Shown in pieces: positions 1-64,000 of a stretch of DNA of 64,000 bases. Numbering within the stretch: position 1 is the stretch's first letter; the number at the start of each line of letters is the position of its first letter. Position numbers and translations under genes: made by a program. A model generated the notes under the pieces. That model did not search any database and was not told the origin of the DNA. It worked only from the letters and a program-made list of their open reading frames with translations. Source of the stretch: Aquamicrobium defluvii (GTDB lineage: Bacteria; Pseudomonadota; Alphaproteobacteria; Rhizobiales; Rhizobiaceae); NCBI RefSeq assembly GCF_004363725.1, contig NZ_SNZF01000010.1, forward strand, positions 62,001 to 126,000, given 5' to 3'.

Positions 1-426
1 TCCAAGGACGAGACAAGCCAGATCGCGGAATATCTGCGCAAGTACAAGGGCGAAGGCATACAGCACATCGCCGTCGGCACGGACGACATCTATGACGCCA
101 CCGACAGCCTGGCCGCCAAAGGGCTGAAATTCATGCCCGGCCCGCCGGATACCTATTACGAAATGTCGCACGGGCGCGTGAACGGTCATGACGAGCCGGT
201 CGACCGGATGAAGAAGCACGGCATCCTGATCGACGGCGAAGGCGTGGTGAACGGCGGAACGACCCGCATCCTGCTGCAGATATTCTCGAAGACCGTCATC
301 GGCCCGATCTTCTTCGAATTCATACAGCGCAAGGGCGACGAAGGGTTTGGCGAGGGCAATTTCCGCGCCCTGTTCGAATCGATCGAGGAAGACCAGATCC
401 GGCGCGGCGTTATCCGCGTGGCCTGA
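1..426 (+). CDS. hppD: 4-hydroxyphenylpyruvate dioxygenase, C-terminal part (5' end outside window)
   Basis: The window opens inside this gene; the first base is in frame and the last 141 residues are visible up to TGA at 424-426. The enzyme converts 4-hydroxyphenylpyruvate to homogentisate in tyrosine breakdown, using one Fe(II). The visible part is the C-terminal vicinal-oxygen-chelate domain. It contains the family stretch IQHIAVGTDDI with an iron-ligand His, the FEFIQRKGDEGFGEGNF block with the ligand Glu, and the usual tail ending in FESIEEDQIRRGVI. Nothing suggests damage. Its neighbour is a convergent TonB receptor, so the tyrosine pathway partners must lie to the left of the window. 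The family call is secure. Confidence 0.96.
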   Translation, partial: SKDETSQIAEYLRKYKGEGIQHIAVGTDDIYDATDSLAAKGLKFMPGPPDTYYEMSHGRVNGHDEPVDRMKKHGILIDGEGVVNGGTTRILLQIFSKTVIGPIFFEFIQRKGDEGFGEGNFRALFESIEEDQIRRGVIRVA

Positions 427-435
427 AAGCATAAA

Positions 436-466
436 GCCGGGAGAGCATGACAAATGCCGTCCCGGC
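436..466. terminator. Hairpin between hppD and the TonB receptor gene
   Basis: A perfect 7-bp stem (GCCGGGA/TCCCGGC, 436-442 and 460-466) encloses a second 4-bp stem (GCAT/ATGC, 445-448 and 454-457). It lies 10 bases after the hppD stop, between two convergent genes. No T-run follows, so a bidirectional terminator is an inference from position and structure. Confidence 0.5.
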
Positions 467-520
467 CTCATGCAGGCCGGCGATGATCCGGGGCCGGGCG
501 AGAGCTCGCGCCTCTTCAGG

Positions 521-2638
521 TCAGAAACTGCCTCTGACACCGACGCCGAACATGCTCGGCGGGGTTATGGCTGCCTCGAGACCGCCAATGCCCCGGTTGG
601 TCTGCATATATGTCGGCGCGCGTTCGTCGAAGATGTTCCTGACGTATCCATAGACCTGGAAAGCATCGGTGAACTGGTAGCTTACGCGCGCGTCGGCCAC
701 CGTATAGGAGCCGACAGCCAGGGCGGGCGTGTTGGCGACATCGGAATAGTAGCCGTCCGTGTGGCGGACCTGACCGGAAATGGTCAGCTTCTCCGTCGCA
801 TCCCAGCTTGCTCCCAGGCTCAGCATGTAACCGGGTGACTTTGTGAACTCGTTGCCTTCGTACGAGGTTCTGGTATTGATAGATATCTCGTCGATCCTGG
901 TGCGCAGGATGCCTGCGCTCGCCTTGATGGTGAGGTTGTCGAGAACAAGATAATCCGCGCCGATCTCCACGCCGTAGGAATGCGCCTTGTCAGCATTAAT
1001 CGTGTAGGATGAGTATACAGGTTCCGGAAGGCTCGTATCTACCTCCGCAGAGACGTTGTACTGCGCATTCTTGAAGTCCATGTAGAAGAGGTTGCCGCTC
1101 AGCGTTAGCCTGTTATCGAGCAAGCTGGCGCGCGTGAACAGTTCATAGTTCCAGATGGTCTCATCCTTGAAGTCGCGCCAGGTGGGTACGGCGGGCGCCA
1201 CGGCGGAGAAATCCAGCGATACGCCGCCCGGATTGTAGCCGCGGCTGACCAGAGCGCCGACATTCCACTCCGGGGTGACGGCATAGGTCAGGGAAAGCTT
1301 GGGCAGCAGCGCCGAGAATGTCTTGTCGAAATCCACCGGTTGTGCCGCGAAGGTGGAAACGCCGGCACGCTGGATGCGGTCGTGCTGATAGCGCAGGCCA
1401 CCTGTCAGCGTCCACTGGTCCGCCATTTTCCATGTCAGTTCGCTGAAGAGACCAAGATTGTCCTTGGTGTCGTCGAAAGTCGATGTGCCGCGAAGGTCGA
1501 GGGTCTCGTCCGTGCTCACATGCGCGTAGTAGAGGCCGGCGACGCCGCTGATCACGTCGCCCTGCTCGCCGAAGGTGACGCGGGCCTCATTGGAGAAGTT
1601 CGTCTGTTCGACGTCGGCCGCTCCGATGCCTGCGGCGGGCATTTTACGGTGTACGGATGAGTCCGAATACTGCGTCTGATTGAAGATCTTGTAGCCGTTG
1701 CCGAAATCGTAGCTGACGTCGAGAATGCCGGTATGCGTGTCCTGCTTCCAGGTCGGCATGGTCGTCGCAAGGCTGTTGAGTTCATCGAACGGCACATAGG
1801 CCGATTCCTGCGTCGGCCTGTTCGTCCTGTTGAGCGAATAGGTGAGCTTCGCCTCGAACCCGGGAAATTCGGACGGCTGCCAGAGCAGTTTGCCCCGCGC
1901 ATTCAGCGCCTTGAAATCGAGGTCGGTTCCCGTGTCGCTATAGGCAGGATTTATGTAGTCGATGAATGTATCGCGTCCCGAATAGTCCACGGCGATGCGG
2001 CCGGCGAGCTCGTTCCCGACCAGCGGGCCGGAGAGCATGAAGGACGCGCGCTTCTGGTCGTAGTTGCCGATCTCGGCCTGATAGGCGCCTTCGCGGGTGA
2101 AGGTCGGGTCCCTGGTGTTGACGATGATCGCGCCGGCGATGGCATTTGCGCCCTGCGACGTGGTCTGGGGTCCGCGGAACACCTCGATCGAATCCACGTC
2201 CCAGACCGACGTCGCGCCGAAGTAGGATTCGTTGTAGTTCAGATAGTGTCCGTCGACATTGACGGTGGCGCGCGGCACCGTGCCCGCGAAGAAGGCGCCC
2301 GCGCCGGTGTTGGGCCCCTGCCCGTCCAGACCGCGGATCACCGGAATGCCGACCGTCTCGGTATAGGTCACGTTCGGCACGTCCGAAACGACCTCGGTGA
2401 CGGTTGCGTTGCGGGTCTTTTCCTTCTCGATTTCCTTTCCCGTCCTGATGGCGACGGAGGAAGCGGTGTCCTTCAGCTCTCGCGAGACCTTTTCACCTGT
2501 GACGGTGATGACGTCGAGCATGATGGCGTTGCCCGCAGACGACGCTTCCTGTGCGCGCGCCGGCCCCGCAGCCAGCAGGGACAAGATGGAAAGCGCACTG
2601 GCGCTGCGCAGCAACGATGCGGCAAGCTTGGTCGGCAT
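521..2638 (-). CDS. TonB-dependent outer membrane receptor (ferric-siderophore type)
   Basis: This is a 705-residue outer-membrane receptor that would import an iron chelate using energy from TonB. The ATG at 2638 is chosen because it starts a clean signal peptide (MPTKLAASLLRSASALSILS, ending ...ARAQ) and follows a G-rich Shine-Dalgarno stretch; the frame stays open to 2815 but that part reads as non-coding. A plug domain follows (DSIEVFRGPQTTSQGANAIAGA-type stretch near residues 150-170). The rest is a 22-strand barrel pattern closing on a terminal Phe (GVGVRGSF), as outer-membrane proteins do. It is divergent from an IclR regulator and next to a FecBCDE-type transporter, which points to siderophore uptake. 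The substrate cannot be read from sequence. Confidence 0.93.
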   Translation of the reverse strand: MPTKLAASLLRSASALSILSLLAAGPARAQEASSAGNAIMLDVITVTGEKVSRELKDTASSVAIRTGKEIEKEKTRNATVTEVVSDVPNVTYTETVGIPVIRGLDGQGPNTGAGAFFAGTVPRATVNVDGHYLNYNESYFGATSVWDVDSIEVFRGPQTTSQGANAIAGAIIVNTRDPTFTREGAYQAEIGNYDQKRASFMLSGPLVGNELAGRIAVDYSGRDTFIDYINPAYSDTGTDLDFKALNARGKLLWQPSEFPGFEAKLTYSLNRTNRPTQESAYVPFDELNSLATTMPTWKQDTHTGILDVSYDFGNGYKIFNQTQYSDSSVHRKMPAAGIGAADVEQTNFSNEARVTFGEQGDVISGVAGLYYAHVSTDETLDLRGTSTFDDTKDNLGLFSELTWKMADQWTLTGGLRYQHDRIQRAGVSTFAAQPVDFDKTFSALLPKLSLTYAVTPEWNVGALVSRGYNPGGVSLDFSAVAPAVPTWRDFKDETIWNYELFTRASLLDNRLTLSGNLFYMDFKNAQYNVSAEVDTSLPEPVYSSYTINADKAHSYGVEIGADYLVLDNLTIKASAGILRTRIDEISINTRTSYEGNEFTKSPGYMLSLGASWDATEKLTISGQVRHTDGYYSDVANTPALAVGSYTVADARVSYQFTDAFQVYGYVRNIFDERAPTYMQTNRGIGGLEAAITPPSMFGVGVRGSF

Positions 2639-2973
2639 GAGACCCCCGATCCCGGACAAAACGCTGGCTGGGGCACGAACCGTGGCTGGCGATGTGAATG
2701 ATGAATTCCACAACGCATAGCGCGTTCCGCATGTCAACAAAGTGTGCGGCCTGCCCGTGGGGCGGGGACACTCGAACGTGTTACTGTTGCGGAGCGGCCA
2801 CGGATCGCCAGCCACGGATTGATTGCATGGAGGAACCGGCCTAACCTTGTTTCATCCAGCCGTGTGGGAGGTCCAGCCGGTTGAAGCCGGCGGTTTTCAT
2901 TTTTGAACAATGGTCGCGATGATCGTCCAGTTTGCCATTTTCAGGCTTTCCAGATCAGGCCGGGGCTCCGGTC

Positions 2974-3750
2974 GTGAAGCCTGAGAAATTCGTCGAAGCG
3001 GAGAATGGCAGGGCGAAGCGCTCCACCACGATACAGTCGATTTCCATCGCCGCCCGTTTCCTGGATATCCTCGCGAAATCGGAGGGGGCCATGGCGCTCG
3101 GGGAACTGGCCCGACGTGCCGGAACCGGCACTTCGACCGCTCACCGCTACATGCAAAGTCTGGTGCTGGAAGGGCTGGTTGCGCAGGACAGGACGACCGG
3201 ACGCTACGATCTCGGCCCGGCGGCACTCCATATCGGCATCGGTGCGCTGCGGCGCATAGAGCCGGTCGAGGTGGCCGCACGGCTGATGAAATCGCTGGCC
3301 GCGCGCATCGCCGCAAGCTGTGGCGTCGCGATCTGGACCGAACGCGGGCCCACCATCGTGCGCTGGTATCGCAGTTCCGATTTCATGGTCAGCACCGTGT
3401 CGCTGGGCGACGTGCTGCCGCTCGACAACACCGCCACCGGGCTGGTTTTCCAGGCATTTCTGCCGGCCGAACGAATCGAGGCCGCGCGCCGCATGCAGCC
3501 GTCTTCGTTTCGGGGAAAGCCTCCGGGGGCCGATGTTCTGGAGGAGGTGCGCCGCGAGGGGGGTGCCGGTCTGAAGGAGCATCTTTTCTCGCTGCTCACC
3601 GGCAAGGCGGCGCCCGTCTTCGACGCCCAGAACGAGATCGCCTGCGTGGTGACGACGGTCTCGTTCATCGAAACGGCGCAGGTGCAGGATCATCGCGCCG
3701 CGCTTTTCGAGGCTGCACGGCAGGCTTCGCGGGAAGCGGGCTGCGCCTGA
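2974..3750 (+). CDS. IclR-family transcriptional regulator
   Basis: A protein of about 258 residues with the IclR layout. The N-terminal winged helix-turn-helix (RSTTIQSISIAARFLDIL then ALGELARRAGTGTSTAHRYM) is followed by a GAF-like effector domain with the usual 'LDNTATGLVF' and 'DAQNEIACVVTTVSF' stretches. GTG 2974 is preferred because it places the helix-turn-helix at the usual distance from the N-terminus; a TTG at 2932 in the same frame is the alternative. The gene is divergent from the TonB receptor and convergent with the monooxygenase gene, so it probably controls the receptor or the whole uptake locus. IclR control of siderophore genes is unusual; most are governed by Fur, RirA, Irr or AraC proteins. 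The family is secure, the target is inferred. Confidence 0.9.
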   Translation: MKPEKFVEAENGRAKRSTTIQSISIAARFLDILAKSEGAMALGELARRAGTGTSTAHRYMQSLVLEGLVAQDRTTGRYDLGPAALHIGIGALRRIEPVEVAARLMKSLAARIAASCGVAIWTERGPTIVRWYRSSDFMVSTVSLGDVLPLDNTATGLVFQAFLPAERIEAARRMQPSSFRGKPPGADVLEEVRREGGAGLKEHLFSLLTGKAAPVFDAQNEIACVVTTVSFIETAQVQDHRAALFEAARQASREAGCA

Positions 3751-3760
3751 ATTCCTGCGC

Positions 3761-5035
3761 TCAGGACATGCGCAGGTGCGCGCGCAGCGTCGTGCCTTCA
3801 TATTCGGTGCGGAACAGGCCGCGCGCAGCCAGCGCAGGCACCATCTCTTCGAGGAACAGATCGAGCGATCCGGTCGAGCCGCCCGGCAGGGCGATGAACC
3901 CGTCCATGGCCCCGGCCCCGAACCATTCCACGATATCGGCAATCACGTCCCCCACCGTGCCGACCGATACCCAATGCGCGGAGCCGACCACCTCGGGCCG
4001 CGCCAGCAGTTCCTCGACGGTGGGGCTGTTGGCCTCGATGAAGCGCCGCAGCAGATCGGCATGGGTGCGGCTGCGCACCGGCGCATCCGGCACGGGCAGC
4101 ATGTCGGGCGTAACCCGGCTTGCGGGGCCAAGCCGGGAGATGTCCAGGCCAAGCACCGTCCTCACCGACTCAACCCGGCGCTCATGGTTAAGATGGGTGT
4201 GGGCGCGGCGGTGCAGTTCCCACGCTTCCTCGCGCGTCGGCGCGAGGAAAAAATAGAGCCCCGGCAGCACCCGTATATCATCCGCCCTGCGGCCGAGGCG
4301 TTCCGCTCTCGCCCTCAGGTCGGACCGCAGATCGATGCCGGCCGCCATGTCGGGAGCCGAAGCGAAGGTGGCATCCGCCACCGAGGCGGCGAACTCGCGC
4401 CCGATGTCGGAAGCGCCCGCCTGAAAGATGGGCGGCGGGCCGCTTTCATGGCCGCGTACATTGAGCGGGCCTTTCACGCTGAAGAACTCGCCGGCATGGT
4501 CGATGGGGTGGGCCTGCGGCAGGCCGTCCGCTCCGGACGGCGGGTAGCTCTGCCACAGGCGTCGAACCACATCGGTAAATTCGGCCGCCTTGCGGTATCT
4601 CGCCTCAGGCGGCGGCATCGGCGCATCGCCGAAATTCTCGGCCCCTTCGATCGAGGTGACGATATTCCACCCGGCGCGCCCTTGTGACAGCCAGTGCAGC
4701 GACTGGATCTGCCGCGCGACGATGTAGGGCGGGTTGAATGTCGTGGAGTGGGTGGCGACGAGCCCGATGCGTTGCGTTTCGCGGGCGATTGCCGCAAGCA
4801 GGATGTTCGGCTCGAGGCCGGGTCCGCCCTGCCCTCCGGCCATAGCCGGATTGAACGCCAGATAATCCACCTTGAAGGCGAAATCGAGTTTTGCCTGCTC
4901 TGCCCTTTTGGCCAGATCGATATAGAAAGAGGCCGGATCGTGCGGCGACGGCAGTTCGTCGGGTTCGGCGCGACGGCCCTTCAGCCATGTCGGGGTGAGG
5001 CAAAAGCCGATATGAAGCTGCCGTGTTCCGCTCAT
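3761..5035 (-). CDS. NtaA/DmoA-family FMN-dependent monooxygenase (bacterial luciferase-like)
   Basis: A 424-residue flavin monooxygenase of the LLM class, close to the NtaA/SnaA/DszA/DmoA subgroup. These enzymes use FMNH2 made by a separate reductase, and O2, to oxidise C-N or C-S bonds; known substrates include the chelators NTA and EDTA. Diagnostic stretches include FAFKVDYLAFNP, PNILLAAIARETQRIGLVAT, HSTTFNPPYIVARQIQSLHWLSQGRAGWN split across residues 95-130, and NIVTSIEGAENFGDAPMP. Its ATG overlaps the stop of the upstream ABC ATPase gene (ATGA, 5032-5035), so the two are almost certainly translated together. That coupling suggests it acts on the imported chelate or siderophore. No FMN reductase gene is in this cluster, although the siderophore-interacting flavoprotein lies nearby. 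Confidence 0.92.
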   Translation of the reverse strand: MSGTRQLHIGFCLTPTWLKGRRAEPDELPSPHDPASFYIDLAKRAEQAKLDFAFKVDYLAFNPAMAGGQGGPGLEPNILLAAIARETQRIGLVATHSTTFNPPYIVARQIQSLHWLSQGRAGWNIVTSIEGAENFGDAPMPPPEARYRKAAEFTDVVRRLWQSYPPSGADGLPQAHPIDHAGEFFSVKGPLNVRGHESGPPPIFQAGASDIGREFAASVADATFASAPDMAAGIDLRSDLRARAERLGRRADDIRVLPGLYFFLAPTREEAWELHRRAHTHLNHERRVESVRTVLGLDISRLGPASRVTPDMLPVPDAPVRSRTHADLLRRFIEANSPTVEELLARPEVVGSAHWVSVGTVGDVIADIVEWFGAGAMDGFIALPGGSTGSLDLFLEEMVPALAARGLFRTEYEGTTLRAHLRMS

Positions 5036-5874
5036 GTGGCGGTCTCCGCCCTGTTCGTGCCGTTCATCCCATGCCGCCCTTTCGGCACGATCATCGGCGT
5101 TCCCGAAACGGGGTCGGGTATGATCATGCAGGCAAGGCCGAAGACCTGCTCCACCAGACGCTCGCTGACGATGCCGGAAGGCGCGCCCTGTGCGACGATC
5201 GCGCCTTCCCTCACCGCAACGAGATGCGATGCATAGCGGCAGGCATGGTTGAGGTCATGCAGCACCGCGACGACGGTGCGGCCCTGACGGTTGAGATCGG
5301 CCAGAAGGTCGAGCAGTTCGATCTGGTGGGCGATGTCCAGGAAGGTGGTCGGCTCGTCGAGCAGCAGGATCGGTGTTTCCTGCGCCAGAACCATGGCGAT
5401 CCACACCCGCTGGCGCTGGCCGCCAGACAGTTCGTCGACGAGGCGGTCGGCCAGTTCCGTCACCCGTGTCGCCTCCATGGCCGAGGCGACCGCCGCCTCG
5501 TCCGCCTGCGACCACTGCCGCAGGAACGACTGGTGAGGGTAGCGGCCCCGCGCGACCAGATCGGCGACGGTAATGCCATCCGGCGCTATGGAGCTTTGCG
5601 GCAGCAGGCCCAGCCGCCGCGCAACCTCTCTCGCCGGCAGATCGCCTATGCTGCTGCCATCGAGCACCACCCGGCCGGAAGCCGGCTGCAAGAGGCGCGA
5701 CAGGGCGCGCAGCAGGGTGGACTTGCCGCAGGCATTCGGCCCGACGATGACGGTGAAGGAACCATCCGGAATGGCGACGGTCAGATCGGTCGAGATCGTA
5801 CGCTGGTCATAACGCAGCGTCACGGATTCGACGTAGAGGCGTTGCGTCATCCCGGAGCCAGTTGTTTTTTTCAT
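5032..5874 (-). CDS. Iron-siderophore ABC transporter ATP-binding protein (FecE/FhuC type)
   Basis: A 280-residue ATPase subunit. The Walker A motif is GPNACGKS at residues 45-52, the signature LSGGQ at 149-153 and Walker B ILLLDEP at 169-175, with the switch His in VLHDLNHA. The 'DEPTTFLDIAHQIELLDLL' segment is typical of the FecE/FhuC/BtuD subgroup for iron chelates and B12. It is divergent from the genes for its likely partners, the binding protein and two permeases. A second in-frame ATG at 5850 (MTQRLYV) is a possible start; at 5874 the GAGGA sequence sits very close to the codon. Its stop overlaps the start of the FMN monooxygenase gene. Confidence 0.95.
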   Translation of the reverse strand: MKKTTGSGMTQRLYVESVTLRYDQRTISTDLTVAIPDGSFTVIVGPNACGKSTLLRALSRLLQPASGRVVLDGSSIGDLPAREVARRLGLLPQSSIAPDGITVADLVARGRYPHQSFLRQWSQADEAAVASAMEATRVTELADRLVDELSGGQRQRVWIAMVLAQETPILLLDEPTTFLDIAHQIELLDLLADLNRQGRTVVAVLHDLNHACRYASHLVAVREGAIVAQGAPSGIVSERLVEQVFGLACMIIPDPVSGTPMIVPKGRHGMNGTNRAETAT

Positions 5875-5948
5875 TTCCTCAGCACAGCCGAATAGCGGCG
5901 CGGATTGCGGTTGTCACCACCGCAACATGCGCCGGCCTTCCAAACAGT

Positions 5949-5968
5949 ATTGCAATGCGGAATGCAAT
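5949..5968. promoter_or_regulatory. Inverted repeat in the divergent promoter of the siderophore transporter genes
   Basis: A perfect 6-bp inverted repeat (ATTGCA, 8-bp spacer, TGCAAT) lies in the 231-bp gap between the leftward ATPase gene and the rightward flavoreductase gene. It is a candidate operator for an iron-responsive or IclR regulator. I could not match it to the RirA, Fur or Irr consensus with confidence. Confidence 0.3.
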
Positions 5969-6105
5969 CCGTAATGTGGAACAATCAACTCAACTTTTCA
6001 GGAGCAAGCCTGGCAAGGCGACCCGGATGCTCCCGGAAACTTCACTTTTCAGGATTTCGATCCCGGCTCCGGCCTCCCTGTCGGACACGATCAAGAAAGC
6101 GCGCC

Positions 6106-6972
6106 ATGAACGCCACATCGAAAGATATCGTCGAAGATCCCAACGATCGCCTTGAGCAGGACGATCACATGCGCGGTATGGAGCATACCGAAATGACGGT
6201 GGGAAAGGTCGAACGGCCTTTCCCGTCCGTTACGCGGGTAACGGCGCGCATCGCACCGGCCGATCCGGCCCCGTGGCGTCTGCCCAATCTTGCCATCCGG
6301 ATCGAGGTGGAGGCCCCCGAAGGGCAGCGTCCGATATCGCGCATCTATACGATACGCTCGTTCGACGAGGCGCGCGGCACGGTCGAGGTCGATTTCGTCA
6401 TGCACGAGGACGAGAGCCCGGCCATGCGCTGGCTCGCTCAGGCAGGCAAGGACACGGTTGTCACGCTGACAGGACCCCGCCCGCACTACCTGCCCGCCTG
6501 GGAGGCAGGGCGGAAGGTGGCCGTGTTCGCCGACGAGACCGCAATTCCCGCCGTCTACTCCATCCTGCAGAACTGGCAGGCTGGCGTAGGGGGTGTGGTC
6601 CACATCGAAACGGCAGACCGCGCCGCATTCGAGGAACTTCCGCAGGTCGCTGGCGTCACGCTCCATCTGTGGCTGCGCGCGCCGGGCGAGGCGCCCGGCA
6701 CCACCGGCAGGCTGGTCGCGGCGGCCAAAGCGCTGCCAGAGCCGGATCGCTGGACGATCTGGGCGGCCGGCGAGCGGCAGGAGACGCGCGCCATTCGCCG
6801 CCATTTCACCGAAGCCTGCGGATTGCCAAAGGAGAATGTGCGCGCGGCCGGCTACTGGAGACGCGGCGTCAGCAGTTCGGAATTGGACCGGCTGCGTCTG
6901 AGGCACTATGAGGATGTGATTTCCAGAGGCGGCGGCCTGCGCGATTTCGAGGACCTCGACGTCCAGATCTGA
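6106..6972 (+). CDS. Siderophore-interacting protein (FAD-dependent ferric-siderophore reductase)
   Basis: A 288-residue protein of the SIP (ViuB/YqjH-like) family. These cytoplasmic flavoproteins reduce ferric siderophores so that Fe(II) is released after import. The FAD-binding motif RIYTIR is at residues 79-84, followed by the DFVMHEDESPAMRWL region and a C-terminal SIP domain with IWAAGERQETRAIRRHF. The terminal RAAGYWRRG is typical of the family. The ATG at 6106 is chosen over the upstream open frame because the preceding part has no domain similarity and would cross the divergent promoter. The next gene begins a few tens of bases downstream, giving an apparent operon SIP-binding protein-permease-permease. 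Confidence 0.92.
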   Translation: MNATSKDIVEDPNDRLEQDDHMRGMEHTEMTVGKVERPFPSVTRVTARIAPADPAPWRLPNLAIRIEVEAPEGQRPISRIYTIRSFDEARGTVEVDFVMHEDESPAMRWLAQAGKDTVVTLTGPRPHYLPAWEAGRKVAVFADETAIPAVYSILQNWQAGVGGVVHIETADRAAFEELPQVAGVTLHLWLRAPGEAPGTTGRLVAAAKALPEPDRWTIWAAGERQETRAIRRHFTEACGLPKENVRAAGYWRRGVSSSELDRLRLRHYEDVISRGGGLRDFEDLDVQI

Positions 6973-7014
6973 ACAGTGCAACAGCAACGACGCCTCATGC
7001 CGAAGGACCGCCTC

Positions 7015-7986
7015 GTGAACGCAGACATGACCACCGCAAAGATGCTCCTCGCCGCGACGGCTTTCGCTGCCGCCCTGTCGCTTTCCGCGCCTGTCGCTCA
7101 TGCGCAGGAAGACGGCTGGCCCCGCACGGTCAGGCATGAGGCGGGGGAACTGACGCTCCCCGCCCGGCCTGTCCGGATCGTGTCGACTGCTCCAAGTCTC
7201 ACCGGCATCCTGCTCGCCATGGACGCTCCGCTGGTTGCGACCGCAGCTACCACGCCCAGCGTCATGACCGACGACAAGGGGTTCTTCTCGCAATGGGCCG
7301 GTGTCGCCGACGAACGCGGCGTCGAGGTGCTTTACAGGAACCTGAGCTTCGACATCGAGGCCGTGATCGGCTGGGAGCCGGACCTGCTGATCGCATCCTC
7401 CTCGGGCGCCGACACCGTGCTTCAGCACTATGGCGAGCTTGAGGCGCAGGGCATTCCGACCTTGGTCGTGAACTATTCCAACCAGAGCTGGCAGGACATG
7501 GCCATCAGGATCGGGGAAGCCGCCGGACTTGAGAAAGAGGCTCTCGCGGCCATAGAGCGCTTCGACGCCCATACTGCCGGGGTGGCCGCCTCGCTCAGGA
7601 AGGACAAGGGCACGGCAAGCATCGTCGGCTACAATATCGGCGCCAGCTACTCGATCGGCCGGCCCGAAAGTCCACAGGCGCGGCTGCTCTCCTCCCTGGG
7701 CTTCGAGGTTCAGGGGATGCCGCAGGCACAGTCTGGCGATGTGACGCGCCGCTCCGATTTCGACTTCATCTCGCGCGAAAACCTGTCGGCTGCCATTACC
7801 GGCGATACGGTTTTCCTGTTGCGCGGCACGGATGCCGATGTGGAAGCCTTTCTTGCCGATCCGGTCCTCGCCAATCTGCCGGCGGTCAGGAACAGGCGCG
7901 TCTATCCGCTGGGGCCAACCTCCTTCCGCATCGATTACTATTCGGGGCTGGAGATGGCCGATGCCGTGGCCCGGCATTTTCGCTGA
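7015..7986 (+). CDS. Iron-siderophore ABC transporter substrate-binding protein (FepB/FecB type)
   Basis: A periplasmic binding protein of about 323 residues. GTG 7015 is preferred because an AAGGA ribosome site lies seven bases upstream; ATG 7000 and ATG 7027 are alternatives. The N-terminus is a signal peptide ending ...APVAHA-QE near residue 30. The mature part carries the helical-backbone class III fold: the PVRIVSTAPSLTGILLAM segment, WEPDLLIASSSGADTVL, and LEKEALAAIERFD for the long connecting helix. It should capture the iron chelate delivered by the TonB receptor. Position directly before the two permease genes supports this. Confidence 0.93.
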   Translation: MNADMTTAKMLLAATAFAAALSLSAPVAHAQEDGWPRTVRHEAGELTLPARPVRIVSTAPSLTGILLAMDAPLVATAATTPSVMTDDKGFFSQWAGVADERGVEVLYRNLSFDIEAVIGWEPDLLIASSSGADTVLQHYGELEAQGIPTLVVNYSNQSWQDMAIRIGEAAGLEKEALAAIERFDAHTAGVAASLRKDKGTASIVGYNIGASYSIGRPESPQARLLSSLGFEVQGMPQAQSGDVTRRSDFDFISRENLSAAITGDTVFLLRGTDADVEAFLADPVLANLPAVRNRRVYPLGPTSFRIDYYSGLEMADAVARHFR

Positions 7987-7999
7987 AGCCGCGACATAG

Positions 8000-9034
8000 A
8001 TGACATTTTCGCCCGCACCAGCGACACTGCGCCGGCGACGGAGCCGCAGGCTGGGGCTGCTTGCCGGCTGCGGCGTGCTGTTGCTTGCCGTGCTCGCCAG
8101 CCTTGCCATCGGCTCGCGTCCCGTTCCGCTTGCGGATGCCTTCGATGCGCTGTTGACCTTCGATCCGGGCAACGACCTGCATCTGGTCGTGCGGGAACTG
8201 CGGGTTCCGCGCACCATCGTCGCGCTGCTTGCCGGCCTTGCCTTAGGCGTTGCGGGGGCCGTGATGCAGGCAGTCACCCGAAACCCGCTGGCCGAGCCCG
8301 GCCTGCTCGGCATCAATGCGGGCGCGGCCGTCGCCGTCGCGCTGGGCGTCCTGGTATTCAACCTGACCTCGATGGCACAATATGTGTGGCTGGCCTTCCT
8401 GGGGGCCGGCCTTGCGGGAACGGCGGTCTTCATTCTGGGGCAGGCTCATGAAACGGGAACCAATCCGGTGCGTCTCGTGCTGGCCGGCGCGGGGCTCTCC
8501 GTCATGCTGGCCTCGGTCACCGGCATGATCATTCTCAACGCCCCTGTCACGGTACTCGACGATTTCCGCAACTGGGCTGCCGGTTCGGTCGAGGGGCGTG
8601 GCTACGATGTTGCCGGTGTTCTCGCGATTTCCGTGACGGCGGGGCTTGTCGCGGCCTTTTCCATCGCCGGAAACCTCAATGCGCTCGCGCTTGGCGATGA
8701 TCTGGGGCAGGCCCTCGGTGTCAGCCGCCGCCGGACCTGGGTCCTTGCCTGCCTGTCGGTGATGCTTCTGGCCGGCTCGGCAACGGCGGGGGCAGGTCCT
8801 ATCGGTTTCGTCGGACTGGTGGCGCCGCAGATCGCACGCGCCGTCACGGGGCCGGACTATCGCCTTATACTGCCTTGCTCGGCCCTGTTCGCCGCAATCC
8901 TGCTGCTTGGGGCCGATGTCATCGGGCGCATGATCCTGCCGCCGGCCGAGATTGCGGCGGGCATCGTGGCGGCCCTCATCGGGGGACCGGTGTTCGTCAT
9001 GATCGTGCGCCGTTTCAGGCTGGCCCGCCTATGA
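8000..9034 (+). CDS. FecCD-family iron-siderophore permease (first subunit)
   Basis: A 344-residue inner-membrane permease with about ten hydrophobic segments. Family motifs are clear: RVPRTIVALLAGLALGVAGA, MQAVTRNPLAEPGLLGINAGA, and the ATPase-coupling region with GQALGV and GPIGFVGLVAPQIAR. It pairs with the following permease to form the FecCD/FhuB-type heterodimer. Its stop TGA overlaps the ATG of the next gene (ATGA at 9031-9034), indicating translational coupling. The N-terminus is rich in Arg, as expected for a cytoplasmic leader. Confidence 0.95.
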   Translation: MTFSPAPATLRRRRSRRLGLLAGCGVLLLAVLASLAIGSRPVPLADAFDALLTFDPGNDLHLVVRELRVPRTIVALLAGLALGVAGAVMQAVTRNPLAEPGLLGINAGAAVAVALGVLVFNLTSMAQYVWLAFLGAGLAGTAVFILGQAHETGTNPVRLVLAGAGLSVMLASVTGMIILNAPVTVLDDFRNWAAGSVEGRGYDVAGVLAISVTAGLVAAFSIAGNLNALALGDDLGQALGVSRRRTWVLACLSVMLLAGSATAGAGPIGFVGLVAPQIARAVTGPDYRLILPCSALFAAILLLGADVIGRMILPPAEIAAGIVAALIGGPVFVMIVRRFRLARL

Positions 9035-10068
9035 GCGTCCCGACGTTTCCAGCCCTGCGGATCGGATCGCTGTCGCTGCGCTGGCGGCCACGGACGGTGC
9101 TGGTCTGCGCCATGCTTGCATTCGCCGCCATTGCGCTCGGCATCGTCCTGCTCGGCACCGGCACGCTGGCCTTCACGCCCGCCGAGGTTCTGGGCAGCCT
9201 GCTGGGAAATGGCGACAATGCGACAGCCGAACGCGTCATCCGGCGCGTTCGCTTGCCACGCCTTGCCACGGCGCTCTTCGTCGGTGCCTCGCTCGGCATG
9301 GCCGGGTCGATCTTCCAGTCGATCTCGCGCAACGCGCTGGGTTCGCCGGATGTGATCGGCTTCACCACCGGCGCGGCAACGGGGGCGATCGTGCAGATCA
9401 TCCTGTTCAATGCCGGGCCTCTGGAAACCTCGCTGGCGGCCGTCGCCGCGGGACTGGCAACCGCTGTGATCGTGTTCCTGCTGTCGATGAAATCCGGCGC
9501 CACCGGCGGCTACCGGCTGGTTCTGGTCGGCATCGGGGTCGGCGCGATCCTGTCTGGCTTCAACACGGTGCTTCTGGTCATGGGCGATCTCGATCAGGCG
9601 ATGTCGGCGCAGATCTGGCTCGCCGGATCGCTGAACACGCGGACATGGGCGCATGCCGTGCCCGCGGCGCTCGGCTTTGCCGTCATCCTGCCGGTGGCCA
9701 TCCTGCACGCGCGCCGCATCGACCTGCTCGAGATGGGTGACGACGCAGCCCGCCAGCTCGGCGTCCCCATAGAGCGCACGCGTCTCGTCATGGTGCTTGC
9801 CGCTGTGGCGCTGACGGCCATCGCGACCGCCGCCGCCGGGCCGATCGCATTCGTCGCCCTGGCCGCGCCCCAGCTTGCAAGGCGGCTGACCGCCTCGTCG
9901 CAGGTGCCGCTCGTCTCCGGTGCGATCATGGGGATCGTGCTTCTGCTGGGCGCCGACCTGCTCAGCCAGCGCCTGCCGCTCAACGTCAACATGCCCATCG
10001 GCCTGACGACGGGGCTGCTTGGCGGGCTCTACCTGCTGTGGCTGCTGGGGCGCAGCCGCAAGGTCTGA
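9031..10068 (+). CDS. FecCD-family iron-siderophore permease (second subunit)
   Basis: A 345-residue permease, the partner of the preceding subunit. It shows RRVRLPRLATALFVGASLGMAG, FQSISRNALGSPDVIGFTTG and the coupling region RQLGVPIERTRLV with GPIAFVALAAPQLARRL. The start at 9031 is fixed by the ATGA overlap with the first permease gene; the longer open frame from 8875 lies inside that gene. It ends 12 bases before the stop of the convergent dehydratase gene, and no terminator hairpin fits in that gap. Confidence 0.95.
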   Translation: MSVPTFPALRIGSLSLRWRPRTVLVCAMLAFAAIALGIVLLGTGTLAFTPAEVLGSLLGNGDNATAERVIRRVRLPRLATALFVGASLGMAGSIFQSISRNALGSPDVIGFTTGAATGAIVQIILFNAGPLETSLAAVAAGLATAVIVFLLSMKSGATGGYRLVLVGIGVGAILSGFNTVLLVMGDLDQAMSAQIWLAGSLNTRTWAHAVPAALGFAVILPVAILHARRIDLLEMGDDAARQLGVPIERTRLVMVLAAVALTAIATAAAGPIAFVALAAPQLARRLTASSQVPLVSGAIMGIVLLLGADLLSQRLPLNVNMPIGLTTGLLGGLYLLWLLGRSRKV

Positions 10069-10080
10069 TACCGGCGCGGA

Positions 10081-11043
10081 TCAGCCCAGTGCGACGCCGT
10101 GAATGGTCTGGCGGTCGAAATTCGCGCCGCACAGCAGCACCACGCTGGTCTGCCCGGCACAGCGCTCCGCCACCTTCGTGAAGCCGGCCATGGCAAGGGC
10201 CGCCGAGCCTTCGACCAGCATGTTCTCGTCCTGCGCCATGACGCGCAGCGCCGCCGCGATCTCGTCCTCGGAGCAGGCCACGACCTCGTCCACCACGGCC
10301 GTGGCCATCGGCAGGGTCAGTGTGTCGTCGTCGATGCCGCCTGCGACGGCATCGGCCAGCGTGTCGAGATGCTCGCATTCGACCACGCGCCCTGCTGCCA
10401 TCGACAGCGCCAATGCCTGCGAATTGATGGCCGCCACGCCCCAGACGCGGGTACGCGGGCTGAAGGATTTGAGCACCGCGCCGATGCCGCTGATCAGGCC
10501 GCCGCCGCCCATGGCGATGAAGACGTTGTCCACGCCGGCGCATTGTTCGAGCAGCTCGATGCCGATCGTGCCCTGGCCGGCAATGACTTCTGCGTCATTA
10601 TAGGGCGAGATGTAGCGCCAGCCCTTTCCGGCTGCGAGTTTTTGCGCGTGCAGTTCGGCAAGGCCGGTCTCGGCGCCGTGCAGGATCACCTCGACGCCGT
10701 AGGAGCGGATCTTTTCAAGCTTGGAAGGAACGACGGATTCGGGCAGCACCACGACCAGATCCTGACCCAGCGAGCGAGCCGCCAGCGACGCGCCGATGCC
10801 GTGATTGCCGGACGAGGCGGTAACCAGCTTCTGGCCGGGTTCGGCCGCGGTCATGACCGAGGCAGCGCCGCGGATCTTGAACGAGCCGGTAAGCTGGAAG
10901 TTCTCCGCCTTGAACAGAAGGCGGGTGCCCTCGGGGCCGCAGCTGCCGCGCGCCGGGATCAGCGGGGTGCGATAGACGTGGTCGCGGATGCGGGCGCGCG
11001 CCTGCATGGATCGCGCCGCCGAGGCGAAAACGATGTCGGTCAT
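10081..11043 (-). CDS. PLP-dependent threonine dehydratase-like enzyme (EutB-like)
   Basis: A 320-residue fold-type II PLP enzyme. The Schiff-base lysine is Lys56 in LTGSFKIRGA, the Asn of the SSGNHG loop is near residue 80, and the phosphate-binding glycine loop is GGGG at 179-182. This places it with catabolic threonine/serine dehydratases, 3-hydroxyaspartate ammonia-lyases and EutB of ectoine breakdown. It lacks the C-terminal ACT domain of biosynthetic IlvA. It is the last gene of a leftward operon with a polar amino acid transporter, an ornithine cyclodeaminase homologue and an M20 amidohydrolase, so it probably removes water or ammonia from an imported hydroxy-amino acid. The exact substrate is not known. 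Confidence 0.85.
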   Translation of the reverse strand: MTDIVFASAARSMQARARIRDHVYRTPLIPARGSCGPEGTRLLFKAENFQLTGSFKIRGAASVMTAAEPGQKLVTASSGNHGIGASLAARSLGQDLVVVLPESVVPSKLEKIRSYGVEVILHGAETGLAELHAQKLAAGKGWRYISPYNDAEVIAGQGTIGIELLEQCAGVDNVFIAMGGGGLISGIGAVLKSFSPRTRVWGVAAINSQALALSMAAGRVVECEHLDTLADAVAGGIDDDTLTLPMATAVVDEVVACSEDEIAAALRVMAQDENMLVEGSAALAMAGFTKVAERCAGQTSVVLLCGANFDRQTIHGVALG

Positions 11044-11055
11044 TTCGATGGTCCT

Positions 11056-11790
11056 TCAGTGTGTCCGCGGCCCGATCTGACGGAGGAATTCGCGGGTGCG
11101 GTTGTGTTGCGGATGATCGAAGAAGGCGTCGGGAGCTGCCTCCTCGAGGATCACGCCGCCATCCATGAACACGATGCGGTCGGCCACGTTGCGGGCGAAG
11201 CCCATTTCGTGGGTCACGACGATCATGGTCAGCCCTTCGCGCGAGAGGGCGGTCATCACGTCCAGCACCTCCTGCACCATTTCGGGGTCGAGCGCCGATG
11301 TCGGCTCGTCGAACAGCATCACCTTCGGCTTCATGCACAGGGCGCGCGCAATGGCCACGCGCTGCTGCTGCCCGCCCGACAATTCGCGCGGATAAGCCTT
11401 CGCCCTGGCGCCGAGCTGCATGCGCTCCAGCATGGCCATGGCCTGCGCCTCGGCCTCGGAACGCGGCGCCCTGCGCACCCGGCGCATGGCCAGCGTCAGA
11501 TTGTCGAGCACGTTCATGTGCGGGAAGAGATTGAACTGCTGGAACACCATGCCGACATCGCCGCCGAGATCCAGCACGTTGGAGCAATCCGCCTTCAGCA
11601 CGTGCCCGGCGATCTCGATGTCGCCGGCGCTGCGCTGTTCCAGCCCGTTGATGCAACGCACCAGCGTCGACTTGCCCGAGCCGGAAGGGCCGCACAGCAC
11701 GATGCGCTCGCCCTTTTCGACATCCAGGCTGATGCCGTCCAGCACCTTGGTCGGGCCGTAATATTTGACGAGGTTGCGGACCTTGATCAT
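11056..11790 (-). CDS. Polar amino acid ABC transporter ATP-binding protein
   Basis: A 244-residue ATPase of the GlnQ/HisP/EhuA group. Walker A GPSGSGKS is at residues 34-41, then the Q-loop [11 protein letters not shown], signature LSGGQQQR and Walker [17 protein letters not shown], followed by VTHEMGFA with the switch His. These blocks are nearly invariant in polar amino acid importers. The ATG at 11790 overlaps the stop of the upstream permease gene (ATGA, 11787-11790). It should energise the two permeases just upstream. Confidence 0.95.
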
Positions 11791-12494
11791 GCGCTGGCCT
11801 CCGGTGCGGGGGTGCGTGTGCCGGTTATGCCGTAGCGGCGTTCGAGCAGGCGGAAAAGGAAGGTGAAGGCGAAGCCGATGGCGAGATAGAGAATGCCGGC
11901 GGTGATGAACACCTCGAACGGCGCGAAGGTGCGAGCGGTAAACGCCCGCGCCACGCCGGTGATCTCCATGATGGTGATGGCGCTGGCCAGCGACGAGGAT
12001 TTCAGCACCAGGATGATCTCGTTGCCGATATTGGGCAGCAGCTCCCGGTAGACCTGCGGCAGGAGCACGTCGGTGAAGCGATGGCGGCGCGATATGCCGA
12101 GCGAGATGCAGGCTTCGGTCTGGCCCTTCGGCACGCGCTTCAGCGCGCCTGCCACCACCTCTGCCATATAGGCGGCCGAATTCAGGGCAATGGCGATGAT
12201 GCCGCAATAGAGCGGCTCGCGCAGGATCGGCCACAGGATGCTGTTGCGCACCGCCGGAATCTGGCCGAGCCCGTAGTAGATGATGAACAGCTGCACCAGA
12301 AGCGGGCTGCCGCGGATGAGGAACGTGTAGGTGGCGGCCGGCCAGCGCAGCAGCGGCGAGTTCGCCTGCCGGGCAAGGCCGAGCGGAAGCGCGAGGATCT
12401 GGCCGAGGACGAAGGAGCAGATCGTTATGATCAGGGTGAGCTGCAGGCCCTGCAGGACGATCGGCGTGGCCTTGATGAAAATATCCGGCGACAT
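11787..12494 (-). CDS. Polar amino acid ABC transporter permease (second subunit)
   Basis: A 235-residue inner-membrane permease of the HisMQ family. It begins with the usual [16 protein letters not shown] segment and has [25 protein letters not shown]. The EAA-type coupling loop is [29 protein letters not shown]. Three bases separate it from the preceding permease gene and it overlaps the ATPase gene, consistent with a tightly coupled operon. Confidence 0.94.
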
Positions 12495-12497
12495 CTT

Positions 12498-13163
12498 CTA
12501 CCTGCCTCTCGCCGCGCGCCGGTCGGCGGCGCCGATGATCAGTGTCGAAACGCCGGTGATGGCGACATAGAGGGCGCCGACCGTCAGGTAGAACGTCATC
12601 GGCGAATGCGTCGCGCCGGCGGCGATCACGCCCTTGCGCATCAGCTCTTCCAGCCCGATGATGGACACCAGCGCGCTTTCCTTCAGGATCACCAGCCACT
12701 GGTTTCCAAGGCCCGGCACGGCATAGGCCAGCATCTGCGGCAGCACCACGTCACGGAAGGCGGTCATGCGGCTGAGGCCGAGGCTGGTCGCGGCTTCCCA
12801 CTGGCCCTGCGGAACAGTCAGCAGCGCGCCGCGCAGGATCTCTGTCAGATAGGCGCCCGCCACCACCGACAGGGCGCAAATGCCGGCCGTCAGCGCATTG
12901 ACCTCGACATAGGTGCCGAAGGCGCCGCTCAAAAGCACGGTGCCGCCGTAGAACACCAGAAAGATGATCAGAAGCTCCGGCAGGCCGCGCACCACGGTGA
13001 CGTAGCCTGAGATGAACCATCTGAGCGGCCGCGGGCCAAAATTCCAGCCGAAGACCGCGACGATGGCGATCAGCAGGCCGATCACGAAGCTGCCGGCGGC
13101 GACCTGCAAGGTAACCAGAAGTCCCTGAAGAAGGTGCGGCAGATAGGTGAGGATGGCGGACAT
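12498..13163 (-). CDS. Polar amino acid ABC transporter permease (first subunit)
   Basis: A 221-residue HisMQ-family permease. The ATG at 13163 is chosen because it begins the canonical [20 protein letters not shown] segment; the open frame beyond it is a stem-loop region, not protein. Key blocks are [20 protein letters not shown] and the coupling loop [27 protein letters not shown]. It forms the transmembrane channel with the other permease. Confidence 0.93.
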
Positions 13164-13179
13164 CGGCGCTCCTGCCCCG

Positions 13180-13211
13180 TGCCTGCGCCGCCTTTGCAGA
13201 CGGCGCGGGCA
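13180..13211 (-). terminator. Stem-loop between binding-protein and permease genes
   Basis: An 11-bp stem with one G-T pair (13180-13190 with 13201-13211) and a 10-base loop lies just after the binding-protein stop. In ABC importers, a hairpin here often protects the binding-protein mRNA and attenuates the downstream permease genes; that role is inferred. Confidence 0.45.
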
Positions 13212-13218
13212 GCAAGGA

Positions 13219-14004
13219 TTACTTGGCCTTGTAGGACAGGTCGTAGCCGAACCACTTGTTGGACAGCTCGGCGATCTTGCCGTCCGCAAGCATGGAGGCG
13301 ACGGCTTCGTCGACGCGCTTCTTCAGGTCGTCGCTGCCCTTGCGCATGGCGATGGCGGTGCCGTTGCCGAACTCGGCATAGTCGGCGCTCGACAGCAGCG
13401 GGCCGGTCAGGGAGAGCTGACCTTCACGCGCTTCCATGAGCTGCTCCCAGACCGACTGTTCGAGCAGTCCGGCGTCGATGCGGCCGGCATTCAGATCGTC
13501 GGCGATCTGTTCGTTGCGCTCGTAAAGGCGCGGCTCGGACTTCGGCAGGTGCGCACGCACGACCGCTTCATGGGTCGAGCCGGTCTGCACGCCGATGACC
13601 TTGCCTTCCAATGCGGCTTCGAGATCCTCGCGCTTCTCGGTCTTGGCCAGATCGCTGCCGGCGGCAACGGCGAAGCGGTAGGGCGGCTCGGCATAGGCGT
13701 TGGAGAAGTCGACCTGTTCGGCGCGCTCCTCGGTGATCGACATGCCGGAGATGACCATGTCGAACTTGCCGACCTGAAGGGCGGGGAGCAGACCGTCGAA
13801 CGCCTGGTTGGCGACGTTGCATTCGGCTTCGATGCGCTTGCAGACTTCGTCGATCACGTCGCGGTCGAAGCCGATGACGTCGCCGGCCTCATTGACCGAT
13901 TCCCATGGCGGGAAGTCGGCGCTGGTGCCGACACGCAGCGTGTCCGCCATCGCGGTTCCGGCCAGAAGGCAGGCGAGAAGGGAAGAAAGGGCAAGCGTCT
14001 TCAT
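13219..14004 (-). CDS. Polar amino acid ABC transporter substrate-binding protein
   Basis: A 261-residue periplasmic binding protein (SBP_bac_3 family). A signal peptide ends at about residue 20 (...GTAMA-DT). Family blocks are TLRVGTSADFPPWES, GDVIGFDRDVIDEVC, FDMVISGMSITEERAEQVDFS and the hinge GVQTGSTHE. It captures the substrate of the operon, probably a polar amino acid or ectoine-like compound. A ribosome site AGGAACC precedes the ATG. The downstream stem-loop suggests it is made in excess over the permeases, as is normal. Confidence 0.93.
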   Translation of the reverse strand: MKTLALSSLLACLLAGTAMADTLRVGTSADFPPWESVNEAGDVIGFDRDVIDEVCKRIEAECNVANQAFDGLLPALQVGKFDMVISGMSITEERAEQVDFSNAYAEPPYRFAVAAGSDLAKTEKREDLEAALEGKVIGVQTGSTHEAVVRAHLPKSEPRLYERNEQIADDLNAGRIDAGLLEQSVWEQLMEAREGQLSLTGPLLSSADYAEFGNGTAIAMRKGSDDLKKRVDEAVASMLADGKIAELSNKWFGYDLSYKAK

Positions 14005-14029
14005 GATCTGGTTCCTGTTGAAACGTCGG

Positions 14030-15001
14030 TCAGTCCCGACTGTTCTGCTTCACCGTGGCCCGTTCCAGAACGGTCCGGGCCATGGCGATGTCCTGTGTGG
14101 CTACGCCGGTCAGGTCGGCGATGGTGATGTCTTCGTCCGAGCGGCGTCCCTGAAGGGTTCCTGCTAATACGCCGCCGAGTTCGATGCAATCGTCGGAGCC
14201 GATCAAACCGGCAGAGCGGGCATGCGAAAACTCGCCATGTCCGAGGCTCTGGGTCTTCATGTCGGCCACCCGGACGTCGGCACGGGCGACAAGCACGGTC
14301 TCCAGTTCCTGCTTGCCGGGGCCGTCGGCCCCCATGGCGGTGATGTGGGTGCCGGGCCGCACCCAGTCCGACCTGACCAGCGGTTCGGTCGATGGGGTGG
14401 TGGTGATTATGATGTCGGCTTCGCGGCAGGCGGCTTCGAGGTCCGGCGCAACCGAGGCGTCAAGCCCGTCCCGCTTCAGCTCGGCAACGATTGCTTCCGT
14501 CTTTTCGCCCGAACGGCCCCAGATGCGGAAGGAAAGCGGCTGGCCTGCAAGCGCGGCAAGAGCGCGGCTCTGGTAGCGCGCCTGTATGCCGCTGCCGACG
14601 ATCAGCACGTCGGCTGCATCGGCGCGCGCTAGCGCCAGCGTGGCCACCGCGCCGCCAATGCCTGTGCGCAGGTCGGTCAGGTAGCCCTCGTCGTTGAGGA
14701 TGGCACGCACTTCGCCGGTCTCGGCCGAAATGGCAAGGATGATGCCGGTGGAGGATGGCAGGCCCCTGGCCGGGTTATCGTAGAAGCCGGCAGCGATCTT
14801 CACCGCAAAGATCGGGTCGCCGGCGATGTGGCCGTATTTGATGTGGCAATCGCCATTGGCGGCAGGGAAAGCGATGTGGCCGACCGGGGGAACGTTGCCG
14901 CGCCCGTCAACGATGGCGACATAGGCGTCGCGGACGGCGGCGACGGTCCCTTCATCGACCGTGACGAGGTGTTCGATTTCGGCGCGCGAAAGCTGGATCA
15001 T
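14030..15001 (-). CDS. Ornithine cyclodeaminase / mu-crystallin family protein (EutC-like)
   Basis: A 323-residue protein of the OCD/mu-crystallin family. An N-terminal barrel-type region (INDG-like stretch FYDNPARGLPSSTGIILAIS) is followed by a Rossmann domain with LIVGSGIQARYQSRALAAL. Members act as ornithine cyclodeaminase, alanine dehydrogenase, cyclic imine reductase or the EutC partner of EutB in hydroxyectoine degradation. Here it sits in one operon with an EutB-like dehydratase, which supports the EutBC comparison, but the substrate is unproven. It lies 25 bases before the binding-protein gene and 109 bases after the amidohydrolase gene. Confidence 0.88.
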   Translation of the reverse strand: MIQLSRAEIEHLVTVDEGTVAAVRDAYVAIVDGRGNVPPVGHIAFPAANGDCHIKYGHIAGDPIFAVKIAAGFYDNPARGLPSSTGIILAISAETGEVRAILNDEGYLTDLRTGIGGAVATLALARADAADVLIVGSGIQARYQSRALAALAGQPLSFRIWGRSGEKTEAIVAELKRDGLDASVAPDLEAACREADIIITTTPSTEPLVRSDWVRPGTHITAMGADGPGKQELETVLVARADVRVADMKTQSLGHGEFSHARSAGLIGSDDCIELGGVLAGTLQGRRSDEDITIADLTGVATQDIAMARTVLERATVKQNSRD

Positions 15002-15110
15002 GACAGTCCCGGATGATTGAAAAAAATCGGCCCCTGCAGAGCCACGCCTCCCTTGTCGCTATTCCTAGCGAAAATTAGACACGTTTGTCCATGATAAATT
15101 TTTTAGTCCA

Positions 15111-16316
15111 TTATTCTGACCCGGACAGGGCAAGCTCTGCCGAGCGCGCCAGAAGCATGGCTGCGGGCAGGATGATGTCGTCGTTGAAGTCGTAGAGCGG
15201 CTGGTGCAGGCCGGCATCCGGCTGGAGCGGCCCGTTGCCGATCCACGCATAGGCACCCGGCGCATGGACGAGAAAATCGCCGAAATCGTCGCCCGCCATG
15301 CTGGGGCGCGTATCGCCGGGTGCGAGCGTGAGCCCGGTCGTGCGGGCCGCCTGGCGCATGATGTCGCGTTCTGCCACCGTGTTGACCACTGGCGGGCACA
15401 GGAATTCATCGAATGTCACCTCGCTGCGGCAGCCGGCGATGGCAGCGGCAGCTGCGGCCACGCTGTCGACACGGGCGCGCAGCAGTTGCAGCGTTTCCGT
15501 GCGATAGGCGCGCAGCGTTCCGGTCAGGCGCGCTTCCTGCGGGATGATGTTCTGCGCATGGCCCGCCTGAAACGAGCCGACCGTCGCCACCGCGCTCTCA
15601 TGCGGATCGACGGCGCGCGCGACAGCCTGCTGGATGCCGGTCATGAAATGGCCGCCGGCAAGGATCGGGTCGCCCGCCATATGCGGCATGGCCCCGTGCG
15701 CGCCCTCCCCCTTAAAGGTTGCGGTGAACTCGCTTGTGCCCGCCATCACCGGGCCGTCATGCACCACCACCTCCCCGGCGGGGAGGCCCGGCCAGTTGTG
15801 CAGGCCGAAAAAGCGCTGCACGGGAAAGCGGTCGAGCAGGCCCTCCGCAACCATCTCGCGCGCGCCGCCGTAGCGCTCCTCGGCGGGCTGGAAGACGAGG
15901 TGAACCGTGCCGGCGAAGTTGCGTGTGCGTGCCAGATGCATGCCGGCTGCGAGCAATATCGTCATGTGGCCGTCATGGCCGCAGGCGTGCATCTTGCCGG
16001 GCTGCTTCGAAGCATGGGGCAGTTGCGACAGTTCGGTGATTTCCAGTGCGTCCATGTCGGCGCGCAGGGCCACCGCGGGCCCCTCGCCCTGCCCTTTCAC
16101 CGTGGCGACGATGCCATGGCCGCCGATGTTCGCCTCGAACGGAATGCCTTCCTCGCGCAGCCTGTCCGCCACATAGGAAGCGGTCCACGCCTCCTCGCGC
16201 GCGATCTCCGGATGCGCGTGGAGCGCGTGGCGGATGGCGACCAGTTTCTCGCGGTCTGCGGCAAGCGGATGAGGCACGACTACGGCTCCGGATATACTTT
16301 TCAGTCCAGATTGCAT
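15111..16316 (-). CDS. M20 family amidohydrolase (aminoacylase/hippurate hydrolase-like)
   Basis: A 401-residue metallopeptidase-family hydrolase. The first metal-binding block is HACGHDGHM, the bridging Glu pair is in FQPAEERYGG, and MAGDDFGDFL near the C-terminus carries the last ligands. A small dimerisation domain with FKGEGAHGAMPHMAGDPI lies between. Members hydrolyse N-acyl amino acids, indole-acetyl amino acids and related amides to a free amino acid plus carboxylate. As first gene of the operon it may deacylate the imported compound before the EutB- and EutC-like enzymes act. The gene is divergent from the YheO-type regulator with 80 bases between them. Confidence 0.9.
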   Translation of the reverse strand: MQSGLKSISGAVVVPHPLAADREKLVAIRHALHAHPEIAREEAWTASYVADRLREEGIPFEANIGGHGIVATVKGQGEGPAVALRADMDALEITELSQLPHASKQPGKMHACGHDGHMTILLAAGMHLARTRNFAGTVHLVFQPAEERYGGAREMVAEGLLDRFPVQRFFGLHNWPGLPAGEVVVHDGPVMAGTSEFTATFKGEGAHGAMPHMAGDPILAGGHFMTGIQQAVARAVDPHESAVATVGSFQAGHAQNIIPQEARLTGTLRAYRTETLQLLRARVDSVAAAAAAIAGCRSEVTFDEFLCPPVVNTVAERDIMRQAARTTGLTLAPGDTRPSMAGDDFGDFLVHAPGAYAWIGNGPLQPDAGLHQPLYDFNDDIILPAAMLLARSAELALSGSE

Positions 16317-16396
16317 ATGCTAGTACAACTTCCAAGTCGATGGCGTCACCTTATGCCAGCGCCGCGCACCGCGTGCCGGCCACAACACCGTTGCAG

Positions 16397-17044
16397 ATGA
16401 GAGACATGCCGCAAACGCTTGAGCCCGCTGCCTCGTCTCCCGCCCAGCTTGCTCCCTATCACCCGGTCTGCGACGCCATTGCGCTTCTGCTGCAGCCGCA
16501 TGCCGAGGTGGTGTTGCACGATCTTGGCACCGAAACGGTCGTCTACATCGCCAACAATTTTTCCCGTCGTTCGCTGGGCGAGCCATCGCTGCTGCATGAA
16601 ATCGACTTCCGCCCGGACGATCATCTGATCGGCCCCTACGAGAAGGTGAACTGGGATGGAAGGCGGCTGAAATCCGTCAGCGCCGTGCTGCGCTCGCCGG
16701 AAGGACGAGCGGTCGGCGTACTGTGCATCAACATGGATGTCTCGCACATCCATGCCGCCATCGACGTGCTTTCCTCGCTGGCGAAGGTGGCCACGGATCA
16801 GGAAAAGCCCGCCGCCCTGTTCAGGGAAGACTGGCACGAGCGCATCAACGAATATGTGAACGGCTGGACGCACCGCAACGGCGTCGCCATCGCCGATCTC
16901 ACCCGGAGCCAGAAGCAGCAGCTGGTGCGCGAGCTGGCGCAGGACGGGGCGTTCAGCGGCAAGCACGCCGCCGCCTACATATCGCGCGTGCTGCAAATGG
17001 GCCGCGCCACCGTGTACAACTATCTGCGGGCCGGGCGGGACTGA
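16397..17044 (+). CDS. YheO-like PAS-domain transcriptional regulator
   Basis: A regulator of about 215 residues. The N-terminal YheO-like PAS domain runs from PYHPVCDAIALLLQPHAEVV through VGVLCINMDVSHIHAA, and a C-terminal helix-turn-helix (HTH_22 type) ends in KHAAAYISRVLQMGRATVYNYL. DauR, regulator of D-arginine use in Pseudomonas, belongs to this family. ATG 16397 and ATG 16406 are both plausible; 16406 has the better GAGAGA spacing. The frame is open further upstream but would overlap the divergent M20 gene. It very probably regulates the leftward amino acid operon it faces. Confidence 0.85.
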   Translation: MRDMPQTLEPAASSPAQLAPYHPVCDAIALLLQPHAEVVLHDLGTETVVYIANNFSRRSLGEPSLLHEIDFRPDDHLIGPYEKVNWDGRRLKSVSAVLRSPEGRAVGVLCINMDVSHIHAAIDVLSSLAKVATDQEKPAALFREDWHERINEYVNGWTHRNGVAIADLTRSQKQQLVRELAQDGAFSGKHAAAYISRVLQMGRATVYNYLRAGRD

Positions 17045-17227
17045 CACGCATCACGGCAGGAGTATCGCGCGTTCCGGTCTGCGATTGTCGGGCGGGGTAT
17101 CACCGGCGGCGGACTTGGACTAATGTTGCCCTTCACATATCGAAAAGGATGAGGTGAATTTCAGACCCGGCTGGCCAGATTGCCGGCCACATTGGAAGAG
17201 TAGTCCGCGCACATTCGGGAGGAGAAA

Positions 17228-18196
17228 GTGAGCAGAACTGCGGTCGTCCAGCATGCGCAGCGCATTCATGCCGCCATCGAATCCGACGAGGCGGCCCGGT
17301 CGGCCCTGGTTGCTTCCTGGCGCAGGTCCTCGACCCTTTACCATCTCGATCCTGCCGAAGGACAGCCGCCCAGCCGCCTGACCGATTCCGAACTTCGACA
17401 GGCGCGCCAGCGCATCGAACCGCTGATCCGCGCCTCGCAGGCCAGCCTCGACCGGCTTTACAGCGCGGTCGGCGGCATTGGCTGCTGCGTGCTTCTGGCA
17501 GACCGCGACGGCGTACCGGTCGAACGGCGCGGCGCGCCAGCCGACGACCGACTGTTCAACGACTGGGGCCTGTGGACGGGCTCGGTGTGGAGCGAGGAGG
17601 CGGAAGGCACCAATGGCATCGGCACCTGCCTGGTCGAGCAGCGGGCGCTCACCATCCACCGCGACCAGCACTTCCACACACGCAACACGCTGTTGTCCTG
17701 CACAACGGCGCCGATCTACGACCATGAGGGCAATCTCGCCGCGGCCCTCGATGTCTCGTCCTGCCGGGCCGACCTCACCGAGGGCTTCGTCAACCTGATC
17801 TCGATCGCGGTCGGCGACGCCGTGCGCAAGATCGAGGCCGAGAACTTCCGCTTGGCCTTTCCGCGCGCCCGCATCGTGCTGGCGCCGGGCGGCGAACGCG
17901 CGCCAAATGCACTGGTGGCGGTGGACAGCGACGATCTTGTGATCGGCGCCACGCGCTCTGCCCGCCAGATTCTGGGCATCACCCGCGAGGCGCTGCAAAA
18001 ACCCCTTCCCGCCTCGGACCTGCTGGGCATCGGCAACGCTGCCACCAGCGATCTCGCGCAGGCGGAACGGGCGGTGCTTCAGCGCGCCGTGATGAAGGCG
18101 GGCGGCAATGTGTCCGCCGCCGCGCAGGACCTTGGCATCTCCCGCGCGACGCTGCATCGCAAGCTCGCAAGATTCGGAATCCGGCGCGTGAGGTAG
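17228..18196 (+). CDS. GAF-Fis transcriptional regulator (AcoR-like, without AAA+ domain)
   Basis: A 322-residue protein with GTG start and a strong GAGGAGAAA ribosome site. The N-terminal 200 residues match the GAF sensor part of AcoR-type activators ([52 protein letters not shown]). The C-terminus is a Fis-type helix-turn-helix ([27 protein letters not shown]). The central AAA+ ATPase that contacts sigma-54 in AcoR (about 240 residues) is absent, with no GAFTGA motif. It precedes an aldehyde dehydrogenase gene in the same direction, the usual partner of such short regulators, and probably senses an alcohol or aldehyde. Confidence 0.88.
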
Positions 18197-18209
18197 TATC
18201 ATGCGCCTC

Positions 18210-18287
18210 GTCGCGGGAAGTGTCTCATTCCCGCGACAGGTTACCCGGCCGGCGCGCCCCGGCCCGATGACAGCAGGACTGTCCTGC
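18210..18287. promoter_or_regulatory. Two inverted repeats in the aldehyde dehydrogenase promoter region
   Basis: The first is a perfect 10-bp inverted repeat, GTCGCGGGAA and TTCCCGCGAC, at 18210-18219 and 18228-18237. The second is GCAGGAC-T-GTCCTGC at 18273-18287. Both lie in the 148 bp between the GAF-Fis gene and the dehydrogenase gene. The first could be a terminator for the regulator gene or an operator; the second, with a 1-bp centre, looks more like a protein-binding site. Confidence 0.4.
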
Positions 18288-18344
18288 GCCACCTTTCATC
18301 CATGCGCTGCCTGTCGCAGCGTCGGTTTTTCGGGAGGAAAGACG

Positions 18345-19862
<1,518 letters not shown>

Positions 19863-19875
19863 TCGCTGCAACGCC

Positions 19876-19905
19876 GGAGCGCGGGAAATCCTTCCCGCGC
19901 TCCGC
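19876..19905. terminator. Stem-loop between aldehyde dehydrogenase and DUF779 genes
   Basis: A perfect 13-bp stem (19876-19888 with 19893-19905) with a 4-base loop begins 13 bases after the dehydrogenase stop. No T-run follows. It may reduce transcription into the DUF779 gene or stabilise the upstream mRNA. Confidence 0.5.
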
Positions 19906-19964
19906 ATCGCATCAATCCCGCCGGCAGCACATGCCGGACTGACGGTTACAGGAAGGCCGAAACC

Positions 19965-20318
19965 ATGACCGAGCGCCTTTCCCTCGACAAGGTTTCCGCG
20001 ACGCCGGAAGCTGTAGAGTTCCTGAACGAAATCATCGCCGATCATGGGCCGGTGCTGTTCCACCAGTCAGGTGGCTGTTGCGACGGCTCGTCACCCATGT
20101 GCTACAAGCGCTCCGAATTCATCGTCGGCGATCAGGACGTGCTGCTTGGCATGATCGGCGATACGCCCGTCTACATCAGCGCCTCGCAATATGAGGCTTG
20201 GAAGCACACCGATCTGATCATCGACGTGGTGCCGGGCCGGGGCGGCATGTTCTCGCTCGACAATGGCCGTGAGAAGCGTTTTCTCACCCGTTCGACCGTG
20301 TGTGCCGTGCCGGGCTGA
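19965..20318 (+). CDS. DUF779 domain protein
   Basis: A 117-residue protein of the DUF779 family; its biochemical role is unknown. It has a Cys-rich segment, QSGGCCDGSSPMC, at about residues 33-46 that could bind a metal or react with an aldehyde, and ends RSTVCAVPG with another Cys. Family members are repeatedly found beside aldehyde dehydrogenase genes of the type seen here, so a helper role for that enzyme is plausible but unproven. An AGGAAGG ribosome site precedes the ATG. Confidence 0.85.
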   Translation: MTERLSLDKVSATPEAVEFLNEIIADHGPVLFHQSGGCCDGSSPMCYKRSEFIVGDQDVLLGMIGDTPVYISASQYEAWKHTDLIIDVVPGRGGMFSLDNGREKRFLTRSTVCAVPG

Positions 20319-20339
20319 AGGCTTCAGTATTCACATAGC

Positions 20340-20373
20340 GGATCGTCATGCGCCTTGCGGCGCATGACGATCC
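20340..20373. terminator. Strong bidirectional hairpin between convergent genes
   Basis: A perfect 15-bp stem (20340-20354 with 20359-20373) closes a TTGC loop. It lies between the DUF779 stop and the hydantoinase B stop, which face each other, so it probably serves as terminator for both. Confidence 0.65.
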
Positions 20374-20392
20374 GTGCGTCGGGATTGCGCCC

Positions 20393-22348
20393 TCAGGCCC
20401 AGCAGGAAGCCGTGCGCTTGTGGAACATCTCGCGGAACTGTTCCGTCGATTTCGGCAAGAGCGTGCCCTTGTCCCAGTCGAGGATCACCGCATAGCGCCG
20501 GACCGCATCGAGCGCATTGATCCGGCCCTCACGGAACATGGCGGCCACCTCCTCCGGCGCGGTTTCCAGCCAGCCGGTGCGCTCGGCCCGGATGCGTTCG
20601 CGCTCCTTTTTCGTCGCTTCGGCATCGATCTCATATTCGCAGATTTCGGGATCGACCGGGGTGATGACCACCCCGTAGTCCAGTGCGGCGCGCTCCACCG
20701 AGACATAGTCATCGATGACGTCCTGAAGCACACGCTCGGGGTCGCGCTCCAGCGGATCGCCGAAGCCCCCGCCGCCTGCGGTGGGGCGGCCGAACTCGTC
20801 ATCCTGCCCGATGGAGACATTGGAGAAGACCGAGCCCAGCCATTCGGGCTTGTCCGAGCCATGGCGGCGCAGTGTCAGGCCGTGCGGCATGGATGGCAGG
20901 CCGCCTTCGATGCCCCACACCACGGCGCGTTCGCGGTCGCAGATGTAGGAGATCACCGTGTTCTCGGCCTCCAGCATGACGGAGGTCTTCTGCACGCCGG
21001 TACCGCCGCGCCATTTGCCGGGGCCTGCGGAATCCGTCAGCACCTCGAAGCGCGTGGTCATCATCGGGTTGGCGCGCTCCTGGCCCTCCACCGGCTGCGC
21101 CATCAGCCCGGTGCCGAAGCAGGCGGTGGTGACGTTGCAGCCGTCGCGGCCATTGCGCCCTCCCCAGCCGCCCGGCAGCCAGTCGTAGAACATGAAGATC
21201 GGCTTTTCGGGACTGCGCGCGTCGCGGCCGCCGGTCAGCAGATATTCGAGGTTGAAGGCGCAGGCGATGGCGCGCTCGGGCAGGATCTTCGACCACATCT
21301 CGTAGATGGCGTTCATGATCTTCTCGAACGGCATCAGGAAGCCGGTCACCGCCACCGGCCATCTGGCGTCGACGATGGAGCCTTCCGGCGCCACGATGTC
21401 GAACAGGCGGTAGAAGCCGCTGTTCAGCGGCAGGTCGGGGAAGAAGGTCTTCATGCCCGCCGCCACCGCCGAGAAGGTCGAGCCGAAGGCGGAATTGTAG
21501 ATCGAGCCGATGGTGGCATGAGAACCGCTGAAATCGTAGCTGACGCGGTCGCCCCTGATGGTCAGCTTCACTTTGATCGGTATCAGCCCTTCCTCGCCGG
21601 CCGGGTCCTGATCGATGAAGTCCTGCGTTTCCCACTCGCCGTCCGGCAGGGCTTCGATGCGCTGGCGCATGGCGCGCTCGACATAATCCTGCACGGCGGC
21701 CATGCCGAGCTTTATGGTGTCGACGCCATACTTGGCGACAAGGCGCAGGATTTCGCGTTCGCACACCTGCGTGGCCTGCGCCTGCGCGTGGATATCGCCG
21801 ATGATCGAGGCCGGATCGCGGGTATTGGAAGCGATCAGCCGGACGACGTCCTCGCAGAAGCGGCCCTTGTCGAACAGGCGCACGGGCGTGATGCGCATGC
21901 CTTCCTTGAACATGTCGGTAGCGCTGACATCGAAGGAGCCGGGAACCGAGCCGCCGAGGTCGGACCAGTGACCGTTCGACTGTGAAAAAGCGATCACTTC
22001 GCCTTCGTGGAAGATCGGCCGGATCAGGCGCACGTCGTTGAAATGCGTGCCGCCGGCATAGGGGTCGTTGATCGCATAGACGTCGCCCGGATGCATGTCG
22101 CCGGCAAAGGCGCGGATCACTTCCTTGCAGGTGAAGTGCAGCGTGCCGACATGCACGGCGATGTCCTGGTTGCCCTGCGCCACGCAGTTGCCTTCGGCGT
22201 CATGCAGCGCGCTGGAGAAGTCGCGGTTGTAGATGACGAACGAATAGCAGGTGCGCAGGATCTGCTCCGCCATCTGGTCGACGGAAGTGATGAAGGAGTT
22301 CTTCAGCACCTCGAAGGTGACGGGATCGAGAGTTGGCCTGGTCAGCAT
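20393..22348 (-). CDS. hyuB: Hydantoinase/oxoprolinase family protein, B subunit
   Basis: A 651-residue protein of the HyuB/AcxB/OplaB family. It starts after a GAGGGAAAC ribosome site and shows DPVTFEVLKNSFITSVDQMAEQ, SFVIYNRDFSSALHDAEGN and NDPYAGGTHFNDVRLIRP. Together with the A subunit it forms ATP-dependent amidohydrolases such as N-methylhydantoinase or 5-oxoprolinase, or acetone/acetophenone carboxylases. The C-terminal quarter carries the GGGGFGDPLERDPE block. It follows the A subunit by 12 bases in one operon. With an NCS1 permease upstream, a hydantoin-like cyclic ureide or lactam is the likelier substrate; the sequence alone does not settle this. Confidence 0.9.
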   Translation of the reverse strand: MLTRPTLDPVTFEVLKNSFITSVDQMAEQILRTCYSFVIYNRDFSSALHDAEGNCVAQGNQDIAVHVGTLHFTCKEVIRAFAGDMHPGDVYAINDPYAGGTHFNDVRLIRPIFHEGEVIAFSQSNGHWSDLGGSVPGSFDVSATDMFKEGMRITPVRLFDKGRFCEDVVRLIASNTRDPASIIGDIHAQAQATQVCEREILRLVAKYGVDTIKLGMAAVQDYVERAMRQRIEALPDGEWETQDFIDQDPAGEEGLIPIKVKLTIRGDRVSYDFSGSHATIGSIYNSAFGSTFSAVAAGMKTFFPDLPLNSGFYRLFDIVAPEGSIVDARWPVAVTGFLMPFEKIMNAIYEMWSKILPERAIACAFNLEYLLTGGRDARSPEKPIFMFYDWLPGGWGGRNGRDGCNVTTACFGTGLMAQPVEGQERANPMMTTRFEVLTDSAGPGKWRGGTGVQKTSVMLEAENTVISYICDRERAVVWGIEGGLPSMPHGLTLRRHGSDKPEWLGSVFSNVSIGQDDEFGRPTAGGGGFGDPLERDPERVLQDVIDDYVSVERAALDYGVVITPVDPEICEYEIDAEATKKERERIRAERTGWLETAPEEVAAMFREGRINALDAVRRYAVILDWDKGTLLPKSTEQFREMFHKRTASCWA

Positions 22349-22360
22349 CTTGTTTCCCTC

Positions 22361-24382
22361 TCAGACGCGGATGATGATGTTGAGATACTGGTCGACTTCC
22401 GCCTTCGTGCCGGGCGGCACCACCACGGTGGAGTCGAGCTGCTCGACGATGGCCGGGCCTTCGAAGCTGAAGCCCGCCGGCAGGTCGTCGCGGTCATAGA
22501 CCGGCGTGTCATGCGGCTCGTCGGGTCCGAACCAGACCGGGCGGCGATGATGCGGGGCGGGTATGACGCCGGTCGGCTCATGCTTCGGCAATTCGGCCTT
22601 CGGCACGATGCCCGTCGCCTTCAGGTTGAGGCGGTAAAGGCTGACCGGCGTTTCGTCGCGGCGGAAATTATACTCGCGCTTGTGCTCGCGGTGGAACGCC
22701 TCGACCAGATCGGCGATGCTGGTGACGGGGCTTGGCGCATTCACCGCCAGCGAACGCCACTGGCCCTGGTACATCATGTCGACGCTGCGCTGGAGCACGA
22801 TGTCGCCGGGCTCGACGCCCTCGTGCACCAGCCGGTCCACCGCATCCTTTTCCATGCGCGCGAAATCGGCCTCCATGGTCGCGGCATCGGCCTCGGAGGC
22901 GGCCTTGATGTAGCTTTCGGAGAAGTCGTGCTGCATGTCGACGAGCAGGCAGCCGAGCGCCGAGGTGACACCGGGATTGGGCGGCACGATGACGGCAGGG
23001 ATCGACAGTTCTTTCGCAATCGCGGCGCCATGCAGCGCACCGGCCCCGCCGAAGGCGACCAGCGCGAAGTCGCGCGGATCGTAGCCACGGCTGATCGAGA
23101 TCAGCCGCACGGCATCCGACATGTTGGCGTTGGCGACCTTGATGACGGCGTCGGCGGCCGCATGCATCGACAGGCCGAACGGTTCGGCGACGCCTTCCGT
23201 CACCGCCTGCGCGGCCAGTGCCGGGTCGAGCGTGATCTTGCCGCCGGCAAGGCTGGTGCCGAGACGGCCGAGCACCACATTGGCGTCGGTGTTGGTCGGC
23301 TGCATGTTGCCGTTGCCGTAGCAGGCCGGTCCCGGATTGGCGCCCGCCGATTGCGGGCCGTTGCGCAGCGAGCCGGCCTCGTCGCGCCAGGCCAGCGAGC
23401 CGCCACCGGCGCCGATGGTCAGAACCTCGATGGAGGCGAAGCGGATCGGATAGCCGTACTCGATGAACCAGTCCTTGGTGATGCGGGACTGGCCCTCATA
23501 GGCCAGCGACACGTCGGTGGAAGTACCGCCCATGTCGAGGCCGATGGAGTTCTGGAAGCCGCACAGCATGGCGATCTGGCGGCTGGCGATGGCGCCCGCC
23601 GCAATGCCGGAGCCGGCGAGCCTGGCGGCGAAATCCTCGACGCTCTTCGGCGTCATCACGCCGCCGCCGGTGTGCAGCAGAAGCAGGTCGCGGGTGTAGC
23701 CGTCCTCCTGCAGGCGCTGGCCGAGCCGTCTGGTGTAGTCCACCACCACCGGGGTCAGAACGGCGTTGGCGACGGTGGTGGAAAAGCGCTCATGCTCGAA
23801 GATTTCCGGCAGCACTTCGGAAGAGGTCGACACGGGAATGTCCGGCATCGCCTCCTGAAGGATTTCCTTCATGCGCTTTTCGTTGGCGCCGTTGACGAAG
23901 GCGTTCATGAAGCACACCGCGACGGCCGAGACGTTGCGGCGCTTCAGGATGCGGGCGACTTCGCGCGCGGCCGCCTCGTCGAGCGGCTTCACCACCTTGC
24001 CGGCGGCATCGACGCGTTCGGGAACCGTCAGCCGGTCGCGGCGCGGAATATAGGGAGGCACCACATCCTTGTAGGTGTCCCACAGGTCTTCCTTGTTGGC
24101 GCGGCGGATCTCGATGACGTCGCGAAAGCCTTCGGTGCAGACCATGGCCGCGCGCGGCAGGCGGCGGGTGATCAGCGCGTTGGTGGCAACCGTGGTGCCG
24201 TGCGAAAACAACGCCACGTCGGTCATGTCCACGCCCGCCTTCGCCACGCCGCCAAGTATTCCGTCGATGGGATCGGGGGTCGATGCGGTCTTCTCGATCC
24301 GGATGCTTCCGGACTTTTCGTCCATGATACAGATGTCGGTGAACGTACCTCCGACGTCGACCGCCACGCGCAAGCTGGGCAT
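22361..24382 (-). CDS. hyuA: Hydantoinase/oxoprolinase family protein, A subunit
   Basis: A 673-residue protein of the HyuA/AcxA family, which binds ATP through an actin-like fold. The N-terminus has the phosphate loop AVDVGGTFTDICI, then the FSHGTTVATNALITRR block, and later SIGLDMGGTSTDVSLA, the second nucleotide-binding loop, and RGYDPRDFALVAFGGAGALHG. A CAGGAGAAC ribosome site precedes the ATG. It is the energy-coupling half of the HyuAB enzyme. The AraC regulator 77 bases upstream points the same way and probably controls it. Confidence 0.92.
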   Translation of the reverse strand: MPSLRVAVDVGGTFTDICIMDEKSGSIRIEKTASTPDPIDGILGGVAKAGVDMTDVALFSHGTTVATNALITRRLPRAAMVCTEGFRDVIEIRRANKEDLWDTYKDVVPPYIPRRDRLTVPERVDAAGKVVKPLDEAAAREVARILKRRNVSAVAVCFMNAFVNGANEKRMKEILQEAMPDIPVSTSSEVLPEIFEHERFSTTVANAVLTPVVVDYTRRLGQRLQEDGYTRDLLLLHTGGGVMTPKSVEDFAARLAGSGIAAGAIASRQIAMLCGFQNSIGLDMGGTSTDVSLAYEGQSRITKDWFIEYGYPIRFASIEVLTIGAGGGSLAWRDEAGSLRNGPQSAGANPGPACYGNGNMQPTNTDANVVLGRLGTSLAGGKITLDPALAAQAVTEGVAEPFGLSMHAAADAVIKVANANMSDAVRLISISRGYDPRDFALVAFGGAGALHGAAIAKELSIPAVIVPPNPGVTSALGCLLVDMQHDFSESYIKAASEADAATMEADFARMEKDAVDRLVHEGVEPGDIVLQRSVDMMYQGQWRSLAVNAPSPVTSIADLVEAFHREHKREYNFRRDETPVSLYRLNLKATGIVPKAELPKHEPTGVIPAPHHRRPVWFGPDEPHDTPVYDRDDLPAGFSFEGPAIVEQLDSTVVVPPGTKAEVDQYLNIIIRV

Positions 24383-24459
24383 CGTGTTCTCCTGTTTTCG
24401 CGATGTAATCTGGAATGCGCGCCGGCAGCGCCTTCAACCGGTTACGCCGGCACTGTGTG

Positions 24460-25419
24460 TCAGGGCGATTTCATGCGGCTTCGCTCTCTGGTGCCGCTGG
24501 GCGTTTCGCCGAACTCGGCGCGATAGAGGCGGCTGAACTGGGCCTGATCGCTGAAACCCCATTCATAGGCGATTTCCGATACCTTCTTCCGGCAGACGGG
24601 ATCGCACAGCATCTGCCTGCACATCAAAAGCCGCTGCAACTTCACCCATTCGCTGACCGAGCGGCCGAGCCCGGTGAAGAGCTGGTGCAGGTAGCGAACG
24701 GAAATGCCGCAGGCGTCGGCAATCGCTTGCGGATTGAGCGAGGGCGAGGCCAGATTGAGCCGGATGAAATTCTCTACCCGGTGCAGATGCGCCATCTGCA
24801 CGGAAGAGGCGTTCGGGTTGAGCATCTTCTCGTCGGCGGAAACCGCCATGGCCAGCATGTCGACCAGATGGCGGCCCGACATGGTGCGCGCCTGATCGTC
24901 CATCTCCTCCAGTCGCGCGGCGACCAGACGCATCATGTCGACGAACAGCGCGCCGGCCCCGCAGGTGGCGTCGAAGCTCAGGGATGCCAGCCGCTCCGGC
25001 AACACGACGCGCGAGCGCAGCACATTGCCGGGCACCTTCAGCACCCACAGCGCATTGGCATCGGCATAGGAGAAATCGTAGGGGAGATGGCTGCGCTCGA
25101 CCAGGATCTGGCCGGGCTTGCAATGCGCCTCGCGGCCATCCTGAAGGAAATGCACATCGGCGCGTTCCGGAACGGTTATCAGGTAGCTCTCGTCGCGCTC
25201 GTGCAGCAGATGGTGTTTGTGGCGGCGGTAGAGCAGGCCGTCCGATGCCAGCCGCGACAGCGACAGCGTGCCAAGGTTCCAGTTGTTGAGGGAGCCGTCG
25301 AAACGCGGCTCGTTCCTGAACGTCAGGTCGAGCGAGAAATAGGTCTGCGATACGGCTTCGTTCCAGTAACGCTTGCGCTCGGCAGGACTGGCATCGGCGG
25401 TGGAATATCTGATGTCCAT
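24460..25419 (-). CDS. AraC-family transcriptional regulator
   Basis: A 319-residue activator. The start at 25419 is chosen because GGGAGG lies six bases upstream and the resulting N-terminus (MDIRYSTADASPAERKRYWNEA) matches the AraC-binding-like domain of NphR/FeaR-type regulators; the frame stays open to 25947 but the extra part is not protein-like. The C-terminal 100 residues carry two helix-turn-helices (LNPQAIADACGISVRYLHQLF and VSEIAYEWGFSDQAQFSRLYR). Located between the NCS1 permease and hyuA, all in one direction, it probably activates this uptake-and-hydrolysis cluster. Confidence 0.9.
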   Translation of the reverse strand: MDIRYSTADASPAERKRYWNEAVSQTYFSLDLTFRNEPRFDGSLNNWNLGTLSLSRLASDGLLYRRHKHHLLHERDESYLITVPERADVHFLQDGREAHCKPGQILVERSHLPYDFSYADANALWVLKVPGNVLRSRVVLPERLASLSFDATCGAGALFVDMMRLVAARLEEMDDQARTMSGRHLVDMLAMAVSADEKMLNPNASSVQMAHLHRVENFIRLNLASPSLNPQAIADACGISVRYLHQLFTGLGRSVSEWVKLQRLLMCRQMLCDPVCRKKVSEIAYEWGFSDQAQFSRLYRAEFGETPSGTRERSRMKSP

Positions 25420-25584
25420 TCGAACCTCCCATTCCGTGGTCAGGCGCAGTGTCGCGCCGCCGTCGAACGAATTTCCCCGGAACCTCGAGCTATCGTCTCC
25501 TGCAATAGTCTCGTCATATGAATACGCTAGTTTCGACATGCTGCCGAGTCTTGCATCTGCGTGCACCCAGTGTTGTGCGCGGGC

Positions 25585-25612
25585 GCACCCGCCGGCCTGA
25601 ACCGGCAGGTGC
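25585..25612 (-). terminator. Candidate terminator after the NCS1 permease gene
   Basis: Two 5-bp stems in line (GCACC/GGTGC outer, GCCGG/CCGGC inner, one mismatch between) with a 6-base loop start 10 bases after the permease stop. No clear T-run. It may separate the permease transcript from the AraC gene. Confidence 0.4.
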
Positions 25613-25621
25613 GGGACGTTG

Positions 25622-26974
25622 TCATCCTGCGGCAAAGAACCAGGATCGCTTTGCGCTGCGAAGACCCGCCGCGTAGATTGCGAAAGCGACGACTGCCGTG
25701 GCCGGAGCGGAGAAATCCGCATAGCTTCCGCCCGTGACGTGGAGCAGGATGCCGATGGCAGCCGCCCCGAACCATGCGGTGAGACCGAGCGGGTTGAAGG
25801 CCGGCACCTGTTCGGACCTGTACTCCACGGTGCCGCCGGACAGGCGGTCATAGCGGTCGCTGAGAATATGGGCCATCGCGACAGCCACCCATGCGACGAC
25901 GAATATGCCCTGATAGGCCAGCGCCTGAAGCAGGTAGGCGAAGACATCGGCCAGCATCAGCACATAGACGATGGCGCCGACGGCAATCGCCCAGCCGATG
26001 CGGCCGAAGGGCATCTTGCCGAACGCCGCGACCAGCGCCTCCATGTTGACCGCCGCCAGATAATAGTTGGCGGTGTTGATGCGGGTCTGGGTGATCCACA
26101 CGAATCCCAGTCCCCAGATGCCCATCAGCTTGAGAAGCGCCAGCAGCACGGAGACTTCCGTCGCGCCGACATCCGGAACGGTGGCGACCATGAACATGCC
26201 GAACAGGCCGCTGACGAGGAAGACCATCAGATAGAAGGGCGTGCCGAAGTTGAACCAGGCGTGGTAGTCCGCATCTTCCTGCCGGCCGAAGCGGGCATAG
26301 TCGAAGGTGAACATCATCAGAACCCATACGCCCATATAGGCGACGAAGCAGGACCACCAGCCATTGGCGGGCGCGCCGCCTTCCGGGCCGAGGCTGAGCC
26401 ATTTGTCGCTGTAGCCATATTCGCCGATGGCCAGCGCCACGGCGACGATCAGGCCAAGGATGTAGAAGGGCAGCAGCACGCCGTTGAACTTGTCGAGCCA
26501 GTTCTGGATGCTGCCGAAGATCAGCGGCACGCTGTAGAGCACCACGATCAGCGCCGCGACCGGATAGGCGACGGACGGAAACACCGTGTTGATGCCGACC
26601 GCGATCACCGAGCCTTCGAACACGGCGTAGTATATGGCCGTGGCGCAGAAGATGAGCGTGGCAATGCCGGCGCCGACATTGCCGAAGAGCACACGCGAGA
26701 ACAGGGCGACCGACAGGCCGGTCCTGATCGCATAGCGGCTCAGCACCGCGTTGACCGCGGCATAGGCGACCACCGACAGCACCATGCCGATGATGGCGTT
26801 CCTGGAGCCGAAGCCGAGCGCGAGCGCCGCGCCCACGACGATGTAGAACAGGGCACTGCACACGGCCCACCAGGCCATGGTCAGGCCGAATTTCGGCATG
26901 CGCGCATTCGGCGGCACAGCCGTGGTCGAGAAGTCGAGCGCGTCGACCTCTTCCATCGAAATCTTTCCGGACAT
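25622..26974 (-). CDS. NCS1-family nucleobase/hydantoin permease
   Basis: A 450-residue inner-membrane transporter with about twelve hydrophobic segments, of the cytosine/purine/hydantoin (NCS1) family. ATG 26974 follows a GAGGGGAAA ribosome site. Family signs are the early loop FSTTAVPPNARMPKFGLTMAWW, the helix-1 region, and the FDYARFGRQEDADYHAW cytosolic loop. It likely imports the substrate of the downstream HyuAB enzyme; the family's known substrates include cytosine, allantoin and hydantoins. The cation used is not evident. Confidence 0.88.
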   Translation of the reverse strand: MSGKISMEEVDALDFSTTAVPPNARMPKFGLTMAWWAVCSALFYIVVGAALALGFGSRNAIIGMVLSVVAYAAVNAVLSRYAIRTGLSVALFSRVLFGNVGAGIATLIFCATAIYYAVFEGSVIAVGINTVFPSVAYPVAALIVVLYSVPLIFGSIQNWLDKFNGVLLPFYILGLIVAVALAIGEYGYSDKWLSLGPEGGAPANGWWSCFVAYMGVWVLMMFTFDYARFGRQEDADYHAWFNFGTPFYLMVFLVSGLFGMFMVATVPDVGATEVSVLLALLKLMGIWGLGFVWITQTRINTANYYLAAVNMEALVAAFGKMPFGRIGWAIAVGAIVYVLMLADVFAYLLQALAYQGIFVVAWVAVAMAHILSDRYDRLSGGTVEYRSEQVPAFNPLGLTAWFGAAAIGILLHVTGGSYADFSAPATAVVAFAIYAAGLRSAKRSWFFAAG

Positions 26975-27317
26975 GGGTTTTTCCCCTCGCAGCGCGAAGC
27001 CTCGTCGCGATATGTGCGCTTCCGAGACGTTCCCGAGCCTCGTTGACACTTTCCGTTCCGGGAAGCGGAACGGATTGCCGGTGTCTTTTGCACCGTGCAG
27101 CCGGAAAGCTAGGCCGCCCGGATGCGCTTGTCTTTGCCGAGGGAGAAGGATTGTTTGCGCGACAGCGCACGGCCGTCATGACGGCGGGGCCGATGCCCAC
27201 AGGCGTTTGTGCCGGCCGGCGTTGACCTGCGCGCCGACAAGGGCCACGCTGACGGCGAACCGATCTTGCAGCACCCTGTGCCAGAACCCTGAAAGGACGG
27301 CCGGACGCCCGAACGAC
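26975..27317. other. Divergent intergenic region between NCS1 permease and nrtR
   Basis: This 343-bp stretch holds no convincing gene. It must contain the promoters for both flanking genes. A 12-bp perfect palindrome CCGTCATGACGG lies at 27173-27184 and could be an operator. No NrtR-like pair resembling the nadA operators was found here. Confidence 0.4.
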
Positions 27318-28286
27318 ATGCAGCAGCAGGCAGCGACAAAAAAGAATGCACCGGACGCCGGCAAGGCCCAGGACGTGCATGTGGACCTCATTGCCGTCGT
27401 CGCGGCGGTGAACGGCTGCGAGCCCTGCGCGCTGACCATCGGCGAGGCGGACACCTTGCCATCCGGCCCGTTCGAACTGGGCCACCGCTCTCTGCAATCG
27501 GGACTGAGGGCATGGGTGGAACGGCAGACCGGCCATCCGCTCGGCTATATCGAACAGCTCTACACCTTCGCCGACCGCGACCGCGTGGGCGACGAGCCGC
27601 AGCAGCGCGTCATCTCGATCAGCTACCTTGCGCTTACGCGCGACGAGCGCGCGCCCGATGGACCGGCACGGCGATGGCGGAGCTGGTATGATTATTTCCC
27701 GTGGGAGGATCATCGCGCCGGAATGCCCCCCCTCGTCACCGAGCTCATCGGACCGGCGCTGCGGCAATGGGCGCAGAGCGCCGGCGACGACAGCCTGCGC
27801 GCAGAGCGCGGCCAGCGCATCGCAGTTGCATTCGGCTTCGACGACAGGCCCTGGAACGAGGAGCTTGTCCTCCAGCGTTACGAACTGCTCTACGAGGCGG
27901 GGCTGGTGGCGGAGTCGCGACGGGGGCGTCCGGAGGCGGGCGTGGCCCCGGTGCCGGGGCGGGCAATGGTCCTCGATCATCGGCGGATACTCGCCACCGG
28001 AATTGCCCGGCTGCGTTCCAAGATCAAATATCGTCCGGTGGTCTTCGAACTGATGGCTCCCGCCTTCACGCTGTTGCAGCTTCAGCGCACGGTGGAGGCG
28101 CTGGCGGGCCGGCTGGTGCACAAACAGAATTTCCGCCGCCTCATCGAGCAACAGGAACTGGTCGAGGAAACCGGCGAAATGGCCGCCGACACGGGCGGAC
28201 GACCGGCAAAGCTGTTCCGCTTCCGCCACGCGGTGCTTGCCGAACGGCAGGCCATCGGAACGAAATTACCGCTTACGCGCTCTTGA
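27318..28286 (+). CDS. nrtR: NrtR-type Nudix-related transcriptional repressor of NAD synthesis
   Basis: A 322-residue protein. The N-terminal half is a Nudix-like domain ([12 protein letters not shown]..., [25 protein letters not shown]). Its Nudix box is degenerate, as in regulators that sense ADP-ribose rather than hydrolyse it. The C-terminal half is the NrtR winged helix ([65 protein letters not shown]). It lies directly upstream of nadABC, the classic target of this family. ATG 27318 has no strong ribosome site, so the exact start is uncertain. The family and role are well supported. Confidence 0.88.
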
Positions 28287-28338
28287 CATCCCTTATACTC
28301 CAAGTAAGCATATCTCCATTATACTCATCAAGAGCATA
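28283..28338 (+). promoter_or_regulatory. nadABC promoter with two tandem NrtR-like operators
   Basis: TTGACA at 28283-28288 is a consensus -35 box overlapping the nrtR stop. Two copies of the same interrupted inverted repeat follow. Copy 1 is TATACTC-5 bp-AAGCATA at 28294-28312 and copy 2 is TATACTC-5 bp-GAGCATA at 28320-28338; their centres are 26 bp apart. Copy 2 extends to TTATACTC/GAGCATAA. Copy 1 would sit within the promoter and copy 2 just before the nadA ribosome site, ideal for repression. NrtR as the binder is inferred from position. Confidence 0.7.
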
Positions 28339-28350
28339 ATGGAGACGCAT

Positions 28351-29328
28351 ATGACCGCCGCCCTGCTCCCGACATCCTCGGCTCTTTATGAACGGGTTCA
28401 GCGGATTATTCCGCCCATGGAATGGCCTGCCTTCTCCGGGGACGTAGAGGCGATCCTGAAGCTCAAGCGGGAGCGCGATGCGGTCATTCTGGCGCACAAT
28501 TATCAGACGCCGGAAATCTTCCACTGCGTGGCCGATATCGTTGGCGACAGTCTGGCGCTGGCCCGCAGGGCGATGGAGGTGGATGCCGGGATCATCGTGC
28601 TGGCGGGGGTGCATTTCATGGCCGAGACGGCCAAGCTGCTCAATCCGGGCAAGACGGTGCTCATCCCCGATTCCGGCGCAGGCTGTTCGCTGGCCGATTC
28701 CATAACCGCCGAAGATGTGCGGCTGATGCGGCGGCGTCATCCGGGCGTGCCGGTCGTCACCTATGTCAACACCTCGGCGGCGGTGAAGGCCGAATCCGAC
28801 ATCTGCTGCACCTCCGGCAATGCACTGGCGGTGGTGGAATCGCTTGGCGTGCCGAGGGTGATGCTGCTGCCCGACGAATATCTGGCGCAGAACATCGCCG
28901 CCCAGACGGACGTGGAGATCATTCCCTGGCAGGGACATTGCGAGGTGCATGATCGGTTCACCCCGGCCGATATTCGCGAGCTGCGCGAGGCGCATCCGGG
29001 CGTCACCGTGCTCGCCCATCCGGAGTGCCCGCCGGAGGTGGTGGCCGAGGCGGATTTTGCCGGCTCGACGGCGGCGATGTCCGACTATGTCAGGCGCCAC
29101 CGCCCGGCGAGCGTGGTGCTGATGACCGAATGCTCGATGAGCGACAATGTCGCCGTGGATCATCCCGACGTCGAGTTCGTGCGGCCGTGCAACCTGTGTC
29201 CGCACATGAAGCGCATAACGCTCGCCAACATCCGCACCGCGCTGGAGGAGAACCGCCACGAAGTGACGATCGATCCGCTGGTAGCGGACCGCGCGCGCCG
29301 CGCCGTCGAGCGGATGCTCGAAGTATGA
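28351..29328 (+). CDS. nadA: Quinolinate synthase A
   Basis: A 325-residue enzyme that condenses iminoaspartate with dihydroxyacetone phosphate to quinolinate, using a [4Fe-4S] cluster. The start ATG 28351 has GGAG six bases upstream. Family blocks are [22 protein letters not shown] split across residues 48-70, [20 protein letters not shown], and the cluster Cys of HPECPPEVV and [12 protein letters not shown]. Its TGA overlaps the nadB ATG. It is the first gene of the de novo NAD operon and is placed directly under the two candidate NrtR operators. Confidence 0.96.
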
Positions 29329-30881
29329 GCGCAGCCATCGATCCGGAAATGCACGACCTGCGCGGGCGTCCGGTGATCGTCGGGGCGGGCGTCGCCGGCC
29401 TGATGACGGCGCTTCTGGCTCCGGAGCCGGTGGTGCTGGTGTCGCGCGGGCCGCTGGGCGACTTTTCTTCCTCGATTCTGGCGCAGGGCGGGCTGGCTGC
29501 GAGCCTTGCCACAGACGACAGCCCCGAACTGCACTGCGCCGACACGCTGGCCGCCGGCGGCGGCCTGTGCGACGAACGCGCGGTGCGGCGCGTGGTCGAG
29601 GCCGCTCCGGAAGCGATCGACAGGCTGGCACGGCTGGGTGTCGCCTTCGACAGCGCCACGGATGGCTCGCTGCGGCTGGGGCTGGAAGCCGCGCATTCGC
29701 GCCGGCGCATCGTGCATGCGGCCGGCGACGCCACGGGGCGCGAACTGGTGCGGGCGCTTTCGGCGGCGGTGCGAGCCACACCTTCCATCACGGTGATGGA
29801 AGGTTGGGACGTGCGCAGATTGCTCGTCGAGGATGGCGTCATTGCCGGTCTGCTCGTCGCCGGGCCCGCCGGCGCGGCGCTGCTTGCAACCGGCCGCATC
29901 GTGCTGGCGACCGGTGGCGTGGGCGGCCTGTTTCCTCACACGACCAACCCCCTCGGCTCGTTCGGCCAGGGCCTCGCGCTTGCCGCCCGTGCCGGTGCGG
30001 TGATCGCCGATCCGGAATTTGTCCAGTTCCACCCGACCGCGCTGGCCTCCGGCACAGGTGGAGCGCTGCCGCTGATCAGCGAGGCCGTGCGCGGAGAAGG
30101 CGCCACTCTGGTGGATGAAAACGGGGACCGTTTCCTTGCCGGCACGCCGGGGGCCGAGCTTGCCCCGCGCGATGTGGTGGCGCGGGCCGTCTGGCGGCAC
30201 CGTGCCGCCGGCCACGGAACCTTTCTCGATGGCCGGCATAGCCTCGGCGCTTCCTTTGAACGCCGCTTCCCGACAATCGACCGGCTTTGCCGCGAGGCGG
30301 GCATCGATCCGGCGCATCAGCCGATCCCGGTGCGGCCCGCCGCGCACTACCATATGGGCGGCATCGCCGTGGATGCGGAAGGGCGCAGCACCGTGCCGGG
30401 CCTGTGGGCCTGCGGCGAGGTGGCTCGCACCGGCCTGCATGGCGCGAACCGGCTGGCTAGCAATTCGCTGACCGAGGCCATGGTCAGTGCCGGTCATGTG
30501 GCGGCAGGCATTGCCGCGGCAGCACCCCGCGAAGGCATCTCGCCGCGTGCCGCCGTCCTGCCTCCCGCGCCGGATGTTTCCGCCGTTCGCCCTGTCGTGG
30601 CCAGAGCGCTCGGCATCGTGCGCGATGGTGAAACGTTGAGCCATGCCATCGCCATGCTGACGCCGCTGGCAACCGGAGGCGGGGCTGCCGCCGACCCCGC
30701 CCTTGTCGCGCTGATGATGGCTGTGGCCGCACGGCGGCGCGAGGAAAGCCGCGGCGCGCATTTTCGTGCCGATTTTCCCGGGCAAGCGGTGCAGGCGCGT
30801 CCCTCGCTGCTGACGCTCGACCAAGCGTTTTCCGCTGCCGCCGACCCCGCCATACAGTTTCCACTCGCCCGGAGCGCCTGA
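29325..30881 (+). CDS. nadB: L-aspartate oxidase
   Basis: A 518-residue FAD enzyme that oxidises L-aspartate to iminoaspartate, the substrate of NadA. The FAD phosphate loop is [16 protein letters not shown] at about residues 17-32. The substrate-binding region has AQGGLAASL, then [21 protein letters not shown] and the [15 protein letters not shown] block. [19 protein letters not shown] closes the FAD domain. The start is set by the ATGA overlap with nadA. The C-terminal helical domain is somewhat short but family features are complete. Confidence 0.95.
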
Positions 30882-30883
30882 CC

Positions 30884-31735
30884 ATGCCGCATCTGCCCAC
30901 CCTGCCCCGGATACTCTGCGAGCCGCTGGTGCGCGCTGCGCTGCTGGAGGATTTGGGCTGCGCCGGCGACATCACGACGGATGCCATCGTGCCTGCCGAT
31001 GCCGTCGCCACCATGGCGCTGGCGGCGCGGCAGGATGGCGTGGTCGCCGGCCTGGACATCGCGGCCTGTGCGTTCACGACCATCGACCCGCGCGTGGAGA
31101 TGGACATCGGGCATGCGGACGGCAGCGCCGTTGCGGCGGGCGGCGTGATCGCCACGGTTCGGGGGCCGGCGCGCGCGCTGCTTACCGCCGAGCGTACCGC
31201 GCTCAACCTGCTCTGCCATCTGAGCGGTATCGCCACCGCTACCGCCGCGGTGGTGCAGGCCGTTCGCGGCCACAAGGCGCGGATCGTCTGCACCCGCAAG
31301 ACGACGCCCGGCCTGCGTGCACTGGAGAAATATGCGGTGCGTGCCGGCGGTGGGAGCAACCACCGCTTCGGGCTCGACGATGCCGTGCTCATCAAAGACA
31401 ACCACATCGCGATTGCCGGGGATATTCGCACGGCCATCGCGCGGGCGCGCGAGGGAACGGGCCATATGGTGCGCATCGAGGTGGAAGTGGATTCGCTTGC
31501 CCAGCTTGAGATCGCGCTTGCGGCAGGTGTCGATGCAGTGCTCCTCGACAACATGTCGGTGGAGCAACTGGCCGAGGCCGTTTCCATGGTCGGCGGGCGG
31601 GCGCTCACCGAAGCTTCGGGCCGGGTGACGCCGCAGACGGCTCCTGCCATTGCCGCCACCGGTGTGGATCTGATCTCCATCGGATGGCTCACGCACAGCG
31701 CCCCGATCCTCGATATCGGGCTGGATGCGGTATAG
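30884..31735 (+). CDS. nadC: Nicotinate-nucleotide pyrophosphorylase (carboxylating)
   Basis: A 283-residue enzyme that turns quinolinate and PRPP into nicotinate mononucleotide, completing the nadABC route. Typical stretches are EDLGCAGDITTDAIVP, LTAERTALNLLCHLSGIAT, RIVCTRKTTPGLRALEKYAV, RAGGGSNHRFGLDDAVLIKDNH and EVEVDSLAQLEIAL, ending SIGWLTHSAPILDIGLD. It starts two bases after the nadB stop, so the three genes form one transcription unit. Confidence 0.96.
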   Translation: MPHLPTLPRILCEPLVRAALLEDLGCAGDITTDAIVPADAVATMALAARQDGVVAGLDIAACAFTTIDPRVEMDIGHADGSAVAAGGVIATVRGPARALLTAERTALNLLCHLSGIATATAAVVQAVRGHKARIVCTRKTTPGLRALEKYAVRAGGGSNHRFGLDDAVLIKDNHIAIAGDIRTAIARAREGTGHMVRIEVEVDSLAQLEIALAAGVDAVLLDNMSVEQLAEAVSMVGGRALTEASGRVTPQTAPAIAATGVDLISIGWLTHSAPILDIGLDAV

Positions 31736-31816
31736 GGCCGGATCGTCCATCCGACACACGCAGTTGATCCGCATTTGCGAAGACTGTATTCATCCTGTCG
31801 ACAACGAGGCATCGAT

Positions 31817-32521
31817 ATGAACGACAGGACGGCGGCATCGCAGGCGGAGCGCAAGCGTGGCGAAGGGGCGAAGTTCGTCTACGACATCCTGCGCGACGAT
31901 ATCATCGATCTGGTGCTGCCGCCTGGCAGCCCCATTGACGAAGTACAGCTTGCCGAGCGTCTTGCGATGTCGCGCACGCCGATCCGCGAGGCGCTGGTGC
32001 GCCTTGCCGGCGAAGGGCTGGTGACGACGCTGCCCAACCGCTCGACCGTCGTGTCGAACATCGACTTCCTCAACCTGCATACTTTCTTCGACGCGCTGAC
32101 GCTGATGTACCGCGTGACGACGCGTCTGGCCGCCGAATTCCGCAGCGACGAGGATCTGGAGATCATCCGCGCCCGGCAGGCCGCGTTCAGCCGTGCCGTG
32201 GAGGCGCACGATGCGCTGGCCATGATCGCCACCAACCGCGATTTCCACGCCGCAATCGCCGAAGCCGGCCGCAATCCCTACTATACGGGCCTGTTCTGTC
32301 GCCTGCTCGACGAGGGGCGGCGCATCCTGCGCATCTACTATTCCTCCTTCGGCGACCACCTGCCACGCCGCTATGTAGAAGAGCATGACGACATGATCGC
32401 TGCCATCGAAGCACGCGATGTGGCCGGGGCCGACCGACTGGCGAGCGCCCATGCCGACCAGATCGTGCGCCAGATCCAGGACCTGATCGCCCGCGACCGC
32501 CGCCAGCCCATAGCGCTGTAG
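31817..32521 (+). CDS. GntR-family regulator (FCD subgroup), probable hydroxyproline regulator
   Basis: A 234-residue regulator. The N-terminal winged helix shows KFVYDILRDDIIDLVLPPGSPIDEVQLAERLAMSRTPIREAL split across residues 19-60. The C-terminal FCD domain has metal-type His residues (NRDFHAAIAEAGRNPYY, EEHDDMIAAIEARD, ASAHADQIVRQIQ). A GAGG ribosome site precedes ATG 31817. It stands upstream of the hydroxyproline genes and probably represses them. TGTCGACA palindromes at 31796-31803 (own promoter) and 32590-32599 (next promoter) are candidate binding sites. Confidence 0.9.
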   Translation: MNDRTAASQAERKRGEGAKFVYDILRDDIIDLVLPPGSPIDEVQLAERLAMSRTPIREALVRLAGEGLVTTLPNRSTVVSNIDFLNLHTFFDALTLMYRVTTRLAAEFRSDEDLEIIRARQAAFSRAVEAHDALAMIATNRDFHAAIAEAGRNPYYTGLFCRLLDEGRRILRIYYSSFGDHLPRRYVEEHDDMIAAIEARDVAGADRLASAHADQIVRQIQDLIARDRRQPIAL

Positions 32522-32589
32522 GCGAAGGCTTTCTTTCTCATATCGCAGGAGGCGGTTCCGGCAGAGGTATTTTCCTGGCCCTTAATTTC

Positions 32590-32618
32590 TTGTCGACAAA
32601 TAAAATACAAATGGTATT
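32590..32618. promoter_or_regulatory. Candidate GntR operators upstream of the DapA-like gene
   Basis: TTGTCGACAA is a perfect palindrome at 32590-32599; its core recurs as TGTCGACA at 31796-31803 before the gntR gene. AATAC-5 bp-GTATT follows at 32604-32618; a related ATACA-TAT-TGTAT lies at 34762-34774 in the other promoter of the cluster. The positions suit repressor sites of the FCD GntR protein. Confidence 0.5.
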
Positions 32619-32655
32619 ATGGGGGTCAGCCAATCCGGCTTATGGGAGAACCCTC

Positions 32656-33618
32656 ATGAAGGCGCAGATCTTTTCCGGCTGCATGCCGGCGTTGATGACC
32701 CCGTGCACCGAAGACCGCAGGCCCGATTTCGATGCGCTTGTGCGCAAGGGGAAGGAACTGATCGCGGCCGGCATGTCGGCTGTCGTCTACTGTGGCTCCA
32801 TGGGCGACTGGCCCCTGCTCACCGACGAGGAGCGCATGGAGGGCGTGGAGCGCCTGGTGAGCGCCGGCGTGCCGGTCATCGTCGGCACCGGGGCGGTCAA
32901 CACGGCCAGCGCCGTGGCCCATGCCGCCCATGCGCAGAAGGTGGGTGCAAGGGGCCTGATGGTCATCCCACGCGTGTTGTCGCGCGGCCCGTCCGTCACG
33001 GCTCAGCGCAACCATTTCAAGGCGATCCTGTCTGCCGCGCCTGACCTTCCGGCCGTGATCTACAACAGCCCGTATTACGGTTTCGCCACCCGCGCCGACC
33101 TGTTTTTCGCACTCCGCGCCGAGCACCCGAACCTTGTGGGCTTCAAGGAATTCGGCGGTGCGGCCGACATGACCTATGCGGCCGAAAACATCACAAGCGG
33201 CTCCGATGATGTCACGCTGATGGTCGGCGTCGACACCTGTGTCTTCCACGGCTTCGTGAATTGCGGCGCAACTGGCGCCATCACCGGGATCGGCTGCGTG
33301 TTGCCGCGCGAGGTGCTGCATCTTGTATCGCTGTGCCGGGCGGCGGCTCAGGGTGATGTTGAGGCGCGCCAGCGTGCGCAGGAACTGGAGAAGGCGCTCG
33401 CCGTGCTGTCGGCCTATGACGAAGGCCCCGATCTGGTCCTTTATTTCAAGCATATGATGGTGCTGAAGGGAAACCCGGAATACAGGCTGCATTTCAACGA
33501 AACCGACACCTTGAGCGAGAGCCAGCGCGGCTTTGTCGAGGCGCAATTGAAACTGTTCGACACATGGTATGCGGGATGGTCGAAGCAGTCCGGCGCGGTG
33601 CAGAAATACGCAGCCTGA
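32656..33618 (+). CDS. DapA-family deaminase/lyase of hydroxyproline breakdown
   Basis: A 320-residue protein of the dihydrodipicolinate synthase superfamily. The Schiff-base lysine is Lys164 in LVGFKEFGG, the catalytic Tyr is in VIYNSPYYG, and the GSMGDW stretch replaces the GTTGE of true DapA. In clusters with a hydroxyproline epimerase and a D-amino-acid oxidase, such proteins are 1-pyrroline-4-hydroxy-2-carboxylate deaminases, which give 2-oxoglutarate semialdehyde. A GGGAGAA ribosome site precedes ATG 32656. The neighbouring epimerase and oxidase make this role likely. Confidence 0.82.
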   Translation: MKAQIFSGCMPALMTPCTEDRRPDFDALVRKGKELIAAGMSAVVYCGSMGDWPLLTDEERMEGVERLVSAGVPVIVGTGAVNTASAVAHAAHAQKVGARGLMVIPRVLSRGPSVTAQRNHFKAILSAAPDLPAVIYNSPYYGFATRADLFFALRAEHPNLVGFKEFGGAADMTYAAENITSGSDDVTLMVGVDTCVFHGFVNCGATGAITGIGCVLPREVLHLVSLCRAAAQGDVEARQRAQELEKALAVLSAYDEGPDLVLYFKHMMVLKGNPEYRLHFNETDTLSESQRGFVEAQLKLFDTWYAGWSKQSGAVQKYAA

Positions 33619-33651
33619 AATCCGCGTCTTCGCGGGAATTTTTCTGAACAG

Positions 33652-33682
33652 AAAGAAGCCCTCCGCAATGGAGGGCTTCTTT
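33652..33682. terminator. Bidirectional rho-independent terminator
   Basis: A perfect 13-bp stem (33652-33664 with 33670-33682) with a GCAAT loop lies between the convergent DapA-like and Ldh2-type genes. The stem ends in CTTCTTT on the plus strand and also in a CTTCTTT run when read on the minus strand, so it can stop transcription from both sides. Confidence 0.8.
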
Positions 33683-33688
33683 ATTAAC

Positions 33689-34726
33689 TCAGGAAATGGC
33701 GTCCAGCCCAAGAGCCTCGAGCCTGTCGAGTTGCGCGGCTTCGTCCGCGGTAAGGGCAATGCCCTGCGCCAGAGTCCGCTCCCGTGCGGCGAAGCGGCGC
33801 TGCGAGGGCAGACGCGCGCCCTGTCCGACGATGGCCTCGAACAGCACCTCTGCCCGTGCCAGCGGATCTCCCGGCCGCCCGGCCGCGAACCGTTCGGGGC
33901 TCATGGCGATAATCAGTTCGCCATGGCGCGGAGCGAGCGCGGTGGTGCCGAGGAAGTCCAGCGCCTCGCTGCTGGTGAAGTCGCCGATCATCACACCCGC
34001 CAGCAATTCGATCATGGTCGAGATGGCGGAGCCCTTGTGCCCGCCGAAGGGCAGCATCGCACCGGCGAGCGCGGCTTCCGGATCGGTGGTCGGTTTGCCA
34101 TTGGCGTCCACGGCCCAGCCCTCGGGCAATTGCCGGCCCTCGCGGCGGTGCAGCTCGATCTCGCCGCGCGCGGCAACGCTGGTTGCGAAGTCGAACACAT
34201 AGGGCGAACGGTTTTCACCGCGCGGCCAGCCGAAGGCGAAGGGGTTGGTGCCGAGCAGGGGATCCTTCCCGCCAGCCGGTGCCACCGTGGCGTAGCTCGG
34301 GCACATGGCAATTGCCGCCACGCCCAGCTCGGTGAGCCTTTCAACCTCCGGCCACAGGGCGGAGAAATGAGTGCAATCGTTGATAACGAGCGCGGCGATG
34401 CCGAGGCTCCTGGCGCGCGCGGCAAGAACGGGCGCGCCCAGCTCGAACGCCGCGCACGAATAGCCGCCGCCGGCGTCCACCCGCACCACCGCCGTGCCGT
34501 CGTCCTGCAATGCCGGCTTTGAATCGGGCGCGACCTTGCCTGCCTTCACGGTGCGCAGGCAACCTTCGATGCGGTATATGCCGTGCGACTTGCAACCGTC
34601 CCGCTCGCCGGCGACGATCACTCCGGCCAGCGCCCCGGCATGATCGGACGAAAGCCCTGCCTTGCGGAAGATCGCCGCGACCCGGCTTCTCAGCGCCTCG
34701 ACGCTCACGATGACGGTCTCACTCAT
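33689..34726 (-). CDS. Ldh2/YlbC-family oxidoreductase (probable pyrroline-2-carboxylate reductase)
   Basis: A 345-residue NAD(P)-dependent oxidoreductase of the malate/L-lactate dehydrogenase type 2 family, which does not use a Rossmann fold. The catalytic His is in RDGCKSHGIYRI near residue 47, and GGGYSCAAFELGAP, LLGTNPFAFGWPR and FGGHKGSAISTMIELLAG are family blocks. In proline and hydroxyproline gene clusters, members reduce delta-1-pyrroline-2-carboxylate to L-proline. It is divergent from the oxidase gene with a shared promoter region. The exact reaction is inferred. Confidence 0.85.
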   Translation of the reverse strand: MSETVIVSVEALRSRVAAIFRKAGLSSDHAGALAGVIVAGERDGCKSHGIYRIEGCLRTVKAGKVAPDSKPALQDDGTAVVRVDAGGGYSCAAFELGAPVLAARARSLGIAALVINDCTHFSALWPEVERLTELGVAAIAMCPSYATVAPAGGKDPLLGTNPFAFGWPRGENRSPYVFDFATSVAARGEIELHRREGRQLPEGWAVDANGKPTTDPEAALAGAMLPFGGHKGSAISTMIELLAGVMIGDFTSSEALDFLGTTALAPRHGELIIAMSPERFAAGRPGDPLARAEVLFEAIVGQGARLPSQRRFAARERTLAQGIALTADEAAQLDRLEALGLDAIS

Positions 34727-34761
34727 TGCAATGTGTTCTCCATTTTCAATTGCAATTTTGC

Positions 34762-34774
34762 ATACATATTGTAT
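34762..34774. promoter_or_regulatory. Candidate GntR operator in the Ldh2/oxidase divergent promoter
   Basis: ATACA-TAT-TGTAT is a perfect 13-bp inverted repeat in an AT-rich stretch between the two divergent genes. It shares ATAC-5 bp-GTAT with the element at 32604-32618, which suggests one regulator for the whole hydroxyproline cluster. Confidence 0.5.
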
Positions 34775-34845
34775 TCAAAAAGCCGACAAACTTTCAAGCC
34801 AAGGGCTGCCGGGCGGGCAGGCCCTTCCGGCACTGGAGCACAGCC

Positions 34846-36084
34846 TTGAGCGCACTGCCAGATGTGATCGTCATCGGCGCTGGTGTGATTGGCCTTTCGG
34901 CGGCGCTGGCCTTGCAGGCGGAAGGGCGGCGTGTTGTCGTCCTCGATCGCGAGGGACCGGCCGCCGGCGCTTCCGCCGGCAATGCCGGGGCTTTCGCCTT
35001 CACCGACATATTGCCGCTCGCTTCCCCCGGAATATTGCGCAAGGCGTCGAAATGGCTGCTCGATCCGCTCGGGCCGCTTTCGGTGCCACCCGCCTATGCC
35101 TTGCGGATCGCCCCCTGGATGTTCCGCTTCTGGCGGGCCTGTGCGCCGCATCGCGTGGCGCAGTCGACGGCGGCGCAGACCGCGCTGATGGATCTGTCGA
35201 AAGCCCTGCTTGAGCCTTTCCTTGAGCGCACGGGAACGCTGCCGATGCTGCGCAAGGACGGCAATTTGCAGGTCTATGAAGGCGAGGCCGAGTTTCGCGC
35301 TTCCCTTGCAGGCTGGCAGGCGCGTGCCGGCCACGGCATAGATTTTCATCATATGAACGCGCGCGAAATGGCGGAAATCCAGCCCGGCATAGCACCCCGC
35401 TTCACGCATGGCACCTTCACGCCGGGCTGGTATTCGATCAGCGATCCGAAACTCTACACGCTGGCGCTGGCCGAACGCTTCGTTGCCGGCGGCGGGCGTA
35501 TCGATCAGGCAGAGGCCAGGGCGCTCAGGCCGGTCGAAAACGGCATCGAGGTGACGGCTGGCACAACGCTGCGCGCCGGCCATGTGGTGCTTGCTGCCGG
35601 AGCCTTTTCACACCGCATCGCCCGCACTCTGGGCGAACGCATTCCGCTCGAGACCGAGCGCGGCTACAACACCACGCTGCCCGCCAGCGCCTTCGATCTG
35701 CGCACGCAGATCACTTTCGGCGGGCACGGTTTCGTCATCACCCGCCTTTCGTCAGGCATCCGTGTCGGCGGTGCGGTGGAACTGGGCGGACTCGACCTGC
35801 CGCCGAATTTCGGACGCTCTCGCGCCATGCTGGGCAAAGCGAAAACCTTCCTGCCCGGGCTCGATGCCCGGGGCGGCACCGAATGGATGGGGTTCCGCCC
35901 TTCCCTGCCCGACAGCCTGCCGGTCATCGGAGTTGCCCGTGAGACGCCGCGCGTGGTGTATGCCTTCGGCCACGGCCATCTGGGGCTCACCCAGTCCGTT
36001 GGCACGGCGCGGCTCGTCGCCGATCTGGTGGCGGGCAGGAAACCCGCAATCGATCTTTCTCCCTTCTCGCCCCGGAGGTTCTGA
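34846..36084 (+). CDS. DadA-family FAD-dependent D-amino-acid (D-hydroxyproline) dehydrogenase
   Basis: A 412-residue flavoprotein. TTG 34846 is chosen as start because GGAG lies seven bases upstream and the FAD loop (VIVIGAGVIGLSAALAL) then begins at about residue 7; the upstream open frame is the promoter region. Other marks are ASAGNAGAFAFTDILPL and the C-terminal GFRPSLPDSLPVIGVAR plus AFGHGHLGLTQS. Members oxidise D-amino acids with electrons passed to the respiratory chain. Next to a 4-hydroxyproline epimerase gene, the likely substrate is cis-4-hydroxy-D-proline. Confidence 0.9.
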   Translation: MSALPDVIVIGAGVIGLSAALALQAEGRRVVVLDREGPAAGASAGNAGAFAFTDILPLASPGILRKASKWLLDPLGPLSVPPAYALRIAPWMFRFWRACAPHRVAQSTAAQTALMDLSKALLEPFLERTGTLPMLRKDGNLQVYEGEAEFRASLAGWQARAGHGIDFHHMNAREMAEIQPGIAPRFTHGTFTPGWYSISDPKLYTLALAERFVAGGGRIDQAEARALRPVENGIEVTAGTTLRAGHVVLAAGAFSHRIARTLGERIPLETERGYNTTLPASAFDLRTQITFGGHGFVITRLSSGIRVGGAVELGGLDLPPNFGRSRAMLGKAKTFLPGLDARGGTEWMGFRPSLPDSLPVIGVARETPRVVYAFGHGHLGLTQSVGTARLVADLVAGRKPAIDLSPFSPRRF

Positions 36085-36087
36085 CCC

Positions 36088-37089
36088 ATGGCCACACACA
36101 CCTTCTCCTGCATAGACGGCCACACCTGCGGCAATCCGGTGCGCCTTGTCGCGGGCGGCGGCCCGCGTCTGGAAGGCGCGAACATGCTGGAAAAGCGCGC
36201 CCACTTCCTGCGCGAGTTCGACTGGATCCGGACCGGGCTGATGTATGAGCCGCGCGGCCACGACATGATGTCGGGCTCGATCCTCTATCCGCCGACGCGC
36301 CCCGATTGCGATGTTGCGGTGCTGTTCATCGAGACGTCGGGTTGCCTGCCCATGTGCGGCCACGGCACCATAGGCACCATCACCATGGGCATCGAGAACG
36401 GTCTGATCGCGCCGCGCGAACCGGGCCGGCTTTCTATCGACGCGCCGGCCGGCAAGGTGGACATCACCTATCGCCAGGAAGGCCGCTTCGTGGAGGAGGT
36501 GCGGCTGACCAATGTGCCGGCTTTCCTCCATGCAGAGGGGCTGACGGCAGAGGTCGAGGGTCTGGGCGAAATCGTCGTCGATGTCGCCTATGGCGGCAAT
36601 TTCTACGCCATCGTCGAACCGCAGAAGAATTTTCGCGACATGGCCGACCATTCCGCCGGCGATCTCGTGGGCTGGTCGCCGAAGCTGCGCGCCGCCCTCA
36701 ATGCCAGATACGAGTTCGTCCATCCCGAGCACCCGGAAATCCGCGGCCTGTCCCACATCCAGTGGACCGGCAGGCCCACGGTGGAAGGCGCTCATGCCCG
36801 AAACGCCGTGTTCTATGGCGAGAAAGCCATCGACCGCTCGCCCTGCGGCACCGGCACCTCGGCGCGCATGGCGCAGCTTGCCGCGAAGGGAAAGCTGAAG
36901 GTGGGCGACGAGTTCGTGCATGAATCCATCATCGGTTCCCTTTTCCGGGGCCGGGTGGAGGCGGCCGCCAGAGCGGGCGGGCGCGACGCGATCGTGCCCT
37001 CGGTCGCCGGCTGGGCGCGGATGACCGGCTACAACACCATCTTCATCGACGACCGCGACCCGTTCGCCCACGGCTTCGTGGTCAGGTAG
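36088..37089 (+). CDS. 4-hydroxyproline 2-epimerase (proline racemase family)
   Basis: A 333-residue proline racemase superfamily enzyme. Both catalytic cysteines are present: Cys90 in LPMCGHGTIG and Cys253 in DRSPCGTGTSARMA. Two cysteines indicate epimerase or racemase activity, since trans-3-hydroxyproline dehydratases replace the second one with Thr. It would convert trans-4-hydroxy-L-proline to cis-4-hydroxy-D-proline for the preceding oxidase. A CGGAGGTT ribosome site precedes the ATG, three bases after the oxidase stop. It ends seven bases before the stop of the convergent ABC-2 gene. Confidence 0.93.
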   Translation: MATHTFSCIDGHTCGNPVRLVAGGGPRLEGANMLEKRAHFLREFDWIRTGLMYEPRGHDMMSGSILYPPTRPDCDVAVLFIETSGCLPMCGHGTIGTITMGIENGLIAPREPGRLSIDAPAGKVDITYRQEGRFVEEVRLTNVPAFLHAEGLTAEVEGLGEIVVDVAYGGNFYAIVEPQKNFRDMADHSAGDLVGWSPKLRAALNARYEFVHPEHPEIRGLSHIQWTGRPTVEGAHARNAVFYGEKAIDRSPCGTGTSARMAQLAAKGKLKVGDEFVHESIIGSLFRGRVEAAARAGGRDAIVPSVAGWARMTGYNTIFIDDRDPFAHGFVVR

Positions 37090-37096
37090 CCCTGCC

Positions 37097-38209
37097 CTAT
37101 CGCAGGTAATCGCGGAAGCGGCGCAGCGAGAGGACGAACAGCACCGAACCGATCGCAAACAGCGCAAGTATCTGCGGCCACACCACGTCTATGCCGGCCC
37201 CCCGGAACAGCACACCCTGCGCCAGTATGACGAAGTGCGTGTTGGGGGCGGCCAGCATGATGTCCTGCACGATCTGCGGCATGCTCTCGCGCGGCGTGAG
37301 GCCGCCCGACAGAACCTGCAACGGCAGCAGGATGAGCATCAGCAACAGGCCGAACTGGGGCATGGAGCCCGCCATGGTGGCAAGGAAAATGCCCATCGAG
37401 GTGGTGGCGAAGAGATGCACTGCGGCCCCGAACAGGAACAGCGCCACAGAGCCCTGAATGGGAACGTGCAGCAGCCCCTGCACCACGAAGACGATGGAGG
37501 CGGCCGAGGCGGCAAGCACCACGAGCCCCATCGACAGCACCTTGCTGATCATGATCTCGGCCGGCGTCACCGGCATGACCAGAAGATGTTCGATGGTGCC
37601 GTGCTCGCGTTCGCGGATCAGCGCCGCGCCCGTCAGCACGATGGAGAGCATGGTGATGGAAAACACCACGTTCGACAGCGCACCGAACCAGCCCTTGTTG
37701 AGCTGCGGGTTGAAGCGCATGCGCATGGCCAGATCAACGGGAAGTTCCGTCGCGCCGCGATGGCGGGCGAGGAATTCGTTGACCTCGCTGGACACGATCG
37801 ACTGCACATAGGTGCCGCCGGTGAATGCCTGGCTGACCCGGGTGGCGTCGATGTTCAGCTGGATCGCCGGCGAGTGCCCGGCCAGCAGGTCGCGCTGGAA
37901 ATTCGGCGGGATGTCGAGCGCGAAAGTGTCGAGCCCCGCATCCATGCGCGTGTCCATCTCGGACTGGTCGATCAGCTTCGGCACCACGAAATAGGGTGGA
38001 TAGAAGGCTGTCGTGATGCGCGACGACACCGGCGACTGATCCTCGTCGACGATGGCGATGGCGGCGCGGTTGAGGGTTTCCGGCATGGCCGTCACCGCCG
38101 TGTAGATCGCGACCGTGAAGGCATAGACGATCAGGGCCAGCAGCATCTTGTCGCGACCGAGACCGCGCAGCTCCTTCACACCCAGATTATAGATGTTGGC
38201 AACACGCAT
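37097..38209 (-). CDS. ABC-2 type membrane permease (YhhJ-like)
   Basis: A 370-residue permease with an N-terminal membrane anchor (ALIVYAFTVAIYTAVTAM), a large periplasmic domain, and five C-terminal membrane segments (VVFSITMLSIVLTGAALIRERE, then the MPVTPAEIMISKV coupling loop). This matches E. coli YhhJ, the last gene of the yhiI-rbbA-yhhJ cluster. It follows the RbbA-like gene by three bases. The complex probably exports a drug or lipid-like compound through the HlyD-type adaptor, though no substrate can be read. Confidence 0.9.
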   Translation of the reverse strand: MRVANIYNLGVKELRGLGRDKMLLALIVYAFTVAIYTAVTAMPETLNRAAIAIVDEDQSPVSSRITTAFYPPYFVVPKLIDQSEMDTRMDAGLDTFALDIPPNFQRDLLAGHSPAIQLNIDATRVSQAFTGGTYVQSIVSSEVNEFLARHRGATELPVDLAMRMRFNPQLNKGWFGALSNVVFSITMLSIVLTGAALIREREHGTIEHLLVMPVTPAEIMISKVLSMGLVVLAASAASIVFVVQGLLHVPIQGSVALFLFGAAVHLFATTSMGIFLATMAGSMPQFGLLLMLILLPLQVLSGGLTPRESMPQIVQDIMLAAPNTHFVILAQGVLFRGAGIDVVWPQILALFAIGSVLFVLSLRRFRDYLR

Positions 38210-38212
38210 GGT

Positions 38213-41002
38213 TCAGGACGCCTGTTTCTTCAAAAGCAGGATGCCGAGGCCGAACAGCACCGGCACGGCAATCAGCAGCGGGACGAACTGTGGGGCGAGA
38301 TCGCCGAATTCCAGCGCCTTCGAGAAGGCGCCGCGCGAAATGGTGACGAAATAGGTCGTCGGGTAGATGTTGCCGATGACCGCGCCAAAACCACGCAACG
38401 ACGAGACCGGATCGATCAGGCCCGAATACTGAACCGCGGGAATGAGCGTCAGCAGCGCCGTGGCGAAGATCGCCGCGATCTGGCTCTCGATGAAGGTGGA
38501 GATCACCAGCCCCATGCCGGTCGTGAAGATCACATAGAGTATCGCCGCCGCCGTGTAGGCCACGAAGCTTCCGGTGAACGGCACGCCGAATATGTAGACG
38601 GCGAAGAAGGACAGCATCACGAAGTTCAGCATGGCAAGCGCCACATAAGGCAACTGCTTGCCGAGCAGGAATTCCGTGCGGGTCACCGGCGTCACGTAGA
38701 AATTGACGATGGAACCCAGTTCCTTCTCGCGCACCACGCTCAGCACCGCCAGCATGGCCGGTATCATCAGCAGCAGGATGGGGATGATCGCGGGAACGAT
38801 CGCCACAAGGCTCTGGACATCGGGATTGTAGCGGTAACGCACCTCGAGCCGGAATTTTCCGACCGTGGCGGCATCGCCATAGATTTCGCGCGCCTTCTGC
38901 ATCAGCCACGTCTGATGCACACCCTGCACATAACCACGTACGGTTTCGGCGCGCATCGGCATGGCGCCATCCACCCATGCGCCGATCTGGACATTGGTGC
39001 CGCGCGATAGATCCCGCCCGAAGCCGGGCGGTATCTCGATGGCGAGGCTGAGCTTGCCGCTCGCCATGCGCCGGTCGAGATCGTCATAATCCCTGATCGG
39101 TTCTTTTTCGATGAAGTAGCGCGACCCGGCGAGCTGAAGCGCATAGTCGCGGCTGATGGTGGTGTCGTCGTGGTCGAGCACGGCGAAGGACAGGTCCTCG
39201 ACATCCATGCTGATGCCGAAGCTCACGACGAACATCAGAAGAACCGAGCCGATAATGGCGAGACTGGCGCGGATCGGATCACGGCGAAGCTCCAGCGCCT
39301 CGCGCTGCGTATAGGCGAACATGCGCCGGAAGCTGAAGAAGGCGCGGTCGGAGGTCTTTTCCGGCACGATCTCCGGTTCGGGCTCCATCGGCACATCGGC
39401 AGCGGGCTGCGGCTTGCCGGTGTCGCCGATCGCCTCTTCCAGATAGGCGACGAAAGCTTCCTCGAGCGTTTCCGCGCCCTTGCGCTCGATGATGCCGTTC
39501 GGCGTGTCCGACACCAGCACCTTGCCGGCATGCATGAGCGATATGCGGTCGCACAGAGCTGCCTCGTTCATGAAGTGGGTCGAGACGAAGATGGTGACCC
39601 CATCCTTGCGCGACAATTCGGCAAGGATTTCCCAGAATGCGTCGCGCGCCACCGGATCGACGCCCGATGTCGGTTCGTCGAGGATGAGGATTTCGGGCGA
39701 ATGGATCATTGCCACGGCCAGCGACAGGCGCTGGCGGATGCCGAGCGGCAGCGCTTCCGGCAGCGATTCCATCACGGCGGCGAGATCGAAGCGGCGCACC
39801 ATTTCCCCGATGCGGCCGGGGATGGTTTCCGGCGCCATGGCGAACAGGCGCGCATGGAGTTCGAGATTCTGGCGGACCGTGAGTTCCGAATAGAGCGAGA
39901 AGGCCTGGCTCATATAGCCGACGCGGCGGCGTATCTCCACGTCGCGCGTATCGACCTCGCGGCCGAACAGCATGGCCGTGCCTTCGCTCGCCGGCAAAAG
40001 GCCGGTCAGCACCTTCATGGTCGTGGTTTTGCCGCAGCCGTTGGAGCCGAGGAAGCCGAAGATTTCGCCGCGCGGAATCTCGAAGCTCACCTTGTCGACG
40101 GCGGTGAAGTTGCCGAAGCGCACGGTGACGTTTTGGGCGCCGATGGCGATGTCGCTTGCGGCATCGTCCGGGCGCGGCGGGATGACGACCTGCCTGTGGC
40201 CGCTGCGCTTCTCCTCGGGCAGCAGCGCCACGAAGGCGGCGTCGAGATTGTCGGTGCCGGTCTTTGCCAGCAATTCCGCCGGCGTGCCGGTGGCAAGGAC
40301 CTTGCCGTCGTCCATGGCGACAAGCCAGTCGAAGCGCTCGGCCTCTTCCATGTAGGCGGTGGCGACGATGACGCTCATGCCTTCACGCTCGCCGCGAATA
40401 TCGTCGATGAGTTCCCAAAATTGCCGGCGTGACAGCGGATCGACGCCGGTGGTCGGCTCATCGAGGATCAGCAGGTCGGGGTCGTGAATCAGCGAGCAGC
40501 AAAGGCTGGTCTTCTGCTTCATGCCGCCGGAAAGCTTGCCCGCAGGGCGCGGTGCGAAGGGCGACATGCCGGTGCGCGCCAGAAGCGTGTCGATGCGATG
40601 CTTGCGCTCTTCCTTCGAGTGACCGAACAGCCGCCCGAAGAAGTCGATGTTCTCGAAAACCGACAGTGTCGGATAGAGGTTGCGGCCGAGGCCCTGAGGC
40701 ATGTAGGCGATGCTGGAATAAGCCTCGCGCCGATGGCGGCGGTCTGCAATGTCGCCGCCCAGCACCTCGACGCGGCCTTCCTGTATCACGCGCGCGCCGG
40801 CGACGAGCGACAGGAGGCTCGACTTGCCCACGCCGTCCGGGCCGATCAGGCCGACCATGCAGCCAGCCGGAATGTCGAGATCGATCCCGTCCAGCGCGCG
40901 CACGGCGCCATAGCTCAGCCCGACATTCTTCAGCCGCGCGACCAACTCGCCGCCCGGCTTCGCGCCCGATGGCGTCGCGGCTCCGGCAGCTTCTGCGATC
41001 AC
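38213..41002 (-). CDS. rbbA: RbbA-like tandem ABC ATPase fused to ABC-2 permease
   Basis: About 929 residues with two ATPase domains followed by a membrane domain. The first has Walker [13 protein letters not shown] and signature [11 protein letters not shown]; the second has [12 protein letters not shown] and [10 protein letters not shown] in place of a canonical signature. The last 370 residues form an ABC-2 permease ending ...LLLKKQAS. E. coli RbbA has this layout. The GTG at 41002 is preferred because it overlaps the HlyD stop (GTGA); an ATG at 41035 in frame is the alternative. The three genes HlyD-RbbA-YhhJ are tightly packed, so they form one export system. Confidence 0.9.
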
Positions 41003-42066
41003 GGCGAGACAACCTCGCGCAGCTGTGCCGGCCATTCGGCCTCAGGGTCGAGCTTGACGTAGGCCACGCCCGGGAGGCCGGTCTTGACGTACTGGATGTA
41101 CTGCCGCAGCAGCTCTGGAGAGATCTGCGCCTTGACGCGGAACATCAGCTTCTGGCGCTCTTCCTCCGTCTCCACGGTCTTGGGCGTGAACTGCGCAACG
41201 TCGGCGACGAAGCTCACTTTCGCCGGAATGACATATTGAGGAACGGCGTCGAGCACGATCCGCACCTCCGTGCCCATGGCGACGCGGCCGGCCTGTGCCG
41301 TCGGCAGGAAGAAGGTCATGTAGACGTCGCCGACATCGACCAGATTGAGCACGCGCCCGCCGCTGGGCAGAATCTCGCCCGGCTGAGCGACACGGTACTG
41401 CACGCGCCCGGCGCGCGGAGCGGTAAGAACGGCGTCGTTGATGTCGGCGCTGATGCTTTCGATGGCCGCCCTGGCCGCATCGACCGCGGCTTCGGCGTCC
41501 ACCACCTGCGCCTGTGCGGCGCTGATGCCGGCTTCGGTTGCGGCAAGCTGCGCGCGCGCCGCGTTGACGGCGGCAGCGGCTTCGAGCGCGGCCGCGCGAT
41601 CGTTGTCGAGCAATTGCTGGGAGAGGTTGCCGGTACGGGCGAGCTGCTCGGAGCGAACGAGCTTCTTGTCGATGACGTCCTGCTGCGCTTCACGCTGAGC
41701 CACGACCGCCTGCGCAGCCGCGTTTTCTGACTCGCGCTGCTTCACCAGGGCATGGGCGGTCTCGATCCCGATGGTCGCGCGCTTGAGTTGCGCTTCGAGC
41801 TGGCGACGCTGCGCCTCCATCTGCTCGGTATCCATGCGCGCCAGAACTGCGCCAGCCTCCACGAAGACACCTTCATCGGCCATGATTTCCTTGATGCGCC
41901 CCGGCGTGCGGGCGGATATGTCGATCTCGACCGCCTCGATGCGCCCGTTTCCGGACGCGATGCCTGCTGGCAGGGCGGAGCTGTCGTAATATCTCCAGAA
42001 ATAGTACCCGCCGCCGACCACCGCGGCCGCCACGATGGCCAGAATCCAGTTCTTCGCAGACTTCAT
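40999..42066 (-). CDS. HlyD/EmrA-family membrane fusion protein (YhiI-like)
   Basis: A 355-residue periplasmic adaptor. One N-terminal membrane segment ([18 protein letters not shown]) anchors it. A biotinyl-lipoyl-like half ([21 protein letters not shown]) is followed by long coiled-coil helices ([17 protein letters not shown] through [15 protein letters not shown]) and the return strand [18 protein letters not shown]. It links the RbbA/YhhJ pump to the outer membrane. ATG 42066 is preferred over an upstream in-frame ATG because it starts the membrane anchor directly. Confidence 0.92.
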
Positions 42067-42270
42067 GATGCTGTAATCCCTGCAATTGTGGCCGCGACAA
42101 GCTTGCATTCAGGATGGTGCGTGCGCACCAGAACCCACGCCGACCGGAATCGGATGTCCCTCATATGACCCTCTCGCTGCCTGACCCACCGAAATCCGGT
42201 GGCCATGGTTCTCAAAAATTCCTGTCTCCGGCCCAGCCGGCAGTCCGTAGCCCCGGCCGCATGGCCCCCG

Positions 42271-42594
42271 TCAGCCTGTCTGCCTCGACGAGGCGATGAG
42301 CGCAACGTTCCTGTCGAAGGCACGCCTGCCTTCGTCGAGCCAGCCGGTCACCATTTCGCGGGTGAAATCCCTGCCGCAGGCGATCACATCGGATGGTTGT
42401 CCGGCCTCCGACAGTTTCCTGGCATAGTCGGCCTGCAACTGGAGCTGCCGTGCCGCAGCACTCAGTGCGTCGCGGCAGAGACCGGCGCAGAACCGCACCT
42501 GAACTGCCGAGGCCGTAGCCAGCCAATCGGTGCCGAACAGTGAAGGAAACGGGACATCCTGCGGCTGCGCGTCTCGATTTTTCCCTTCAGCCAT
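42271..42594 (-). CDS. Small phasin-like protein
   Basis: A 107-residue, mainly helical protein. It shows no enzyme motif, but the amphipathic stretch QLQLQADYARKLSEA followed by CGRDFTREMVTGWLDEGRRAFD resembles phasin-type granule proteins. It is divergent from a TetR-PHA synthase operon, which supports a link to polyhydroxyalkanoate granules. ATG 42594 has GAGGAG at good spacing; a GTG at 42603 is possible. The phasin call is an inference from composition and context. Confidence 0.55.
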   Translation of the reverse strand: MAEGKNRDAQPQDVPFPSLFGTDWLATASAVQVRFCAGLCRDALSAAARQLQLQADYARKLSEAGQPSDVIACGRDFTREMVTGWLDEGRRAFDRNVALIASSRQTG

Positions 42595-42659
42595 CGCGTT
42601 CACTCCTCGAAATCAGAGAGACTGTAGAGATACAATCCGCGCAATGGGTGCAATCGTCA

Positions 42660-42683
42660 TTGATCTATGTCAACAGTGTTGAC
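42660..42683. promoter_or_regulatory. FNR/FixK-type box overlapping a GTCAACA-TGTTGAC palindrome
   Basis: TTGAT-CTAT-GTCAA at 42660-42673 fits the anaerobox pattern TTGAY-N4-RTCAA recognised by FNR and FixK proteins. Overlapping it, GTCAACA-G-TGTTGAC (42669-42683) is a perfect inverted repeat that could be the operator of the adjacent TetR protein. Both lie in the 150-bp divergent region between the phasin-like gene and the TetR gene. Confidence 0.55.
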
Positions 42684-42744
42684 CTCTTATGGCGCTAGAA
42701 GCAAGCTGCATTGCGAAGGCTCCCTCGCGACAACGGATTGATCA

Positions 42745-43464
42745 ATGACCGGCCCGCAAGCCATTACAGCAGAAAGCCCCGCGCCCGGTTCCGGCGACAC
42801 GACCAGAGACCGTATCCTCAAGGCGGCGATGGCGCGGTTCTCCACGCAGTCCTACAGCACCACCTCGCTGCGCGATCTCGCGTCCGATGTCGGTGTCGAC
42901 GTGGCCTATGTGCACCGCTGCTTCGGCTCGAAGCGGAATTTGTTCCGGGCTTCCATCCGTGCGGCGATGCGCCCGGACTGGATGTTCGCCGGCGACGGTC
43001 ACGCGCTGGCACTCACGCTGGCGAGGCAGATGCTGGGCGAAGCGCCGCGCAGCGAGATACGCATGCTCGACATCGTCTTCCGGTCCTTTTCGAGCCCCGA
43101 TGCCTCGCAGGTGCTGCGTGAGGTGCTGATGGAAGATTTCATCAGCCCGCTCATCGCAGCGCATCCGCATGTCACCGAGCGGCAGGCCGCGCTTGTCGCG
43201 GCTTTTGCGGCAGGTGTCAGCATTCTGCACGACGTGATCGGCAGCGAGCCGCTGCTCGAAGGCGGTGACGGCGAGGCGGAACGCCTCGTCGTACAGGCGC
43301 TTGGCCAGTTGCTGGGCAATGGCCGCCTTGCCGAACCCTCTTCTCCTTTGTGGAAAGGTGAATCCAGTGAATGCTCAAACGTCTCCCAAGACCCGCACCC
43401 CGGCCAGAAGCCAGACGCAACTCCGGAAAACCGGCAAAAGTGCCGCTATGCCGCGGACGATTGA
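42745..43464 (+). CDS. TetR/AcrR-family transcriptional regulator
   Basis: A 239-residue regulator. The N-terminal TetR helix-turn-helix reads DRILKAAMARFSTQSYSTTSLRDLASDVGVDVAYVHRCFGSKRNLF, split across residues 18-65. The C-terminal ligand domain is not recognisable to substrate. An inverted repeat 60 bases upstream is a likely operator. Its last 98 bases overlap the preferred GTG start of the PHA synthase gene, and the final 45 residues (after LLGNGRLAEPSSP) look non-conserved, so the true end of function may come earlier. Confidence 0.88.
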   Translation: MTGPQAITAESPAPGSGDTTRDRILKAAMARFSTQSYSTTSLRDLASDVGVDVAYVHRCFGSKRNLFRASIRAAMRPDWMFAGDGHALALTLARQMLGEAPRSEIRMLDIVFRSFSSPDASQVLREVLMEDFISPLIAAHPHVTERQAALVAAFAAGVSILHDVIGSEPLLEGGDGEAERLVVQALGQLLGNGRLAEPSSPLWKGESSECSNVSQDPHPGQKPDATPENRQKCRYAADD

Positions 43465-45199
43465 CGAGAGCGTCTCGTCAGAAGCCTACCGCGCCATCGA
43501 CCAGATGCGCGAGGCGCTGAGCGCGCATCTCACCGGAGGGCTGTCGCCGGCCTCGCTCGCACTCGCGCTCATCGACTGGTACATCCATCTTGCCGCAGCC
43601 CCAGGCAAGCGCCTTGAGCTGATCGACAAGGCCGTGCGCAAGTCTGCCCGGCTTTCCACCTATCTGGCGGCGGCCGGTGTCGACCCCGAAACGCCACCCT
43701 GCATAGAGCCGCTGCCCGGCGACTACCGTTTCAGGGCGCAAGCCTGGTCGCAGCAGCCCTTCTCTTCCTTTGCACAATCCTTCCTGCTGGCACAGCAATG
43801 GTGGCACAATGCAACTCATGAAGTGCCGGGTGTAACCCCGCATCACGAGGATGTCGTGTCGTTCATGGCGCGCCAGATGCTTGACGTCTTCTCCCCGTCC
43901 AACAACCCGTTCACCAATCCGGAAGTGCTTTCCAAAACCATCGAGGCCGGCGGCACGAACTTTGTCAAAGGCTTCCAGAACTGGATGGAAGATGCCGCAC
44001 GGGCTGCTTCGGGCCGTCCGCCGGTCGGCACGGAGAACTTCACGCCGGGCGAGGAGGTTGCCGTCACACCGGGCAAGGTGGTGTATCGCAACCATCTGAT
44101 CGAATTGATCCAGTATGAGCCGGCTACCGACAAGGTGCTTGCCGAGCCGGTGCTGATCGTGCCGGCGTGGATCATGAAATACTACATTCTCGACCTGTCG
44201 CCACACAACTCGCTGGTGCGCTATCTGGTGGAGAAGGGCCACACGGTGTTCTGCATCTCGTGGCGCAACCCGACCGCGGACGACCGCAACCTGACAATGG
44301 ACGACTATCGCAAGCTCGGCGTCATGGCCGCGCTCGATGCGATCAATGCCATCGTGCCGGACCGGAAGATCCATGCGACGGGCTATTGCCTGGGCGGCAC
44401 GCTGCTTTCGATAGCGGCCGCCGCAATGGCGCAGCACAGGGACGACAGGCTGGCCTCCCTCACCCTGTTCGCAGCGCAGACCGACTTTGCCGAGCCGGGC
44501 GAACTTGCGCTTTTCATCGATCACAGCCAGCTTCATTTCCTTGAAAGCATGATGTGGAACCGCGGCTACCTCTCGGCCGACCAGATGGCCGGCGCCTTCC
44601 AGCTTCTGCGCTCCAACGACCTCATCTGGTCGCGGATCGTGCGCGATTACATGCTGGGCGAACGCACGCCGATGAACGACCTCATGGCGTGGAACGCGGA
44701 TTCCACCCGCATGCCCTACAGGATGCATGCGGAGTACCTGAAGCGGCTGTATCTCGACAACGAGCTTGCCACCGCCCGTTTCATGGTGGATGGCCGCCCG
44801 GCCGCACTGCAGAACGTGAGGGTGCCGATGTTCGTCGTCGGCACCGAGCGCGACCATGTGGCGCCATGGCAATCGGTCTACAAGATCCATCACCTGACCG
44901 ATACGGACCTCGTCTTCGTGCTGACAAGCGGCGGTCATAATGCCGGCATCGTCAGCGAGCCGGGTCACAAGGGGCGTCGCTACCGGTTCGCGGAGAGGCG
45001 CCAGCACGATCCTTACCTCGACCCGCAGGAGTGGGTCGAGACGGCTTCCGCCCGCGATGGCTCGTGGTGGCTGGAATGGTCGGACTGGCTGCTCGGGCGC
45101 TCGACGCAGGAGCGCGTTGCTCCGCCCGCGACGGGTGCGGCCGACAAGCGCTATGCGCCGCTCGAAGACGCCCCCGGCACCTATGTGTTTCAGCGATAG
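43367..45199 (+). CDS. phaC: Poly(3-hydroxyalkanoate) synthase family protein (PhaC-like)
   Basis: About 610 residues. The lipase-like box GYCLGG carries the nucleophile Cys341 as in PHA synthases (Cys instead of Ser). The PhaC N-domain (SLALALIDWYIHLAAAPGKRLEL, PFSSFAQSFLLAQQWWHNAT) is followed by VPAWIMKYYILDLSPHNSLV, DDYRKLGVMAALDAI, and the catalytic His region SGGHNAGIVSEPG. GTG 43367 follows GGAAAGG; ATG 43448, just before the TetR stop, is an alternative. It is followed at once by a MaoC-Pta fusion and an acyl kinase gene, so it may polymerise or handle 3-hydroxyacyl-CoA in this operon. Confidence 0.9.
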   Translation: MNAQTSPKTRTPARSQTQLRKTGKSAAMPRTIDESVSSEAYRAIDQMREALSAHLTGGLSPASLALALIDWYIHLAAAPGKRLELIDKAVRKSARLSTYLAAAGVDPETPPCIEPLPGDYRFRAQAWSQQPFSSFAQSFLLAQQWWHNATHEVPGVTPHHEDVVSFMARQMLDVFSPSNNPFTNPEVLSKTIEAGGTNFVKGFQNWMEDAARAASGRPPVGTENFTPGEEVAVTPGKVVYRNHLIELIQYEPATDKVLAEPVLIVPAWIMKYYILDLSPHNSLVRYLVEKGHTVFCISWRNPTADDRNLTMDDYRKLGVMAALDAINAIVPDRKIHATGYCLGGTLLSIAAAAMAQHRDDRLASLTLFAAQTDFAEPGELALFIDHSQLHFLESMMWNRGYLSADQMAGAFQLLRSNDLIWSRIVRDYMLGERTPMNDLMAWNADSTRMPYRMHAEYLKRLYLDNELATARFMVDGRPAALQNVRVPMFVVGTERDHVAPWQSVYKIHHLTDTDLVFVLTSGGHNAGIVSEPGHKGRRYRFAERRQHDPYLDPQEWVETASARDGSWWLEWSDWLLGRSTQERVAPPATGAADKRYAPLEDAPGTYVFQR

Positions 45200-45206
45200 G
45201 ATCATC

Positions 45207-46613
45207 ATGCAGGACCAGCTTCTGACCAACCGCACCTTCGACCAGCTTCAGATCGGCGACAGCGCCTCCATAGTGCGTGTCGTTGGCCGCGACGACATCG
45301 AACTGTTCGCGACCGTCTCCGGCGATGTGAATCCGGTGCATCTCGACGCTGCCTTCGCCTCGACCGGTTTTTTCGGCCATATCGTCGCCCACGGCATGTG
45401 GACTGGCGCTCTGGTCTCCTCTGTCCTCGGCACCAGGCTGCCCGGTCCCGGCACGATCTATCTCGGGCAGGAATTGCATTTCCTCAAACCCGTTGTGCCC
45501 GGCGATACCATCACCGCCAGCGCAACCGTGAAGGAGAAACGGCCTGCCGAGCGCATCGTGCTGCTCGACACCATCTGTACCAACCAGAAGGGCGAGGAAG
45601 TGCTTTCCGGCATCGCAACTGTCGTGGCGCCGGACCGGACCATAAAATGGCCGGCCGCAAAGCTGCCCGACGTGTCGTTGCGGAGGCATGAACGATACGA
45701 GGCATTCGTGCGCGAGGCGAGAAACCTGCCTTCGATCCGTGCGGCGATCGTGCATCCCTGCTCGCCCGCTGCCGTTCTTGGTGCGGTGGAAGTGCGCGAC
45801 GAAGGTCTGTTCGAGCCATTGCTGATCGGTCCGGAGGCGAAGATACGTGCGGCGGCGGAAGCCGCCGGAGCCGATCTTTCCGGCATCGCCATCGAGTCGG
45901 TCGAGCACAGCCATGCAGCGGCAGCGCGCGCGGTCGAACTGGCCGTGGCCGGCAAGGTTTCCGTTCTGGTCAAGGGCAGCCTGCATTCGGACGAACTGCT
46001 GGGGGCCGTGGTGGCGAAGGATTCCGGCCTGCGGACCGAGCGGCGCATCAGCCATGCCTATGGCATGGATATCCCCGCCTATTCCAAGCCGCTGATCATT
46101 ACAGACGCCGCCATCAACATCCAGCCGAGCCTGGAGCAGAAACGCGATATCTGCCAGAACGCCATTGATCTCTTGCATATATTGGGCGTCGAGACACCGC
46201 GTGTCGCCGTTCTTGCCGCGGTGGAGACGGTGAACCCAAAAATGCAGGTGACGCTCGATGCCGCTGCCCTCACCGTGATGGCGGCACGCGGCCAGATCAC
46301 CGGGGCGAAGGTGGACGGCCCCCTTGCCTTCGACAATGCCATCAGCATGGATGCGGCAAGGACCAAGGGCATCGTGTCCGATGTCGCCGGTCAGGCCGAC
46401 ATCCTGCTTACCCCCGATCTGGAATCGGGCAACATGCTGGCCAAGCAGCTCATTCATTTTGCCGGCGCGACGGCGGCCGGGCTGGTGCTTGGCGCCCGCG
46501 TTCCGATCGTGCTGACCAGCCGGTCCGACCCGCTCAGCGCCCGTATCGCGTCGGCGGCTCTGGCCAAGCTTGTCGCGGCCAGAAAATCTCTCGCGGGGAA
46601 GCTGCCGGCATGA
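45207..46613 (+). CDS. Fused MaoC-like enoyl-CoA hydratase and phosphate acetyl/butyryltransferase
   Basis: A 468-residue bifunctional protein. Residues 1-150 are a MaoC hotdog domain with the hydratase motif ATVSGDVNPVHLDAAFA and HGMWTGAL. Residues 160-468 are a phosphotransacylase domain (PTA_PTB) with IVHPCSPAAVLGA, VLVKGSLHSDELLGAVV and ITDAAINIQPSLEQKRDI. Together they could hydrate enoyl-CoA and swap CoA for phosphate on an acyl group. An AGGATC ribosome site precedes the ATG. It overlaps the kinase gene (ATGA at 46610-46613), giving a route from acyl-CoA to acyl-phosphate to ATP. Confidence 0.92.
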   Translation: MQDQLLTNRTFDQLQIGDSASIVRVVGRDDIELFATVSGDVNPVHLDAAFASTGFFGHIVAHGMWTGALVSSVLGTRLPGPGTIYLGQELHFLKPVVPGDTITASATVKEKRPAERIVLLDTICTNQKGEEVLSGIATVVAPDRTIKWPAAKLPDVSLRRHERYEAFVREARNLPSIRAAIVHPCSPAAVLGAVEVRDEGLFEPLLIGPEAKIRAAAEAAGADLSGIAIESVEHSHAAAARAVELAVAGKVSVLVKGSLHSDELLGAVVAKDSGLRTERRISHAYGMDIPAYSKPLIITDAAINIQPSLEQKRDICQNAIDLLHILGVETPRVAVLAAVETVNPKMQVTLDAAALTVMAARGQITGAKVDGPLAFDNAISMDAARTKGIVSDVAGQADILLTPDLESGNMLAKQLIHFAGATAAGLVLGARVPIVLTSRSDPLSARIASAALAKLVAARKSLAGKLPA

Positions 46614-47797
46614 GCCAGAAAATGCTTGTAACCTTCAATGCCGGCTCATCGACGGTGAAGATCGGCCTGTTCGCGCTCGATCAGGGAACGGCCCGGCGTA
46701 TCGGCAAGGGCATGATCGATTTCCGCAAGGCCCCGCTTCGCTTCGAGCTGTCCGAAGGGCCCGACCGCTTCGACGTGGAGCTCAAGGCCCGGCCCGGCGG
46801 TGAACTGGACGAGGTTCTGGGCGAAGCCTTCGAACGGCTGTCATGGCATTACGACCTCGACGATGTCGCCGCCATCGGCCATCGCGTCGTGCATGGCGGC
46901 GATCTGTTCACCGGTCCTGTCGCGGTCGACGGGGAAAGCCTGGCGCGCATGGAGGAACTGGTGGCGCTCGCGCCCCTCCACCAGCCGCAGGCGCTGAAGC
47001 TAATCTACGCCATTGCCCGGTTGCGGCCCGGCATAAGGCAGACCGCTTCCTTCGACACCGCCTTCCATCGCACCAATGCCGAAATCGTACGGCGCTTCGC
47101 CCTGCCGCGCGAGTTGCACGATCAGGGCATCAGGCGCTACGGTTTCCATGGCCTGTCCTACAAGTTCATTGCCACAGAGCTGGCGCGGCGCGATGCGAAG
47201 GCGGCATCGGGCAAGGTGGTCGCCGCGCATCTCGGTTCGGGGGCCAGCCTGTGCGGGCTGGACAACGGCATCAGCCGCGACACCAGCATGGGCTTTTCCA
47301 CGCTCGATGGCGTGCCGATGGCAACCCGCTGCGGCGCGCTCGACGCGGGCGTGCTTCTGCATCTCATGGGTGCCGGCGGAAGCACGCTGGATGACGTCGA
47401 GGACTTACTTTACAACCGTTCCGGCCTGCTTGGTCTGTCCGGTATCAGCGCCGACAGCCGCGTTCTGCTGGAGAGCGACAGGCCGCAGGCGCGCGAAGCG
47501 ATCGAAGTCTTCACGTTCCGCATCGCCGGCGAGATCGCCCGGCTGGCCACCACGCTCGGCGGGCTCGATGCCATCGTCTTTACCGCCGGCGTGGGCGAGC
47601 ATCAGCCCGCCGTGCGCGCCGATATCTGCAAACGGCTGGAATGGCTCGGCGTCGATATCGACCGGATTGCGAACGCGGCCAATGCAACTTCCATCGGCAG
47701 CGAGAGAAGCCGTGTTTCCGTCTTCGTCATCCCGACCGATGAGGAACAGGTGATCGCCGACGAGGCCCTGTCCATCGCCAATGGCGCCCGCCCCTGA
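46610..47797 (+). CDS. ackA: Acetate/propionate kinase family protein
   Basis: A 395-residue acyl kinase that makes ATP from acetyl- or propionyl-phosphate, or the reverse. It has the N-terminal phosphate loop FNAGSSTVKIGLF, GHRVVHGGD, QTASFDTAFHRTNAEIVRRF, the YGFHGLSYKFIA stretch and VVAAHLGSGASLCG. DTSMGFSTLDGVPMATRCGALDAG and FTAGVGEHQPAVRADI complete the family set. It overlaps the MaoC-Pta gene and so forms one coupled unit with it. Whether acetate, propionate or butyrate is preferred cannot be told. Confidence 0.95.
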   Translation: MSQKMLVTFNAGSSTVKIGLFALDQGTARRIGKGMIDFRKAPLRFELSEGPDRFDVELKARPGGELDEVLGEAFERLSWHYDLDDVAAIGHRVVHGGDLFTGPVAVDGESLARMEELVALAPLHQPQALKLIYAIARLRPGIRQTASFDTAFHRTNAEIVRRFALPRELHDQGIRRYGFHGLSYKFIATELARRDAKAASGKVVAAHLGSGASLCGLDNGISRDTSMGFSTLDGVPMATRCGALDAGVLLHLMGAGGSTLDDVEDLLYNRSGLLGLSGISADSRVLLESDRPQAREAIEVFTFRIAGEIARLATTLGGLDAIVFTAGVGEHQPAVRADICKRLEWLGVDIDRIANAANATSIGSERSRVSVFVIPTDEEQVIADEALSIANGARP

Positions 47798-47820
47798 CGC
47801 TGGGGGGCGGCCGGCAATTT

Positions 47821-47845
47821 CGCGGCTGTCGGTTTGTCAGCCGCG
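47821..47845 (+). terminator. Stem-loop after the kinase gene
   Basis: A perfect 8-bp stem (CGCGGCTG/CAGCCGCG, 47821-47828 with 47838-47845) with a 9-base loop lies 23 bases after the kinase stop. No T-run follows; it also overlaps the stop codon of the leftward gene fragment. Confidence 0.45.
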
Positions 47846-47920
47846 CGGGGGCTGCATCTGCACAAAGCGCTTGCGGAACCAGTCGCGCAGCATCTCCTTC
47901 TCATAGGCGAACCGTTCGGA
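47837..47920 (-). pseudogene. C-terminal fragment of an unknown gene cut by the IS6-family element
   Basis: Reading left from the element's left end, a frame gives SERFAYEKEMLRDWFRKRF and then VQMQPPRG before TGA at 47837-47839. It reads like a real protein tail (charged, amphipathic, no rare-codon look) but starts abruptly at the inverted repeat, with no start codon in host DNA. The rest of the gene is missing; sequence right of the element does not continue it. I cannot name the family. Confidence 0.5.
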
Positions 47921-48746
47921 CTCTGTCGCAAACTGCACGGTAACGTTGCTTCTAGCATGACGGTTCTTCCATTTCAGGGAGCACTTCATGGTTTCAGGCC
48001 GTCATTTTGACCGTTCGGTGATCCTGTTGTGCGTACGCCGGTATCTGGCTTACAATCCCAGCCTTCGGGATCTGGAAGAGATGATGGCCGAGCGAGGCAT
48101 TGCCATCGACCATTCCACAATCCATCGCCGGGTTGTTCACCTCTCACCGCTATTGCTCGAAGGTTTCAACCGACGCAAGCGACCCGTCACCCGCAAATGG
48201 CATATCGATGAAACCTATGTAAAGGTTCGTGGCCGCTGGACCCATCTCTGTCGCGCCATCGACAGCCTGGGTGACACGGTCGAGTTCTTCTTCAGCGAAA
48301 GCCGTGATCTGCTGGCCGCCAAACGCTTTATCCGAAAAGCACTGAACCGTCATGGCCGACCAGATCGTGTTGTCATTGATGGCAGTCGGACGACCCGGGA
48401 AGCAATTATTGCCTGCGATGGCGAAAGCCGCCTGCGAAATCGATCACGGGAACGGCTGAAGCCGATCAGCATTCGGCAAAGCCAATATCTGAACAATCAC
48501 ATCGAACAGGATCATCGACGTATCAAGCGCCGGATCCGGCCCATGCTCGGCTTCAAATCGATGGCTTGCGCCGCGACGGTCCTGTCCGGCATCGAGATGG
48601 TTCACATGATGCGCAAACAACAGGCGAGATAGGCCTGCAACCCACGCCTGTCACTCGCCGAGCGGTTTGAAGTCCTCGCTGCGTAAAAACGAGCAGAAGC
48701 CGTTCCGCGTCTCAACTTCGAGTTTGCGACAGAACCCGAACGGTTC
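47909..48746 (+). mobile_element. IS6-family insertion sequence with 26-bp imperfect terminal inverted repeats
   Basis: One transposase gene is flanked by inverted repeats at 47909-47934 and 48721-48746 that match at 24 of 26 positions. The inner part, GGACTCTGTCGCAAA on the left, resembles the GG-CTCTGTTGCAAA ends of IS6/IS26 elements. The outermost bases (GAACCGTTC / GAACGGTTC) are also inverted, so the repeat is longer than usual and no 8-bp direct target duplication is seen. The exact ends are uncertain by about nine bases. Confidence 0.8.
47988..48632 (+). CDS. IS6-family transposase
   Basis: A 214-residue DDE transposase. An N-terminal helix-turn-helix (RDLEEMMAERGIAIDHSTIHR) is followed by the catalytic domain with Asp74 (WHIDETYVKVRGRW), Asp131 (VVIDGSRTTREAI) and a Glu in NNHIEQDHRRIKRRIRPMLGF. 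These are the hallmark stretches of IS6/IS26. The protein is a little shorter than most members (about 234) but has all catalytic parts, so it may be active. It lies inside the matching inverted repeats. Confidence 0.9.
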   Translation: MVSGRHFDRSVILLCVRRYLAYNPSLRDLEEMMAERGIAIDHSTIHRRVVHLSPLLLEGFNRRKRPVTRKWHIDETYVKVRGRWTHLCRAIDSLGDTVEFFFSESRDLLAAKRFIRKALNRHGRPDRVVIDGSRTTREAIIACDGESRLRNRSRERLKPISIRQSQYLNNHIEQDHRRIKRRIRPMLGFKSMACAATVLSGIEMVHMMRKQQAR

Positions 48747-48965
48747 TATCCAGCGGTCGGTCGATGTGTCGGACATGGCCTGTATGGGGCTGGCAGGCGA
48801 GCAGCCTGCCCCTGCGCATCTGCGATCTGAAACTTTCTGACACAGATTTTCCTGTCGCGCCCAGCCCCGGCAGTGCCCGCCTCGCAGGTCCACCCCGGGG
48901 TGGATGGCGCAACCGGCGGGCCCGTGCATGATGGCCTGCGCAAATTCCGTGAAAGGCCCCTCCTG
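48633..48965. other. Gene-free stretch right of the IS6 transposase
   Basis: This 333-bp stretch holds the right inverted repeat (48721-48746) and then sequence with no convincing coding frame on either strand. Open frames here lack conserved motifs. It is probably decayed host DNA between the insertion and the ornithine cyclodeaminase remnant. Confidence 0.4.
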
Positions 48966-49085
48966 ATGACGTTTCCCTCTCCTCTGGTTCTGGACGCGGC
49001 TGCCGTCGGCAGGCTCCTCCCGCAGGTGGATGCGCTTCGTACGATGCGGTCCCTGTTCTCGGAGTTCCTCGCAAGACCGGACTGA
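48966..49085 (+). pseudogene. N-terminal remnant of an ornithine cyclodeaminase-family gene
   Basis: ATG 48966 opens a 39-codon frame reading MTFPSPLVLDAAAVGRLLPQ and then VDALRTMRSLFSEFL, ending at TGA 49083-49085. This matches how OCD/mu-crystallin proteins begin (a leucine-rich strand, then LLP..DA...M). The remaining 280 or so residues are absent downstream. It is likely a truncated relic, unrelated to the intact homologue at 14-15 kb. Confidence 0.45.
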
Positions 49086-49203
49086 CCTGAAAAGGATAAC
49101 ATTTTCTCGCCCTGCCCTTTCAAATCTTCCGCACATGCCAGCTCGGACACGGTTGGCGCAGGCGGCTCTGCCCTTGTTGGCAGCCGCCCCCCGCCCGGAT
49201 TCG

Positions 49204-49233
49204 CATGCCGGATTTACATGCCGGATTTACATG
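49204..49233. repeat. 13-bp tandem repeat (two copies plus CATG)
   Basis: CATGCCGGATTTA occurs at 49204-49216 and again at 49217-49229, followed by CATG. The second copy overlaps the stop codon of the scfR remnant. A short tandem duplication in decaying DNA. Confidence 0.8.
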
Positions 49234-49825
49234 GAGGAATACGGAACGAAGGTGCTCCTCGTCTCATCGATGCGCAACGCCTGGGTGACTGGCGGAAAGA
49301 CGCGTTGCGGACATGAAGGCCGCTCGCAGATCTTGCACCCTGCCCCGATCGGCGTCCGGGCCTCGGCGTCATCCAGCCGCAAGCCCTTGGAATAGACCAG
49401 CGACGGTGCGTGCCGGAGATCGCAGCCGAGCCCGATGGCGAATGTCTTGTCCGGGGTGCCGTAGCCTCCGACCGTATGGTCGACAGTGTGCGCCACCCAC
49501 AGGTAGGTGCGCCCGTCGGCATTTCGGCAAGCTGGGTGAGGATGCGTCCCGGCCGGGTGAATGCCTCGTAGACGTTCCACAAGGGGTATGTGCCCCCTGC
49601 CCTCGAGAAATGGAAATCGCTAGCCGACTGGCGCTTGGATATGTTGCCGGCCCGGTCCACGCGGATGAAGAAGAAGGGTACGCCGCGCGCACCCGGCCGC
49701 TACAGCGTGCTCAGCCTGTGGCACACCGTCTCGAAGCCGACGCCGAACTTCTGGGCGAGCAGGTCGATGTCTTAGCGCAGTTCCTTTGCCGATTGCAGGA
49801 AGGCCGCCTTCCTGTGCGCTTGGCG
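49227..49825 (-). pseudogene. Broken ScfR-type (short-chain fatty acid) regulator, C-terminal part
   Basis: The fragment matches the C-terminal half of XRE-type regulators with a ScfR/DUF2083 domain, which control propionate and glyoxylate genes. Readable pieces are [80 protein letters not shown] and [15 protein letters not shown]. It is broken by TAA in place of a Tyr codon (49772-49774), TAG in place of a probable CAG (49700-49702), and a 1-nt deletion near 49524. The N-terminal helix-turn-helix half is missing. It faces away from prpC and prpB remnants, the normal genomic partner genes. Confidence 0.8.
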
Positions 49826-50250
49826 TCATGCTGGGTGCGATGTGGTCATGGCAAAGACCGACGGCATCGAATTCCACCGTCCGGTCAGGCTGGGCGAGAT
49901 CATCAAGGTCATCAAGACCGTGGCGCACCAGCTTTCCGTGGAGGCCGGATCGACGAAGATGTTCGACATTGCCGAGCGCATCGAATTCATCATGGCCGAC
50001 GCCAAGGCGATGTTCCCGAACCTCGACTGGTTCAGCGCCGTCTCCTATCACATGATGGGCGTGCCGACGGCCATGTTCACACCGCTGTTCGTCATCTCGC
50101 GCACCAGCGGCTGGGGTGGCACATATCATCGATCAGCGCATCGACAACAAGATCATCCGGCCTTCCGCCAATTATACGGGGCCGGAAAATCTGGAATTCG
50201 TGCCGATCGCACGCCGTGGCCGGCTGGTCGAAAACTCTAAGGCAGCCTGA
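49826..50250 (+). pseudogene. prpC: prpC (2-methylcitrate synthase) C-terminal remnant, joined to unrelated sequence
   Basis: From about 49930 to 50250 the sequence encodes the end of Prp[53 protein letters not shown], then after a +1 insertion near 50117, [20 protein letters not shown] and [13 protein letters not shown], ending TGA 50248-50250. Before it, [21 protein letters not shown] looks like a hotdog thioesterase, not citrate synthase, so the junction is chimeric. The gene lacks most of its N-terminus and cannot be functional. prpB follows after eight bases. Confidence 0.8.
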
Positions 50251-50258
50251 GAAAAAGC

Positions 50259-51174
50259 ATGCCCTATCTCCTGTCTCCAGACCTTCCCCGGACATCTGCC
50301 GGCGGGCGCTTCCGGGCGCTGGTCGAGCGCGGTGGCATCGCAAGGCTTCCCGGAGCCCATAACGGCATGGCCGCCCTGCAGGCCAGAGCTGCCTGCTTCG
50401 AGGGGCTCTACCTGTCGGGCGCGGCCATGACCGCCTCGATGGGCATTCCCGATCTCGGCATCATCACCGTGGACGAGGTGGCCTTCTTAATCCGCCAGAT
50501 CGCCCGTGCGTCCGGCCTGCCGCTGCTGGTCGACGGCGATACGGGCTATGGCGAGGCGCTCAACGTCATGCATATGGTGCGCACTTTCGAACAGGCGGGG
50601 GCAGGGGCCGTGCATGTGGAAGACCAGCTCCTGCCCAAGAAGTTCGGCCACCTCAACGACAAGAAGCTGGCCGCTCCAAACGATATGGCGGCCAAGGTGG
50701 CTGCTGCGGCAAAAGCCCGACGCCATCTCTACATCATTGCCAGAACGGACGCGGCGGCGGGCGAGGGCATCGACGGTGCCGTCGCGCGGGCAAAGCTCTA
50801 CATGGAGGCCGGTGCGGATGCGATCTTCCCCGAGGCGTTGAACACGGCCGAGATGTTTCGCGAATTCGCGGCGCGCATGCCGGGTGTTCCCCTGCTCGCC
50901 AACATGACCGAATTTGGCCTAACGCCCTTCTTCACCGCCGACGAGTTCGAGGTGATAGGCTACAAGATGGTGATCTGGCCGGAATCGTCCTGCGCGTCGC
51001 CAACAAGGCGCAGGAGAAGCTGTATGCGACGCTGAAGCGTGACGGCGCTCGACCGAGGCGATGGTGCCTGAAATGCAGACGCGCGCCGAACTCTACGACA
51101 CGATCGATCTGGCGGCATATGAGGCGCTGGACGCCTCGATCGTCGCCACCGTGGTGCCGGAGCAGGCCACCTGA
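50259..51174 (+). pseudogene. prpB: prpB (2-methylisocitrate lyase) pseudogene
   Basis: The first 240 codons read well as PrpB: RFRALVERGGIARLPGAHNG, LYLSGAAMTASMGIPDLGI, LPLLVDGDTGYGEALNV and VHVEDQLLPKKFGHLNDKKL. Two 1-nt deletions (near 50988 and 51046) then break the frame; restoring both gives SLRVANKAQEKLYATLKRDG, EAMVPEMQTRAELYDTIDLA and a normal stop at 51172-51174, for 305 residues in all. In addition the catalytic loop KKCGH has become KKFGH (residue 129, codon TTC at 50643-50645), so the enzyme would be inactive even without the frameshifts. Confidence 0.85.
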
Positions 51175-51194
51175 GTGCTGCGGCCAGTTCATGA

Positions 51195-51236
51195 TCGGCA
51201 TCGGGGCACGAGCCCGGCTTCATGCCCCGATGCCGA
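51195..51236. terminator. Strong stem-loop after the prpB pseudogene
   Basis: A perfect 14-bp stem (51195-51208 with 51223-51236) with a 14-base loop begins 21 bases after the old prpB stop. It is probably the original terminator of the prp operon. No T-run follows. Confidence 0.6.
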
Positions 51237-51752
51237 CGCCCGGACGTAAGGGCCGTCCCGTGACAAGATGCGTCCCAACCGCCGTGAAATGCAGGAAAGC
51301 TGCGGGAAGACGGTTGTGCAGCACGTTCTCATGGCAAGGCGCGTCTGCACTATAACAACGCCCCACACCATTCCTGCACGGCGTCAGCCGATGGCTGTTT
51401 GCAGTCAGCACCGGCTGCCTGATTCTCTCCCGCCTGTTCGACGATCGGCAGCGGAAGCAACGATTACCGCTGCATCCCCGACAGAACTATCCTGTGCAAA
51501 GCCCCATCCGGGCTCGGCCATCTGCGAATGGCGCGACATCGGCAATGGCGCTTGTCCGCTGACAAAACCCACCATTACATGTTGAATATCAAGAGGTTGA
51601 TTCGGAGGCCGCGAATCGGCTTCCCGCCTTGCAACGTTCCTGGGCCTTTCGTTGACTGACGTAAAATTCCTTGCCGCAAGGTCCGAATCGGGCATAATCA
51701 CGGTTGTTTGGAAAAACATCTCCAAAAATCGTTATTAGGAAATGCAGCCCGA
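51237..51752. other. Gene-free region upstream of repA
   Basis: No convincing gene is seen in this 516-bp stretch. It should hold the repABC promoters. Two small inverted repeats are visible: GATTCG-7 bp-CGAATC at 51599-51617 and CCTTG-CCG-CAAGG at 51669-51681; either could be a RepA operator. I did not find the parS pattern GTT-N2-C-N4-G-N2-AAC here. Confidence 0.45.
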
Positions 51753-52961
51753 ATGAACGTGAGTTCGCCCAGACCCACCAGAGAGCCGTTGCATTTCGAG
51801 AAGCACATTCTCGAGCAGGGCGACCAGATTTCGCAGAAGCTGCATTTGCTCAGCCTGCAGCGGTTCCCGCCGCTTGCCAAGAAGGATCTCCGGTCCTTCA
51901 GCCTGGCGGAGGTCGCAACCTATCTTGGCGTCTCGCAGAGCCACCTGAAGAAGCTGCACCTTGAAGGGAAGGGGCCCGTACCGGAAACCTCGTCTTCCGG
52001 GCGACGCTCCTACACGGCGCAGCAGATGCTGGAGCTGCGGCAGTATCTGGATCAGTACGGGCGTTCGGAAGCGCGCATGTATGTGCCGCACCGGCGCCCC
52101 GGCGAAAAGCTGCAGGTGGTCGCTGTCGTCAACTTCAAGGGCGGCTCGGGCAAGACCACAACCGCGGCGCATCTCGCGCAATATCTGGCTCTGACCGGGC
52201 ATCGTGTGCTTGCGATAGACCTCGATCCGCAGGCTTCGCTCTCGTCACTGCATGGGTTCCAGCCGGAACTGGACCGGATCAAGTCGCTTTACGACGCGAT
52301 CCGCTATGACGACGAGAAGGTGGCGCTTTCGGACATCATCCATTCCACGAATTTTCCCGGCCTCGACATCGTGCCGGCCAATCTCGAGTTGCAGGAGTTC
52401 GAGTACGACACGCCGCTGGCGATGGCAGATCGCAGCTCCAATGCCGGCAAGGCCTTCTTCACGCGGATCGCGGCATCGCTCGAGGAGGTGGAGGACCGCT
52501 ACGATGTGGTCATTGTGGATTGCCCGCCGCAACTCGGATATCTGACGATCGCAGCGCTGACCGCGGCGACCTCGGTGCTCATCACCATCCACCCCCAGAT
52601 GCTCGACGTGATGTCGATGGGCCAGTTCCTTCTCATGCTCGGCAACATACTGGAACCGATCCGCAGCGCCGGGGCGGAGGTCAATCTGGAATGGTATCGC
52701 TATCTGATCACCCGGTATGAGCCGATGGACCAGCCACAGGCACAGATGGTCGCCTTCCTGCAAACCCTGTTCGGCGAGTTCATTCTGAAAAACCACATGC
52801 TGAAATCGACGGCTGTCTCGGATGCCGGAATCACCAAGCAAACCCTTTATGAAGTGGAAAAGAACACGATGACGCGCTCGACCTACGAGCGTGCCATGGA
52901 ATCGCTGGATGCGGTGAACGGGGAGATCGCCGAGCTTATACACAAGGCGTGGGGTCGATGA
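51753..52961 (+). CDS. repA: Plasmid partition protein RepA (ParA-type ATPase)
   Basis: A 402-residue ParA-like ATPase, first gene of repABC. An N-terminal helix-turn-helix region (FSLAEVATYLGVSQSHLKKL) allows it to repress its own operon. The deviant Walker A is KGGSGKTT at residues 129-136, Walker A' is AIDLDPQASLS, and VVIVDCPPQLGYLTI is the Walker B region. It drives plasmid segregation together with RepB. ATG 51753 gives the normal family length; a TTG at 51708 in frame is less likely. It is followed by repB after 71 bases. Confidence 0.96.
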   Translation: MNVSSPRPTREPLHFEKHILEQGDQISQKLHLLSLQRFPPLAKKDLRSFSLAEVATYLGVSQSHLKKLHLEGKGPVPETSSSGRRSYTAQQMLELRQYLDQYGRSEARMYVPHRRPGEKLQVVAVVNFKGGSGKTTTAAHLAQYLALTGHRVLAIDLDPQASLSSLHGFQPELDRIKSLYDAIRYDDEKVALSDIIHSTNFPGLDIVPANLELQEFEYDTPLAMADRSSNAGKAFFTRIAASLEEVEDRYDVVIVDCPPQLGYLTIAALTAATSVLITIHPQMLDVMSMGQFLLMLGNILEPIRSAGAEVNLEWYRYLITRYEPMDQPQAQMVAFLQTLFGEFILKNHMLKSTAVSDAGITKQTLYEVEKNTMTRSTYERAMESLDAVNGEIAELIHKAWGR

Positions 52962-53032
52962 TCTTGCCAGCCGACAAAATCACGGTTTCACCTTTTCCCT
53001 TCAGTGGATTAGGCAAGAAAGGGAGCTGTTAG

Positions 53033-54016
53033 ATGGCGCGGAAGAATCTGCTGGCTGGCCTTGTAGAAGCCGGCGAGGCCGAACAGGGCGCAGCCAGCGC
53101 CCCGGCCTATCCCATGCGCGGTGCTTCCAAATCGATGATCCGCTCGGTCAGCGAGCTGGCGCGGCAGGCCGATGCCTATCTGGAGGGCGAGCAAGTCGTC
53201 GACCTCGATCCCGAGCTGATCGATGGCTCATTCGTCAGCGACCGGCTCGCCGACGATGACGTGCACCATCGCGAACTGCTGGAAGCGATCCGGCAGAACG
53301 GCCAGAATTCACCGATATTGGTGCGTCCGCATCCGGAACGGGACGGCCGCTATATGATCGTTTTCGGCCATCGCCGTGTCCGCGTTGCGAAAGAGCTTGG
53401 CAGGAAGGTCAGAGCGGTCGTCAAGGCGATCGACGACAAGGCGCATGTCATCGCGCAAGGGCAGGAGAACTCGGCCCGGGCAAATCTGAGCTTCATCGAA
53501 AAGGCGGCTTTTGCCAAGCGGCTGGAGGATCTGGGCTACGGCCGCGACGTCATCTGCTCGGCACTGGCATCGAACGAGGCTGCCGTTTCGAAGATGATTT
53601 CTGCCATTACACGCATTCCCGAGGCGATCGTGCAGGCCATTGGCCCGGCTCCATCCGTTGGACGCGAGCGCTGGGTGGAATTGTCTCTCGTTGCACCGCG
53701 GCGGCCGGATACAGCGGCTGAAGTGATTGCAAGCGACGGGTTTGCGGAACTGGACAGCAACGCGCGCTTCGAGACGATTTTCAAAGCGTTGACTGTAGCG
53801 GGCAAGCCGGTGCGCAAGACTGCCGCGAAGTCGGCGTCCGCAGCATGGCAGCCTCGCGACAAGACCGTCAGCGTCAGTCTCAGGCAGTCGGGCAAGACAG
53901 CGACGCTCGCTCTGGGGTCGTCGGATGGTCCCCGGTTCGCGAAATGGATTTCGAGGAATCTGGACAGCCTCTATGAGGCGTTCAGGACGTCGGAGAAGAC
54001 TGAACAGGAGAACTGA
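53033..54016 (+). CDS. repB: Plasmid partition protein RepB (ParB-type)
   Basis: A 327-residue ParB-family protein that binds the centromere-like parS site and works with RepA. The N-terminus MARKNLLAGL is typical of RepB. The ParB/Srx domain has DGSFVSDRL, IRQNGQNSPILVRPHPERDG and the nuclease-like IVFGHRRVRVAKEL, followed by QENSARANLSFIEKAAFAKR and the helix-turn-helix (GYGRDVICSALASNEAAVSKM). A ribosome site GGGAGC lies just before the ATG. The repB-repC gap carries the antisense RNA. Confidence 0.95.
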   Translation: MARKNLLAGLVEAGEAEQGAASAPAYPMRGASKSMIRSVSELARQADAYLEGEQVVDLDPELIDGSFVSDRLADDDVHHRELLEAIRQNGQNSPILVRPHPERDGRYMIVFGHRRVRVAKELGRKVRAVVKAIDDKAHVIAQGQENSARANLSFIEKAAFAKRLEDLGYGRDVICSALASNEAAVSKMISAITRIPEAIVQAIGPAPSVGRERWVELSLVAPRRPDTAAEVIASDGFAELDSNARFETIFKALTVAGKPVRKTAAKSASAAWQPRDKTVSVSLRQSGKTATLALGSSDGPRFAKWISRNLDSLYEAFRTSEKTEQEN

Positions 54017-54023
54017 AGCAGCA

Positions 54024-54078
54024 AAAGAAAAAGGCCCCCGAACGTCTCCGTTGCGGAAGCCCTTCTCGTATCTGGACA
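54024..54078 (-). ncRNA. repABC countertranscribed antisense RNA (incompatibility RNA)
   Basis: On the minus strand, a consensus promoter TTGACA (54107-54112), 17-bp spacer and GATTCT (54084-54089) predicts a start near 54077. About 50 bases on, a GC-rich hairpin (about 54033-54063, with AACG/CGTT at its top) is followed by the T-rich run TTTTTCTTTT. The predicted RNA is close to 55 nt, the size known for these RNAs. It lies between repB and repC, where such RNAs limit repC expression and copy number. No transcript data are available. Confidence 0.8.
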
Positions 54079-54171
54079 ATCCGAGAATCGCATTTCCGCG
54101 AATCACTGTCAAGAGTCAGAGGCGTCGTTTTGGCGGGCAGGTTTCTTTTGCCTGATTGAAGGTGGAAGGAA

Positions 54172-55377
54172 ATGCAGACGCATATTGCAACGACGCCCTT
54201 CGGGCGGCGGCCGATGTCGCTTGCCATGCTGGCAGTGCAGAAGGAAGCGGACGAAATTCCCGAAGGCAAGACCGTCGACAAGTGGCAGGTCTACAGGGAT
54301 CTGTGTGAGGCGAAGTCTCTTGTCGGTGTGGGGGATCGTGCCCTGGCGATCCTGGCGGCATTGCTGTCATTCTACCCCGACGACCATCTTTCGGAGGACA
54401 ATGGCCTGGTTGTGTTTCCCTCGAACCGTCAGCTTGCACTGCGTGCTCACGGCATGTCGGAAGTGACGCTTCGCCGGCATCTCGCGGCGCTGGTAGAGAG
54501 CGGGATCATCATCCGCCGCGACAGCCCCAACGGCAAGCGATATGCGCGCAAGGGGAGGGGAGGGGACGTGGAGGAAGCCTTCGGCTTTTCTCTAGCTCCG
54601 CTGCTGGTGCGTGCGGAGGAGTTTGCGGATGCGGCCGAATCTGTCCGGACCGACAACCGTGCGCTCAAACTGACGCGTGAGCGGATCACGCTGTATCGCC
54701 GTGATATAGCCAAGCTGATCGAGACCGGAGTTGATGAAGGCGCGCCAGGAGACTGGAATGGCCTTTGGCTGCGATTCCGCGAGGTTGTAAACGCTCTTCC
54801 TCGCAGGGCGACGGTTACCGAGCTTGAGCGGTTTGCTACAGATCTGGCCAGAATCCGGCAGGACATCGATAAGTTGTTGGAAACCCATATGAATGTTCAT
54901 GATATGAACGGCAAAGCCTATCGAAATGAACGGCATTATTCTAATTCAAACACAAACGATCATTATGAATCTGAACCTGCTCATGAAAAAAACAGGGGCG
55001 AGGGCACATCGGAACTTAACATGACCGTTACGCCAGTCACCTATCCGCTGGGGCTGGTTTTGAGAGCATGCCCTGATATCGCGGATTATGCGGTCGACGG
55101 AATCGGCAACTGGCGGGAATTCATGGCCGTCGCTGCCCAGGTGCGCGGGTATCTCGGCATCTCCCCCTCAGCCTACGCTGAGGGGCTTGAAACCCTTGGG
55201 CAGGAAAGCACGGCTATTGTAATTGCCTGCATTCTCCAAAGGGCGCAGGATATCAATTCGGCTGGTGGATATCTGCGGGCTCTGACGGAAAAGGCGCGAG
55301 CTGGCGAGTTTTCTGTCGGGCCGATGCTCATGGCGACGTTGAAAACGAATTCTTTCCCTTCCAGGCTCGCTGGATAG
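54172..55377 (+). CDS. repC: Plasmid replication initiator RepC
   Basis: A 401-residue replication initiator. It starts with the family N-terminus (MQTHIATTPFGRRPMSLAML), then VDKWQVYRDLCEAKSLVGVGDRALAIL and the winged-helix region LFPSNRQLALRAHGMSEVTLRRHLA (parts). The C-terminal domain has DIADYAVDGIGNWREFMAVA and ISPSAYAEGLETLG. RepC binds the origin inside its own gene. GAAGGTGGAAGGA before the ATG is a good ribosome site. Translation is probably limited by the antisense RNA encoded just upstream. Confidence 0.96.
   Translation: MQTHIATTPFGRRPMSLAMLAVQKEADEIPEGKTVDKWQVYRDLCEAKSLVGVGDRALAILAALLSFYPDDHLSEDNGLVVFPSNRQLALRAHGMSEVTLRRHLAALVESGIIIRRDSPNGKRYARKGRGGDVEEAFGFSLAPLLVRAEEFADAAESVRTDNRALKLTRERITLYRRDIAKLIETGVDEGAPGDWNGLWLRFREVVNALPRRATVTELERFATDLARIRQDIDKLLETHMNVHDMNGKAYRNERHYSNSNTNDHYESEPAHEKNRGEGTSELNMTVTPVTYPLGLVLRACPDIADYAVDGIGNWREFMAVAAQVRGYLGISPSAYAEGLETLGQESTAIVIACILQRAQDINSAGGYLRALTEKARAGEFSVGPMLMATLKTNSFPSRLAG
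54870..55000. other. AT-rich segment inside repC, probable replication origin (oriV)
   Basis: This stretch is far richer in A and T than the rest of repC and contains the inverted repeat GTTCAT-GAT-ATGAAC at 54895-54909 and repeated ATGAA/ATTC words. In repABC plasmids oriV lies in an AT-rich part of repC that RepC binds. Origin function is inferred from position and composition. Confidence 0.65.
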
Positions 55378-55418
55378 TTCGGCTGTCGACCGACGAAATT
55401 CCGATGGCTGTAGAAATC

Positions 55419-55446
55419 CATGTTCTTTTCCCGGGAGAAGAACATG
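55419..55446. repeat. 28-bp near-perfect palindrome downstream of repC
   Basis: CATGTTCTT at 55419-55427 pairs with AAGAACATG at 55438-55446 around a TCCCGGGA core; only one base pair of the 14 mismatches. It lies 42 bases after the repC stop. It could be a terminator for repABC or a protein-binding partition site; it does not fit the standard repABC parS spacing. Confidence 0.6.
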
Positions 55447-55560
55447 TGGGGTGTGGTCGGGGCGCGGAAGGGGAGGACGTGTGACGACAGAACAGGAAAG
55501 CCGAACTTCGGATTCCGCCGCTGTTTCTATAGCGGCGGACGGTGCAATTGTTGAAGGAAT

Positions 55561-56790
55561 TCAGAGGCCGGCGGCTTTTGTAAGATTGATGCGAAAACGA
55601 TCTCGACGTCGCTGATATTTGCGTGTCATTTCCGCGGAAGCGTGACCGAGCTGCTTTTGGACGTGACGTTCTTCGACATCGGCTGAAGAGGCAAGGCCAG
55701 CACGCAGAGAATGGCCGGCAAACAGATTGGCGCGCCGTCCCTCCGGGAGATCGCCGCGCACGCCGGCGGCCAGCGCGGCCCGTTTGACCAGTCTGGCGAC
55801 TTCCTGGTCGTTAAGGCGGCCGGAACCGACCTTCCTGCCCTGACCGGTGACGCGGCGGAAAAGGGGGCCATGGGCGATCCGGGCGAGGCTGAGCCAGGTT
55901 TGCAGTGCCATGACCGGACAGGTCGCGTCGGACGAGCCACGGCCGATCTCGACCTCGCGCCACCCGGTCTTGCCCCGCAAGGTAACCAGCATCCCGCCAT
56001 CCAGCACCTCGATCCAGCCAAGCCCGTCCTCGGTCTGATCGCGGGCGCAATCGAGGCCGACGATCTCGGAGCGTCTGAGAGCGCCCGCGAAGCCGATGAG
56101 CAGCATTGCCCGGTCGCGCAGACCCCGTAAGGTGCCGCGATCCAGAGTTTCTAGCATGGCGATCAGGTCGTCCGGCAGGAGCGCCTCTTTCTGGCGTGGG
56201 GGCGCTGCGTGACGGTTCCGGATTCCGGCCATGACGGTCGCTATGTGACGATCCTTGCGGTCCAGCGACAGGCCGCGTTGTGCATAGTTCCAGGCCAGCG
56301 CCGAAAGACGTCGCTCGATCGTGGAGACTGCATGTGGCTTCGCGCTGGCGGCTCGCGGAGCGGGGCGGCCGGGAACATCGTCTGCGGTGCCGGCGGCGAG
56401 CGCGGTGACGTAAAGGCCGACCACCTGCGGATCCGGGGGCAGGGGGGCCACGCTCTGGCGGCGGCACCAGCTTGTGAAATGCGCCCAGTCGGCAGCATAG
56501 GCACGGCGCGTGTTTGGCGAGGAAGCAGCTTCGACATAGGTGCGCGCGCGGGCAGCGAGGTCTTCGAGATGCTGCGGCAGGGCAGATGCCGTATCCGGTT
56601 GCGCCGGCAGACCGGATAAAGGCCCGGTTTGCGGTTCGCCATCTTCTTCAAATTCGCGTTTGCGACCACTCGCATCAGTATGTGTGGCGCGGTTATGATC
56701 CTGGTCGGCCGATCTATGTCGATCCTCATGCCTGAAGGCACCCATCTCGCGGACCAGATCGACGATGTCGGGCAAATCTTTGTCCTGCAT
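55561..56790 (-). CDS. Tyrosine-type site-specific recombinase
   Basis: A 409-residue tyrosine recombinase. A SAM-like N-domain (ASSPNTRRAYAADWAHFTSWC) binds DNA. The catalytic set is Arg in GALRRSEIVGLD, His and Arg in AGHSLRAGLAS, His in QLGHASAEM and the nucleophile Tyr392 in MTRKYQRRRDRF. The first 80 residues are low-complexity and poorly conserved. It lies next to repABC and could resolve plasmid multimers or be part of an integrated element. A group of inverted repeats beyond its start (57003-57105) is a possible recombination site. Confidence 0.9.
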   Translation of the reverse strand: MQDKDLPDIVDLVREMGAFRHEDRHRSADQDHNRATHTDASGRKREFEEDGEPQTGPLSGLPAQPDTASALPQHLEDLAARARTYVEAASSPNTRRAYAADWAHFTSWCRRQSVAPLPPDPQVVGLYVTALAAGTADDVPGRPAPRAASAKPHAVSTIERRLSALAWNYAQRGLSLDRKDRHIATVMAGIRNRHAAPPRQKEALLPDDLIAMLETLDRGTLRGLRDRAMLLIGFAGALRRSEIVGLDCARDQTEDGLGWIEVLDGGMLVTLRGKTGWREVEIGRGSSDATCPVMALQTWLSLARIAHGPLFRRVTGQGRKVGSGRLNDQEVARLVKRAALAAGVRGDLPEGRRANLFAGHSLRAGLASSADVEERHVQKQLGHASAEMTRKYQRRRDRFRINLTKAAGL

Positions 56791-57131
56791 GTTTCATCAA
56801 GCTCCTTCAGAGCCTTTATGTCTGAGCCGCGCGCTGTGAGCAATCCTGCGGCATTGGCCGAGGAAGTCTGCTCCGGAGAGCACATCAATCGGCTGTCGGG
56901 TGTCTGTCAGTCCCATTTCCCTCCCTGCCTCAGGCGCAATTGCCCAAAAAAACTGTCCTGCGATCGGGCAGACGGCTGAGCGCCGCCGTTCGTCTGCTTT
57001 TGAGCGGCGTTGCGCCGCTTCTGGCGAGTGAATCAGCTTATGACCGATAAGGCAACATTATCGGACTTTATTGGTTTCTGACGAAGCATGCGGATTAGCG
57101 CTAATTTTATAGCATTAAGCGCACCTGGGGT
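56791..57131. other. Gene-free region with three inverted repeats upstream of the recombinase
   Basis: This 341-bp stretch holds no gene. It contains AGCGGCG-TTG-CGCCGCT at 57003-57019, CCGATAA-7 bp-TTATCGG at 57044-57064 and the 12-bp palindrome ATTAGCGCTAAT at 57094-57105. The right part is AT-rich. The recombinase promoter should be here, and the repeats may be its crossover site or IS ends. Confidence 0.5.
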
Positions 57132-57655
57132 TTATCCTCCAGGTCGATGAAACCGGCCGAATCGATCTCCATTGCCAACCTTGCGCCGCCGACCGTTCCC
57201 GGCTGGGCGGTCCCGCGCGGCCCCGTCACGAGCGCTGTCGAGGCCGCCTAACCGCGCTCGCGAATCTCGCGGGTCAGGCGAATGGCCGTGAGATCGGGAT
57301 AGGCAGCGACACGTCCACGCAGATAATCGACAAAGGGCGCGATCTTGTTGGGCCGCCCCACCTAGCGCGGACCATAGACGGGCAGGCAGTTCCAGCCCGC
57401 GTTCGATGTATTTGCGGACCGTCTTGGGATCGCGGCCCGTTCGACGGGCGATCGCGGTCACCGACAGGCCCTGACGGTGTAGATCCAATATCATCAGAAG
57501 TTCTCCAAGTTGGACCACCAGCGCCGCTCCCGTCCCGCAAAGATCGGAACGGACTATCGACACCGGGGCGAAAGCCGCCAGTTCCGGGACGCGTCCCGGA
57601 ACTGGCGGCAATAGCGCCAACAAGGGAATTTTCGTTGCCCACAATTAGGGAATAT
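57132..57655 (-). pseudogene. Remnant of an IS21-family istA gene with terminal repeats
   Basis: The start of an IstA protein is readable: MILDLHRQGLSVTAIARRTG, RDPKTVRKYIERGLELP. The frame then fails around 57360 and only scraps of the next part (CVDVSLPIPISRPFA in another frame) remain, so most of istA and all of istB are gone. Its outer end has two 17-bp imperfect direct repeats (57624-57640 and 57648-57664, 14 of 17 matching), typical of the repeated ends of IS21 elements. It seems to have landed in the neighbouring istA gene. Confidence 0.7.
57574..57609. repeat. 36-bp perfect palindrome near the IS21 remnant start
   Basis: GCCGCCAGTTCCGGGAC at 57574-57590 is mirrored perfectly up to 57609, centred on ACGCGT. 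It sits about 75 bases before the remnant's ATG, inside the element's leader. Such a long exact palindrome in decayed DNA is notable; it could be a transcription barrier or a regulator-binding site of the element. Confidence 0.85.
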
Positions 57656-59002
57656 TCATCGCCCGATGACAGCACCCAGATGCAGCGCCTGCTTTACCGC
57701 CGCATGCAGATCAGCCGGATCGAAGCTTTCCAGCAGACGCAGCACCTGAACATAGGCGCGCCGGCCCTGCTTGCCCATCCGCGCTTCCATAAGGCGGCGC
57801 ATTGTCGGGAACGCCTCCGGCAGTTCCCAGCCCTGCAAGGGTGCCGCCTGGTCGAGCGCATTGATCTTCTGCTCGATCAGCGGAAGGTAATGCAGCGGAT
57901 CGAAGACAACCTCCTCGCGCTCATAACTGCGCGGATGGCGGGCGATGATCTCCCCGCCGCGGCCGATCACCACCTCGTCGACGTAGCCACGGATCCAAAC
58001 GTCCTGGTGGCCGAAGGCGACCGGAACGGAGTAGTCGTTGGTCCTGTAGCGCACCAGCGCCTGCGAGGAGACCCGACCGCTGGCCTGGTCGCAAGCCTCG
58101 AAGGGCGAGGCCGGCAGCGGGCGCATCGCCGCCACATCGCGCACCAAGCGTTCGCCGATCGTCTCGCTCTCGCCGCGCAGCCGATCGCGCTGGCGCTTGC
58201 GGCATTGATCCTCGAGCCACAGGTTGAACGCGTCCCACGTCGCAAAGCGCGGGATCGGCACCATGAAGTTGCGCCGGGCATAGCCGACCAGTCCTTCGAC
58301 GCTGCCCTTGTCGTTGCCCTTGCCGGGACGACCGTAACGGTCCCGGATCAGGTAATGGGACAGGAAGCCGCTGAACAGCGCAGCCCGCATGCGTGTGCCG
58401 TCGGGCAGGATCTTCGCCACCAGGCAGTGGTCATTGTCGTAGACGATCGACTGCGGCACGGCGCCGAAGAAGGCGAACGCATGGATATGGCCGTCCACCC
58501 ACGCTTCGGCCACCGCCGCAGGATAGGCGCGCACATAGCAGGCGTCGCTGTGCGGCAGATCGAGCACGAAGAAGTGCGCCTTCTGCTCCACGCCACCAAT
58601 GACCACCATAGCCTCACCAAAGTCGGCCTGTGCGTGCCCGGCCGGGTGCGCCAGCGGCACAAACATCTCCTGGCCGCGCCGCGCCCGATCGCGCATGTAG
58701 TCCTTGATGATCGTGTAGCCGCCGGTAAACCCGTGCTCGTCCCGCAGCCGGTCGAACACCCGTTTGGCCGTATGACGCTGCTTGCGCGGGACCCCGCGGT
58801 CCCCCTCAAGCCACCGATCGATGATCGGAATGAATGCGTCCAGCTTCGGACGCCGAACCGGGGCCTGCCGCCGATAGCCCGGAGGAACCGAATACGCCAT
58901 CATCTTGCGAACCGTGTCGCGTGAGATGCCGAAATGCCTGGATGCCTCGCGCTGGCTCATGCCCCCGTCGCACGCCACGCGAACCTTCAGATATAAGTCC
59001 AC
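57656..59002 (-). CDS. istA: IS21-family transposase IstA, C-terminally truncated
   Basis: A 448-residue IstA. The N-terminal helix-turn-helix (MSQREASRHFGISRDTVRKM) precedes the DDE domain (GHAQADFGEAMVVIGG, YDNDHCLVAKI, GNDKGSVEGLVGYARRNFMV) and the Mu-type C-domain. The protein stops at HLGAVIGR where the adjoining repeat sequence begins, so about 50 C-terminal residues appear lost. The ATPase gene istB, needed for transposition, is absent. The catalytic residues are intact, but the element is probably dead. Confidence 0.88.
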   Translation of the reverse strand: MDLYLKVRVACDGGMSQREASRHFGISRDTVRKMMAYSVPPGYRRQAPVRRPKLDAFIPIIDRWLEGDRGVPRKQRHTAKRVFDRLRDEHGFTGGYTIIKDYMRDRARRGQEMFVPLAHPAGHAQADFGEAMVVIGGVEQKAHFFVLDLPHSDACYVRAYPAAVAEAWVDGHIHAFAFFGAVPQSIVYDNDHCLVAKILPDGTRMRAALFSGFLSHYLIRDRYGRPGKGNDKGSVEGLVGYARRNFMVPIPRFATWDAFNLWLEDQCRKRQRDRLRGESETIGERLVRDVAAMRPLPASPFEACDQASGRVSSQALVRYRTNDYSVPVAFGHQDVWIRGYVDEVVIGRGGEIIARHPRSYEREEVVFDPLHYLPLIEQKINALDQAAPLQGWELPEAFPTMRRLMEARMGKQGRRAYVQVLRLLESFDPADLHAAVKQALHLGAVIGR

Positions 59003-59096
59003 GGTATAGATCCCTCGTCCCTCCCTGCCCTGAGCAGAAAAGGGAAAAAGTGGCCGGATTTTACTCCGCCCGCAGCAGGACTATCCCGCCGCTACC

Positions 59097-59549
59097 GTGG
59101 TCGACTTTCGCACCGCCGTTCTCACCAGCGCCGGTCCCGACCGGGGCGCGGCCGCCCGCGCGCGCATCTTCCATGCGGCGATAGCGGTGGCGCTGCAAAA
59201 AGGGTTTGGAAAGGTGACGTTGAGCCTGGTCGCCAGCGAGGCGGGCCTCAGCAAGGGCGGCCTGCTCCACCACTTCGCCACCAAGAACGCGCTGATCCGG
59301 GGGATGCTGGAGTTTTATGAGGACCGGACGGCCCCAAACGCCCGGCTCGACGACGCAAACCAGTGCGCTTGCGATCCGCTGGCCGTGGCGGTGCTCATCG
59401 CCGCGTTCGAGCGCCCCACGGTGCTGGAAGAAGTCCGTATGCAGCCCGATGCGGAACGTCCCGATCTGAAGGACCGCCAGGAATCGCCGCGCCATTCGCG
59501 GCTCGCCGGGACCCTGATCGCAAAGGTCAATCTTGCGGCGGCAAGGTGA
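59097..59549 (+). pseudogene. TetR-family regulator, truncated and chimeric at its C-terminus
   Basis: The N-terminus is a good TetR domain: ARIFHAAIAVALQKGFGKVT, LSLVASEAGLSKGGLLHHFA, TKNALIRGMLEFYEDR. It reads normally to AVLIAAFERPTVLEEV and then turns into unrelated sequence (RMQPDAERPDLKDRQESPRH) up to the stop, giving 150 residues where about 190 are expected. GTG 59097 is the start. It lies between the IS21 element and the leftward dehydrogenase operon, and was probably cut by a rearrangement. It may once have controlled that operon. Confidence 0.6.
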
Positions 59550-59693
59550 GCGATGTGGTGGTGAGCCGGCCGGTCATGGGCGAGAAGCCGGCATGATCCG
59601 GCCGGGCCGGCGGCTGACGGGCCCAGCGCCCGGCAGCGCTTATCGCGGAGGAAGCCTCATGAGGCTGCGCCCGGGGGGTTCACCCGTTCCGCA

Positions 59694-60161
59694 TCAGGCC
59701 TGCCCGCGCCCGGCCCCGTTGTCCGGCGCCTGAATGAGTTCGAGAACCAGACCTTCGTGGTTGCGGAGATAGGCGATGCGGGAACCTTTATTGGGGCCGG
59801 CGTCGATGACGACCACTGCGCCCATCGGTTCCACCCCGTGGCCCGCCGCCTTGTCCAGAGCCGCATCGATGTCATCGACGCTGAAGCCGAGATGCAGCGA
59901 GCCGAGATCGCAGGCGCGCGGAAGGAAGGTCTTCACCCCGTCCGGGGCGCGATAGGAAAGCAGTTCCACCGTTGCGCCGCTTCCGCTGCGCATATAGGCG
60001 ATCTCGACCTCGACGCCCGGCACGCCGATGACGCGCGAGATGATGGCGGGGTCGCGGGGCGCGCGCGAGATGACGGTGAAGCCGAAGACATCCTCGAACA
60101 GGTGAATGGCGGCGTCGAGATCACCTACGGTGACGCCGGTATGGTTGAATGTGACAGTCAT
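59694..60161 (-). CDS. VOC-family (glyoxalase/epimerase-like) protein
   Basis: A 155-residue protein of the vicinal oxygen chelate fold with two beta-alpha-beta-beta-beta modules. The N-terminal metal His is in TFNHTGVTVGDLDAAIHLF; LGSLHLGFSVDDIDAAL holds the next ligand and the Glu of LRNHEGLVLELIQAP the last. It resembles methylmalonyl-CoA epimerases and lactoylglutathione lyases. It is the last gene of the leftward operon after the SDR gene, with 21 bases between. The substrate is not clear. Confidence 0.85.
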   Translation of the reverse strand: MTVTFNHTGVTVGDLDAAIHLFEDVFGFTVISRAPRDPAIISRVIGVPGVEVEIAYMRSGSGATVELLSYRAPDGVKTFLPRACDLGSLHLGFSVDDIDAALDKAAGHGVEPMGAVVVIDAGPNKGSRIAYLRNHEGLVLELIQAPDNGAGRGQA

Positions 60162-60182
60162 GCAGTGTCCTCCCGGTAGTTT

Positions 60183-60953
60183 TCAGTGGGCGAGATAGCC
60201 GCCGTCGACGGGCAGCACATGGCCGGTGACCATGGACGACGCCGGCGAGACGAGATAGAGCGCCGCGGCGGCGGCGTCGAGCGTCGTGGCGAAGCGCCCG
60301 AGCGGCATCGCCGGCAGAAGTTTTTCGGCGACGCCGGGACTTTCCAGGAAGGCGCGGTTAAAATCGGTCTTGATCCAGGCCGGCGCGATGGCGTTGACCC
60401 TGACGCCATCGCGGCCCCATTCCATCGCCAGTGCGCGTGTCAGGTTCACCATGCCGCCCTTGGAGGCGTGGTAGGAGGCGATCGGATAGAACCCGCCGCC
60501 GGACAGCGCCATGATCGAGGCCACGTTGACGATGGCTCCTCCGCCGGCGCGGATCATGAGCGGCTGCGAGAGCCGGCAGCATTCGAAGGTCGCATCCAGA
60601 TTGACGGCCATGGCTTGCCGCCAGACCTCGGGGGTAAGCTCCGCCGCCGGCCTGCGCTGAACGACCGCCGCGTTGTTGACAAGGATGTCGAGGCGGGAAA
60701 AACGCGCCTCGACGGCGTCGAAGCAGGCGCTCAGCGCGCTCATGTCGGAAATGTCGAGCGCATGCGGCACGACATTCGCGCCCTGGCCGGACAGGTCCGC
60801 GCAGGCGTCCGCCAAGGCGTCTTCGTCGCGGTCGATCAGCACCAGACGAGCGCCGGCGGAGGCTAGCAGGCGGGCTGTTTCCAGGCCGATGCCGCGCGCC
60901 GCGCCGGTGATCAGCGCCACCTTTCCGGACAGGTCGAAGAGGCTGTCGATCAT
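60183..60953 (-). CDS. Short-chain dehydrogenase/reductase (SDR)
   Basis: A 256-residue classical SDR. The cofactor loop is TGAARGIG at residues 16-23, NNAAV follows, and the catalytic Ser-Tyr-Lys set is in the segment ending ASYHASKG. An acidic or neutral residue after strand 2 (LVLIDRDED) suggests NAD preference. The C-terminus PVDGGYLAH is typical. It starts seven bases before the E2 gene's end and belongs to the same leftward operon. It probably oxidises a hydroxy-acid or alcohol to the oxo-acid or ketone that the E1-E2 complex cleaves. Confidence 0.92.
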   Translation of the reverse strand: MIDSLFDLSGKVALITGAARGIGLETARLLASAGARLVLIDRDEDALADACADLSGQGANVVPHALDISDMSALSACFDAVEARFSRLDILVNNAAVVQRRPAAELTPEVWRQAMAVNLDATFECCRLSQPLMIRAGGGAIVNVASIMALSGGGFYPIASYHASKGGMVNLTRALAMEWGRDGVRVNAIAPAWIKTDFNRAFLESPGVAEKLLPAMPLGRFATTLDAAAAALYLVSPASSMVTGHVLPVDGGYLAH

Positions 60954-60960
60954 GCCGGCC

Positions 60961-62193
60961 TCACGCCATCAGGAGCAGCGGCGTTTCGATCAGCCGCTTC
61001 AGTTCGCGCAGCACCTTCGCGCCGACCGCGCCGTCGATGGCCCGATGGTCGACCGAAAGCGTCAGCCGCAGGCGTTTGACCTCCACCGGCGCGCCATCGC
61101 GCAGCGCCAGTTCGGTTTCCACCGCGCCGACCGCCAGGTTCATGGACTGCGGCGGGTTGATGATTGCGGCGAAGGAGCTGACGCCGAACATGCCCAGATT
61201 GGAGATTCCGGCGAGACCGCCGGTGTAGTCTTCAGGCATGAGTTGCCCGGCGCGCGCCTTTTCGATGGCGTCGCGCGCGCCGATGGCGATGGCGCCCGGC
61301 GAGAGCCTTGCCGCATCGCGCAGGATGGGGGTGATCAGGCCATCGTCCAGCGCAACGGCGACGCCGATGTCCACCGAAGCGTGATGGATCATACCTTCGT
61401 CGCTATAGGTGACCATGGCGGCGGGAACGCGCGAGATGGCCAGCGCCCATGCCTTCACCAGCAGGTCATTCACGGTGAAGCGCACCTCGCTGCCCGATTC
61501 TGCCTGCGCGGCGTTCAGATCGGCCCGCAGCGCCAGCAGTGCGTCGACCCGGCAGCCGGCTTCCAGATAGAAGTGCGGCACGGTCTGTTTGGCCTCGACC
61601 AGGCGGCGGGCGATGGTCCGGCGCATGGCTCCGTGCGGTTCGAGCCTTGCCCCGGGCGGCACGATGGCCGGCGTCGGGGCGATTGCTGCGAGGGGGGCGG
61701 GGGGCCGGCTCGCGGCGGCGGCCGTCTGGGTGGCGGCGCGTTCGGCGGCCTCGCGGATATCCTGGGCAATGATGCGCCCGCGCGGACCCGTGCCGACAAG
61801 ACCGTCCACCCCGACGTCGAGTTCACGGGCGAGGCGGCGCGCCAGCGGCGAGATGCGCATCGGGGGCTCGTCTTCGACGGCGGCCGAAGCCGTGTCCGCC
61901 GCTGCGGCCGCCGGCTCGCTCACCGGTTCCGCAGCCGGCGCGAGCGCGGCCTCGCCGTCGCCCAGAACGCCGATCACGGTTTCCACCGCAACGTCCGCAG
62001 TGTCGGCTGCGACGACGATCTTTTCGAGGACGCCATCTTCGGGGGCCTCGATATCCATGGCCGCCTTGTCGGTTTCCAGTTCTGCCAGAAGATCGCCCTT
62101 GCGCACCTTGTCGCCGACGGCGACGTGCCAGCGCACCAGCTTTCCGGCCACCATCGTGGGAGAGATCGCCGGCATGACAATGTCGATGGCCAT
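60961..62193 (-). CDS. Dihydrolipoamide acyltransferase (E2) of a 2-oxoacid/acetoin dehydrogenase complex
   Basis: A 410-residue E2. The N-terminal lipoyl domain has the lipoylated Lys43 in ELETDKAAMDIEAP. A flexible Ala/Pro-rich linker leads to the E3-binding domain (RISPLARRLARELDVGVDGL, GTGPRGRIIAQDI). The catalytic domain ends with SVDHRAIDGAVGAKVL, the HxxxD active site. ATG 62193 begins MAIDIVMPAISPTM. It follows the E1 gene by two bases. No E3 (lipoamide dehydrogenase) gene is in view. The substrate may be pyruvate, acetoin or a branched oxo-acid. Confidence 0.93.
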   Translation of the reverse strand: MAIDIVMPAISPTMVAGKLVRWHVAVGDKVRKGDLLAELETDKAAMDIEAPEDGVLEKIVVAADTADVAVETVIGVLGDGEAALAPAAEPVSEPAAAAADTASAAVEDEPPMRISPLARRLARELDVGVDGLVGTGPRGRIIAQDIREAAERAATQTAAAASRPPAPLAAIAPTPAIVPPGARLEPHGAMRRTIARRLVEAKQTVPHFYLEAGCRVDALLALRADLNAAQAESGSEVRFTVNDLLVKAWALAISRVPAAMVTYSDEGMIHHASVDIGVAVALDDGLITPILRDAARLSPGAIAIGARDAIEKARAGQLMPEDYTGGLAGISNLGMFGVSSFAAIINPPQSMNLAVGAVETELALRDGAPVEVKRLRLTLSVDHRAIDGAVGAKVLRELKRLIETPLLLMA

Positions 62194-62195
62194 GC

Positions 62196-64000
62196 TCAGT
62201 CCTCCCTGCCGGCGGGGAGGGTGCGGCTGCACATGCGCCGCACGGCATCGGCGATTGAGGCCGCGGTCGGCATGACCTCGCGTTCCAGCCGGTCGTTATA
62301 GGGCATGGGCACTTCGAGGGCCCCGAGCCGTTCCACCGGGGCGTCGAGCCAGTCGAAGGCTTCCTCGGTGATCTGGGCGGCGATCTCCCCGCCCAGGCCG
62401 CCGGTGCGCCATGCCTCATGAACGACGAGGCAGCGGCTTGTTTTCTTCACCGAACGCACGAAGCAGGCCATGTCGAGCGGGCGCAGGCTGCGCGGGTCGA
62501 TCACCTCCACGCTGACGCCTTCGCGCGCGAGCGTTTCAGCAGCAGACAGGGCGCGCTCGACCATGGCGAGGGTCGCGATGACGGTAATGTCGTGGCCCTC
62601 GCGCTTGATGTCGGCCTTGCCGATCTCGATCTCGTAGGGCTGTTCGGGAACCGGCGCCGCGCCGCCGAGATAAAGCAGCTTGTGCTCCAGGAAGATGACC
62701 GGGTTGTCGTCACGGATCGCCGCCATCAGCAGACCCTTGGCGTCATAGGGGGTCGAGGGGGCAAGCACGGTGAGGCCGGGAATATGGGCGAACCACGCCT
62801 CCAGCGACTGCGAGTGCTGGGCCGCAAGACGGATGCCGCCGCCTTGCGGTCCACGAAACACCACCGGCACGTTGGCCTTGCCGCCCAGCATGAAACGCAG
62901 CTTGGCGGCTTGGTTGACGATCGGGTCCATCATGAAGGTGACGAAGTCGAATATCTGGATCTCGGCGATCGGCCGCCGGCCGGACAGGGCCGCGCCTACC
63001 GCAGCGCCGGAAATGACGCCTTCGGAGATCGGCGTGTTGATGATGCGGTCGCCGCCGAAGCGCTCGTGCAGGCCGCGTGTGACGCCGAAGGTGCCGCCGA
63101 CAGGGCCGACATCCTCGCCCATCAGGAACACGGTTTCGTCTTCCTCGATCGACTGGAAGATCGCCTCGCGAACCGCTTCCGTATAGGTGATGGCGCGGCT
63201 GCCGGCCGGGGGCGGGGCCGCAGGGGTGCGACGCGGAGCAAGGATCTTGTCGAACATCGACTGCGCGTCCGGCTCGGGCGAGGCTTCCGCGAAGCGGACC
63301 GCGTCCTCGATCACCTCGCCGACCTCCGCCGCCAGCGCGTCATAATCCGCTTCGGCGATGTCCCATTCCTCGATCAGCCGGCGGCGCATGCGCAGCAGCG
63401 GATCTTCCGTCAGCCATTGCCGCACCTCTTCGTCGGTGCGATAGCCGAGCAGATTGCCGCGCACCGAATGGTCGCCGTGGCGATAGGTCATGGCCTCGAT
63501 GAGGGTGGGGCCTTCGCCGGCGCGGGCGCGGGCGATCGCTTCCGACACGGCGGCATAGACGGCGACAGGATCGTTGCCGTCTATGCGTTCGCCGGGAATG
63601 CCGTAGCTCTGCGCACGGGCGGCGACCGATCCGCCCGCCGTGGCGTGGTCGAAGGGCGTCGACATGCCGTAAAGGTTGTTTTCGCACATGAACACGATGG
63701 GCAGCTTCCACAGCGCCGACATGTTCAGCGCTTCATGGAAGATGCCTTCGTTGGACCCGCCATCGCCGAAGAAGGCGATGCCGGCATCGTCCGAGCCGCG
63801 CTGCCTGGCGGCCAGCGCAGCGCCCACGCCAAGACCCATGCTGGCGCCGACGATGCCGTTCGCACCCAGAATGTTGAGTTGGACATCGGCCACGTGCATC
63901 GAGCCGCCGAGGCCGCCGCAGATGCCGCCGACCCGGCCGCACAGCTCGGCCATCATGCCGCGCAGGTCGGCGCCCTTGGCGATGCAGTGGCCATGGCCGC
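62196..64000 (-). CDS. 2-oxoacid/acetoin dehydrogenase E1, alpha and beta fused (5' end outside window)
   Basis: At least 600 residues are visible and the gene continues beyond the right edge. The alpha part has GGICGGLGGSMHVADV, the TPP-binding FFGDGGSNEGIFHEALN motif and GNDPVAVYAAVSEAI with AMTYRHGDHS. A Pro/Ala-rich link (APRRTPAAPPPAGSR, about residue 250 of the visible part) joins the beta part: VFLMGEDVGPVGGTFGVTRG, NTPISEGVISGAAVG, EIQIFDFVTFMMDPIVNQAA and VIDPRSLRPLD. E1 alpha and beta are usually separate genes in alphaproteobacteria, so the fusion is less common. It heads the E1-E2-SDR-VOC operon. Confidence 0.92.
   Translation of the reverse strand, partial: GHGHCIAKGADLRGMMAELCGRVGGICGGLGGSMHVADVQLNILGANGIVGASMGLGVGAALAARQRGSDDAGIAFFGDGGSNEGIFHEALNMSALWKLPIVFMCENNLYGMSTPFDHATAGGSVAARAQSYGIPGERIDGNDPVAVYAAVSEAIARARAGEGPTLIEAMTYRHGDHSVRGNLLGYRTDEEVRQWLTEDPLLRMRRRLIEEWDIAEADYDALAAEVGEVIEDAVRFAEASPEPDAQSMFDKILAPRRTPAAPPPAGSRAITYTEAVREAIFQSIEEDETVFLMGEDVGPVGGTFGVTRGLHERFGGDRIINTPISEGVISGAAVGAALSGRRPIAEIQIFDFVTFMMDPIVNQAAKLRFMLGGKANVPVVFRGPQGGGIRLAAQHSQSLEAWFAHIPGLTVLAPSTPYDAKGLLMAAIRDDNPVIFLEHKLLYLGGAAPVPEQPYEIEIGKADIKREGHDITVIATLAMVERALSAAETLAREGVSVEVIDPRSLRPLDMACFVRSVKKTSRCLVVHEAWRTGGLGGEIAAQITEEAFDWLDAPVERLGALEVPMPYNDRLEREVMPTAASIADAVRRMCSRTLPAGRED

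Follow-up and report, generated by a model that had tools for sequence, protein, structure and literature searches.

A candidate dual-input promoter, with an FNR/FixK-type box overlapping a predicted TetR operator, ahead of a PHA and acyl-phosphate operon in Aquamicrobium defluvii

In the window analysed here, a stretch of 64,000 nucleotides from Aquamicrobium defluvii, the storage-polymer and energy genes of this soil bacterium are plasmid-borne and follow a predicted promoter region in the order tetR-phaC-(maoC-pta)-ackA. The first gene (42745-43464, forward strand) encodes a TetR-family regulator, ahead of which no clear ribosome-binding site was seen in the window, and its end is overlapped by the inferred start of the PHA synthase gene phaC (43448-45199, forward). 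Next come a gene for a fused MaoC/PhaJ-type (R)-enoyl-CoA hydratase and phosphate acyltransferase (maoC-pta, 45207-46613, forward, start inferred) and ackA, coding for a kinase of the acetate/propionate family (46610-47797, forward), the latter two joined by an ATGA overlap; phaC, maoC-pta and ackA thus lie on the same strand, overlapping or almost abutting. Divergent from the operon are a small phasin-like protein (42271-42594, reverse strand, ATG at 42594 inferred) and an exporter composed of an HlyD-family adaptor (40999-42066, reverse, start inferred, supported by synteny), an RbbA-type ABC transporter with fused ATPase and permease (38213-41035, reverse; NF033858 1556 bits, cut-off 1050) and an ABC-2 permease (37097-38209, reverse, by domain and family profile matches). 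The phasin-like gene and the RbbA exporter probably belong to the same regulon as the operon.

Most gene calls of the preliminary description hold by profile scores. The regulator matches TetR_N with 36.6 bits, the fusion protein PRK08190 with 728 bits (cut-off 282), its Pta domain being nearest to phosphate butyryltransferase, and the kinase PRK07058 with 661 bits (cut-off 486). The phaC product, one of two PHA synthases encoded in the genome, matches PhaC_N with 190 bits and contains the Cys, Asp and His residues which we take to form the active site of such synthases, while the class I PHA synthase model TIGR01838 gives 534 bits and its cut-off of 623 is not reached. Only the phasin call is weak, as the Phasin_2 match of 20.8 bits stays under the gathering score of 24.9; similar reading frames occur in 12 of 80 related loci, among them L040, a 99% relative. 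These 80 relatives were found by the MaoC-Pta protein, and related loci among them are not independent. The TetR protein itself possesses the TetR_N domain and an all-helical ligand domain according to domain search, alignment, a structure model (pLDDT 82) and a PDB fold search, and both structure search and sequence search of solved structures returned general TetR regulators.

Between the divergent genes lies an FNR/FixK-type box, TTGATCTATGTCAA (42660-42673, forward), and overlapping it a palindrome with the arms GTCAACA and TGTTGAC around a single G, GTCAACAGTGTTGAC (42669-42683); as the preliminary description had it, the overlap stands ahead of the operon, and GTCAA is common to both elements. 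A predicted -10 element, TAGAAG (42696-42701, forward), has its TA at box+23, a position that is conserved in the relatives, and places the inferred transcription start near 42708, with the box centred at -41.5 and the palindrome, a predicted TetR operator, extending from -39 to -25. Judged from the window by itself, the box does not stand out: TTGAY-N4-RTCAA matches once (shuffle mean 0.15), and TTGAT-N4-GTCAA with one mismatch allowed still matches only once, against a shuffle mean of 1.78. A sigma-70 and terminator scan of 42000-48100 likewise revealed no excess over shuffles, with one promoter-like signal (mean 1.0) and one terminator-like signal (mean 3.5).

The comparison with the relatives gives more information. 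The conservation on which the preliminary description had staked its proposal is found in 37 of the 80 loci, which carry 44 sites, and the strict box is absent from the whole locus in the remaining 43; controls with altered spacing or permuted letters gave between 0 and 3 sites each in the same 80 loci (N2 0, N3 1, N5 1, N6 3). Of 28 non-duplicate boxes on the operon side, 20 are followed by a TA at a distance of 23 (16 cases) or 24 bases (4 cases), and no other offset up to 45 is represented more than three times; for this count the 37 box loci were reduced by the duplicates L062, L066 and L101 and by L075, L086, L088, L102, L107 and L118, where the box does not adjoin the operon. This is the distance at which class II FNR promoters have their -10 element, so that a box at -41.5 with a matching -10 is the geometry conserved in these 20 of 28. 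That the box arose by chance next to a PHA operon under TetR control would agree with the finding that 15 of 100 shuffles contain a match, but the conservation against the spacing controls and the fixed -10 distance render this explanation extremely improbable.

The same genome contains TTGAY-N4-RTCAA also at hemN/fnrL, ccoN and ccoG, and encodes an FnrL-like protein carrying C-X2-C-X7-C as well as a FixK-like protein, both of which score below the curated cut-off of 300 (239 and 193, respectively). Genes for a FixL-like protein and FixJ are present too, and FixJ is the only one of the four to pass its curated cut-off. In Bradyrhizobium diazoefficiens, activation of phaC2 (bll6073) by FixK2 has been validated by in vitro transcription, with the FixK2 box given at -81 (PMC9104804); phaC2 is also listed among the FixK2 targets (PMC10888616) and among the genes changed in microoxia (PMC6515984). 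Taken together, the conserved box and -10 spacing, the FnrL-like and FixK-like genes and the published FixK2-phaC2 case give comparative support to the earlier suggestion that an FNR/FixK-type site may control the operon.

What the palindrome serves for is best read from its distribution, which suggests an operator of the locus's own TetR protein. GTCAAC-N3/4-GTTGAC is found at a single place in the 4.5 Mb genome, namely on the box, and the reversed pattern nowhere. A palindrome-only scan across the class matched 121 of 385 genomes and was too unspecific, and was therefore replaced by a composite pattern at order level, which matched 14 genomes (7 of them without a cassette gene within about 1.5 kb), and by 29 loci selected only by their TetR protein. 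In 17 of these 29 loci, RTCAAC-N4-GTTGAY adjoins the 5' end of the TetR frame; the others comprise the window with its N3 spacer, five looser sites and six loci with neither a strict nor a loose site. Each other spacer from N0 to N12 occurs in at most one of the 29, and 161 permuted half-sites reached a mean of 0.02 loci. Among the MaoC-Pta loci, 17 have a TetR of the window's kind nearby (not counting the hits of L072, L091 and L095, whose recognition helix differs, nor the hits of L057 (second hit), L086, L094, L100 and L101, which lie beyond the first 6.5 kb of the locus); 13 of them contain the palindrome and the other four GTCATC-N4-GTTGAC. Outside these 17, the palindrome is found in 5 of 63 loci, for three of which a near full-length TetR homologue is encoded elsewhere in the genome, while at L048 and L073 the genome offers only short matches restricted to the DNA-binding domain. 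Because of the kinship among the loci, the Fisher value obtained in this count should not be read as a true probability. Five genomes with neither palindrome nor TetR at the MaoC-Pta locus were searched; one of them, that of L047, had a near full-length TetR homologue, and ATCAACATATGTTGAC adjoins it. No strict palindrome was seen beside two of three distant TetR genes (L170, L173).

Given that the palindrome frequently has letters in common with a box and contains TTGAC, an FNR half-site, one might also see in it a second CRP/FNR dimer site or a sequence preference of FNR promoters. We regard this as very unlikely: the order of the arms is opposite to that of an FNR site, with RTCAA first and TTGAY second, the fetched stretch holds no strict FNR box in 13 of the 17 TetR-selected loci with a strict palindrome, and a strict box is missing from L117 and L056, which have both palindrome and TetR (L056 having a box with a single mismatch). 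The overlap of box and palindrome noticed earlier is conserved in a subset, being present in 16 of the 80 MaoC-Pta loci.

It should also be noted that the window itself departs from the operator spacing of its subfamily. The N3 spacer between GTCAAC and GTTGAC is shared only with L040, whereas strict TetR-linked sites elsewhere have N4, and the recognition helix of the window's TetR is unchanged; as the spacer falls one base short of the strict sites in other lineages, repression could be weaker or lost here. In that case the box would be real and the palindrome a decayed operator, poorly bound by TetR, with the operon answering to oxygen alone. Yet neither GTCAAC arm is damaged, and box plus palindrome, 24 bases in all, are the same in L040 although bases nearby differ (a comparison of two strains only), which makes decay fairly unlikely in our view. 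As a model for this regulator, E. coli CecR (YbiH) was considered and rejected: its gene, too, is a TetR-type regulator gene beside an HlyD/ABC-2 exporter (ybhGFSR), but the match is limited to the DNA-binding domain (17 bits), the fetched 9 kb cecR region shows no such palindrome, and the window's TetR reaches 22 bits with the CecR model PRK11552 (cut-off 365). Among the papers listed in a literature search, we found none that assigns an operator to this TetR subfamily.

We therefore consider it likely that 42660-42701 is a dual-input promoter, combining activation by FnrL/FixK at low oxygen with TetR autorepression by exclusion. An FnrL-like or FixK-like protein of the CRP/FNR type would bind TTGATCTATGTCAA at -41.5 and turn on the operon at low oxygen, while TetR, the operon's first product, would bind the palindrome across the -35 region, shutting out activator and RNA polymerase and so repressing its own operon. 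A putative ligand would free the promoter from TetR, and the resulting gate would read 'low oxygen AND ligand'. From the geometry of the shared bases we infer the competition of the two regulators for one site which the preliminary description had proposed; binding, direction of regulation and ligand are likewise predictions of the model.

The further idea that this competition lets the cell alternate between storage of 3-hydroxyacyl-CoA and formation of ATP finds no support. Such a transcriptional switch would make sense insofar as the acyl-CoA pools used by phaC and by pta-ackA are related, but the genes for both functions are packed into one operon in the window, phaC is directly 5' of maoC-pta in 62 of the 80 loci and ackA directly 3' in addition in 51. 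Both functions should therefore rise and fall together, one promoter raising phaC as well as ackA, and we hold the switch to be highly improbable.

Control of phaC by FNR/FixK is known, and so is the operon type; the dual-input promoter looks new. The B. diazoefficiens phaC2 resembles the window in that a CRP/FNR-type activator acts, or here would act, on an additional PHA synthase gene at low oxygen, though its product is regarded as probably no active synthase (PMC10888616), the passages concerned mention no TetR gene or overlapping operator, and the locus numbers of the pta/ackA genes (blr3457, blr3458, bll2517) are far from bll6073. For some Rhizobiales, comparative genomics placed phbC under predicted FnrN/FixK control (PMC4999443), that is, the same type of regulator and target, whereas TetR, acetate kinase and ackA are absent from the main text of that paper. 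Burkholderia sensu lato has phaC-(phaJ-pta)-ackA-fabI clusters, which have been proposed to take part in using acetate for PHA (PMC8231600); there, too, phaC and ackA are accompanied by the fused hydratase-Pta gene, but the relevant passages mention no operon headed by TetR. The low-oxygen-activated (lxa) locus of Burkholderia cenocepacia includes phbB, a phosphate acetyl/butyryl transferase, a zinc ADH, an MBL protein and universal stress proteins (PMC6127331). It has about 50 genes, whereas the window holds only the PHA/acyl-phosphate part, with a PHA gene and a phosphate acyltransferase, and the exporter; queries for stress genes (two USP, one Hsp20, one CBS, one BON; E 1e-10) found no match in the window. 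Relatives of the operon are surrounded by genes similar in kind to those of lxa, and some have such stress genes nearby.

As to the function of the operon, it may be a hypoxic acyl-CoA fermentation valve, an interpretation which we put forward tentatively and judge quite unlikely as it stands. (R)-3-hydroxyacyl-CoA derived from PHA or acetoacetyl units would be dehydrated by the MaoC domain, an enoyl reductase would then yield acyl-CoA, and the butyryltransferase-like Pta domain together with the kinase would form ATP and a short-chain acid, the product being carried out by the RbbA exporter. Strong fabI matches are found in 28 of the 80 relatives, leaving out two weak ones (42 and 51 bits), and in 27 of the 28 the gene is directly 3' on the same strand. 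A transposase occupies this place in the window, so a reductase encoded at another genomic location would be required. If TetR senses the intermediate or the acid, the promoter would compute 'low oxygen AND carbon overflow', and the TetR subfamily of GTCAAC-N4-GTTGAC would control an overflow-product regulon, joined to FNR control through five shared bases.

The arrangement recurs in distant relatives, and an operator is predicted for a TetR subfamily. The design would be a recurrent one in which oxygen sensing and a repressor input are read by the same five bases, standing before genes of storage and of substrate-level phosphorylation, and with it one can ask by direct experiment why hypoxia would raise PHA synthase and acyl-phosphate genes at the same time.

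The FNR/FixK-type box TTGATCTATGTCAA (42660-42673) is located left of tetR and shares GTCAA with the palindrome GTCAACAGTGTTGAC (42669-42683), as had been noted in the preliminary description. All four genes, tetR, phaC, maoC-pta and ackA, lie right of the box on one strand, with the start of phaC inside the end of tetR, maoC-pta a few bases after phaC and ackA overlapping maoC-pta (starts inferred); the opposite strand, left of the box, encodes a weakly scoring phasin-like protein as well as an HlyD/RbbA/ABC-2 exporter. Within the window alone, the box is not above chance: it matches once, as it also does in 15 of 100 shuffles, and with one mismatch allowed there is 1 match versus 1.78 in the shuffles, i.e. 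fewer. Among the 80 loci found by the MaoC-Pta protein, TTGAY-N4-RTCAA occurs at 44 sites in 37 loci (34 of 75 once five duplicates are removed), versus 0, 1, 1 and 3 sites for the spacers N2, N3, N5 and N6, 1 site for a reversed control and 0 and 3 for two permuted ones. Of the non-duplicate loci, 28 have the box adjoining the operon; in these, TA follows at box+23 in 16, as in the window itself, and at box+24 in four; any other offset up to 45 is seen in at most three, and on the side away from the operon the best offset (+22) is reached in five. Class II FNR promoters have their site centred at -41.5. As judged from sequence, box and TA spacing together are the geometry of a predicted class II FNR promoter, reading towards phaC.

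The first sign of the palindrome was a conserved GTTGAC six bases past the box where a TetR gene was present. A TetR like that of the window is encoded in or adjoining the operon in 17 of the 80 MaoC-Pta loci, 13 of which carry the palindrome (12 with N4; L040, from a Mesorhizobium metagenome bin, with N3) and the remaining four GTCATC-N4-GTTGAC; the palindrome is also present in 5 of the 63 loci without such a TetR nearby. Altogether, 17 of the 80 loci carry RTCAAC-N4-GTTGAY; the remaining spacers between N0 and N12 are found in 0 to 2 loci (N6 in two), and permuted half-sites (n=161) in a mean of 0.06 and a maximum of 4. Three of the five genomes with the palindrome and no nearby TetR encode a near full-length homologue elsewhere (31-40% identity), and those of L048 and L073 yielded just short DNA-binding-domain matches; among five searched genomes whose locus lacks both palindrome and TetR, such a homologue was found in one, that of L047. 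Among the three TetR genes encoded away from the locus, only that of L171 adjoins a strict palindrome, which L170 and L173 lack, and the homologue in the L047 genome (L174) has ATCAACATATGTTGAC. In two loci, L117 and L056, TetR and palindrome occur together but no strict FNR box is present, L056 having a box with one mismatch.

TetR homologues picked by protein similarity alone (397 genomes of the order, E 1e-12) matched in 27 genomes, giving 29 loci. In 17 of these RTCAAC-N4-GTTGAY is present, always adjoining the TetR frame at its 5' end; the others comprise the N3 of the window, five looser variants and six loci with none. No other spacer between N0 and N12 is seen in more than one locus, and permuted half-sites (n=161) in a mean of 0.02 and a maximum of 1. 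Within the fetched stretches of about 3.5 kb, a strict FNR box is lacking in 13 of the 17 palindrome-bearing loci, and neither phaC nor maoC-pta is matched in 14. The two sets are partly non-independent, as L187 looks close to L064 and L188 to L041. In L190, L192, L193, L194, L198 and L209, among others, the palindrome is flanked by tetR and an HlyD gene, and two to three copies surround or precede a single TetR gene in L183, L189, L203 and L206. Because of this linkage with TetR genes, we conclude that GTCAAC-N4-GTTGAC is the predicted operator of this TetR subfamily.

The preliminary description, which had FNR/FixK and TetR competing for one site, proposed conservation of the overlap as a check: box and palindrome overlap by RTCAA with identical register in 16 of the 80 MaoC-Pta loci (14 of 75 without duplicates), in rhizobial, Roseomonas-type and Rhodobacter-type organisms by record titles. 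The composite pattern was found in 14 of the 397 genomes of the order (reversed control 0), and in seven of them, the window included, a cassette gene (tetR, hlyD, phaC or maoC-pta) is no more than about 1.5 kb away, none being found within that distance in the other seven. If the box spans -48 to -35, the palindrome would occupy about -39 to -25 and overlie the -35 region, a position in which a bound protein should keep off activator and RNA polymerase alike. The weak point is the window itself, whose spacer is N3, not N4, shared among TetR-linked sites by L040 only, and the recognition helix VAYVHRCFGSK is the same as in the N4 relatives; TetR control of this copy may therefore be altered or weakened. 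The 24 bases of box and palindrome are identical in the window and L040 while nearby bases differ, which in two strains proves little.

Boxes of the same kind stand at hemN/fnrL, ccoN and ccoG of the own genome (gene names by NCBIfam), whose FnrL-like protein carries C-X2-C-X7-C; FixL-like, FixJ and FixK-like proteins are encoded on another contig, the FnrL-, FixK- and FixL-like proteins scoring under curated cut-offs. A second low-oxygen island of this genome is L030 (C38:20000-33066), where arcA, arcB and arcC matches and a transporter-like ORF accompany FixK-like, FixJ and FixL-like genes and a P-type ATPase. In L029 (C20:68000-84000), two TTGAT-N4-ATCAA boxes (7476 and 7612) precede an FtrB-like regulator, with UbiU (oxygen-independent ubiquinone synthesis) downstream, and the perfectly palindromic box TTGATCCGCATCAA occurs at C2:171340 and C25:33403.

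FixK2 activates phaC2 of B. diazoefficiens, as validated by in vitro transcription (PMC9104804) and further supported by PMC10888616 and PMC6515984, and FnrN/FixK control has been predicted for phbC of some Rhizobiales (PMC4999443). In PMC10888616, phaC2 is regarded as probably not an active synthase, a warning against assuming polymer synthesis by the window PhaC; a second, higher-scoring PhaC is encoded on another contig of the same genome. A gene fusing hydratase and Pta, together with phaC, ackA and fabI, is known from Burkholderia sensu lato (PMC8231600, which also cites induction of the S. meliloti pta-ack operon by phosphate starvation), and the lxa locus has been described in PMC6127331. 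The literature searched yielded no report of such a sequence as a TetR operator, or of its overlap with an FNR box, although one may exist in print.

The window, positions 62001-126000 of contig 10 in a 4.5 Mb genome, includes at 51708 a partition gene of RepA type (NCBIfam), as on repABC plasmids. Among 41 genomes searched as relatives, MaoC-Pta matches at E 1e-60 or better in six; since it reaches at least 99% in the own genome and one congener only, the operon appears sporadic in the genus, which would fit a mobile replicon. L040 also encodes a 99% relative of MaoC-Pta. Directly after ackA, where many relatives have fabI, the window has no fabI and instead an IS240/IS6-type transposase (47988-48632). 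A methylisocitrate lyase-like ORF (50259-51035), perhaps truncated, aligns to positions 2-234 of the 285-position prpB model, its score of 343.5 falling just short of the 354.4 cut-off.

The regulatory half of the earlier reading is better supported than the sequence alone could tell, with the box conserved in 37 of 80 loci, -10 spacing in 20 of 28 and the palindrome linked to TetR, all consistent with the predicted dual control. Its metabolic half, a switch between storing 3-hydroxyacyl-CoA and making ATP from acyl-phosphate, is not supported: phaC, maoC-pta and ackA form one operon on one strand. Across the 80 loci, maoC-pta is directly preceded by phaC in 62 and, in 51 of these, is also directly followed by ackA; a strong fabI match (at least 259 bits) is present in 28, immediately downstream and co-directional in 27, and in L094 fabI is the first gene past the composite promoter. 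Phosphoketolase matches occur in 12 loci and universal stress protein matches in 10, and on annotated plasmids of Shinella, Bosea, Paracoccus and Paraburkholderia the operon is found near differing mixtures of arginine deiminase, phosphoketolase, universal stress, cytochrome bd or fabI genes. These neighbours in relatives point to a putative role of the operon in energy supply under low oxygen. In a bolder and less probable reading, hydroxyacyl-CoA would be converted via acyl-CoA and acyl phosphate to yield ATP.
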